Shown piece after piece: positions 1-40,372 of a stretch of DNA of 40,372 nt (its first letter is position 1; each line of letters begins with the position of its first letter). Both the position numbers and the translations under genes were made by a program. The stretch comes from Planctomyces sp. SH-PL62 (lineage in GTDB: Bacteria; Planctomycetota; Planctomycetia; Planctomycetales; Planctomycetaceae), in contig CAMDPX010000045.1 in assembly GCA_945905295.1 (NCBI GenBank), forward strand, positions 1 to 40,372, written 5' to 3'. The notes beneath the pieces were generated by a model, which was not told the origin of the DNA, made no database searches, and saw only the letters and a program-made list of their open reading frames with translations.

Positions 1-99
1 CCAGGGCCGTTGGCCCTGGCTGGGAGAATCCATGGCCCGTTGGGCCGACGAACAAACGGCCCTTCGGGCCGACAAACGACCGGAACTGCGAACCGAAAA
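1..99. repeat. Fragment of the chemotaxis-operon palindromic element
   Basis: The window opens inside the right half of the GGCCC-type palindromic element found at the other junctions of this operon. Visible palindromes are CCAGGGCCgttGGCCCTGG at 1-19, GGCCCgttGGGCC at 34-46 and GGCCCttcGGGCC at 58-70. The left half, if present, lies outside the window. The frame upstream of cheR is open through this repeat, which gives a spurious N-terminal extension. Confidence 0.8.
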
Positions 100-150
100 C
101 CCACAACCACCTCGCGGCCCATCGGGCTGAAACTCATTTCAAATCACGTC

Positions 151-1653
151 ATGTCTCAAGTCGTCTGGTCCGATCCTCACGTCGAGCGAATCGTGCAGCA
201 GGTCTGTACTCGGACCGGGTTGTTTTTTCGGGACTCGCAGCGTGAGACCGTTGAACTGGGAATTCGCCATGCGATGCAGTTGGCGAAACAGACCAGCGTC
301 GCGGAGTACGGTCAGCATCTTGAACGGCATGCGCGCGCGTTCGACGAGTTGATCATCGAACTGACCGTCGGTGAGACGTACTTCTTCCGCGATACCGGTC
401 AGATGGAATTCATTCGCCGGAACATCCTGCCGGAGATCTGCGAACGTCGCGGCATCAGTCATCCGATTCGCATTTGGAGCGCGGGTTGTGCCACGGGTGA
501 GGAGCCGTATTCGTTGGCGATGCTGTTGACCGAAGAGGGATTGGCGGATCGGGCTCACATCTTGGCGACGGACATTTCGCGCCGCTCGTTGGAGCGTGCT
601 CAGCAGGCGCATTACGGCGAATGGTCGTTGCGCGGCGAAGGGGCCAAGGTCGCGCGGAAGTATCTGCGGCAAGACGGGGACCGGTATCACGTGCATCCGT
701 TGATTCAGTCGCGCGTGCAGTTCGAGTACTTGAACTTGGCGCTCGACGTGTATCCCTCGAGCGTCACGGGAACGCGCGATCTCGATTTGATTCTCTGCCG
801 CAATGTGATGATCTATTTCGATCGCGACACGATCGCGTCCATCGCACAGCGTTTTTATGAGTCGCTCACTCCGGGCGGTTGGTTAGTCGCGGCGGCGGGC
901 GATCCGTCGTTAGAAGATCATGCGCCGTTTGAGACGACGATCACCAACTCTGGGCTGTTCTATCGCCGAGGTCAGGCCGGCAAATCGTCCGCGTTCTCTG
1001 TTGTCCGGGGTCAGGCACCGCAAAATTCAAAATTGGCGGAATCAAGCGCTGGAAGTACTCAGGCTCTCGCTCCGCCAATTTTGAATTTTGCGGTGCCTGA
1101 CCCCTGTCTGTGGAATTGTCGTGTACCCGCCGTCGTCGCTCCGTCGGGAACCGTTGCCGCTGCGGCGAACATCGAGACGTTGGCGACGGCTCAGCGGGCT
1201 TTGGAGGACGGTGAATACCAACGCTCCGCGGAGATTGCCGCGCGGTTGCCGGACACGGCGGACTCGGTCGCGATTCGCGTGCAGGCGCTGGCGAACTCCG
1301 ATCTGCCGCAAGCCGAGCAGGTCTGTGACGCGGCGACGAAACGACACGCGCTGTCGGCTCATCTGCAATATCTGCACGCGGTGCTGTTGCTTGATCTGAG
1401 CCGCGAGCAGGAAGCGGCTCAGGCGGCGCGGCGAGCGGTGTATCTCGACAACTCACTGGCGATCGCGCACTTCACATTGGGTTCGATCCTGCGTCGGCTC
1501 GGCGATCTCGAAGGAGCGCGACGATCGTTTCGCAACGCGCGCGATCTGTGTGTCGCTCGGCCGGCCGATGAGGTCATTCGTTTTTCTGACGGCGAGCACG
1601 CGGGCACGTTGGCTCGCGCGGCGCAACTGCAATTGGAAAGCTTGAACCGATGA
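151..1653 (+). CDS. cheR: CheR-type MCP methyltransferase with C-terminal TPR-like region
   Basis: S-adenosylmethionine-dependent glutamate methyltransferase expected to methylate the receptor encoded two genes downstream. The SAM-binding motif SAGCATGEEPYSLA starts near residue 110, and LILCRNVMIYFD follows near residue 210, both typical of CheR. The C-terminal part (about 340-500) is alanine- and arginine-rich with TPR-like helices, for example AHFTLGSILRRLGDLEGARR. CheR-TPR fusions are typical of Wsp (WspC) and Frz-type systems. I placed the start at 151 (MSQVVW) because the open frame upstream is palindromic repeat sequence. No strong ribosome binding site is seen. The linker between the two domains contains an in-frame inverted repeat at 1007-1104. 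The stop overlaps the cheW start (ATGA), so translation is probably coupled. Confidence 0.93.
   Translation: MSQVVWSDPHVERIVQQVCTRTGLFFRDSQRETVELGIRHAMQLAKQTSVAEYGQHLERHARAFDELIIELTVGETYFFRDTGQMEFIRRNILPEICERRGISHPIRIWSAGCATGEEPYSLAMLLTEEGLADRAHILATDISRRSLERAQQAHYGEWSLRGEGAKVARKYLRQDGDRYHVHPLIQSRVQFEYLNLALDVYPSSVTGTRDLDLILCRNVMIYFDRDTIASIAQRFYESLTPGGWLVAAAGDPSLEDHAPFETTITNSGLFYRRGQAGKSSAFSVVRGQAPQNSKLAESSAGSTQALAPPILNFAVPDPCLWNCRVPAVVAPSGTVAAAANIETLATAQRALEDGEYQRSAEIAARLPDTADSVAIRVQALANSDLPQAEQVCDAATKRHALSAHLQYLHAVLLLDLSREQEAAQAARRAVYLDNSLAIAHFTLGSILRRLGDLEGARRSFRNARDLCVARPADEVIRFSDGEHAGTLARAAQLQLESLNR
1007..1104. repeat. Perfect 34-bp inverted repeat inside cheR
   Basis: Left arm 1007-1040 and right arm 1071-1104 are exact reverse complements over 34 bases, around a 30-base loop. 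The arms begin GGGGTCAGGCACC and end GGTGCCTGACCCC. It lies in frame in the linker between the methyltransferase domain and the TPR-like region of CheR and adds about 32 residues without a stop. The GGGGTC/GACCCC ends resemble the intergenic hairpins at 33762 and 38019. Confidence 0.95.
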
Positions 1654-2264
1654 TCCAACCGACTCCGCAAAAGAAGGCGTTCAATTGGGACGAGGCGAAG
1701 GCGCGGCTCGCTCGATCGGCGGCGGCGTTCACCGACGTCGAAAATCTTTCGCCCGAACAAGCCAAGGCGATCATGGATCAGCGAGCTCACAAGCTGGCCC
1801 GCACGCCGCCTCAGGAACCGAATGCCGGCGAGTTGCTGGAGCTGGTCACGTTCCGGCTCGGCGGTGAACGGTTCGCGATCGAAGCGCGTTTCGTCCACGA
1901 GATGATTCATCTCGAACACATCACCCCCATCCCCGACGCGCCCGACTTCTTGCTGGGGACCACCAACCTCCGCGGTGAGGTGCTGGCGGTGCTCGACGTG
2001 CGCGGATTCTTCGGAGCCTCACGCACCACCGCGGACATCGCATCAGCCGCGTTGGTCCTGGGAGAGGCCCGCATCGAGTTCGCTCTGATCGCCGACGAGG
2101 TCGAGGAAGTCGCGACATTCCGAACGACTGATTTCTTCGATGCGACCAGTGCATTTTCCTCGATCGGTAGAGATTGGGTCAGGGGAGCCTCCAACAGCGC
2201 GTTAATACTGTTAGATGCCAAAGCCTTGCTGAATGATCAGCGACTGTTCGTGGATGAAGCCTAG
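1650..2264 (+). CDS. cheW: CheW coupling protein
   Basis: Scaffold that links the receptor to the CheA kinase. The CheW domain runs from about residue 62 to the end. It starts LLELVTFRLGGERFAIEA and contains the characteristic PDFLLGTTNLRGEVLAVLDV segment. The first 60 residues are a charged, probably flexible extension. With 204 residues it is slightly longer than typical CheW because of this extension. The ATG overlaps the cheR stop codon by four bases, which fixes the start and implies translational coupling. It is followed by palindromic repeat DNA before the receptor gene. Confidence 0.93.
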   Translation: MIQPTPQKKAFNWDEAKARLARSAAAFTDVENLSPEQAKAIMDQRAHKLARTPPQEPNAGELLELVTFRLGGERFAIEARFVHEMIHLEHITPIPDAPDFLLGTTNLRGEVLAVLDVRGFFGASRTTADIASAALVLGEARIEFALIADEVEEVATFRTTDFFDATSAFSSIGRDWVRGASNSALILLDAKALLNDQRLFVDEA

Positions 2265-2312
2265 TGTCTCGGCCCAATGGGCCAATTCGTTCCGGCCGAA
2301 CCGGCCAATGTG

Positions 2313-2529
2313 TCCCGGCCCAACGGGCCATGAATTCCCCCAGCCAGGGCCTACGGCCCTGGGAAACGTCCCCACAAATTACGACATCGGCCCAACGGGC
2401 CAATCGTTCGCCGAATGGATTGATCGACGAAATCGAATGACCGGCCCGTTGGGCCTCACAAACAATATCGACCGCCGTTCCAGGGCCGCTGGCCCTGGCT
2501 GGGCGAACGAATGGCCCTTCGGGCCGGAA
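2313..2529. repeat. 217-bp composite palindromic element, copy 1
   Basis: This fills the cheW-receptor gap of 357 bases. The outer arms contain GGCCCaacGGGCC followed by CCAGGGCCtacGGCCCTGG on the left, and their inverted counterparts end in GGCCCttcGGGCCGGAA on the right. An inner pair GGCCCaacGGGCC / GGCCCgttGGGCC surrounds a central segment containing CGAATGGATTGATCGACGAAA. Two extra small palindromes (GGCCCaatGGGCC at 2271-2283 and a CCGGCCgaaCCGGCC nearby) precede it. It has the same length as the copies at 4404 and 5386. No gene is seen here. Confidence 0.9.
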
Positions 2530-2621
2530 CCACAACAGAATCCCTAATCGAAACTGAATGCGCAATCGCAACGACCACCGGCAGTCATTGAGCCGACCAA
2601 ACCGAAATGAAGGACTCACTC

Positions 2622-4331
2622 ATGGCCAAGAAGAAGGCGACGAAGAAGCCGATCAGCATCAAGCGAGCCGCTCCAAAACAAAAGCCGGCCGCTCCGAAGC
2701 GACAACCCGTCGCGAAGCCCGCCAAGAAGTTTGAGGACTTCTACCGCTTGATGGTGGATACGATCACCGACTACGCGATCACGCGGCTCGATCCCGAGGG
2801 GCGCGTCGTCAGTTGGAATCCTGGGGCCGAGGGGATCAAGGGTTACAAAGCGGAAGAGATCATCGGCCAGCACATCTCCCGGTTCTATCCCAAGGAGGCC
2901 GTCGATCGCGGCTGGCCGGAGCAGGAACTCACGCGAGCGTTGGCCGAAGGTCGTTTTGAAGATCAAGATTGGCGCGTGAAGAAAGACGGCTCGCAATTCT
3001 GGGCCAACGTGATCATCACGCCGTTGCGAGACTCGCAGGGACACCACATCGGTTTCACGAAGGTCACGCGCGACTTCACCGAACGCAAACAACTCGACGA
3101 AGCGCTGGCCGCTGAGAAGTCTCGCGCACAGGCCATCTTCCAATTCACCGCCGATTGCCTGATTACGATCGACGAGCGAGGCATCATCCAGTCCTGCAAC
3201 GCGACCGCCGAGAAACTCTTCGGCTATCGCTCGGAGCAACTCATCGGCAAGAACATCTCGCTGCTGGCGGCATCCCCGTATCGCGAGGAACACGACGGCT
3301 ATTTGCAGAACTATCTGCGCACCGGCATCGCGAAAATCATGGGCAAAGAGCGGGAACTGGAAGCGATCCGCAGCGACGGCAGCAAGTTCCCGATTGCTCT
3401 GCGGATCGCGGAAATGAAGGACGGCGATAAGCGGCTCTTCATCGGCACCGTGCAGGACATCACCGGACGTAAGAACGCCGAATCCGAACGCCAGCGACTG
3501 TTCGATGCCATTCGCGACGCGGTCAATCGCCTGGCCACCTCGTGCCGCGAGATCCTCGCCACGACCACTCAGCAAACCGCCGGTGCCGAACATCAAGCCG
3601 CCGCCGTTTCGCAAACGGTCATCACCGTCGATGAACTCGCTCAGACCTCCGACCAAGCCAACGAACGTGCCCGCGGCGTCGCCGATGCCGCTCGTCGAGC
3701 GGACGAAGTCAGCTCTGTCGGACGCAAAGCGATCGAGGAATCGATCACCGCGATGGGGGACGTCAAATCGCAAGTCGAGTCGATCGCCGAGAACATGCTC
3801 TCGCTGGCCGAGCGCGCTCAAGCCATCAGCGAGATCACGCTGACGGTCAACGACATCGCCGAGCAAACCAACGTGCTGGCCCTCAACGCGGCCGTTGAAG
3901 CCGCGCGAGCGGGCGAACATGGCCGAGGCTTCGCTGTCGTCGCCAGCGAAGTGAAATCGCTCGCCGAAGAATCCAAGAAAGCGACCGCTCAAGTCCGCCG
4001 CATCCTCGGCGAAATCCAGCAAGCGACCAACAGCGCCGTCATGTCGACCGAACACGGCACGCGAGCCGTCAGTTCCACCGCCGAGATCGTCAGCAAGGCG
4101 GGTGACACGATCAAAGACCTGAGCAGCACGATTGCCGACGCCGCTCGCGCCGCGGGCCAGATCTCCGCCTCCGCCGGCCAGCAGGCGGCCGCCACCACGC
4201 AACTCCGCGAAGGCATGAAGAGCATCGAAAAAGTCACGCGAGAAAACGTCCTCGCGATTCAACAAATCCAACTCGCCGCCCAGAACCTCACCGCGCTGAG
4301 CAACGAATTGGCCTCACTGACATCCGGGTAA
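2622..4331 (+). CDS. Cytosolic methyl-accepting chemotaxis protein with two PAS domains
   Basis: Sensor of the chemosensory pathway. A lysine-rich N-terminus (about 1-40) is followed by PAS 1 (about 42-155; [20 protein letters not shown] through [11 protein letters not shown]) and PAS 2 (about 165-290; [20 protein letters not shown] through [10 protein letters not shown]). A long helical signalling domain then carries the conserved receptor tip, including [19 protein letters not shown] and [16 protein letters not shown]. No membrane segment is visible, so the signal is probably internal, such as redox state or a bound cofactor. Of two possible ATGs (2607 and 2622) I prefer 2622, because AAGGA lies about 9 bases upstream of it and nothing comparable precedes 2607. 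It is expected to signal to the CheA encoded downstream. Confidence 0.93.
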
Positions 4332-4403
4332 TGAGACCCAAGACCAAGAACCAAAGTGCTCCATGCAAACACACAACGTAGTCCGACCCCAATGGCCAAT
4401 GCG

Positions 4404-4620
4404 TTCCGGCCCAAAGGGCCATGCATTCTCCCAGCCAGAGCCATCGGCCCTGGGAAATGTGCCAACGAAAACAACATCGGCCCAACGGGCCAACCGTTCG
4501 CCGAATTGGATGATTGACGAAAACGAATGACCGGCCCGTTGGGCCTCACGAATTGATTTCGGCCTCCACCCCAGGGCCGATGGCCCTGGCTGGACGAACG
4601 AATGGCCCTTCGGGCCGGAA
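4404..4620. repeat. 217-bp composite palindromic element, copy 2
   Basis: Left outer arm TTCCGGCCCaaaGGGCC...CCAGAGCCatcGGCCCTGGG and right outer arm CCCAGGGCCgatGGCCCTGG...GGCCCttcGGGCCGGAA are imperfect inverted copies. Inner GGCCCaacGGGCC and GGCCCgttGGGCC form a second inverted pair. The layout and length are identical to the copy at 5386. It lies in the 494-base gap between the receptor gene and the transposase. No gene is seen in this gap. Confidence 0.92.
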
Positions 4621-4712
4621 CCGCAAACCGCAAACTGGTAATCACCGAAACCACAAACTGCTCATCACCGAAACCGCAATACCTTCTGAATTCCATTGAG
4701 ATCATCTCTGTG

Positions 4713-4809
4713 TTCCGGCCCAAAGGGCCATGCGTTCTCCCAGCCAGGGCCAACGGCCCTGGGCGATGTCGACCCACCAACCTGATCGGCCCAACGGGCC
4801 AACCATTCG
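4713..4809. repeat. Left half (97 bp) of the palindromic element, abutting the transposase
   Basis: It is colinear with the first 97 bases of the 217-bp copies: TTCCGGCCCaaaGGGCC, then CCAGGGCCaacGGCCCTGGG, then GGCCCaacGGGCC and CCATTCG. Similarity stops at about 4809, 16 bases before the transposase start codon. The right half is missing here. This suggests the transposase gene occupies, or was delivered together with, this half element. Confidence 0.85.
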
Positions 4810-4825
4810 TCTGGAGTATTATGTC

Positions 4826-5281
4826 GTGCCGCAATCCCTCTCCCGTGTTTGGTTGCATCTCGTCTTCAGCACCAAGAATCGTCGCGCGTTTCTCCAAAAG
4901 GAAACGTTTCGCGAGGAGATGTTTCGCATGTTGAGCCATCACGTCGAACAAATGGGCTGCGTTCCCGTCCGTTGCGGCGGCTGGATCGATCACGTCCATG
5001 TCGTTTGTGGGCTATCGAGAACGGTGACGATCGCGGATTTGATCGAAGGGATCAAAACCGAAACGTCCAAGTGGGCAAAGAAGGCTCCACATTCCGTTTC
5101 GACATTTGCCTGGCAGACCGGTTACGGAGCGTTCTCAGTGAGCCAATCGAATCTGTCGCGCGTTGTGAAATATGTCGACGACCAACCCAAGCACCATCGC
5201 ACGATGTCTTTCCAAGACGAGTTCCGCAAGCTCTGCGAAAAACACGGCATCGAGATCGACGAGCGATACGTTTGGGATTGA
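4826..5281 (+). CDS. IS200-like Y1 transposase (REP-associated tyrosine transposase type)
   Basis: Single-strand DNA transposase of the HUH/Y1 superfamily (Y1_Tnp). The start is a GTG at 4826, giving the typical MPQSLSRVWLHLVFSTKNR N-terminus, with GGAG about 10 bases upstream. The HUH pair is H56 and H58 in WIDHVHVV. The catalytic tyrosine is Y116 in VVKYVDDQPKHH. The C-terminal motif SFQDEFRKLCEKHGIEID is also typical. At 151 residues it is full length and looks intact. It interrupts the chemotaxis operon in the sense orientation. It is preceded by a half palindromic element and followed about 105 bases later by a full copy, so these hairpins may be its substrates (inference). Confidence 0.9.
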   Translation: MPQSLSRVWLHLVFSTKNRRAFLQKETFREEMFRMLSHHVEQMGCVPVRCGGWIDHVHVVCGLSRTVTIADLIEGIKTETSKWAKKAPHSVSTFAWQTGYGAFSVSQSNLSRVVKYVDDQPKHHRTMSFQDEFRKLCEKHGIEIDERYVWD

Positions 5282-5385
5282 AAGGGGCGAGTTTGAAATT
5301 GAGAACGGCATGTCGGGGAGCGAGCGTGGCAAATCCAGGATTGAAGACAAGACGATTGCAGTTACGACGCGCAGACAGATTTGTG

Positions 5386-5602
5386 TTCCGGCCCAAAGGG
5401 CCATGCATTCCCCCAGCCAGGGCCATCGGCCCTGGGAAATGTGCCAACGAAAACAACATCGGCCCAACGGGCCAACCGTTCGCCGAATTGGATGATTGAC
5501 GAAATCGAATGACCGGCCCGTTGGGCCTCACGAATTGATTTTGGCCCCCATCCCAGGGCCGATGGCCCTGGCTGGGGGAATGCATGGCCCTTTGGGCCGG
5601 AA
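5386..5602. repeat. 217-bp composite palindromic element, copy 3, perfect 52-bp arms
   Basis: Outer arms 5386-5437 and 5551-5602 are exact inverted copies over 52 bases. Each arm contains two smaller palindromes (GGCCCaaaGGGCC and CCAGGGCCatcGGCCCTGG). The interior carries GGCCCaacGGGCC (5461-5473) and GGCCCgttGGGCC (5515-5527). It is the best-preserved copy and lies between the transposase and cheA. The rest of the 491-base gap (5282-5385 and 5603-5772) shows no gene. Confidence 0.95.
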
Positions 5603-5772
5603 CCGCAAAACCGCAATTCGCGGTTAATCGACATCACAATCCGCTCGGTACGGACACCGAACATAACTACGAATCACAATGCCAAATCCAAAACACAACA
5701 ACTCAAATCACATTCCGTAAAACGCAAACTGCATCACACGCGCCGCCAACCAACGGCACCCGAGCACAAATC

Positions 5773-8073
5773 ATGGACAAGCAAGAACTCGCACAACGAT
5801 TGATGGTGGCGTTCCTCGAAGAGCTGGACGAGCACGTCGGCGCAATGAACCGGCACCTGTTGGCTCTGGAAAAGAACCCGCCGGCGGAGCAGCGGCAAGC
5901 GTTGCTGAAGGAACTGTTTCGCTCGGCGCACACGATGAAGGGGGCGGCGAACGCCAACAGCATTCGGCCGATCGAGCAATTCTGCCATCGGCTGGAAGAC
6001 ATTCTGGTCGCCGTCCGAGATGGCAAACGCACCTTTACCGACGACTTGTTTGCGATTTGCTTTCAAGCCGCCGACGCGCTGGAGGAAGCGGGTTCGCGAT
6101 TGCGAGAAGAAGAGGATTTGGACGACTCGCCGCTGGTCGACTTGATGCCGTTGATCGAACGGGCCGCAGCGGGCGAAACCGTATTGCTTGCCAAACCCAC
6201 ACGACCACGGGAGAGCGAGGCTCCCGCCGAGCCGGTGCTTTCCACAAACCTCGGCTCGGCGGGAGCCTCGCCCTCCCAGGCGGTCGTTCTTGCATCGGAC
6301 AGTTCGCCCGAGCGATCGACCGCCAGCGTGCGAGTCGCAGCGGAAAAGCTCGACATGTTGCTGGCCCAGACGGGCGAACTGCTGGTCGCGCGGCGGCGCG
6401 TCGAGTCGCGTTTGTCGGAGATCCACGATCTGCGCGATTGGACCGCCGAATGGTCCGCCGCGTGGCGGATGGTTGAGAAGCCAATCCGCAAGTTCACCGA
6501 ACCAGCTCGCGTCGACGGAAAATCGGAAGCGGTTCAACGACCAGCGTTGCCTCGCCGAGCGGCCGCTGTGCTGCAACAAACGGGCGATCGGATTCGGCAA
6601 CTCGAAAAACGATTCGAGCACCTCGCCAAAATGTTGCGAGACGACGGGAGATTGCTGGCTCAAACGTGCGACGCGCTGGACGATGAGGTCAATCGGGTCC
6701 GCATGTTGCCGTTTGCCGAAGCGTGCGCCGGACTCGAACGTGCGGTGCGCGATCTGGCTCGCACTACCGGCAAGCAAGTCGAGTTGGTTATCGAAGGGGC
6801 GGATGTCGAAGTCGATCGCTCGGTGTTGGAAGAGTTGAAAGGTCCGTTGCTGCACCTCGTTCGCAACGCGGTCGATCACGGCGTCGAGTCGCCTGATGAG
6901 CGTGAGTTGGCCGGCAAACCGCCGGCCGCGAAGGTCACGGTCTCTGCGGCGATTCGCGGAGCGATGATTGAAGTGGTGATCTCGGACGACGGCAAAGGTT
7001 TTGATACGCATCGCATTCGCGAGATCGCCACCCAACGCGGCTTGTCGATTCCGCAAGAAGAACGCGATCTTGTCCGTCTGATCTTTCAGGCGGGGTTCTC
7101 GACCGTTCGTGCCGTCACCGACATCTCCGGCCGAGGCATCGGATTGGACGTCGTGCAAAGCAAGATCGAAGCCTTGCATGGCACCGTCGATGTGGACTTC
7201 GCTCCGGGAAACGGCGCACGCTTCACACTGCAAGTGCCGCTGACGCTGACCACGATCGGCGCCGTGCTGGCTCGCGTGGGTGAGCACACCTACGTCATCC
7301 CCACGACTAGCGTGCGCAAAATTCTGCGGTTCGATACGTCGAGCGTCGCGTCGGTCGGTGGCCGCAGTTGCTTGCTCAACGGCGAGACGCCGATTCCGAT
7401 CAGTTTTCTTTCGGAGTTCGTCCGCCCCGGTTCCACCGCGCAGTTCACGGGCCGCAAACAATTGGGGATTGAACTGAGTTCGGCCAACAGCAAAGTGGTC
7501 TTCGTCGTGGACGAAATCGTCGCCGAACAAGAGGTGGTCGTGAAAACTCTGGGCCAGCGCATTCGTCGAGTCCGACATGTCTCCGGCGCGACGTTGTTGC
7601 CGTCCGGCCGAGTCGCGTTGCTCTTGAACACTCCGAGTCTGATTCGTTCGGCGTTAGGTCAGAACTCGACGATCGCCGCGATGCCGAAGTCCGATGCCGA
7701 ATCAGTGCGTGTGCGCCGCCTGCTGGTCGCCGAGGATTCGCTGACGACGCGCACGCTGATGAAGAGCATCCTGGAAACCGCCGGCTACGAAGTCGTCACC
7801 GCCGCCGACGGCCAGCAAGCTTGGGAAACGCTTGCCAAAGAAAAGTTCGATCTGGTCGTCAGCGATGTCGACATGCCCCGCATGACCGGCTTCGAGCTGA
7901 CCAAGACGATTCGCGGCAGCCGACAGTTCGTGAACCTGCCGGTCATCCTGGTAACAGCTCGGCATTCCGACGAAGACAAGGCCCGCGGCGTCGGCGCGGG
8001 GGCGAACGGGTACGTCGTGAAAAGTGCGTTCGACCAGCGCGTGTTGTTGGAGACGATCGGTCAATTGTTGTGA
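5773..8073 (+). CDS. cheA: CheA histidine kinase with fused C-terminal receiver domain
   Basis: Central kinase of the pathway. The HPt domain at the N-terminus has the phosphorylatable H53 in SAHTMKGAA. A proline- and alanine-rich linker (about 140-185) contains an in-frame inverted repeat. Dimerisation helices follow, then the ATP-binding domain with N-box HLVRNAVDHGVES, G1 SDDGKGFD and G2 GRGIGLDVV. A CheW-like domain comes next and a receiver domain ends the protein, with predicted acceptor D698 in VVSDVDMP. CheA-REC hybrids are typical of Wsp (WspE), Frz (FrzE) and related non-flagellar systems. The ATG at 5773 (MDKQELAQ) is preferred because the upstream in-frame extension is palindrome-derived. 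At 766 residues it is complete. No separate CheY or output gene lies in the window. Confidence 0.95.
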   Translation: MDKQELAQRLMVAFLEELDEHVGAMNRHLLALEKNPPAEQRQALLKELFRSAHTMKGAANANSIRPIEQFCHRLEDILVAVRDGKRTFTDDLFAICFQAADALEEAGSRLREEEDLDDSPLVDLMPLIERAAAGETVLLAKPTRPRESEAPAEPVLSTNLGSAGASPSQAVVLASDSSPERSTASVRVAAEKLDMLLAQTGELLVARRRVESRLSEIHDLRDWTAEWSAAWRMVEKPIRKFTEPARVDGKSEAVQRPALPRRAAAVLQQTGDRIRQLEKRFEHLAKMLRDDGRLLAQTCDALDDEVNRVRMLPFAEACAGLERAVRDLARTTGKQVELVIEGADVEVDRSVLEELKGPLLHLVRNAVDHGVESPDERELAGKPPAAKVTVSAAIRGAMIEVVISDDGKGFDTHRIREIATQRGLSIPQEERDLVRLIFQAGFSTVRAVTDISGRGIGLDVVQSKIEALHGTVDVDFAPGNGARFTLQVPLTLTTIGAVLARVGEHTYVIPTTSVRKILRFDTSSVASVGGRSCLLNGETPIPISFLSEFVRPGSTAQFTGRKQLGIELSSANSKVVFVVDEIVAEQEVVVKTLGQRIRRVRHVSGATLLPSGRVALLLNTPSLIRSALGQNSTIAAMPKSDAESVRVRRLLVAEDSLTTRTLMKSILETAGYEVVTAADGQQAWETLAKEKFDLVVSDVDMPRMTGFELTKTIRGSRQFVNLPVILVTARHSDEDKARGVGAGANGYVVKSAFDQRVLLETIGQLL
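6209..6277. repeat. 26-bp inverted repeat inside cheA linker
   Basis: Arms 6209-6234 and 6252-6277 match in inverted orientation at 25 of 26 positions, around a 17-base loop. In frame they read as alanine/proline-rich peptides (ESEAPAEP and GSAGASPSQ), placed between the HPt and dimerisation domains. It is a different sequence family from the intergenic elements of the operon. Confidence 0.92.
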
Positions 8074-8109
8074 GGAAAGAAAGATGAATGACCGGAACAG
8101 GTGAGAAAG

Positions 8110-8258
8110 ATCATTGATTGGAGCAGATCATTGATTGGAGCAGATCATTGAATCGAGCAAATGATTGAATGGAGGAAATGATTGAATGGAGGAAATGATT
8201 GGATGGAGGAAATGATTGGATGGAGGAATTGATTGGATGGAGGAAATGATTGAACGAG
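8110..8258. repeat. 17-bp tandem repeat, about 8.7 units
   Basis: Units start at 8110, 8127, 8144, 8161, 8178, 8195, 8212, 8229 and 8246. The consensus is ATGATTGAATGGAGGAA with an earlier variant ATCATTGATTGGAGCAG. Central units are identical or differ by one or two bases, with a gradient from one variant to the other along the array. Later units carry GGAGGAAATG, which resembles a Shine-Dalgarno sequence close to an ATG, but no gene starts here. It lies in the 530-base cheA-cheB gap, which holds no gene. Confidence 0.95.
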
Positions 8259-8275
8259 ATTTGAAGTCCGAAGTG

Positions 8276-8488
8276 TTCGGCCCAACGGGCCAGCGGTTCG
8301 TCCAGCCAGGGCCATCGGCCCTGGAAAACGGACCCACACCAACAGGTAGGCCCAACGGGCCGACCGTTTATCGACTTGGAAGATTAGAAAACGAATGACC
8401 GGCCCGTTGGGCCTCACAAACATTGATGCGGCCACCGTCCCAGGGCCGTTGGCCCTGGCTGGGAGAAGGAATGGCCCTTTGGGCCGAA
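8276..8488. repeat. Composite palindromic element, copy 4 (about 213 bp)
   Basis: It has the same architecture as the 217-bp copies: outer GGCCCaacGGGCC and CCAGGGCCatcGGCCCTGG, an inner GGCCCaacGGGCC / GGCCCgttGGGCC pair, then CCAGGGCCgttGGCCCTGG and GGCCCtttGGGCC. It is slightly shorter, and its outer ends are less well matched. Its right end runs straight into the 25-bp palindrome array before cheB. Confidence 0.88.
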
Positions 8489-8590
8489 AGACAGACCGGC
8501 CCGTTGGGCCGAAAGACAGACCGGCCCTTTGGGCCGAGAGACAGACCGGCCCGTTGGGCCGACACGATGACTGGCCCGTTGGATTGGGCC
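8473..8590. repeat. 25-bp-period array of GGCCC palindromes
   Basis: Units start at 8473, 8498, 8523, 8548 and 8573. Each has GGCCC(gtt or ttt)GGGCC followed by a 12-base spacer such as GAAAGACAGACC. The last unit is broken by an insertion (GGCCCgttGGattGGGCC). The array ends 13 bases before the cheB start, so it would be transcribed into the cheB leader as a row of short hairpins. Confidence 0.9.
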
Positions 8591-8603
8591 ACAGGACACC
8601 CCC

Positions 8604-9662
8604 ATGATTCGAGTGCTCATCACCGACGATTCCGCGACCGCGCGGCAATTGCTGTCGTTCATTCTGAGCAGTGCTTCGGACATTCAAGTCGTTGGCGAAG
8701 CGGTCAACGGCGAGGAGGCCGTGCGGATGACGAGCACTCTGCGGCCGAATCTCATTCTGATGGACATTCACATGCCCGTGATGGATGGCTTGGCGGCGAC
8801 TCAAGAAATCATGATGCACACGCCGACGCCGATCGTGATCGTCTCCGCCAGCACGATGGTCCACGAAACCGAAACCGCGATGCTGTCGCTGCGAGCCGGA
8901 GCACTCACGCTGCTGCTGAAACCCGCCGGCCCGGCCGCTCCGGACCACGAACGATCGTGCCGAGAGTTGATCGACACCGTTCGAGCCATGTCTGACGTCA
9001 AAGTCGTGCGGCACCATCGCCCGTACTCCGCTCCCGAACGACGGCTGCTCAAAGCAAGGCCCGTCGCTCATTCGCCCATCAGCATCTGCGCGGTGGCGAC
9101 GTCGACCGGCGGGCCGCCGGCATTACAGAAACTCTTCAGCGGACTCCCGGCCGATTTCTCGGTGCCGATCCTCGTCGTGCAGCACATCGCGACCGGTTTC
9201 ACCGAAGGCTTGGCCAAATGGTTGGACAACAGTCTCGCGCTGACGGTGAAGGTCGCCGAGATGGGGGAGCGCCTGCGTCCCGGCACGATCTATGTGGCGC
9301 GCGAGGACTTTCATCTGGGGATCGCCCGCGACGGCACCGCACTGCTCTCGAAAGCCCCGGTCATTGAAGGCTTTCGTCCTTCGGCCACGTTTCTGTTTCG
9401 CTCGGTCGCGGAAGTTTATGGCAACCGCACACTCGCATTGATCCTGACCGGCATGGGACACGACGGTGTCGAGGGACTCCGCGATATTCGCAAAGCCGGC
9501 GGCACGATTTTCGCGCAAGACGAAGCCTCATGCGTCGTCTTCGGTATGCCCGGAGCCGCCGTGTCCGAAAACCTTCCCGACCAAATCCTACCGCTGGACC
9601 GCATGGCGACAGCCATCCTCGCCCGCATGATCGGCGTCGCGAAGTCGCAAAGTTCGATCTGA
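8604..9662 (+). CDS. cheB: CheB receptor methylesterase/deamidase
   Basis: Removes methyl groups added by CheR and so resets the receptor. An N-terminal receiver domain has the predicted acceptor D54 in LILMDIHMPVMDG. The C-terminal esterase domain carries the catalytic triad S167 (ATSTGGPPAL), H194 (VVQHIATGF) and D287 (TGMGHDGVEG). The final motif FAQDEASCVVFGMPGAA is characteristic. At 352 residues it is normal length. The start at 8604 has AGGA about 7 bases upstream. It is the last gene of the chemosensory operon in this window. Confidence 0.95.
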   Translation: MIRVLITDDSATARQLLSFILSSASDIQVVGEAVNGEEAVRMTSTLRPNLILMDIHMPVMDGLAATQEIMMHTPTPIVIVSASTMVHETETAMLSLRAGALTLLLKPAGPAAPDHERSCRELIDTVRAMSDVKVVRHHRPYSAPERRLLKARPVAHSPISICAVATSTGGPPALQKLFSGLPADFSVPILVVQHIATGFTEGLAKWLDNSLALTVKVAEMGERLRPGTIYVAREDFHLGIARDGTALLSKAPVIEGFRPSATFLFRSVAEVYGNRTLALILTGMGHDGVEGLRDIRKAGGTIFAQDEASCVVFGMPGAAVSENLPDQILPLDRMATAILARMIGVAKSQSSI

Positions 9663-10004
9663 GACATTCCACCTTTCCACAGCGCTCAGCCAGGCCGAAC
9701 TTGCGCAGACTCAAAACAGCTCAAGCCAGTTGGTGAACTGGACTCATGGGCCGTCTTGGCCGCGTCGCTTGATGCCGACCGAGCGTGGCCTGTCGCAGAA
9801 AACCACGGCCAACCATCCGCGACTGTCGGCTATGTCGTGGTATTCGTTGGTAAACGGGCTCGGCGCGCAGAACTATTTTCACGGCTCGATGTCCGACCTG
9901 CGCTGCGACGACGGTGCCCTGACCGCGGACGCCATCCGCCTACTGACGGAGCGAAAGTGAGCACACGCTGCCGAGGGAACCGCAGCAGTCGGCAAGTCAG
10001 CGAT
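9663..10004. other. Intergenic stretch between cheB and the convergent secretin-like gene
   Basis: This holds about 340 bases with no gene I can support. A 76-codon open frame at 9730-9960 has no recognisable domain and no ribosome binding site. No large inverted repeat like those elsewhere was seen. Confidence 0.5.
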
Positions 10005-10838
10005 TTACTTCGTTCCCTCCACAACCCGTCGAGCGGTGATGAGCAGAACCAGGGTCGTGGCTTCCGGTTCAGCGGCCTTCTTCTTCAACAGACCGGACAT
10101 ATTTTTCTTCGCAGGTGCCGCAGGCTCGGCGGGCAGACGATCGGGCCAGAGGACGAGTGACTCGCCATCGCCCACCGTTGCGGAAAGCTCGATGCGGGTC
10201 GATTTGACGGTCGGAACCTGGATTTGTTGGTCGCTGTTCTTGGCGACGGTTTGGACATCGACGACGTTTGCAAATTGGAACTGAAGGTCGAGAGCGATCG
10301 CTTGGTTCTTCAGTCGGGGACGAACCGCCAGTTGAGTCCCTTCGGCAATTGACTGGATGACCGTGTGGCGATTGTGATCGACATCGACGACGAACGGGCG
10401 TTCGCTGGTATCGCGGACTTCGCCAGCCTGGCCGTCGAACAGAGTCACCTTGGGGGCAGACATGATGTTCGTGCGGCGGTCTCCGTGGGCTGTTTCAATA
10501 AGGCGTTTGAGTTGGGCTTCGTTCAGCGCTTGCACGGCCACGGGGATCTTGGTTTCAACGACGGTGGTCGCGCTGATCAACTGGATCGGGGAGGCGTCAT
10601 CGGTCGCGAGGGGCTCGGCAAACTTGGGCCTCTCTGACTTGGCCAGAGCGGCCGGGACGATCAGGTTCGGTTTCAATCCGATCTCGGCCAGCAACTTGGG
10701 CGAGATCGAAAGATAGCGGATTTCGATCGACACCTGCGCTGACGATTTCGCATCGGCCGGTACCGGATCTTTGGCCAGACACATGGCTGTCATTGAGAAG
10801 AGAACCACGAGCGATGCCAGCGAGGTGAGCGAACGCAT
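10005..10838 (-). CDS. Exported secretin-like domain protein
   Basis: A 277-residue protein with a signal peptide (MRSLTSLASLVVLFSMTAMC, cleavage probably near residue 23). The body resembles the C-terminal secretin fold of type II/III secretion outer-membrane proteins: an early VSIEIRYLSISPKLLAEIGL segment, the region TNIMSAPKVTLFDGQAGEV, and a terminal LVLLITARRV strand. It is far shorter than a true secretin (usually over 450 residues) and lacks visible N-domains, so it probably does not form a secretion pore by itself. It is transcribed towards cheB and away from the hydrolase gene that starts about 175 bases on its other side. Confidence 0.7.
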   Translation of the reverse strand: MRSLTSLASLVVLFSMTAMCLAKDPVPADAKSSAQVSIEIRYLSISPKLLAEIGLKPNLIVPAALAKSERPKFAEPLATDDASPIQLISATTVVETKIPVAVQALNEAQLKRLIETAHGDRRTNIMSAPKVTLFDGQAGEVRDTSERPFVVDVDHNRHTVIQSIAEGTQLAVRPRLKNQAIALDLQFQFANVVDVQTVAKNSDQQIQVPTVKSTRIELSATVGDGESLVLWPDRLPAEPAAPAKKNMSGLLKKKAAEPEATTLVLLITARRVVEGTK

Positions 10839-11013
10839 GGGGAATCCTTTCCGGGTGAGTGGATGAGCGTGACCAGCGGTCTCCTCCGGAGGCGATCACG
10901 TCGCGGGGAAGCTACGATCCAGGCAGAAATGTCACAAGACGAACTACGCTGAGTGATGGGGCTATGAACGCGACTGATCGCGTCCTGTGATTTCAAAACA
11001 TCGAGACGCTCTC

Positions 11014-12786
11014 ATGAAGTCAATAATCATCCTGCTTGTGCTCGGACTGTTTGCCGCCGAGGTGATTGCCGAAGACCCCGCGCAAACGCAAGGGGTGATC
11101 GTTGCTGCATCGGATGCGACCAGCGCGGCGCAACGGCTCAAGACGCTGATCAAGCAGGACACGGGGCTGACTTTCGCAGTCGTCGGTCCGAACCAGAAGC
11201 AGGACGCGGGAGACCTCCAATTCGTGTTCTGTACGAAAGCCTCGCGCTCTGAGGTGAAGCACCTCCTGCCTGCGGCTGCTTTGACTGCCGATCTCCAGCC
11301 GCAAGGTTTTCTGATTTCCACCGAGACCAACGCGACTCAGGCCGTGGTGGTGGGCGGCGATTCGGACGGCCTGAGATACGGCGTGGGTGAACTCTGGCAT
11401 TACCACTGCGCACTCGACGGCAAGAGAATCGTGCCACAAGGCTCACTGTCGATCATCAAGGCACCGGCGTTTTCCAAGCGCATGTTTTGGAACTGGACTC
11501 ACTGCACCAACTGGGATGACGACCTAGGAAAGATCCATCAGACCAAGCATGTGGACGCCAACGGCACACTGGAACCGTACCTCGCGCAGCCCAACGGTTT
11601 TGCCGACACGTTTCAGAGAGTCGTTGATTTCCAGGCGGACCATAAACTCAACGGTCTGATCGTCTGGGGCTTCATCAACGACGCACATGGCGGACTGGCC
11701 ACGGCTCAGTCGGTCAGCCGATACGCCAAAACCAACGGCGTGAAGATCCTGCCGGGGATCGGCACGATGGGTTATGGGGGCTTCTATTTCGGCGGCGAGC
11801 ATCCCTTCAACATCAACACCTTTCTGGCCAAGCATCCGCAAGTCCGCTTGATGGTGCAGGCCGATGGGAAAGACATGGCGGGCACGCCATGTCCCAGCGA
11901 CCCGGTCTTTCAGCAGTGGCTGCGTGACGGGGCCGAGTGGTATTTCACAACGCTCAAGGACATTGGCGGCGTGAATCTGGAGCACGGCGATTTTTTTCAA
12001 TGCCACTGCCCGCGCTGCAAGATGCAAAGATCGCTGCCGGAGAACGATCAGAACTACCACTGGGACATGATGGCGACTCAGGTGCCGGTGATTGAACGCG
12101 GCTTACAGATCAATCCTGAGCTGTGGTACTCGTATGCCTGCTACGACGCGTACAACTCCGCGCTGCTGAGCAACCCTCCCAAGTTTCTCGGCCAATATCC
12201 TAAGCCGGCGATCACTCAGTGGACCTACACCAAGATGATCGCTGATCCGATCTTGAATCCGCCCGGTTCGTGGCCGCTGAGCCTGCGCCCGCCGGCGGGG
12301 ACGAATCGCTCGATCGGCTTGTTGCATCAGGGCAGTCATTGGGATGTGAAACGCCAATGGTGGGGCGAGTCCGACAAGTCGGCCGTGGCCTTCGGCGGCA
12401 CCTACTCGCTGGTGAGCGACTTGATCCAACAGACCTGTCGCCGAGCGATCGCGGACCAATCCGAGGGACTGCAAATCATCGGTCAGATTGGCGTCGCCAG
12501 TCCGCAGAACGAGCTGAACTATCTGGCTCTGGAGGCGTTTAGCTGGAACCCACAGCTCGATTATCAAACGTGGATCGATCGAGAACTCGCGCCTCTCTAC
12601 GGCGGGCCGAAGTTGTCCAGAAGGTACTACGAGCTTGTCAGTCGCATCACAAAAAAACCGCAGGAGATTGCAAACGATCTCCAAGAGGCCCAGCAGACCC
12701 TCACGATACTCCCCGACCCGCGCCAGGCACGCCGGTGGGCAAACTTGATTTCCGAACTACGGCGACGCCAGGCATTGATGCCGTAG
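11014..12786 (+). CDS. Exported glycoside-hydrolase-like protein
   Basis: 590 residues from ATG 11014, preferred over 10987 because it gives a clean signal peptide (MKSIIILLVLGLFAAEVIAE). Residues about 20-140 look like the N-terminal alpha/beta domain of GH67/GH20-type enzymes: VIVAASDATSAAQRLKTLI and the later VVVGGDSDGLRYGVGELWH. A TIM-barrel-like region follows, with LNGLIVWGFINDAHGG, VKILPGIGTMGYGG and GGVNLEHGDFFQCHCPRCK. The NLEHGD segment is a plausible acidic active-site strand, and CHCPRC could bind a metal. The substrate is unknown; polysaccharide degradation is an inference from the fold. Confidence 0.65.
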   Translation: MKSIIILLVLGLFAAEVIAEDPAQTQGVIVAASDATSAAQRLKTLIKQDTGLTFAVVGPNQKQDAGDLQFVFCTKASRSEVKHLLPAAALTADLQPQGFLISTETNATQAVVVGGDSDGLRYGVGELWHYHCALDGKRIVPQGSLSIIKAPAFSKRMFWNWTHCTNWDDDLGKIHQTKHVDANGTLEPYLAQPNGFADTFQRVVDFQADHKLNGLIVWGFINDAHGGLATAQSVSRYAKTNGVKILPGIGTMGYGGFYFGGEHPFNINTFLAKHPQVRLMVQADGKDMAGTPCPSDPVFQQWLRDGAEWYFTTLKDIGGVNLEHGDFFQCHCPRCKMQRSLPENDQNYHWDMMATQVPVIERGLQINPELWYSYACYDAYNSALLSNPPKFLGQYPKPAITQWTYTKMIADPILNPPGSWPLSLRPPAGTNRSIGLLHQGSHWDVKRQWWGESDKSAVAFGGTYSLVSDLIQQTCRRAIADQSEGLQIIGQIGVASPQNELNYLALEAFSWNPQLDYQTWIDRELAPLYGGPKLSRRYYELVSRITKKPQEIANDLQEAQQTLTILPDPRQARRWANLISELRRRQALMP

Positions 12787-12912
12787 ACCTCAGCGATTCG
12801 AAACGTTTTCGCAGTTGTCGTCGCATCGCTTAACATCGCCACTTCAGAGCCAGAGGAAACTTGCACGGCCTCTCGACATCAACGACATCCAACGAATCCA
12901 AGGAAACGACGA

Positions 12913-14142
12913 ATGCAAAAACAGTTCATTGCACCGCTGAATCATCGGGGAGGTGCTTCTGGCAGCAATACACAGGCAGTGCGGGCTGGGAATTTGATTC
13001 TGGTCGGCGGCCAGATGTCGCTCGATGATCAGGGGCGAGTTGTCGGTTCTGACATCGCCACGCAGGCGCGGAATGCGTTTGAAGCGCTGAAGCGAGTGCT
13101 CACTGAGGCGGGGGCCGAGATGAAAGATGTCGTCAAGCACAACATCTATTTTCAGTGTGATGGTGGCGACGCGGAGGTGGCGACGTTTCTGGATGAGATC
13201 GACCGAGTGCGGCTCGATTATTTCTCTGACCCCGGGCCGACGACGACGGAAACGCGAGTCGGGCTCGATCGCGAAGGGGCGTTGATTCAGATTGATGCCT
13301 GGGCCGTCGTCGGTGAACCGAGAGAACGGCTGATGCCGGACGGTCACTGGAGCTGGAGCAAGCCGCTGCCGTTCACTCACGGTTGGAAAGTCGGCGACAT
13401 GATCTTTGTCGGTGGACAGCGATCGCTCGATGCACAGGGCAACGTGCTCGGCGTTGGCGATATCGAGATTCAAACCGATCACGCGTTTCGCAATCTCGAC
13501 ACGATGCTGCGAGCCGGCGGCGGCGACCGAAACAGCCTGATGCGGCAGAACACGTTCTTCCGCTTCTTCGGCCAGGGCCGCGAAGTGACCAACTATTGGG
13601 AGAAGATGACGAACGTCCGCCGGCGGTACATGTCGGTCCCGTCCGCGGCCGGAGCGGGGCTGCGGATCACCGGGTTCCCGAACTCGTCCGAACTGATTCA
13701 GGTCGAAGGGATCGGCGTGCTCGGCGAGGACAAGCAGCGGCTGCAACCGGAAAACCATTGGGACTGGAGCATCCCCAACACGCAGTTCACTCAAGGCTGG
13801 CGGATCGGCAAGCTGGCGTTCATCGGCGGCCAGATCTCCGCCGACAACCGAGCGAAGGCGGTCGGCAAGGACATGGAGACGCAGACTCGCAACGTCTTCC
13901 AGTTCATCCGCAAGGTGCTGGCCGAAGGGGGCCTCGACGAGAGCGATGTCGCCAAGCTCTACATCTATTACCACGGCGACGGCGACTGGAATCAGATCGC
14001 CGAAACGAAGGCGACCATCGACCGCGTGCAGCGCGAGTTCTATCCCGCCCCCGGTCCGGCAGCGACGTCGATTCGAGTTTCCGGTTTCGCATTCGAGGAT
14101 CTGCTGATCGAGATCGAAGCGTTCGCCATCTGCCGCGACTGA
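12913..14142 (+). CDS. Triple RidA/YjgF-family fusion protein
   Basis: The 409 residues contain three consecutive RidA-like domains, at about 10-135, 142-272 and 277-407. Each has the strand LVGGQ-type motif (LILVGGQMS, MIFVGGQRS, LAFIGGQIS). Each also has the conserved arginine that binds the carboxylate of imine intermediates in active RidA: R115 (ETRVGL), R251 (LRITGF) and R388 (IRVSGF). Domain ends read IQIDAWA, IQVEGIG and IEIEAFA. RidA proteins normally assemble as homotrimers, so this chain may form the trimer within one polypeptide. The enzyme role is likely enamine/imine deamination or a related reaction, but the substrate is unknown. No signal peptide is seen. Confidence 0.88.
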   Translation: MQKQFIAPLNHRGGASGSNTQAVRAGNLILVGGQMSLDDQGRVVGSDIATQARNAFEALKRVLTEAGAEMKDVVKHNIYFQCDGGDAEVATFLDEIDRVRLDYFSDPGPTTTETRVGLDREGALIQIDAWAVVGEPRERLMPDGHWSWSKPLPFTHGWKVGDMIFVGGQRSLDAQGNVLGVGDIEIQTDHAFRNLDTMLRAGGGDRNSLMRQNTFFRFFGQGREVTNYWEKMTNVRRRYMSVPSAAGAGLRITGFPNSSELIQVEGIGVLGEDKQRLQPENHWDWSIPNTQFTQGWRIGKLAFIGGQISADNRAKAVGKDMETQTRNVFQFIRKVLAEGGLDESDVAKLYIYYHGDGDWNQIAETKATIDRVQREFYPAPGPAATSIRVSGFAFEDLLIEIEAFAICRD

Positions 14143-14278
14143 ATCCAGGTCCGCGTTTGCCGCAGGTTCACCTCGAAGTCCTGCCGCCGCACATCCGACG
14201 CTCCGACGCTCAAACTCGAATTCCGCGTGTAAGATTTCGCCGCCGTCGGAGTTAATCTTTTTGTCGCTGAAGTGAAAT

Positions 14279-14899
14279 GTGACGAGATCGCTACGAAAGT
14301 TGACCGTGTACGAGACACCGCGAACACGTCCGAGCTTGCTGGTGCGTCTGCGGGGCGAGCGTGATGAGCGGGCGTGGGGGGAGTTCTTGCTGCTGTATGA
14401 GCCACTGGTGCTGCGGCTGATGCGGCAGCGCGGGTTGCAGGAGAGTGATGCTCGGGACACGACTCAGCAGGTGCTGCTGCGGATCAGCGGAGCGATCGAG
14501 CGGTATCAACCGGATGGGGCGGAGGCGTCGTTTCGGAGATGGTTGTTTCGAGTGGCTCGGAATGTGGTGGTCACGTTTTTGACTCGGCAGTCGCGGCGAG
14601 CAGAGGTGATGGATGATCGTCAGGTTGTTGAGATGCTGGATGCAACGGTGCCGGCCAGTGCCGAGTCGGACCTGTTCGACGCCGAGTATCGGCAGCAAGT
14701 CCTCGCGTGGGCGACCGAGCAAGTGCGCTGCGAGTTCCGCGACTCGACGTGGCAGGCGTTCGTGGAAACCAGCATCAATGGGAGAGCGATCGCGGAGGTT
14801 GCCACCGAGTTGAAGCTGTCGCCCGGCAGCGTGTACGTCGCTCGCAGCCGGATCATCGCGAGGTTGCGAGCGAAGGTGGAAGAGTTTGAGGCAGAATGA
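14279..14899 (+). CDS. ECF-type RNA polymerase sigma factor
   Basis: A sigma-70 family protein of about 200 residues. The region 2 helix is AWGEFLLLYEPLVLRLMRQR followed by ARDTTQQVLLRI and FRRWLFRVARNVVVTFLTRQ. Region 4 has the helix-turn-helix INGRAIAEVATELKLSPGSV ending VYVARSRIIARLRA. The start is uncertain: GTG 14279 gives 206 residues, and GTG 14306 gives an N-terminus closer to the family pattern (YETPRTRPSLLVRL). It is followed 156 bases later by a Ser/Thr kinase gene with an anti-sigma-like motif. This is the sigma-kinase pairing known in planctomycetes, so the kinase probably controls this sigma factor. Confidence 0.9.
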   Translation: MTRSLRKLTVYETPRTRPSLLVRLRGERDERAWGEFLLLYEPLVLRLMRQRGLQESDARDTTQQVLLRISGAIERYQPDGAEASFRRWLFRVARNVVVTFLTRQSRRAEVMDDRQVVEMLDATVPASAESDLFDAEYRQQVLAWATEQVRCEFRDSTWQAFVETSINGRAIAEVATELKLSPGSVYVARSRIIARLRAKVEEFEAE

Positions 14900-14901
14900 A
14901 A

Positions 14902-15033
14902 AAAGGGACCGAGGGGACGTAATTGAGCAAAGGAAGCAGGGACGTTCGTTGTTGTTTCTGTTGTTGAGTCCCAAGTTGTTTGAGGACCACTTTAGTGAGT
15001 TCTTTCTGTCCCTTCCGTCCCTGAAGTCCCTTT
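14902..15033. repeat. Imperfect inverted repeat between sigma factor and kinase genes
   Basis: AAAGGGACcgagGGGACG at 14902-14919 pairs with the inverted copy at 15016-15033 (14 of 18 positions). Other GGGAC/GTCCC words lie between them. It starts within a few bases of the sigma-factor stop codon. It has no U-tract of the kind expected of a simple terminator. Confidence 0.65.
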
Positions 15034-15055
15034 CGTCTTTTCCAATTGAACGCAC

Positions 15056-16516
<1,461 letters not shown>

Positions 16517-16541
16517 CGGAACCGACGCGGCGGAGCCGCGC

Positions 16542-16635
16542 ACCAACCCGAAGCGTCAGCGAGGGCGAACGCTCCACAAGACTTTGAATTCAGAGCGTTC
16601 TGAAGCGTTCGCCGTCGCTGACGCTGCGGGTTGGT
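16542..16635. repeat. 32-bp inverted repeat between kinase and giant exported protein
   Basis: Arms 16542-16573 and 16604-16635 match in inverted orientation at 30 of 32 positions. The left arm starts ACCAACCCGAAGCGTCAGCG. The loop is 30 bases and contains TTTGAATTCAGAG. It fills most of the 150-base gap between the two genes. Confidence 0.92.
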
Positions 16636-16666
16636 TTGCCGGACATCAAAACGAGAAAGGAAAATC

Positions 16667-19600
16667 ATGAAACTCACATCGCATCGCCTGGTCGGCTGGC
16701 GGAATCTGTGTCTGCGCGGCTTTGTTGTGATCCTCGGCATGTTGGCGGCAGCGACGGTTGCCTCGGCGCAGGAGAGCAAGTCTGCCGATGATGCGGCAAA
16801 GCCCGCGACGGTGGGAGCTGAGTCGGCAAAGCCGACGACAACCAAACGGGTGGTCGATCCGAAGATGCCGGACATTTCTGGCACTTGGCGGATGGGCAAG
16901 GACGGCGGGTTCGGCGAATGCGTGATCCAACGGGTTGATGATGACGCGGCAGAGTTCACGTTCGAGGCTCCAGATCCCAAGGGAAAGAAGAACAGACAAC
17001 GACTCAAATGGTCGCGGGGGACTCAGCGCTTCGAGTTCGTGCAGCCGTCGGACATCGTTCCCGAAATCACCGGCAAAGCGACACTGCAACTCTTGCCCGA
17101 CCAAAAGACGATGCTTTTCAAGGCTTCGTTCGATGAACCACCGACGGAGGAATTCCTCCAGGAGAGCGGACTCACCAAGGACGAACTGGGTCAGTTTCTC
17201 AATCAGGAATGGACCCGAACGAAGAAGCCCGTCGGCAACGCTGCCGAGCCAGTGGCCACTCCCGCCGAGTCGGCGAAGCCAGTTCCTGCCAAACCGGACG
17301 GCGGAGCCAGGATGCCAGACGCGATCCGGGCGTTGATGCCGTCGATCGTCACGGTCATTCGAGTCGATCCGAAGACCGGTCTGCCGAATCCCAATCCCAA
17401 CGGGCAGGCCGGAGTCATCGTTGATCCTCGGGGCTACATCCTGACTCCGTTTATGGAGGGCCTCTCGAAAGCCAAGCCCTGCAAAGTGCGACTGGCGAAT
17501 CAACAAGAGTTCGTCGCCGAAGTGGCGGCCACCGATGAGACCCATCTGATGGTCTTGAAGATCGTCAGTCCTTATGCGCTGGCTGCCGTTTCGCTTGCGA
17601 AGCTGCGTGAGCCGCAGGTCGGCGATGCGGTCTTTGTCGTGCCATCTCCCGCCGGGAAGGGACCGAGCGTTGGAATTGTCACGGCGACATCACGCAGTCT
17701 GCCCGAGTACGACGAGACCACGTTCATTCAGACCGACATCAAGCTGCCGAAGGGTGAGGAGGGAAGCCTGCTGGTGTCGGCTCTTGGCGAGCCGATTGGC
17801 ATTCCTGTGATTAAGTGGCCGGACGAGCAACCCATCTGCTTTGCACGGCCCCTGAAAACGGCGCTCTCGATCATTCAGGTCGCAACGAAAGTGGCGGTGG
17901 CTGCGGACGTCGCCGCATCGCCGCGGCCAGCAGCGGATGCCAAGATGCCGGACATCTCCGGCAAGTGGACGTTCAAAAGGCCGCCCTTACCGTTCAAGGA
18001 TACGCAGGAGGGGGCGGTGATGCTGCGTCAAACGTATGTCGTAAGTCGCAGCGAAGAAGCCGAGACCGACTTTGAGTTCTGGGAATCGAGCCAACCCAAG
18101 ACGACCGCGTCCAGGGTCAAGTGGATCCCGGGAACACAGCGTTTTCAGGTGTTCCCGAAAGGCGAAAAGGACAATTACAAGGCGCAAGCCACACTTGAGC
18201 TGTCGGCAGACGGTAACACGCTGAGCCTACGATTGGTGATTGATGCCGCTGAAAGGGAACGACTCGCAGCACAAGGCGGTGTTACCGGTGAGGCGATGGA
18301 GAGGCTCCTGAATCAGGAATGGCGACGCTTCGGGCCAGAAGAGGAAGGCTTGGCGGACAGGATTGGAGGCCTCGTTGGCACCTGGAACCGCGCTGAAAGC
18401 GGAACCTTCTCGAAGCTCACGATTTGGCCCGTTGAGAACCGTGAGTCGTTGGTCTTCGTCGATGGGGAGGACGTCAAAGGACTATTGGAGTGGAAGCCGG
18501 CCGAAATGATGTTTCATGGGTTCTTCACTTTCAACGTGCTCGGCGACTGGACTGTTGAAGCTACGCTGAGAGATCTCACGGACGGAAGGTATGATCTCGT
18601 CATCGCTCCGTTCGAAGGCCAGCGGAAAGGGCTGCTGCGAGGCGGGTTCGCGAAGACGGAACGAGAACTCGATCAGAAGCTGCGAGCGACTTGGAACCGC
18701 AACTACGATCCGGATCGGCCGAAGCCGCTGCCAACCGTGACGGTCGTGAAGACCGAGTTCAATCCAGCGCCCGTCCGCAATGCACTCCGCGCCAAGTATC
18801 GCGAGCCGCCCTATCGCTTCTTCTCGAACGACACATTCCGTTCGGTCATCGCGATCGCGCCTGAGGATGCTCAGGAAGAGATCGAATTCCTCATTCACAA
18901 GCTCGATGTCAAAAATGGACCGTTCGACGAAGTCGCCTCGCCCAACATCGCTCCAGCGACACCGGCCAACCAACCACTGCCAACATCGCGCCGTCCCGAT
19001 CAAGTGGTGCCGGACATCACCGGCACATGGCGTGTGGCAATTTGGTACCAGGAGAAAGGGAAATACGAACCGGTTGAGGCCGGAGTGATGGAGATTCGGC
19101 GTGTGGGTGCCGAGAGCTTTCTGATCGACCAACCGTGGGTCGAAAAGGCGACGAGGATCTTTGTGGAATGGTCAGATGCGAATCGCCGATTTCAAGGTAT
19201 CTGGGGCAATGACGAAGGGCATTCCAAGATCACACTGCAACCAGCATCCGATAACAACACCACATTGCGTGTCGTCGTGACCAAGACGTCAACGCCAAAG
19301 GGGCCGCTGAAGAAGGGCGGGAACGAACAAGGTTCTGAGGAAAAGTCATCGTCCCAGCAGTGGCCTCAGGAATGGACTCGTGTGTCATTGACGCTCTCAA
19401 CAACGCAAGAGAATCACATCGATCTGACGGGCGCTGCACCCGACACGGTGAGTCATAGGACGAAACCAACCAGAGTTGTGAGTCCCACCGCCCTCCCCGA
19501 CACCCCCGCCGCGAAGCGGTTGGTCGAGCAGCTTGGTACACAAGAGTCCGCGGCGGCGGCTGAGGCGGCGACGATTCGGCAGCTCCAAGCGAACGGGCAG

Positions 19601-21862
19601 GCCGAGCAGAACCGGCAGGCGATCGCCGAGCATCAACGCAAACTCAAGAACCTGCTGAGCACCGCGTTCGACCTGAAGCTGCAATGGGAAGAACTCCAGG
19701 TGCAGGAACTGCAATCCCGCCTCAGCCGCCTCGAACGCCAGATCGGCCAGCGCAAGGAACTCCGCGAGAAGATCATCAATCGCCGCGCGGGTGAGTTGAT
19801 CGAAGGGGACGCGCTGAAGTGGAGTCAAGACAGCGCAGCCATCTGGCGTAGCAACGATCGTGAGGTCACTGCTGGTGGAGCGCAGCCCGGACAATCCAAA
19901 CCAGCGGGGAAGGAGTCAACAGTGGTGTCGCCGTCGCCCGTACCGATTCCGAGCAAACCAGCGCCAGTCGCCCCGACGGACCCAAAGTCGGAGTTGCTCG
20001 CGAAGTTGCAAGGGCGGTGGGAATTGCAAATACGAACGCAGTTCCCCAACAACCAGTCCGATCCCGTGTCACTCCGAGAATTCGCTGAGATCAAAGACAA
20101 CCTCATGACGGGTTGGAGCGAGTCGGACAACAAGCGCGAGAATGAAGGAATCATTCTGCTCAAACTCGGAGAACCGGGGCCGCCTCAGCAGATCGACCTC
20201 ATCACGAACCCCAACGATGGCGAAGATCGAACCGTGATGCCGGGGCTCATCGAAGTTGTCGACGATGTCGTCCGAATTTGCTTCGATCCCACATCCGACT
20301 CAGTGCGTCCTGAAGTCATCGCTGTTGGAAAGAAGGCCGACATCTGGGAACTGCGCCGCAAAACAGGGTCAGGCGATCCAAAACTCGATCCGCTTCCCTC
20401 GCCGGAACAACTCCGAAAACAACTTCAGCCGATCGCGGATCGAGTCAGGACCGCCGCGGCGCGAGTTCGCGAATTGGAGCCGGTCTATTTTCGCGATCGC
20501 TCCAACGCGGCCGAGTTGCAACGGGCCTTCGAGGAAATGAACGCTGCTCGGATTGATTACCGTCAGCGAGTGAGCGCGACCAAGCCGGGATTCAAGCAGA
20601 TTGAAGAGGACTACAACGCGGCCGGGAACCTCGCCATCGGTCTGAGAACGCAGTACGAAGCGAAGTTCAAACTGTTGGCCGAGGGAAAAACCACGGAGGC
20701 GGAAATCAAAGCCGTGGCCGATTCCTTGAAGCGTGCGACGGAAACGATGTCGGCCATCAAAGGCAAAAGTGACAGTTACAACTTCGTCTCAGATCTTTTG
20801 CCCCAAGATGGTGACGCAGTGCCTGAAGAAAACGAGTTGCCTCTCAGCACAACGCGTTCGAGCTACGATCCGGCCATCGCGATGGCGTGGCTGGAAGCAA
20901 CGACGAATTTGAAGCTCGAATTCGTCCGCTTCGATGAACTCAAGCTGCCGTTCAAGGCCGCTCTGCGAATCCGCGGGTTCAGCCCGCCCCATCAGATCGG
21001 TGACTTAATCACGTCTCTGGATGGCCAGCGGTTCGAGTCGCTGGATCAAGCCGTCGCCGCACTCCGGCCGAACCTTCGCTTGAAAAATACTCGAGCCGGC
21101 GAAAACAGCATCGTGCGACGCGGTGGCCTGGCCGGTCGGCGAGTCAAATGGGAAGTCTCAAAAGATTGGCCGATCGACTACCTCCAGCCGACAACCCCGG
21201 TTCGGGCAACGGTGGGCCTGGAAGTGCGTGTGCGAGGTGCCAAGCCGGAAGAGATTGAAACGGGGTACGTCACTGGCACCTGCGTGTCGCCGGATGGATT
21301 GGTGGTGATCCCCTTCTCGGCGAAGTCACTCGTCGAGACGGAACCGGCCATCGCGTTTGGGGAGATCAAAGGGACCGCAAGGATCGTCGCGTCAGACAAC
21401 GAACGAGGACTCACGCTGCTGAAACTCGAATCGCCGAACCACCAACTCTTCGGCTGGCTGAAGTGCCGAACGGGGCTGCCGACCAAGGGACAGCGTTTAG
21501 AACTCTTCCAAGACGTCAACCGTTTCTTCCAAACGTCGGTTTCCGTGGTAGAGCAACCTTACCCCGCACCACACGTCGGAACGGACGGCTTCATCGCAAC
21601 AGCCTTTCGAGGCGACACAGCGCCGATCGGCTCGCCCCTCATGTCCGTCGAGAATGAGCTTCAAGGGATCGTCGTTGAGTCGAAGCCTCCTCCGAATCAA
21701 CCCGATCAACCCGACGTTGCGAACCCCGAACCCTTGCAGCGGAACTTTGGCATCCCGGCGGTCCACATTCAAAAGCTCATCGACGAGTACCGACGCAGCA
21801 CGGCGAAACTGAAGCTGGAAGCACAGGCTTCCTCTCAGCCGCCCAAAGATGATGCTCCATGA
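16667..21862 (+). CDS. Giant exported multidomain protein with degenerate protease-like domains
   Basis: 1731 residues from ATG 16667 (AAAGGA lies upstream), with a signal peptide ending near SAQES. Four related modules start with a Trp-containing motif: PDISGTWRM (68), PDISGKWTF (428), GLVGTWNRA (568) and PDITGTWRV (782). A TIGR03067-like module (LQGRWELQI) lies near 1112. Residues about 221-383 resemble a trypsin/HtrA domain (GVIVDPRGYILTPF), but the expected histidine and aspartate are not visible. A coiled coil covers about 960-1045. A PDZ-like region lies near 1400-1470, and a second protease-like region (YVTGTCVSPDGLVVIPFS) near 1508-1698. The frame continues past the TGA into a PDZ domain. 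Proteolytic activity is doubtful; a binding or scaffold role outside the cytoplasm is inference. Confidence 0.8.
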   Translation: MKLTSHRLVGWRNLCLRGFVVILGMLAAATVASAQESKSADDAAKPATVGAESAKPTTTKRVVDPKMPDISGTWRMGKDGGFGECVIQRVDDDAAEFTFEAPDPKGKKNRQRLKWSRGTQRFEFVQPSDIVPEITGKATLQLLPDQKTMLFKASFDEPPTEEFLQESGLTKDELGQFLNQEWTRTKKPVGNAAEPVATPAESAKPVPAKPDGGARMPDAIRALMPSIVTVIRVDPKTGLPNPNPNGQAGVIVDPRGYILTPFMEGLSKAKPCKVRLANQQEFVAEVAATDETHLMVLKIVSPYALAAVSLAKLREPQVGDAVFVVPSPAGKGPSVGIVTATSRSLPEYDETTFIQTDIKLPKGEEGSLLVSALGEPIGIPVIKWPDEQPICFARPLKTALSIIQVATKVAVAADVAASPRPAADAKMPDISGKWTFKRPPLPFKDTQEGAVMLRQTYVVSRSEEAETDFEFWESSQPKTTASRVKWIPGTQRFQVFPKGEKDNYKAQATLELSADGNTLSLRLVIDAAERERLAAQGGVTGEAMERLLNQEWRRFGPEEEGLADRIGGLVGTWNRAESGTFSKLTIWPVENRESLVFVDGEDVKGLLEWKPAEMMFHGFFTFNVLGDWTVEATLRDLTDGRYDLVIAPFEGQRKGLLRGGFAKTERELDQKLRATWNRNYDPDRPKPLPTVTVVKTEFNPAPVRNALRAKYREPPYRFFSNDTFRSVIAIAPEDAQEEIEFLIHKLDVKNGPFDEVASPNIAPATPANQPLPTSRRPDQVVPDITGTWRVAIWYQEKGKYEPVEAGVMEIRRVGAESFLIDQPWVEKATRIFVEWSDANRRFQGIWGNDEGHSKITLQPASDNNTTLRVVVTKTSTPKGPLKKGGNEQGSEEKSSSQQWPQEWTRVSLTLSTTQENHIDLTGAAPDTVSHRTKPTRVVSPTALPDTPAAKRLVEQLGTQESAAAAEAATIRQLQANGQAEQNRQAIAEHQRKLKNLLSTAFDLKLQWEELQVQELQSRLSRLERQIGQRKELREKIINRRAGELIEGDALKWSQDSAAIWRSNDREVTAGGAQPGQSKPAGKESTVVSPSPVPIPSKPAPVAPTDPKSELLAKLQGRWELQIRTQFPNNQSDPVSLREFAEIKDNLMTGWSESDNKRENEGIILLKLGEPGPPQQIDLITNPNDGEDRTVMPGLIEVVDDVVRICFDPTSDSVRPEVIAVGKKADIWELRRKTGSGDPKLDPLPSPEQLRKQLQPIADRVRTAAARVRELEPVYFRDRSNAAELQRAFEEMNAARIDYRQRVSATKPGFKQIEEDYNAAGNLAIGLRTQYEAKFKLLAEGKTTEAEIKAVADSLKRATETMSAIKGKSDSYNFVSDLLPQDGDAVPEENELPLSTTRSSYDPAIAMAWLEATTNLKLEFVRFDELKLPFKAALRIRGFSPPHQIGDLITSLDGQRFESLDQAVAALRPNLRLKNTRAGENSIVRRGGLAGRRVKWEVSKDWPIDYLQPTTPVRATVGLEVRVRGAKPEEIETGYVTGTCVSPDGLVVIPFSAKSLVETEPAIAFGEIKGTARIVASDNERGLTLLKLESPNHQLFGWLKCRTGLPTKGQRLELFQDVNRFFQTSVSVVEQPYPAPHVGTDGFIATAFRGDTAPIGSPLMSVENELQGIVVESKPPPNQPDQPDVANPEPLQRNFGIPAVHIQKLIDEYRRSTAKLKLEAQASSQPPKDDAP

Positions 21863-21889
21863 AATGCCGCAGAGGCCGCCGCGCTGATC

Positions 21890-22225
21890 TTGGAAAAGCT
21901 CGGCGTGAGGTTCGGCACGCCGGTTGATGCCAAGGGAGTTCGCTCGCCGTATCGCGGAGGCGTTCCGATCGTCGAAGTGGTCTCGAAGAGTGCCGCCGCC
22001 AATAGCGGGTTTCGCAAAGGGGATCTCCTCATCGGACTGAACAACGCGGAAACGCTGACGCTCGACAACGTGGCGTTCGTCCTGCGCAGCCCGGAGGTCC
22101 AAGAGAAATCGAACAAGCTCTTGTCCATCCGAGCGCACTTGGTCCGCGACGGAGAGTTGCTGTCTGCCGACGTCGTGCTCGACGCCAAACCACAAGCCTC
22201 CACGAACGCAGAGGCGGTCGATTAA
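21890..22225 (+). CDS. PDZ-domain ORF, probable C-terminus of the preceding gene split by an in-frame TGA
   Basis: It is in the same reading frame as the giant upstream gene. The frame is open from just after that TGA (21863) and encodes NAAEAAALILEKLG, then a PDZ domain: RGGVPIVEVVSKSAAANSGF and RKGDLLIGLNNAETLTLDN. There is no in-frame ATG before the domain, only TTG 21890 and GTG 21905, and no clear ribosome binding site. Protease-like plus PDZ is the usual HtrA order, so the two parts most likely were one protein. Alternatives are a sequencing error, a recent nonsense mutation, stop-codon readthrough, or reinitiation. It has no signal peptide of its own, so an exported role requires fusion to the upstream part. 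Confidence 0.6.
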   Translation: MEKLGVRFGTPVDAKGVRSPYRGGVPIVEVVSKSAAANSGFRKGDLLIGLNNAETLTLDNVAFVLRSPEVQEKSNKLLSIRAHLVRDGELLSADVVLDAKPQASTNAEAVD

Positions 22226-22267
22226 TTGATCGCCGTGTGGCCGAGCGATCGCCAAGGAGACCGCGAT

Positions 22268-22488
22268 CCGGCGCCTTTACTCCGAAGGAGTTAAATCACA
22301 AAGCCCAGGGTTGCCGCGCTTCGCGGCTACCCAGGGTTAGGGAGATCAGATTGTTCTCTATCATTCTTCGTGCGTCTGAGATGCAACCCTTTCAGGGTAG
22401 AGTCAGGCCTCGCGATTCGAACCCAGGGTAGCCGCGAAGCGCGGCAACCCTGGGCTAGGTGATGCAACTCCTTCGGAGTAAACGCCGG
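22268..22488. repeat. Nested inverted repeat with perfect 36-bp inner arms
   Basis: Inner arms 22303-22338 and 22420-22455 are exact inverted copies of 36 bases. They contain GCCGCGCTTCGCGGC-type self-complementary words, so each arm is also a hairpin. Outer arms 22268-22292 and 22466-22488 (TTTACTCCGAAGGAGTT type) pair around them, with about 10-base spacers. The 534-base stretch 22226-22759 between the convergent genes is made largely of this element and the hairpin at 22558. No gene is seen. Confidence 0.93.
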
Positions 22489-22557
22489 CGATCAACACCA
22501 ATGACACTCAGTCGCACTGTGTTCGATTGGGTTGCGGGCGCAGTCCGGGCCAAGCTC

Positions 22558-22614
22558 TTCGCTTCTCTGCGGTAAAAGCGATGGAATCACTTCTTTTCAC
22601 CGCAGAGAAGCGAA
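22558..22614. repeat. Hairpin with 21-22-bp arms
   Basis: TTCGCTTCTCTGCGGT at 22558 onward pairs with ACCGCAGAGAAGCGAA ending at 22614, around a 14-base loop (22579-22592). It lies between two convergent genes. A bidirectional terminator role is possible, but there is no clear U-tract. Confidence 0.85.
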
Positions 22615-22759
22615 AAGCGCAGAGGTACGAAGGACTCATTTTCATGGGGTTCGCAAAATTGTGTAGATACCACCGAGACAAGCTCGGCGGGGAGCCAATC
22701 GAAACTCCGGTGAGACCTCTCTGAAAAGCACGCGATCGAAAACGCACGATTGGAGTCGC

Positions 22760-25700
22760 TCAATTGGTTGTCGTGTCGTCCTTCGCAGCGTCAATTTGCT
22801 TGATGGCCTTTTCGGCGGCGGCGGCGACGTTCTGGTCTTTGGATTCCAGTTCCTTGTTGAGCGCCGGAATCGCCTCGCGAGCGGCGGCTCCGAGCTTGCC
22901 GAGTTCCATGATGCCCGTCACACGTTGCGAATTCGCGAGGATCGTCAGACCGATTGGTCGGCCCAATAGGTCTGGCAGCGTCTCCGTTCCTCGATTGGGT
23001 TCTTTCAGATTATTGGTGACCCAGTGCTTAACGAGGGGGGTCGCAGTGGTCGATTGCCGAGCCGCTTTATGGAATTGATGAATGGTGTCTTGCACCTGCC
23101 AAAGAAAATGAAATGCCGTTCGCATGTCCTGTTCACGGCCGGTGAGTTCTTCGGCCGAGCGATGATTCTTGCCGCAATATTGCTGTAGTAGTGCTTGTTC
23201 CATTTTCAGGAGCGTGTGGTTCCAAGCCACCAACTGCAGAGTTGCTCCGATGGCCTTCAGGTCGCCGTCGCGCAGGTCGAATGCAGGTGGTGGTTCGATT
23301 CGAGTCCCCGCGGCACGCACCAGCGCCTGCCACGGAACATGCTGCTCTAAAGTGGCACTCTCGTGGTCCTCGTTGCCTTTGATCGGACCTTTCATGAGGT
23401 CGTCGATCTTGGGAAGTACGGCCGCCGCCTCTTTGCCCATGCGAGCGAGCGCCACGGCAGCGACGAAGTGGAACGTGTTTCGTTGTTGCGAGCGGAACGG
23501 TCCCAACCAGGCGCCGAACTGCGGGTGGATCTGGGTGTCCTCATCGCTCAGCGGCTCGAGCAGCACGGCTGCGACTTGTGGGGCCGTCGAGGCGGCTCGC
23601 GGTCCCATCACGGCGAGTTGGTTCAACGCATTCAAGCGTTGATCGTTCGAACCCGGCTTCGCCACGATTCGAGCGAACGTCTCGGCCACAAACTTGGATT
23701 CGGGCTCGACGTCACGAAGTTGCTCGGCCGCGGACATCGCGACTTCGGTGACCGGATCGGTCAGTACGGCGTGAAGGCTCGCGATTCGTTGGGCGGCGAA
23801 ACGTGAGTTGCTAGCGTCCCTCGCGAACCATTGCAGGTTTGCGACGGCCAACGTCCGAATGGCCGGATCTTTGTCGCGACAAACTTCCAACATTGCGGTG
23901 AGCAACTCCTCGGCCACGGGCAATTCAATGCGCATGAGGTGCGCATTGTTGACCAGAAACTTGCGGCTGCGCGGAGTTCCGTTTTTCAATTCGTTGGCAC
24001 AAGCTCGTTGCACGACGGCGGCCGGCAGATTGCGGAACAGCTTATGGACTTCGTTGTAGATCGACGGGCGGTTGTTGTTTCCGCCACCGACAGTGAAATC
24101 AATTGTGATGGGGTCGAAATCGACGACGCGCGATGTCTTGAGGACTCGCTCGGCAATCTGTTGCGCGTGGGTGTCCCGGCCGAGCAACCGCAGCGCCTCG
24201 ATGGCGTCGGCCAGCCGTGCGGGACTCCGTTCGGTGTCGAGGATCGCGAGCCATTCGTCGAAGGACTTACCGTCGTAGCGCGGTTGGTTGTCGGCGGTCG
24301 GTTTGGCGGGAGCGGGCGTCGTGGGTTTCGGCTCGTTGGGAGTTGGCTGATTTGGCTGAGTGGCGAGCGGTGTCTTTGGCCGAGGCTTAATGACTCGCGG
24401 GACTTTGGGTTGATCCTCTAGTTGTGAGCGGAGTCCGGCGAGGAATTTGGTGATCTCGGCATGGTTGGCGGGAGTCTGCCAGATGATCAGCAGCGTGTCG
24501 GCGAACAACTGCATCGAGCCTCCTTCGCCATCGGAATTGAGCCACGGGCCTGGTGTCGCGGACTCGATGGCTCGCAGGGGCTGACTGGGATGCAGGCCGC
24601 GATCGAGCAAGTCGCGGATGTCATAGACTTTCGTGATCAGTCGCTCTTTTATCTTCGCTGCCGTGGTGACGATCAACAGGCCCTCTTCGATTTGATAATC
24701 GAGTTGCAGCGGCTTGAGCACTCGCGACAGCAACAGTTCGCCGGAGATGCCTTTGGTGTGCAGCGTGACCCCAGAGTCGATGCCGATGCCTTCTTCTTCC
24801 AGCGCCACTTTGTCGAACAGAACTTGAAGGTCCAGTTTGAGCGAGATCCATTCGGCGACATCGTTCAGCGGAATATCTTGGAAGTCGGCATCCACGATCT
24901 GAGTGAGCTTCTTGCGAGTCGCCGCATCCGCTTCGGCGGCATAGCCCGCCGGGTGAATTTCGATCGGCTCGGTGAGCGGCTTCAAGAAGGCGGCTTCGAT
25001 CAACCGCAACAGCGCTTCGATGTCGGCTTGTGCTCGCCAAGTGTGCCGCACGACGAGCACGTTTTGCAAAAACTCAAAGGTGCCCCCCTCGCCAGAGCTT
25101 GCCATCCATGGATGCGGCAGCGTTGACGTAAACAATTCCTCGAAGTGTCCCGCCACGGACGCATTGAAGACTCCACCAAACATGCAGAGCTCAGTGTCCT
25201 TCGGAGAATCCTGCGCTCGGCGCGGGTCTCCTGACCCCGCCGCTGGATTGCACCGAAGGTCTCCCCATCCGAGTCCCCGTTGCGCATCATCGTCGATGGA
25301 ACCGAAGGGAGACCTTCGGTCGTTCGAAGCGGCAGGGTCAGGAGACCCACGCCAAGCGCGATCTTGGAGTCCTAACCGTTCGGCGTGATCGTCCACTCGG
25401 AAGAAGCCGCCTCCACTTCCGCCTCCACCGAACCCGCCTCCACCTCCGCCGAACCCACCTTGTAAAACGTTTGAGAGATCCGGTCCCTCGGCATTCTGCC
25501 GTTCCACCGTTTGCCGGACGCCAGGGAGCAATCGGCCGACCGGATACCAGCGCGTGACCATCTCCTCCCTCTCTTTGGAGAGCGTGGTGATGCGCACCTG
25601 GCCTTGGTCGATGGTCCACGCGCACTGGATCGGTTCCAAAAGGAACTTCATCGCGGTGGCGATTCGCACGTCCTTCAACTTCAGAGTGCAGGGCGTGTCG

Positions 25701-27727
25701 AGCGCAATGGCCTCCTCTGTGAGAGCGGCATCATCGACGAACATTTCGAGACCGGATTGCTGCTTGAGAAACGCCACGCACTCGGTCAGCGGCTCATCGA
25801 AGAACTCGACGCTGATCTTCTTTTGCAGAGCCTCACGGACTTTCCGAGCACCAATCAGATCGGGATTGGATTCTTCAAACGTGTCCATCCCCTTGGCGGC
25901 GAGATCGATAATCTCGATCGGCTTGCGCGGCTTCGGTTCCACCGACGGCTCGACTTGTTCCGGTTTCGGTTTTTCAACCACGGTTTGCCCCTTCGGTCGC
26001 TCGGTGACTTTGGCGACCACCGTGTCTCCGCGCTTGAGCACAAACTTGCCGTTCTGAATTTGCAGTCCATCGGCGTCGCCGAGGATTTCGATTTCGTACT
26101 CGCCGGCCGCGAGCCGCGTGGACTTCGGGCCGGTGGTGAGTTCGAGTTGCTCGACCGACTTGCCGGATTTCTTGACGCGGACTTCGACGCCGTCGCGCAG
26201 GCTCTCGACGATCAGCGTCCCTTTGTTGGTCTCGATCGTGATGACGATGCCCAGCGCGGCGAAGAACAACAACGCTAGCGCGATCAACAACGCGCGACGC
26301 GGCTTGTGGGGCACGTTTTCAACGTGCCCGTTCCGAGTGTGCGGCGCGGCCGCCATCGCGTAGCCACGTTCGCCAGAACGTGGGCCGATTGGCGATTCCC
26401 CCACGTTCTGGCGAACGTGGCTACGAGGCTGGTCCCGAAGGATTGGAAGTTCGAGCACTGGGCCGGGCACGTTGGAAACGTGCCCCACGAGTTGGGTCAG
26501 ATCGTGTCCCGCACACCACGGGGTGAGCGCGGTGGCGAATTCGTTCATCGACGCAAATCGCTCGGCCGGATCACGAGACAGCGCACGGTCGATGATCGCC
26601 GCCAGATCGAGCGGCAAATCGGCGCGGCGTTCACGAATCGGCGGGGCGGCTTGAGTGGCGAGTGCTCGCAGTTTTTGCAGCGGCGTCTTGCGGTTCTCGT
26701 TGGCGAAGGGCGAGAAGCCCGTCAGCAATCGGAACAGCGTCGCGGCGAGAGCATAGATGTCGGCTCGCGGGCCAACGAGATGACTGTCTTCCAATTGTTC
26801 GGGAGCCATGTAATCGAGCGTCCCCATCAATTGGCCGACCGTCGTGAGTTCATCGACCGGAGCCTGTACTCCGCTGAGCAACGCGAGGCCGAGGTCGAGG
26901 ATTTTTAGAGTGGAGGAGGGGAAGAGGGGAGGAGGGGAGGAGTGCTGCTGTTTCGCCTCCTCCCCTCCTCCCCTCCTCTCCTCCCCAGTGAAGGTCGCGG
27001 CTGACGCAGTCCTCGGTCCAGACGACAGCATCAGATTGCTCGGCTTGATGTCACGATGCACGATCCCTTGCTGGTGGGCGTACTCCAAACCGACGGCCGC
27101 TTGCCGAGTGATCTCGCAGGCATCGGCGATGGACAGCGGGCCGCAAACTTTGGCGAGTGTGTTCAAGTCGCAGCCTTCGACGTATTCCATGACGAGGAAG
27201 TGCGTGCCATCGACTTCGCCGGCGTCGGTCGCTTGCACGATCGCCGGGTGACTGAGTTGTCCGATGACGCGCATCTCGCGCTGAAACCGCGCGACCGCTT
27301 GATCGTCCCCCAGCCGCCGAGCGGGGAGCAGCTTCACGGCAACGAGCCGGTCCAGCCGCGTGTGGACGGCCTTGAAGACTTGGCCCATGCCTCCGGAACC
27401 GAGCGGCTCGAGCAAGCGGTAGTCGCGCAGCACTGGCGAGCGAGCTGCGGAGACTTCGGAGGTCGGATGGTCTGCCAATGCTTCCAAGGACTGCACCTTG
27501 TTCAACGCTTTTTGCAATTCGTCGTCGGTCTGCGGTTCGGCGGCGATGGCCGGGAGCCGCAGTCCGTTGGTCAGCGTGTCGGAGGCTCGGTCGAGTTGTG
27601 AGACGGTGGCCTCGCAACTGAGGCAGGCTTCGAGGTGTGCGGCGACGACGTCGCTTTGCTCGTCGGACAGTCGTCCGAGCAGATAGTCCTTGAGCGTCGG
27701 GGCGTCGAAGCAGTTGGCAGACGGCAT
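22760..27727 (-). CDS. Giant membrane Ser/Thr kinase with STN-like and HEAT-like modules
   Basis: 1655 residues from ATG 27727. H31, C35 and C38 (HLEACLSC) form the anti-sigma-like HxxxCxxC motif. The kinase domain has G110-loop GSGGMGQV, K132, catalytic D226 (HRDIKPSN), DLG with D278, and GTLDYMAPEQ. The catalytic-loop to DLG spacing is 52 residues instead of about 19, owing to an in-frame repeat. A membrane helix (LLIALALLFFAALGIVITI) lies near 470-490. The extracytoplasmic part has two secretin/TonB short-N-like modules (FFDEPLTECVAFLKQQSGLE and a second near 920-1060), separated by a glycine-rich stretch (near 765) and a repeat insertion. A Pro-rich linker and HEAT-like helices follow, ending with AIPALNKELESKDQNVAAAA. 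It lies downstream of an ECF sigma gene, its probable target. Confidence 0.88.
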   Translation of the reverse strand: MPSANCFDAPTLKDYLLGRLSDEQSDVVAAHLEACLSCEATVSQLDRASDTLTNGLRLPAIAAEPQTDDELQKALNKVQSLEALADHPTSEVSAARSPVLRDYRLLEPLGSGGMGQVFKAVHTRLDRLVAVKLLPARRLGDDQAVARFQREMRVIGQLSHPAIVQATDAGEVDGTHFLVMEYVEGCDLNTLAKVCGPLSIADACEITRQAAVGLEYAHQQGIVHRDIKPSNLMLSSGPRTASAATFTGEERRGGGEEAKQQHSSPPPLFPSSTLKILDLGLALLSGVQAPVDELTTVGQLMGTLDYMAPEQLEDSHLVGPRADIYALAATLFRLLTGFSPFANENRKTPLQKLRALATQAAPPIRERRADLPLDLAAIIDRALSRDPAERFASMNEFATALTPWCAGHDLTQLVGHVSNVPGPVLELPILRDQPRSHVRQNVGESPIGPRSGERGYAMAAAPHTRNGHVENVPHKPRRALLIALALLFFAALGIVITIETNKGTLIVESLRDGVEVRVKKSGKSVEQLELTTGPKSTRLAAGEYEIEILGDADGLQIQNGKFVLKRGDTVVAKVTERPKGQTVVEKPKPEQVEPSVEPKPRKPIEIIDLAAKGMDTFEESNPDLIGARKVREALQKKISVEFFDEPLTECVAFLKQQSGLEMFVDDAALTEEAIALDTPCTLKLKDVRIATAMKFLLEPIQCAWTIDQGQVRITTLSKEREEMVTRWYPVGRLLPGVRQTVERQNAEGPDLSNVLQGGFGGGGGGFGGGGSGGGFFRVDDHAERLGLQDRAWRGSPDPAASNDRRSPFGSIDDDAQRGLGWGDLRCNPAAGSGDPRRAQDSPKDTELCMFGGVFNASVAGHFEELFTSTLPHPWMASSGEGGTFEFLQNVLVVRHTWRAQADIEALLRLIEAAFLKPLTEPIEIHPAGYAAEADAATRKKLTQIVDADFQDIPLNDVAEWISLKLDLQVLFDKVALEEEGIGIDSGVTLHTKGISGELLLSRVLKPLQLDYQIEEGLLIVTTAAKIKERLITKVYDIRDLLDRGLHPSQPLRAIESATPGPWLNSDGEGGSMQLFADTLLIIWQTPANHAEITKFLAGLRSQLEDQPKVPRVIKPRPKTPLATQPNQPTPNEPKPTTPAPAKPTADNQPRYDGKSFDEWLAILDTERSPARLADAIEALRLLGRDTHAQQIAERVLKTSRVVDFDPITIDFTVGGGNNNRPSIYNEVHKLFRNLPAAVVQRACANELKNGTPRSRKFLVNNAHLMRIELPVAEELLTAMLEVCRDKDPAIRTLAVANLQWFARDASNSRFAAQRIASLHAVLTDPVTEVAMSAAEQLRDVEPESKFVAETFARIVAKPGSNDQRLNALNQLAVMGPRAASTAPQVAAVLLEPLSDEDTQIHPQFGAWLGPFRSQQRNTFHFVAAVALARMGKEAAAVLPKIDDLMKGPIKGNEDHESATLEQHVPWQALVRAAGTRIEPPPAFDLRDGDLKAIGATLQLVAWNHTLLKMEQALLQQYCGKNHRSAEELTGREQDMRTAFHFLWQVQDTIHQFHKAARQSTTATPLVKHWVTNNLKEPNRGTETLPDLLGRPIGLTILANSQRVTGIMELGKLGAAAREAIPALNKELESKDQNVAAAAEKAIKQIDAAKDDTTTN
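25219..25353. repeat. Inverted repeat inside the giant kinase gene, between STN-like modules
   Basis: Arms 25219-25243 and 25329-25353 pair at 23 of 25 positions (GGGTCTCCTGACCC type). An inner pair, ACCGAAGGTCTCCC at about 25252 and its inverted copy ending at 25320, adds a second stem. It stays in frame and encodes Gly/Asp/Pro-rich peptides such as GSPDPAAS and GSGDPRRA. Confidence 0.9.
26306..26488. repeat. Two nested inverted repeats inside the giant kinase gene
   Basis: Outer arms 26306-26330 and 26464-26488 match at 24 of 25 positions. Each is itself a hairpin (GGGCACGTTttcAACGTGCCC). Inner arms 26359-26384 and 26400-26425 are perfect over 26 bases, each with the hairpin CCACGTTCgccaGAACGTGG. 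They are in frame, between the kinase domain and the membrane helix, and encode peptides such as GHVSNVPGP and GHVENVPHK. The nesting suggests one element inserted into another. Confidence 0.95.
26908..26988. repeat. Purine/pyrimidine inverted repeat inside the kinase domain
   Basis: A purine-only GGAGGGG-rich tract at about 26910-26943 faces a CCTCCCC-rich inverted tract at about 26956-26986. It inserts about 33 residues (including EERRGGGEE and SSPPPLFPSS) between the catalytic loop HRDIKPSN and the metal-binding DLG motif. Low complexity makes exact ends uncertain. Confidence 0.85.
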
Positions 27728-27795
27728 GATGTGACCCTGTGGTGGCAGAGATGATTGGCACACAAGATATCAACGCGGCGGCGCGACACGACTTT

Positions 27796-27876
27796 GTAGG
27801 TCAGGCTTTCCAGCCTGACCCGATAGGCGTTGGACGTCGTTTGGCCGTTCGGGTCAGGCTGGAAAGCCTGACCTAC
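27796..27876. repeat. Perfect 26-bp inverted repeat at the 3' end of the second sigma gene
   Basis: Arms 27796-27821 and 27851-27876 are exact inverted copies, and each arm contains the hairpin GTCAGGCTttccAGCCTGAC. The right arm overlaps the stop codon of the sigma factor gene (27873-27875), so the stop is provided by the repeat. It occupies most of the 145-base gap before the kinase start. Confidence 0.95.
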
Positions 27877-28478
27877 GAGAAATCACCCAGCTCGCGGCGC
27901 AGACGTCGGAGCACTCGCGACTTCGCCTGTCGCACCGAGTTCGCGGAGAGGCCCAGGCTTTTCGCGATGTCGTCGGTCTCTTGCTGCTCGACGGTGCTCA
28001 GCCAGAACGCTTGCCAAGTGCGGTCCTCGAATTCGCAGCGGACGCGATCCAGCGCGCGGCGGAAGAGGCGTTGCAGTTCGCCAAGGTCGGTCACGTCCTG
28101 CGATTCGTCGGACCAGATTTCCGGGATCGACGACAGTCGCAGCCAGGCTTCGGTTCCTCCGGCGGCTTCTTCGCGATCGGTCTCGCGGCGAAAGTGATCG
28201 CGCAGTTTGTTGCGAGCGATCGTCCACAGCCAGCCGCGAAACGTGCCCTGCTCCGGCGAATGCAGAAAGCGTTCGATCGCACCGGCGACGGCCGAGAATA
28301 CTTCTTGCGTCAGATCGCTCGCGTCTTCGGCCGACAAGCCGTGATGGCGTCCCCAGTGGTAGACCAGCGGGCCGTACAACTCGGTCAACCGCCGCCACGC
28401 CTGCGGGTCGCGCTGCCGCATACGGCTCAGCCAACTGCTGGAAGTTTTACCGTCCGAGAGAGAAGGAGAAAGACTCAT
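27873..28478 (-). CDS. ECF-type RNA polymerase sigma factor
   Basis: 201 residues from ATG 28478 (MSLSPSLSDGKTSSSWLSRM). The longer open frame upstream has no family similarity. Region 2: AWRRLTELYGPLVYHWGRHH, DASDLTQEVFSAVAGAI, FRGWLWTIARNKLRDHFRRE. Region 4: TDDIAKSLGLSANSVRQAKS ending RVLRRLRREL. This is the planctomycete type found with Ser/Thr kinases. It lies 145 bases upstream of the giant kinase on the same strand, so they probably form one unit. The last codons adjoin an inverted repeat that supplies the TAG stop. Confidence 0.92.
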   Translation of the reverse strand: MSLSPSLSDGKTSSSWLSRMRQRDPQAWRRLTELYGPLVYHWGRHHGLSAEDASDLTQEVFSAVAGAIERFLHSPEQGTFRGWLWTIARNKLRDHFRRETDREEAAGGTEAWLRLSSIPEIWSDESQDVTDLGELQRLFRRALDRVRCEFEDRTWQAFWLSTVEQQETDDIAKSLGLSANSVRQAKSRVLRRLRRELGDFS

Positions 28479-28821
28479 GCGATGCCTGACATGCACAACG
28501 AATCGGGTTCCATGCCGAGCTACCGTATCGGCCGACGTGGCGTGATGCCTAGTGCTGTGACAGCCATCGAGCCGTGTCTTCGTCGCACACTGTGCGGGAC
28601 TTCTGGCGCGCGATCTCGCACGAATGCCCTCCTGTTGGAAAAAAGTTGCGGCAAGATTCTCGCGAATGAATGCGGCGGCAGCTTCGTGCCTCTCAGGGAC
28701 GTACAGCGAGGACGACTCGGAGGTCTCGCAGGCCGCGCCTGGATGCGGCGGCGATGGCGCGCGCTTTGCCCAACAGATGACTGCGACAGCTCTCCGCCAT
28801 TTGTGGTGATGTTTGCATCCT

Positions 28822-28887
28822 GTGAGCCGCAAGGCGCTAGCCGGCGGCTTGTCTGCATCGATCCGCGGCTAGCGCCCTGCGGCTCAC
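28822..28887. repeat. 22-bp inverted repeat in the gap before the Tll0287-like gene
   Basis: Arms 28822-28843 and 28866-28887 match at 21 of 22 positions (GTGAGCCGCAAGGCGCTAGC type), around a 22-base loop. The surrounding 509-base gap (28479-28987) lies between divergent genes and shows no credible gene. It should contain both promoters. Confidence 0.9.
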
Positions 28888-28987
28888 GAATGCGTTTTCA
28901 ACTCGGATGGCAGAGAGCTTGTTGTCATGCTCGGCTGAGTTGGCCGAGCAAGTCTTTGGGTGAATCTCGAATGTTGAGGATCTCGAA

Positions 28988-29521
28988 ATGAAACTGACTC
29001 GCGCTCGCTGTTTCGTGTTGGGAATGTTGGGATTGCTGGCTGGCCTAGCGCTGCTGCCGACTCAGGGTTTCACCGGCGGTGGAGGTGACGAGGCCGTCGA
29101 GCGGACTCGCAAGCAGACACGCATGCTGGACGATCTCTACAAAACGGCGATCGTGCTCATCACCGAACATTACGTGAAAGGGGACGAACCGTCCGCAGCC
29201 GTGGCCGGCAAGCTGCTGTGGAAGGAGATGAAAGCCAAGGGACATCACGAGGTGCGCTTGATCGACGCGACGGGCAGTCCGATCGAAGCGTCGAATGTGG
29301 CGGTCGATGATTTCGAGAAGGGGGCCCTTAGAGAAATCCTCGCGGGCAAAGCGTCGGTCGATCGCGTGATCGAGAAGGACGGCAAGCGGTTTCTCCGCAC
29401 GGCGACCATCGTGCCCGTCGTGATGACCAAGTGCGTCTCCTGTCATCCGCACTACGCCAAAGTCCCCAAGAGCCAAGCGATCGGCGCGCTGGTTTACACG
29501 CTGCCGGTCGAAGACAGGTGA
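28988..29521 (+). CDS. Exported haem-binding Tll0287-like (DUF3365) protein
   Basis: 177 residues with a signal peptide (CFVLGMLGLLAGLALL). The C-terminal half contains one c-type haem motif, C149-V-S-C152-H153, followed by PHYAKVP. The region before it (KEMKAKGHHEVRLID through RTATIVPVV) has the PAS-like arrangement of the Tll0287/DUF3365 family, which often acts as a redox or gas sensor input module. Here it stands alone as a periplasmic protein. GAGG lies upstream of the start. The stop is 3 bases from the start of the CHAD gene, so they are probably co-transcribed. Confidence 0.8.
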   Translation: MKLTRARCFVLGMLGLLAGLALLPTQGFTGGGGDEAVERTRKQTRMLDDLYKTAIVLITEHYVKGDEPSAAVAGKLLWKEMKAKGHHEVRLIDATGSPIEASNVAVDDFEKGALREILAGKASVDRVIEKDGKRFLRTATIVPVVMTKCVSCHPHYAKVPKSQAIGALVYTLPVEDR

Positions 29522-29524
29522 GTC

Positions 29525-30424
29525 ATGGCGACCGCTTCACGACAGGATCGCCGACCACGAACGGACCCCCGCGCGAAGGCCAGCGCTGCGGTCGGTCGCG
29601 TTCTGAAAAACGCGGCCGGCCGACTGCTCGATGCGGCCAATGGCGACCTTTCCGAGGACTCTTTACACGAACTGCGGATTGCCTGCCGACGCGCCGAGGC
29701 GGCCCTGCGGCTCTGCCAGGATGCGGCCGAGGGACGAGCTTGGCGCTGGCTGAAGCGACGACTGAAGACACTGCGCCGTGCCTGCAATGCCCCGCGTGAT
29801 GACGATGTCCTCTGCCGGTGGGTCCAGCGCCACGGCACATCGGCCAGCAAGCCCCTGCGCCAGGCCATTCGCACTCATCGGGACGAAGTGCAGCCACGGA
29901 TTGTGAAGCTGGCTCAACGACTGAGTGACAAGCAACGCTTCGAGCGGCGATCGAGCAAAGTGGTCAAACAATTGCGAGTCTGTGAACGCCAGGGCCAGAT
30001 TGCTCAGGCGTTTGGCCAGCGGCTGTTTGATGAGCTGCATCGCTTCGTGAAGGCCCTGCCCGCCCAGCGTGAGGATGCTTCCGCCCTGCATCGGCTGCGG
30101 ATTGTCGGCAAGCGTTTGCGCTACGCCAGTGAGCTCGTGACTGAGATTTGGCCGGACGTCGCCTTCGTGGAACTCAACGAGCATCTGCATTTGCTGCAAG
30201 ACCGACTGGGTGCCATTCACGATCACATCGTGGGGACACGTCGTCTGCGAAAACGATCGCTGGATGGCTCGACGCACGCCGTCCGGCCGCTCATACAGAA
30301 AGCGCAGGGCACGGCGGTCCGTCTGCAACGAAACTTCTGGCGCTGGTGGCAAGCGTCTCCCATCGAACGCATGCTGGCAGACACCACCGCCGAGGTCTTG
30401 ACGTTAATTAGCCTGACGCCGTGA
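29525..30424 (+). CDS. CHAD domain protein
   Basis: 299 residues of mainly helical, Arg/His-rich sequence. The two CHAD repeats are marked by DSLHELRIACRRAEAALRL (near 47) and SALHRLRIVGKRLRYASEL (near 185), followed by LQDRLGAIHDH. CHAD domains bind inorganic polyphosphate through their conserved basic residues (family knowledge). No CYTH/triphosphatase domain is attached. The start ATG at 29525 is close to the preceding stop, suggesting translational coupling. A link between the haem protein and polyphosphate binding is not established. Confidence 0.88.
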   Translation: MATASRQDRRPRTDPRAKASAAVGRVLKNAAGRLLDAANGDLSEDSLHELRIACRRAEAALRLCQDAAEGRAWRWLKRRLKTLRRACNAPRDDDVLCRWVQRHGTSASKPLRQAIRTHRDEVQPRIVKLAQRLSDKQRFERRSSKVVKQLRVCERQGQIAQAFGQRLFDELHRFVKALPAQREDASALHRLRIVGKRLRYASELVTEIWPDVAFVELNEHLHLLQDRLGAIHDHIVGTRRLRKRSLDGSTHAVRPLIQKAQGTAVRLQRNFWRWWQASPIERMLADTTAEVLTLISLTP

Positions 30425-30438
30425 GCCGTGGTCATCAC

Positions 30439-30524
30439 GGGGCCGGGAGTCTTTGTCATGCCGCACGATGTCACTCGCGACGGCCCACATCGAGACCTTG
30501 CGGCATGAAAAGACACCCGGCCCC
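30439..30524. repeat. GGGGCCGGGAGTCTTT-family hairpin
   Basis: Left arm 30439-30465 (GGGGCCGGGAGTCTTTGTCA onwards) pairs with right arm 30499-30524 (ending GACACCCGGCCCC), with a few mismatches. It belongs to the same family as the elements at 33762 and 38019, including TCACG-type words just outside the arms. It lies between the CHAD and cupin genes. Confidence 0.9.
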
Positions 30525-30674
30525 CTCACGCTTGATTGACGCGCACAAACCCGATGCGCGCGTTTGGACGTTGCGCAGTTTTTCGGCCGCGAACCGGCTA
30601 TGAAATGCGCAACTTCAAAACAGAGACGTTGGACCTCGGCTCCGTCATCCCCCATGAATCTCGAAGGACGTGCC

Positions 30675-31043
30675 ATGACCGACTTGAAGGCAGTCGTGAT
30701 CGACAGCGATCTGTTTCCTGACGAGACCTTCGAGTGGGGCACGCTCAAGTGGCTCTGCAACGCGAAGCTCTCGCCCGGAGCGGCACAAACTCTGGGTCTT
30801 TGCCACATCTGGCCTGGTCAGCGCAACCCACGGCATTTCCATCCCAACTGCGAAGAAGTGTTGTTCATGCTCGCCGGATCGGGACAACACAGCTTCGATG
30901 ATGAGGTGGTGGAACTGCATCGCGACTCGGTGATTCGCATCCCCGCGGGAGTGCGGCACAACCTGAGCAACACCGGTTCGGAGACGATCATCTGCCTGAT
31001 TTCGTTTTCCTCCGGAGATCGCGAAACGGTGTTCTTGGAATAG
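30675..31043 (+). CDS. Small cupin-domain protein
   Basis: 122 residues from ATG 30675 (MTDLKAVVID), chosen because GAAGGA lies 6-7 bases upstream. A longer in-frame extension begins at 30564 but lacks conservation cues. The single cupin barrel shows the metal-binding motif HFHPNCEEVLFMLAGSG and the second motif PAGVRHNLSNTG. Two histidines plus a glutamate and a late histidine would bind a metal ion. The ligand and reaction are unknown. It may be a sugar- or small-molecule-binding cupin. Confidence 0.85.
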   Translation: MTDLKAVVIDSDLFPDETFEWGTLKWLCNAKLSPGAAQTLGLCHIWPGQRNPRHFHPNCEEVLFMLAGSGQHSFDDEVVELHRDSVIRIPAGVRHNLSNTGSETIICLISFSSGDRETVFLE

Positions 31044-31059
31044 AGTTTGTTTTCATTAG

Positions 31060-31123
31060 TAGCCGCGTTTCGCCAGAACGCGGGTGAATTACCACCGACC
31101 CTCGTTCTCGCGAAACTCGGCCA
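31060..31123. repeat. Diverged inverted repeat of the CCACGTTC-gcca family
   Basis: Arms 31060-31085 and 31098-31123 pair at 22 of 26 positions. The left arm contains CCGCGTTtcgccaGAACGCGG, which matches the arms at 26359 with paired A-T to G-C changes in the stem. It lies between the convergent cupin and esterase genes. Confidence 0.8.
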
Positions 31124-31145
31124 CCAAAAGAATTCCATTCGCCGG

Positions 31146-32054
31146 CTATTTCCCCAGCAACTTCGCCACCAGAAAATCGTTCGCGCTGGCGTACTTGTCC
31201 GACTTGGAGACGCCAGGGATCAGCAGGTGGCATTCGTGGCCGAGCTTGTCGGATTTCTCTTTCAGCTTTACGCCGTAGACCGGATGGTGAATACCATGTC
31301 CGGCGTCCTTGGACGGCAGAGTCATGTCGGCCCCATACGTCATCAGCAGCGGCGGATCTTTGCCATCGACGTGGTTGTACGGCGAGAACTCGACATAGAG
31401 CGCATGGTGCTTGTCGTAGTTCTTCAGCGCCGCGTCGATGGTCTTCTCGCCGACGGCCAGGTTGATCATGCGATGCTTGAGCACGTTTGGCCCCAGCCAC
31501 TCTTCACAGACTTTCGGATCAATCGAGGTCTGCCCGCTGGCGACCGCGGCGGCACAGACGCGCGTGGATTCGCGCAACACCGGGTCGCTCGCTTTCGGGT
31601 CCGCTAAATCGTCGTGCAACAGCAGCCACATCGACGTGCAGGCTCCGGCGCTGCCGCCGGTCAGCGCGATATTTTTCTTGTCGACGTTCCAATCGGCGGC
31701 CTTCGTGCGGATAAATTGAATCGCCCGCGCGGCATCATGCACCGGGGCCGGCAGCGGATGCGCGCCACTCAATCGATAGTTGATCGCCGCACAGGAAATT
31801 CCTTGGTCGAGAAACGGCTGGATCGTCTTCGTCGTGTCTTGCTTCTTGTCGCCTCCCGTCCAGCCGCCACCATGAATGTAGACCAGCAGCGGGCGCGGCT
31901 TGTCCCCTTTTGCCTGCCAAAAGTCGAGCACGTTGCGGACGTCTGGCCCATAGGACACCTCGGCGTGCGTTGGTGCCAATTGTTTCGGTTCATCGGCGGC
32001 GAACAGGGCGCTGGTCGCCACAAAGTAAAACAGGATTGCGAGCGAGGATTTCAT
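31146..32054 (-). CDS. Exported alpha/beta-hydrolase (esterase/lipase-like)
   Basis: 302 residues with a signal peptide (MKSSLAILFYFVATSALFA). The oxyanion-hole motif is VYIHGGGWTGGDKK. The nucleophile is S135 in TGGSAGA. It resembles the carboxylesterase / BD-FAE-type family, which acts on acetylated or feruloylated carbohydrates. The acid and base residues are not certain; a C-terminal ADMTLPSKDAGHG or KLGHECHLLIPG segment could provide them. CGGAG upstream of the start supports ATG 32054. It is a single gene, convergent with the cupin. Confidence 0.87.
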   Translation of the reverse strand: MKSSLAILFYFVATSALFAADEPKQLAPTHAEVSYGPDVRNVLDFWQAKGDKPRPLLVYIHGGGWTGGDKKQDTTKTIQPFLDQGISCAAINYRLSGAHPLPAPVHDAARAIQFIRTKAADWNVDKKNIALTGGSAGACTSMWLLLHDDLADPKASDPVLRESTRVCAAAVASGQTSIDPKVCEEWLGPNVLKHRMINLAVGEKTIDAALKNYDKHHALYVEFSPYNHVDGKDPPLLMTYGADMTLPSKDAGHGIHHPVYGVKLKEKSDKLGHECHLLIPGVSKSDKYASANDFLVAKLLGK

Positions 32055-32080
32055 GAGTGGCTCCGAGTAGTTGGAAATTC

Positions 32081-32152
32081 GGCGAGCGGGGCGGCGTCAG
32101 CCCCCCGGTTGAGTCGGCTCCGGACCGGGGGGCTGACGCCGCCCCGCTCGCC
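32081..32152. repeat. Perfect 29-bp inverted repeat upstream of the esterase gene
   Basis: Arms 32081-32109 and 32124-32152 are exact inverted copies of GGCGAGCGGGGCGGCGTCAG plus CCCCCCGGT, with a 14-base loop. It lies about 27 bases before the esterase start, in the divergent gap to the DUF1501 gene, where promoters are expected. Confidence 0.95.
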
Positions 32153-32336
32153 TGTTGCATTCGAGGTATAAGCACACGATCCGACGACATCCACGCTGCG
32201 CCGCCACTTTCATGGGCAGAGCCGTCGCATCTTCATTTTGTGGGTTCCGACTAGCGGCAGCGAGCCGATAAGATCCGTGCTAGACTCAGACGAACGTCGT
32301 GGGTGCATTTTCAACGATCGAAATTGGGACGGCTTC

Positions 32337-33755
32337 ATGAATCTTCAACAGCGTGTTTGCTCCGGTCCGGTGAAGCGGCGGGAGTTTTTGGCGGCGGGAA
32401 TGCTCGGAGTCGGCGGACTCTCCTTGCCGGAGCTATTTCAGTTGCAGGCTCAGGCGGAGCAAGTGGGCCAGGCGGTCGATCAGCAGACCAACGTCATTTT
32501 CGTCTGGATGCCCGGTGGTCCTCCTCACATGGACATGTATGACATGAAGCCCAAGGCTTCGTCAGACTATCGCGGTGAGTTCCATCCGATCCCCACCAAC
32601 GTCCCCGGCCTCGACGTCTGCGAGCTGATGCCTCGGCACGCCAAGATCGCCGACAAGTATTCGGTGGTCCGCTCGATCTCGCACAACTTCGCCGATCACG
32701 GTGGCGGCCACAAACGGATGATGACCGGCCGCGTCCCCGCAACTCCGGTCGATACCGTCAACGATGCTCCGGCGACCGGCTCGATCGTCGCCAAGTGCCG
32801 CGAGCGAGTCGACAACGGCCTGCCCAACTATGTCTCGATGAATCCTGGCGGACGCACCAACGACGTGTTCGCTCAAGGCCCGGCCTATCTCGGTCAGGCG
32901 TACCTGCCGTTCAATGTGGAAGGCGATCCGACGCAGCCGAACTTCGTGGTTCCGAACATCGCGATGAACACCACGATTGCTCCGCGAGTCGATGACCGCA
33001 TGAAGCTGCTCAGCAGTCTCGACCGCATCGACCGACACATCGACACGTCGCGCATGATGGATTCGATGGACCGCTACCAACAGCGCGCCGTCAGCATGTT
33101 GCTGAGCGACGCTGCCAAGAAGGCGTTTGACTTGTCTCGCGAACCGGATGCTCTGCGCGATCGCTACGGCCGCCACTGCTGGGGCCAGCGAGCCTTGATG
33201 GCTCGGCGACTGGTCGAAGCGGGAGTCAGCTTCGTCACCGTCATCATGGAGAACCCGTATCAGTCCGGCATCCCGCACCTCAAGCAAGGGGTCTACAACT
33301 GGGACTCGCACGCGGTGAATTGCCACATCTGGGATGACCTCAACGTGCGCTTGCCGATCTACGATCAAGCTGTGACCGCGCTGATTGAAGATGTCTATCA
33401 ACGTGGTCTCGACAAGAAGACGCTGATCGTCGTGACCGGCGAATTCGGTCGCACACCGCGCATCGAAAAGTCGATCGGCTCACAAACCGGAGTCATGCAC
33501 CCCGGCCGAGATCACTGGCCGCAAGCGATGTCTCTGATCATGGCCGGCGGCGGAATGCGCACCGGTCAAATCGTCGGCTCAACCAATTCCAAGGGCGAGC
33601 ACCCCGCCGATCGGCCGCTCACCCCGAACGATCTGTGGGCCACGGTCTATCGCCACCTGGGCATCGACGACTCCGCGTCGTTCCCCGATTACGGCGGTCG
33701 CCCCATGCCGATCCTGCCCTTCGGCGATCCGATCAGCGAGTTGCTGCGAGCGTAG
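32337..33755 (+). CDS. DUF1501 family protein, Tat-exported
   Basis: 472 residues from ATG 32337. A twin-arginine-type signal (KRREFLAAGMLGVGGLSLP) opens the protein. The DUF1501 body belongs to the alkaline-phosphatase-like/sulfatase-related superfamily: WMPGGPPHMDMYDMKP near the start, VRSISHNFADHGGGHKRMMTG, and VVTGEFGRTPRIE with a histidine-rich HPGRDHWPQAMS near the end. DUF1501 genes are strongly amplified in planctomycetes, usually next to DUF1549/DUF1553 genes. This copy stands alone, tail to tail with a second DUF1501 gene. The substrate is unknown. Confidence 0.93.
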   Translation: MNLQQRVCSGPVKRREFLAAGMLGVGGLSLPELFQLQAQAEQVGQAVDQQTNVIFVWMPGGPPHMDMYDMKPKASSDYRGEFHPIPTNVPGLDVCELMPRHAKIADKYSVVRSISHNFADHGGGHKRMMTGRVPATPVDTVNDAPATGSIVAKCRERVDNGLPNYVSMNPGGRTNDVFAQGPAYLGQAYLPFNVEGDPTQPNFVVPNIAMNTTIAPRVDDRMKLLSSLDRIDRHIDTSRMMDSMDRYQQRAVSMLLSDAAKKAFDLSREPDALRDRYGRHCWGQRALMARRLVEAGVSFVTVIMENPYQSGIPHLKQGVYNWDSHAVNCHIWDDLNVRLPIYDQAVTALIEDVYQRGLDKKTLIVVTGEFGRTPRIEKSIGSQTGVMHPGRDHWPQAMSLIMAGGGMRTGQIVGSTNSKGEHPADRPLTPNDLWATVYRHLGIDDSASFPDYGGRPMPILPFGDPISELLRA

Positions 33756-33761
33756 AGCCAA

Positions 33762-33863
33762 GGGGTCGGGAGTCTTTTCAGGTCGGCGTCGCGCCCCTTC
33801 GCAACGATTCGCGATACGACATCCAATGACCATTCGGCCGACCTGAAAAAGACTCCCGACCCC
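33762..33863. repeat. GGGGTCGGGAGTCTTTT-family hairpin between convergent DUF1501 genes
   Basis: Left arm 33762-33786 and right arm 33838-33863 pair almost completely; the right arm has one extra A in its A-run. The loop is 51 bases. The right arm ends 1 base before the stop codon of the - strand DUF1501 gene. The family also occurs at 30439 and 38019. Confidence 0.93.
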
Positions 33864-33864
33864 G

Positions 33865-35292
33865 TCACGCGAAGATCTCGCGCACAACATTCCCTTCGAC
33901 ATCTGTCAAACGGAAATCGCGCCCCGCGTACCGATACGTCAGCCGCTCGTGATCCAATCCGAGCAGATGCAGCAGCGTTGCGTGGAAGTCGTGAATGTGG
34001 ACTTTGTTCTCGGCGGCGTAGTAGCCGTAGTCGTCGGTTGCTCCATATCGAAAGCCTCCCTTCACGCCGCCGCCGGCCAGCCACATCGTGAAGCCTTCGG
34101 AATTGTGATCGCGACCATTGGTGGTTCCTTCGGCGGTGGGAGTGCGGCCGAACTCGCTGCCCCACCAGACCAGCGTGTCATCGAGCATCCCGCGAGCCTT
34201 GAGGTCCGCCAGCAGGCCGGCGATCGGCAGGTCCACTTCGCGAGCGTTCTTCTCGTGGCCGTTCTTGAGGTCCGAGTGTTGGTCCCATTGCACTTTGCTG
34301 TCGCTGTGCGTGACTTGAATGAACCGCACTCCCGCCTCGGCGAAGCGGCGCGCCATCAGACACATCCGGCCGAAGTTCTCCGTCACCGGTTCGTCCATTC
34401 CATAGAGCTTTCGCGTCGCGGCCGATTCGCCGGACAAGTCTTCGACCTGTGGAATGGCGGTCTGCATGTGAAAGGCCAGCTCGAAGGAATTGATCCGCGC
34501 TTCGAGCGACGCTTCGGGGCCGGACTGAGCCAGGTGCTCGCGGTTCATCGCCTTCAGGCGATCCAGTTGCAGTCGCTGAACGTCACGAGTCAGTCGCGAG
34601 TTGCTGATGAACTTCACGCGGGCTTTGTCCGACGGCACGCTCGCGTCGCCCAGCGGAGTCCCTTGGTACTCGGCCGGCAGAAACGCGGTGCTCCAGTTGT
34701 TGATCCCGCCAAAGGCCAGTGACGGGCAGATCGTCACGAACGCCGGAAGATTGGCGTTGTCGGTTCCCAGACCGTAACTCACCCACGAGCCGATGCTGGG
34801 CCGAATGAAGTTGTCGCTGCCCGTGTGCAGCTTCATCATCGCTCCGCCATGAGCCGGATTCGTCCCATGCACCGAATGGATCATGCACAGGTCATCGACC
34901 CGCTGAGCCAAGTGCGGGAACAGTTCGCTGACCGGCAGGCCGCTCTCGCCGTATTGCCGGAAGGACCACGGCGACTTGAGCAAATTGCTGGTCGAGTTGA
35001 ATTGCACGCGCGGCTTGGCAAACGGCAGCGGCTTGCCATCATCGCGAGTCAGCAGCGGCTTTGGATCGAACGTGTCCACATGCGAAGGCCCGCCGGACAT
35101 CAGGAGAAAAATGATTCGCTTCGCCCGAGCCGCAAAGTGCGGCAACCTCGCCGCCAGGGGATTCTCATCCGCCGCGCGAATCGACGACTCGTTCGCCAGC
35201 AGCGAAGCCAGGGCGAGCGAACCGAATCCGACGGCGGAGCGCTGCAAGAGCGCCCGGCGTGAGACGGTGCGGATTGACTGCGAGTGATTCAT
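33865..35292 (-). CDS. DUF1501 family protein, Tat-exported (second copy)
   Basis: 475 residues from ATG 35292. The N-terminus carries a twin-arginine signal (VSRRALLQRSAVGFGSLALA). The body has the family motifs LLMSGGPSHVDTFDPKP, CMIHSVHGTNPAHGGAMMKL, WWGSEFGRTPTAEG and DHNSEGFTMWLAGGG. It lies downstream of the DUF1549/DUF1553 gene on the same strand, the usual planctomycete pair, so the two are likely expressed and function together. The upstream extension of the frame (to 35592) has no family similarity and crosses a hairpin. It differs substantially from the copy at 32337, so it is not a recent duplicate. Confidence 0.93.
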   Translation of the reverse strand: MNHSQSIRTVSRRALLQRSAVGFGSLALASLLANESSIRAADENPLAARLPHFAARAKRIIFLLMSGGPSHVDTFDPKPLLTRDDGKPLPFAKPRVQFNSTSNLLKSPWSFRQYGESGLPVSELFPHLAQRVDDLCMIHSVHGTNPAHGGAMMKLHTGSDNFIRPSIGSWVSYGLGTDNANLPAFVTICPSLAFGGINNWSTAFLPAEYQGTPLGDASVPSDKARVKFISNSRLTRDVQRLQLDRLKAMNREHLAQSGPEASLEARINSFELAFHMQTAIPQVEDLSGESAATRKLYGMDEPVTENFGRMCLMARRFAEAGVRFIQVTHSDSKVQWDQHSDLKNGHEKNAREVDLPIAGLLADLKARGMLDDTLVWWGSEFGRTPTAEGTTNGRDHNSEGFTMWLAGGGVKGGFRYGATDDYGYYAAENKVHIHDFHATLLHLLGLDHERLTYRYAGRDFRLTDVEGNVVREIFA

Positions 35293-35422
35293 GTCTGATC
35301 CAAACTCCGAATGAAGTCCGCAATTCGACTGTATGACATTGTCATTGAAGACCCCATCCGGCTCGCCCGGATGGTGAAAAAGATGGAGAGCTATAACAGG
35401 CGAGAACCCACCAATCTCCCCC

Positions 35423-35465
35423 AACTCTCCGGTTCCTCCGCCGAAGGCGGAAGAACCGGAGAGTT
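35423..35465. repeat. Short 20-bp hairpin between DUF1553 and DUF1501 genes
   Basis: Arms 35423-35442 and 35446-35465 match at 19 of 20 positions (AACTCTCCGGTTC type), with a 3-base loop. It lies in the 242-base spacer between two co-oriented genes. It could trim or partly terminate the transcript. There is no U-tract. Confidence 0.85.
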
Positions 35466-35534
35466 GAAGCGTTGCGACGACATGATCTAGCCCACCATCT
35501 GCTTCACCAACGGCACGAGGCCGTTGGGGTCGTT

Positions 35535-37997
35535 CTATTTCACATACATAAATTCGTTGGCGGCGAGTGCAACGTGGCAGAGTGTTGCCCACGCTTGCCG
35601 GCGTCGTTTGTCGGCGTCGTTCTCGCCAGCCTGGGCTTGTGCGACTTCGATCAGGAATGCTCGGTCGGCTTGGCGTTCCTCGGCAGAAGGTTCGCGGCTG
35701 TAGGCCATGACGTACAGGCGTGCGAGGCGTTGATCGTCGTCGTCCGATTCGGACAACAATCGGTCGGCGAAATCGGCGGCGGCCTGCATGACGAATTCGC
35801 TGTTGAGCATCATCAGCGCTTGCGGGGCCACAACGGTTGCCGCTCGATTGCTGCTCGGCACGGTGGGTTCGGGGAAGTCCAGCAACTGCAACAGGTCGAA
35901 GACATTGTTCCGCACGATCGGCAGGTACAGCGAGCGGCGGCGGCTGTCGTAGGACGTCAGGTCTTTTGAAGTGTGATCGAAGAAGTATTCGCGGTTCTTG
36001 AGCTTCAATAACGAGCCTCCGATCGTCGCATCCAACCGGCCGCTGACTGCCAGCAGCGAATCGCGCACAGCTTCTGCTTCGAGGCGTCGCACATCGGCTC
36101 GGGCGAAGAGTCGGTTTTCGGGATCGGTTGAAGGTTGAGGGTTGAGGGTTAAGGGTTGAGGGTTGGGCAAGTTTGTCTTTCCCGCAACCCTCAACCCTTG
36201 ACCCTCAACCCCTGCCGCCTGTTGATAAGTACTCGAATTCAAGATCACTCGATGCAGCGACTTGATCGACCAGCCGTCCGCAACGAATCGCCGAGCCAAC
36301 CAGTCGAGCAACTCCGGATGCGACGGCGCTTCACCGAGCAATCCAAAATTGTCCGTCGTGCGTGCGAGTCCTTTGCCGAAATGCCAACGCCAGACCCGAT
36401 TGACGAAGACTCGCGCGGTCAGCGGATGCTGCGGATCGACCAGCCATTCGGCGAGTTGGCGGCGACCACTTTCCTTGTCGGAGAACTGCGGGACTTGCGG
36501 ACCTCGCAGCACGGCCGGAGTGTGACGCGGTGCGATGTCACCCAGCTTGAGCGGGTTGCCCCGCACATGAATCGCGACGTCGGTGACTTTGTCTTCGGTC
36601 ACTCCCATCGCCGACGGCAATTCCGGCACAGCCTTCTCCAACGCGGCCAGCTCGTCGCGCAGCTTCTTCAGTTCAGTCTTGGTTGCATCGGGATAAAGCG
36701 TCTCCAACTTCTCCGGCACTTTCTCGCCGGCACCGAGCTTCTCGCGAGCCTGTTTGTCAGCAGCGGCCACGAAGTCTTCGACCGCTTTCTTCTTCGCGGC
36801 GACGTTCGTTTCATGGCCCTGCTTCATCGCGGTCGCAGCGTCGGACGGCAACAGGTTCTCGTACCAGACGGCGAGCTTCGTGTATTTGTCCATCGACTTC
36901 GTGCTCTTGAAGATGCCCGCCAGCCCGTAGTAGTCCGCCGTCTCGATCGGATCGAACTTGTGGTCGTGGCAGCGAGCACATCCCAGCGTCAGGCCGAGAA
37001 ACGCTCGGCCCGTCGTGTCGATTTGCTCGTCGATGATGTCCATTCGCATTTTGGCTTCGTCGGTCTCGGCGAGAACTTTCGGGCCGATGCCGAGGAAACC
37101 AGTCGCAATCAATTGCTCATGCCGCTGAGCCTCGTCGGCCGCCGGAAGCAAATCACCGGCAAGCTGCTCGACGACGAACTTGTCGAACGGCTTGTCGCGA
37201 TTGAACGCCGCCACGACGTAATCGCGATACCGCCACGCATTGCCATGGCAGACATTCTCATCCAGCCCGTTTGAGTCCGCATAGCGCGCGACATCCAACC
37301 AATGCCGCCCCCATCGCTCACCATACTTGGGGGAATCGAGCAGCCGATCCACGACACGCGCGAACGCATCGGTCGAGTCATCCGCAAGGAAAACGTCGAT
37401 CTCGGTTGGTGTCGGTGGCAGACCGGTCAAATCGAAAGTGACTCGGCGGAGCAGCGTCCGTTTGTCAGCCGGCTTTGCTGGAGAGAGTCCTGCGGCTTCG
37501 ATCTTCGACAGGATGAAACGATCCATCACCGACTGCGGCCAAGCATCGTCCTTCACGGCCGGGACGGCGACGTCCGCTGGTGGCTGAAACGCCCAATGAT
37601 TTGGATCGCGAGTCCTCTTGGTCGCGGTCGTCGCTCGCGGAAACGGAGCGCCCATTTCGACCCAACGCACGAGGTCGGCAATCTGCCGCTCGGTGAGTTT
37701 TCCTTCCTTCGGCATCTTGAGGTCTTCATCCTCATGCCGCACCGCGCGAATCAACAGACTCTCTTTCGCCTTGCCCGGCACGATCGCCGCGCCGGAGTCC
37801 CCGCCGCGCATCAGCGCCTCGCGCGAATCGAGCCGCAATCCGCCCCACTGCTTTTTGTCGCCGTGACACTTCTGGCATTGCTCGACGAACACGGGCCGCA
37901 CATTGGTCTCAAAGAACCGCAATTGTTCCGCGGTTGGCTTCTCGACAAGAGCCGGCTCATCGGCCGCCAACGCCAGGCACAGGAGAATTCCAATCAT
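35535..37997 (-). CDS. Planctomycete cytochrome-type DUF1549/DUF1553 protein
   Basis: 820 residues. A short hydrophobic start (MIGILLCLALAADE) is followed by a planctomycete cytochrome C domain with haem motif C41-Q-K-C44-H45 and MP at about 93 as a possible axial ligand. DUF1549 follows (DRFILSKIEAAGLSPAKPAD through TTGRAFLGLTLGCARCHDHK, with a second CxxCH). DUF1553 comes last (VFVNRVWRWHFGKGLARTTD and PEPTVPSSNRAATVVAPQAL). An inserted Pro/Asn-rich segment lies near 590-622. AGAGG upstream supports the start. It is probably exported and partners with the DUF1501 protein downstream. The biochemical role of this pair is not known. Confidence 0.93.
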   Translation of the reverse strand: MIGILLCLALAADEPALVEKPTAEQLRFFETNVRPVFVEQCQKCHGDKKQWGGLRLDSREALMRGGDSGAAIVPGKAKESLLIRAVRHEDEDLKMPKEGKLTERQIADLVRWVEMGAPFPRATTATKRTRDPNHWAFQPPADVAVPAVKDDAWPQSVMDRFILSKIEAAGLSPAKPADKRTLLRRVTFDLTGLPPTPTEIDVFLADDSTDAFARVVDRLLDSPKYGERWGRHWLDVARYADSNGLDENVCHGNAWRYRDYVVAAFNRDKPFDKFVVEQLAGDLLPAADEAQRHEQLIATGFLGIGPKVLAETDEAKMRMDIIDEQIDTTGRAFLGLTLGCARCHDHKFDPIETADYYGLAGIFKSTKSMDKYTKLAVWYENLLPSDAATAMKQGHETNVAAKKKAVEDFVAAADKQAREKLGAGEKVPEKLETLYPDATKTELKKLRDELAALEKAVPELPSAMGVTEDKVTDVAIHVRGNPLKLGDIAPRHTPAVLRGPQVPQFSDKESGRRQLAEWLVDPQHPLTARVFVNRVWRWHFGKGLARTTDNFGLLGEAPSHPELLDWLARRFVADGWSIKSLHRVILNSSTYQQAAGVEGQGLRVAGKTNLPNPQPLTLNPQPSTDPENRLFARADVRRLEAEAVRDSLLAVSGRLDATIGGSLLKLKNREYFFDHTSKDLTSYDSRRRSLYLPIVRNNVFDLLQLLDFPEPTVPSSNRAATVVAPQALMMLNSEFVMQAAADFADRLLSESDDDDQRLARLYVMAYSREPSAEERQADRAFLIEVAQAQAGENDADKRRRQAWATLCHVALAANEFMYVK
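36139..36211. repeat. 27-bp inverted repeat inside the DUF1553 gene
   Basis: Arms 36139-36165 and 36185-36211 match at 26 of 27 positions and consist of GGGTTGA-type short tandem words. In frame on the - strand they read NPQPLTLNPQPSTDPE. The segment separates the conserved YQQAA and NRLFARADVRR parts of DUF1553. Confidence 0.92.
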
Positions 37998-38018
37998 CGT
38001 CAGTCCTCTGAGAGTGAC

Positions 38019-38103
38019 GGGGTCGGGAGTCTTTTTCAGGCCGCCGTCGCTTCACAAGATAACGAAGTCCAAAGACCGCGGCCTGAAAAAGACTCCCGAC
38101 CCC
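38019..38103. repeat. GGGGTCGGGAGTCTTTTTC-family hairpin, perfect 26-bp arms
   Basis: Arms 38019-38044 and 38078-38103 are exact inverted copies over 26 bases, around a 33-base loop. It fills most of the 115-base gap between the lactonase gene and the DUF1553 gene on the same strand. It is the best-preserved member of the family also seen at 30439 and 33762. Confidence 0.95.
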
Positions 38104-38112
38104 TTCGCGTGA

Positions 38113-39258
38113 TTACGGCAGCACCATGATGCACGAGGGCGACGTGATCGCAACCGGATCCCCGACCGATTTCAACCCACCGGTTTGCTGGTCGATCCGA
38201 AACACGACCACGTTGTTGCCGGGCATGTTCGCGCACAGCAGCAGTTCGCCGCCGGGCATGATCGCCAGATTCTGCGGCCCTTTGCCGAGGCTCGGTTCGA
38301 TGCCAATTAGCGTCAGCCGGCCGTCATCACCAATTCGATACGCGGCGATGCTGTCGTGTCCTCGATTCGTGCCGTACAGGAAGCGTCCGTTCGGGGTGAT
38401 CTTCAAGTCGGCGCAATGGCTCGTCCCTTTGAAGTCCGCCGGCACCGTCGAAATCATTTGCGTCTCAGTAAGACTTCCTGCCTTGGCGTCGTAATCAAAC
38501 ACCGTCACCGAATTGCTGAGTTCGTTGATGACATAGACCCGCTTGCCATTCGGTGAAAACGTCAGATGCCGAGGCCCCGCTCCGGCCGGCGACTTCGCGA
38601 ACGGCGGATCGTTCGGCGTCAGCTTCGACGTCTTCGCATCCAACCGATAGCTGAGCACTTGATCGAGCCCCAAATCCGCCGCGAACACAAACCGATTGTC
38701 CGGGCTGACAACGATGCAGTGCGCGTGCGGTTCTTTCTGTCGCGCAGGATCGACGCTCGCACCCGCGTGCTGCACGAAGGACGCCGCCTCGCCGAGCGAA
38801 CCATCCGCCTTAACCGGCAACGACGCGACGCTCCCGCTGGAATAGTTGGCGACAAGCACCGTCTTCCCCGTCGCATCGACATCCAGGGAGCAGGCCGCAG
38901 TGCCCAGAGCCGATTGCCGGTTCAACAGTTTCAACTGACCGGTGCGTCCCTCGATCTGATAGGCGGCGATCTGTTCGTTTTCTTTGCCGCCGAAGTTCTT
39001 CGCGTGAATCGAATACAGATACTTCTTGTCCCGCGACAACGCCAGGAAGAACGGGTTCTCAGCGCCGGTTGTCTGATGCACCGGCTTGAGTTGGCCGGTC
39101 TTCGTCTCCAACTGGAAAGCCTGAATGCTCCCTTTGTCCCCGGCCGCGAAGGCCGAAATGAAGACCAGTGGCTCGTCCGCGTTGGCTGTGGGAAGGGAGT
39201 TGCTCAACATCGCACCTACCAAGAGAGGAAAGAGTGTTCGCACAAAGTTGTCTTTCAT
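38113..39258 (-). CDS. Exported lactonase-family seven-bladed beta-propeller protein
   Basis: 381 residues with a signal peptide (MKDNFVRTLFPLLVGAMLSNSL cut to its core FPLLVGAMLSN). Repeated propeller blades are visible: LALSRDKKYLYSIH, VVSPDNRFVFAADLGLDQVL, LTFSPNGKRVYVINELSNSV, LKITPNGRFLYGTNRGHDSI and LAIMPGGELLLCANMPGNNV. This is the family of 6-phosphogluconolactonase-like proteins (PF10282). Export makes a role in the pentose phosphate pathway unlikely; an extracytoplasmic sugar lactonase or binding protein is more plausible. AGGAG lies 6 bases before the ATG. Confidence 0.92.
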   Translation of the reverse strand: MKDNFVRTLFPLLVGAMLSNSLPTANADEPLVFISAFAAGDKGSIQAFQLETKTGQLKPVHQTTGAENPFFLALSRDKKYLYSIHAKNFGGKENEQIAAYQIEGRTGQLKLLNRQSALGTAACSLDVDATGKTVLVANYSSGSVASLPVKADGSLGEAASFVQHAGASVDPARQKEPHAHCIVVSPDNRFVFAADLGLDQVLSYRLDAKTSKLTPNDPPFAKSPAGAGPRHLTFSPNGKRVYVINELSNSVTVFDYDAKAGSLTETQMISTVPADFKGTSHCADLKITPNGRFLYGTNRGHDSIAAYRIGDDGRLTLIGIEPSLGKGPQNLAIMPGGELLLCANMPGNNVVVFRIDQQTGGLKSVGDPVAITSPSCIMVLP

Positions 39259-39312
39259 GGTGGCTCCTAAAAGGTCAAACCGTGGAAGTTGCAGGATGTG
39301 TACTCTTGCCGG

Positions 39313-39579
39313 TCATTTCGGGAATGCCCGGTCGAATGCCTTGTGATCGCCAATCCAGACCCAAGTGATGGTGTCGTCTTGCAGAATTCCGACGGCTCGG
39401 TAGTTGCGAGTCACCCGCACCGACCAGAATCGAGGATCGTTAAACAACCGATGGAAATGCAAACCGGGATGCTGTGGGTTGGCCATGAACTGCTGATAGG
39501 CGTCACGAGCCGCGCGGCGAACCGGCAGGGAGAGTTCGCGGTACAACTTCCAAAACGACGGCAACGTTTGGGAATTCAT
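39313..39579 (-). CDS. RelE/ParE-like toxin of a toxin-antitoxin pair
   Basis: 88 residues from ATG 39579, which overlaps the antitoxin stop (ATGA). The sequence FWKLYRELSLPVRRAARDAY, then WSVRVTRNYRAVGILQDDTI and IGDHKAFDRAF, fits the ParE/RelE fold of small mRNA-cleaving or gyrase-blocking toxins. The basic residues in RVTRNYR are in the position of the active-site strand. The target is unknown. A longer frame to 39633 overlaps the antitoxin and is rejected. Confidence 0.8.
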   Translation of the reverse strand: MNSQTLPSFWKLYRELSLPVRRAARDAYQQFMANPQHPGLHFHRLFNDPRFWSVRVTRNYRAVGILQDDTITWVWIGDHKAFDRAFPK

Positions 39580-39806
39580 AGTTGATCGAGCTTCAGCGGG
39601 CTGGCCTGACCGGACTTGATCTGTTCCAGGCACTCTTCGGCAAACGACGTGAACGCCGGGCGTGGGCTTTCCTCAGCCAGAATGCTCAGCCAAGGATCGT
39701 CTTGGTGCTCAGGAAACACGACCAAGACATCGACTGGTCCCGTTTCTGGTGGCGGTTCGGCCAGAGTCAACCGACCGTTCTCGTAAGTGGCTTTCATCGC
39801 CTTCAT
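39576..39806 (-). CDS. Antitoxin of the adjacent RelE/ParE-like toxin
   Basis: 76 residues. The N-terminus MKAMKATYENGRLTLAEPPP resembles the short beta-hairpin of AF2212/SpoVT-like antitoxins (a YENGxLxL start). The C-terminus is acidic and helical (FTSFAEECLEQIKSG), as expected of a toxin-neutralising tail. GGAG lies about 9 bases before ATG 39806; ATG 39797 is an alternative. It precedes the toxin with a 4-base overlap, the usual antitoxin-first order that favours autoregulation. Confidence 0.75.
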   Translation of the reverse strand: MKAMKATYENGRLTLAEPPPETGPVDVLVVFPEHQDDPWLSILAEESPRPAFTSFAEECLEQIKSGQASPLKLDQL

Positions 39807-40057
39807 GTCAAAAGCTCCGAAATGGGCGAACGCCTGTCAGCCAACAATTGGCTCGTCCGTGCAGACTCAACGGGCAAGTTATAGCTTGGTCTGGAGACCG
39901 GCCACAACAAAGTGTCTGGGTCTCTGGATTTCGGTGATGGGTCTCGATGACTCGACCCATCCTACGGGTTCAAGAATCAGCCGGCCGTGGCGGACGTGAG
40001 GGCCATGATTGATTCCTGGGATGTTTGTCTTACAAAGTCGCGGCGGCCGAGCGAGTC

Positions 40058-40122
40058 GCCACGCTCGCCAAGAGCGTGGGGAAATTCGCGGGCGTAAAAC
40101 CCACGCTCTTGGCGAGCGTGGC
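40058..40122. repeat. Perfect 23-bp inverted repeat of the CCACG-TC-gcca family
   Basis: Arms 40058-40080 and 40100-40122 are exact inverted copies. Each arm holds the hairpin CCACGCTCgccaaGAGCGTGG, which corresponds to CCACGTTCgccaGAACGTGG at 26359 with a T-A to C-G pair change. The enclosing gap (39807-40315, 509 bases) shows no gene. Confidence 0.93.
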
Positions 40123-40162
40123 TACATTGAGAATCAGCGACCCGCCACTTGGGCTTGTCCCA

Positions 40163-40219
40163 GTGGTTCCCGCGCTGCTGCACGACGACATTCGAGTCGT
40201 GCAGAAGCGCGGGAACCAC
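40163..40219. repeat. 24-bp hairpin upstream of the probable transposase
   Basis: Arms 40163-40186 and 40196-40219 match at 23 of 24 positions (GTGGTTCCCGCGC type), around a 9-base loop. A smaller CGACA...TGTCG stem followed by TTTT lies directly downstream (about 40223-40244) and could be a weak terminator. Confidence 0.88.
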
Positions 40220-40315
40220 CCCGACAAGGGGACTGTCGTTTTAAGAAACTCAATTACGAACACTATTGCCAGGGTCGCTACACTCCGTCCCGACTGTCAT
40301 TCACGGAGGTTGAGC

Positions 40316-40372
40316 ATGGCGACGGCGGATTATTGGGCGGAGCCGAAGGTGGTTCGGGAGCAGATCGTGTTG
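40316..40372 (+). CDS. Start of a gene cut by the window edge, possibly a transposase
   Basis: 19 codons (MATADYWAEPKVVREQIVL) run off the window end. GGAGG lies about 8 bases upstream of the ATG, so translation is credible. The N-terminus resembles IS1182/IS5-like transposases of planctomycetes as I recall them, but 19 residues are too few for a firm call. Confidence 0.5.
   Translation, partial: MATADYWAEPKVVREQIVL

Follow-up and report, generated by a model that had tools for sequence, protein, structure and literature searches.

A 217-bp repeat in a planctomycete chemosensory operon as a probable gene-less miniature of a Y1 transposase-encoding element

Repeat units and a transposase gene in one operon

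Long palindromic repeats of constant length lie between the genes of a chemosensory operon of Planctomyces sp. SH-PL62, which raises the question of whether they serve the operon or are mobile DNA that has settled in it. The window, i.e. the whole 40,372-bp stretch of DNA that was analysed, carries this operon on its forward strand in the order cheR-cheW-mcp-cheA-cheB, comprising genes for a methyltransferase with TPR (cheR; 160..1653), CheW (1650..2264), a PAS-containing MCP (2607..4331), CheA with a receiver domain (5773..8073), and CheB (8604..9662); a transposase gene, tnpA, lies between mcp and cheA. On the same strand, units of exactly 217 bp are present at the cheW-mcp (2313..2529), mcp-tnpA (4404..4620), and tnpA-cheA (5386..5602) junctions, just as an earlier note on this DNA had described them. 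The note's fourth copy, at the cheA-cheB junction, is also real, but it spans 8276..8489 (214 bp) rather than 8276-8488 (about 213 bp). Relative to copy 5386 (copies are named by their first position), identity is 95% for 4404, 86% for 2313, and 81% for 8276.

Each unit consists of two inverted arms with three hairpins apiece, six in all, in the layout A-B-C...C'-B'-A'. Hairpins A and C are of the GGCCCnnnGGGCC type. For hairpin B, the sequence in this genome is CCAGGGCCnnnGGCCCTGG, apart from a single mismatch in copy 4404 (its left B) and another in a copy on contig C53. The arms of copy 5386 are perfect over 52 bp, in agreement with the earlier note, or over 53 bp if one outer base is added. 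Folded as RNA, this copy reaches -172.7 kcal/mol (z -17.4), a value that none of 200 shuffles matches, and its fold as DNA has a z of -16.4. The A'-type hairpin of the fourth unit is repeated in tandem at 8473..8560 (+), with a period of 25 bp and hairpins at 8473, 8498, 8523, and 8548.

Two fragments that had been noticed previously, at the start of the window and at 4713-4809, also belong to this family. The first is a right-arm fragment (B'-A') 5' of cheR at the contig edge (1..47, +; 91% identity over unit positions 168-214), and it may be cut, since the window is a whole contig. The second is a lone left arm (A-B-C) immediately 5' of tnpA (4713..4809, +; 85% over unit positions 1-97), which is also marked by a covariance model of the arm (match 4712-4811).

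The tnpA gene itself, at 4826..5281 on the forward strand, was overlooked in the earlier note. It encodes a Y1/HUH transposase of 151 aa in an uninterrupted frame (Y1_Tnp match, E 1.6e-20), with a GTG start set by alignment with relatives. A profile of its clade matches eight solved IS200/IS605-type sequences, including ISHp608, with E values of 5.6e-13 to 2.7e-10, and D55, H56, H58, W96, Q97, Y116, Q120, H123, and H124 are invariant in 20 aligned sequences. According to the text of Quentin 2018 (PMC6006769), TnpA-Y1 subclass 1.2 has the motifs DH[IV]H, WQ, and Y---Q--HH and a median length of 148 aa, is found mostly in Cyanobacteria and Bacteroidetes, and generally lacks typical terminal IS200 structures and IS properties. 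With its DHVH, WQ, and Y---Q--HH signature and its length, the window TnpA fits this subclass, a placement made by motif. A left arm precedes its gene, but no right arm belongs to it; the arm that follows is part of unit 5386.

Copies elsewhere in the genome and absence at orthologous sites

Five further copies are present in the genome, on contigs C84, C27, C51, and C4, plus an interrupted one on C53, and there are weak partial matches to the unit on C388 and C383. The four uninterrupted copies outside the window are 71-76% identical to copy 5386, compared with 81-95% for the window copies, and ORF lists place the non-window copies next to genes other than che. The B hairpin pattern (at most two mismatches) is found genome-wide at 20 forward places, compared with 3 in the control, and all of them are within this unit family; similarly, GGCCCnnnGGGCC is found at 58 places genome-wide and at 14 in the control. 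The earlier statement that no copies occur outside positions 1-8600 thus applies to the window, where the last B-pattern match ends at 8458, but not to the genome, and an operon-specific repeat is ruled out by the copies elsewhere. In eight own-genome units that were measured, the arms are joined by a linker of 39-49 nt at the place where tnpA would be.

Comparison with orthologous operons bears on whether the spacers are ordinary intergenic sequence. In five syntenic operons, the mcp-cheA gaps are 2, 33, -5, -5, and 2 nt, compared with 1441 nt in the window, and the cheA-cheB gaps are 24, 29, 10, 10, and 34 nt, compared with 530 nt. CheA is matched in seven further genomes of the family, and five of these supplied the operons (that of G047 without the cheR end). 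In a sixth genome, G042, only CheA and part of the MCP were matched, so that the mcp-cheA gap alone is usable, and it measures 32 nt; G043 was left out. Within the genus, a CheA search at E 1e-100 drew a blank in all 11 remaining genomes, and no empty site for the che units was obtained there. The cheW-mcp gaps are 58, 85, 290, 274, and 112 nt in the orthologs and 342 nt in the window. The earlier note had allowed that orthologous operons might show the spacers to be ordinary diverged sequence. At mcp-cheA and cheA-cheB this is ruled out, since the orthologs have nearly no spacer there.

Outside the operon, the unit on C51 is flanked by genes that we take, from reading the ORFs, to be DUF4350-like and MoxR-like. 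Three genomes of the same genus (G105, G111, and G109) lack it at the orthologous junction. In G105 the flanks are 94 and 88% identical and the aligned portions lie 14 nt apart, and in G111 and G109 other sequence is present. Because of this other sequence, and because the differing stretch exceeds 217 bp, the comparison gives no exact empty-site boundary. The C51 unit is thus a presence/absence feature between related species, within a differing stretch that is larger than the unit. The mobile unit that the earlier note had offered as one of its readings is therefore favoured by fairly sharp ends, unrelated intergenic sites, absence at orthologous sites, and linkage to an HUH transposase gene.

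Arms in relatives: bracketing, conservation, and distribution

In relatives, tnpA lies within complete arms. The layout A-B-C[tnpA]C'-B'-A' is present at L055, L057, L058, L061, L083, and other loci, arms also bracket tnpA at G087:C57 and G140:C39, and examples of bracketing arms beyond Planctomycetota occur in Verrucomicrobiota, Acidobacteriota, and Bacteroidota. The three-hairpin layout was judged by eye in the displayed loci, and a score over 107 tnpA-clade loci covers inverted flanks only, as the inverted similarity between the 250 nt upstream and the 250 nt downstream of tnpA; one search for relatives kept the best 80 of 568. Scores above 23.5 were obtained at 76 of the 107 loci, compared with 7 of 784 natural control placements taken from the same loci (duplicates L089, L093, and L104 removed; L113, L115, and L139, which have short flanks, unscored). 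By group, with phyla assigned by hand from record titles and loci with G handles counted as Planctomycetota, inverted flanks were found at 34/47 loci in Planctomycetota, 21/30 in Verrucomicrobiota/Kiritimatiellota, 13/19 in Bacteroidota with Chlorobi/Ignavibacteria, 4/5 in Acidobacteriota, and 4/6 in others. In a version with a shuffle control, 79 of 110 loci scored above the largest of 550 shuffles; the window tnpA (L054) scored 36.5 in that version, and any score there stems from the neighbouring unit. Scoring inverted flanks were lacking at 31 of the 107 loci, among them the close relatives L060, L062, L063, and L064, and the own-genome loci L008, L009, and L010 had no score in the shuffle version, with palindromes upstream only in the stretches shown. 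Judged from sequence, related elements with similar hairpin-bearing ends appear to be present in at least four phyla.

The placement of the arms around the gene was compared in ten loci. The C pattern lies 20-42 nt 5' of the start codon in nine of the ten, and in eight C' begins 7-16 nt past the end of codon 151. Three loci deviate: L061 (where the pattern took another hairpin), L068 (where C' was missed by the pattern), and the window copy (which has no C'). A GAAC motif that overlaps the stop codon of tnpA at L055 and L057 resembles the one that closes the linker, ahead of C', in gene-less units. A gene-less unit shares its ends with a tnpA-bearing element, the relationship by which a MITE is recognised. 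In our view, the 217-bp unit is very probably a REPIN-like miniature, itself non-autonomous, of a small single-stranded DNA (ssDNA) transposon, the full element of which encodes tnpA.

An alternative is that the unit is a MITE of a conventional transposon with terminal inverted repeats (TIRs), with the palindromes as cargo. Consistent with this, inverted sequence beyond the unit beats all 200 shuffles in 6 of 17 copies (C51, two from G130, and three from G013), as well as 199 of 200 in C84. No inverted sequence outside the unit was found against 200 shuffles in the other ten, the four window copies included, and in relatives the arms directly bracket the Y1 gene. A TIR MITE is thus unlikely; the outer inverted sequence suggests that some copies may have moved within a larger TIR element, by a second route, and to that extent speaks against the reading favoured here.

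Conservation was assessed on an alignment of 39 arms (A2). It draws on 11 of 20 relatives' units, on the eight units of this genome, and on the single arm at 4713, with L180, L183, L186, L187, L188, L190, L193, L194, L196, and the C53 copy omitted. Its local hairpins are 98.9% paired, 16 cells are changed on both sides (2.8 in shuffles; reached by 0/500), and the covariation score is 0.109 (0.042 in shuffles; reached by 0/500), the score also being raised, to 0.067, in a +3 slide control. The both-sided changes sit in two base pairs of B, and shuffles average 1.7 such pairs, with 326/500 reaching 2. The alignment also has an nAG foot 5' of B and a GTTC-like motif 3' of A and C. Among 27 units (L187 and C53 excluded), 20 carry a full B stem of 8 bp on either side. 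In six of these 20 the left and right stems are unlike, each being locally paired; the six are L182, L183, and L184 of G130 and L192, L193, and L194 of G013, i.e. from two genomes. Unlike stems that each pair locally lean towards recognition of small hairpins over selection for one long hairpin. The 20 relatives' units are 205-231 bp long, a range that is partly the result of selection, since units were chosen for near-full-length matches and L187 is truncated where its contig ends. Longer arm spacings occur at G145:C109 (38-331) and G146:C1 (6961-7269).

These comparisons also concern the earlier note's other reading, a structurally selected RNA hairpin, according to which the units would regulate at the RNA level and would have been selected because they set the CheW/MCP/CheA/CheB ratios, and with them the stoichiometry of the operon's products. 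The unit does fold strongly as RNA, and by a crude ORF rule the upstream gene is co-directional with the unit for eight of nine own-genome copies; at the remaining one, 5386, the rule failed by picking an antisense ORF over tnpA. The text of PMC3733652 gives it as a hypothesis that REPs make mRNA more stable or terminate transcription. In relatives, however, the orientation holds for only 9 of 18 units, and 2 of 20 are without an upstream ORF. Other copies of the unit lie at other genes, and syntenic operons are missing the mcp-cheA and cheA-cheB spacers. In addition, the covariation backs local hairpins, which are intact even where the two B stems differ (6/20, all in G130 and G013). A stoichiometry device is therefore not favoured, and we regard it as quite improbable, although the units may still have some effect on transcripts.

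The arms are also distributed with the transposase. Matches to the unit by BLAST are present in at least 24 of 170 family genomes (four candidates scored per genome), and matches to the covariance arm model, which was built from own and family genome arms and so matches these by construction, are present in 86 of 170 (up to 24 candidates scored per genome). Relatives of tnpA occur in 81 of 170, and arms and tnpA occur together in 66 (Fisher p 4e-15, relatedness ignored); 20 of the 86 arm-positive genomes are without tnpA at threshold, and 15 of the 81 tnpA-positive genomes are without arms. When arms at tnpA were compared with gene-less arms, the best match was within the same genome for this genome and G140 and within the genus for G142; for the tnpA arms of G087:C95 and G138, own-genome units were not the best match (few, hand-picked arms). 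Mobilisation of a REPIN population by another Y1 transposase of the genome, which has nine further Y1_Tnp loci beyond the four of the tnpA clade, is highly improbable, as the inverted arms surround genes of the subclass 1.2-type clade and BLAST (E 0.01, flanks of up to 1.5 kb) gave no unit arms at any of the genome's twelve remaining Y1 loci.

Proposed mechanism and relation to known systems

In the proposed ssDNA transposon, the full element would consist of a left arm A-B-C (about 97 nt), tnpA (151 aa), and a right arm C'-B'-A' as an inverted copy of the left, and the miniature would have kept both arms, with the 39-49 nt linker replacing tnpA. By analogy with IS200/IS605 elements and REP transposases, TnpA would recognise the folded arm hairpins on single-stranded DNA, Tyr116 would cut, and the unit would be excised and reinserted, with TnpA acting in trans on gene-less copies. 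Since the arms are inverted copies, the same arm is present on each strand, and either strand could serve. The window cluster (four units, an extra arm, and tnpA without a right arm) suggests that units spread locally around a tnpA resident in the che operon. Cleavage, ssDNA intermediates, mobility, and current activity of the element are predicted from these better-known systems; the sequence analysis itself revealed neither a cleavage site nor a circle nor any transposition event.

The ends of IS200/IS605 elements carry subterminal recognition hairpins that are not inverted copies of one another, as in IS608, and these elements are excised as ssDNA and inserted beside a fixed short target with no target duplication. 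The element described here resembles IS608 and ISDra2 in its short Y1 HUH transposase, its hairpins at the ends, and presumably its ssDNA mechanism, but it has three hairpins per end and its ends are inverted copies of each other. With REPINs and REPtrons (TnpA-REP, RAYT), it shares an inverted hairpin pair, a short foot (nAG, 5' of stem B in this case), an intergenic location, a linked Y1 gene, and the occurrence of unlike palindromes near unlike transposases. Single-strand recognition and cleavage have been demonstrated for REP transposases, according to the text of PMC8266576. The REPIN foot is of the GTAG type, whereas the foot of the unit is CCAG, ATAG, or similar; GTAG occurs near the own-genome gene L009. 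Additionally, the linked TnpA has the class 1.2 Y---Q--HH motif and not the class 2 NP-type motif (PMC6006769, Table 1), the unit is about 217 bp long with six hairpins, and the gene itself lies within complete inverted arms.

In the text of Di Nocera 2013 (PMC3733652), TIRtrons (TIRYT) combine a Y1 gene with terminal inverted repeats, some of them self-complementary, and dispersed copies, but the three-hairpin arm is absent from that text; the TIRYTs, as given in the text of Quentin 2018 (PMC6006769), belong to subclass 2.1 in 20 of 26 cases and to 2.2 or 2.5 in the remaining six. The PATEs of haloarchaea are likewise gene-less IS605-type derivatives that retain terminal palindromes, but the text of PMC3119063 describes them without terminal inverted repeats, whereas the arms here are inverted repeats. 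For TnpA-Y1 subclass 1.2, inverted flanks at 76 of 107 members tested differ from the general lack of typical terminal structures given in the text of PMC6006769, and gene-less derivatives are present in the window's family. In abstracts and selected passages of the open-access literature, three-hairpin inverted arms of subclass 1.2 were not found described.

A wider proposal, to which we would give about even chances, is that subclass 1.2 is the transposase of a multi-phylum family of ssDNA transposons that are strand-symmetric, carry inverted three-hairpin arms, and have repeatedly spawned gene-less, REPIN-like populations of near-fixed length. If so, an orphan transposase subclass would gain likely DNA ends and non-autonomous derivatives, and its activity would become directly testable with short single-stranded substrates. 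The miniature reading would also explain the two large spacers of the che operon without regulation, and the strand-symmetric inverted ends would bear on the possible origin of REP/REPIN systems from insertion sequences.

A second palindrome family, with one copy in the cheR frame

Within the open cheR frame lies an inverted repeat (window 1007-1104) with perfect 34-bp arms and a 30-nt centre. Its end, GGGGTCAGGCACC, occurs 26 times per strand genome-wide, as against 0 in the control, and forms 16 convergent pairs in the same genome, each spanning 97-99 bp. The GGGGTCAGGCACC-ended repeats are thus a second palindrome family of fixed length, besides the 217-bp unit. One of the pairs (contig C288, 7498-7595) lies approximately 600 bp from another Y1_Tnp gene. 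Palindromes also accompany the three transposases of the subclass-1.2-type clade that this genome has besides the window's tnpA (L008, L009, and L010), where the palindrome sets differ and, within the stretches displayed, are found on the upstream side only. The B-type hairpin at L009 has a GTAG foot, as in classical REPs.

Sequences within and beside unit copies

The unit copy on contig C53 is split near its centre (locus L025, 8550-9082), and the insert has an inverted repeat of its own, with CATCCGTG-type ends. Judged by eye, ends resembling CATCCGTG are also present in the same-genus genome G111 (L199), at the junction orthologous to that on contig C51. In the window, a 17-bp tandem repeat (8110-8262) separates cheA from the fourth unit.

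Repeats extending beyond the unit

Imperfect outer terminal inverted repeats of approximately 20 bp, with outer edges some 48-60 nt beyond the unit, are present at L023 (C51) and L021 (C84) in the host genome, where they are of the TTAGGCAGCC type, and at L182 and L183 in the relative G130, where the type is instead AGAACC; the four copies in the window showed nothing of the kind in the same test. In another relative, G013, three unit copies (L192-L194) have common flanks past the unit ends together with inverted outer sequence, as though the unit there were part of a larger repeat. Finally, five unit arms from a single relative, G087 (L220-L224), are almost identical, which suggests recent amplification in that genome.
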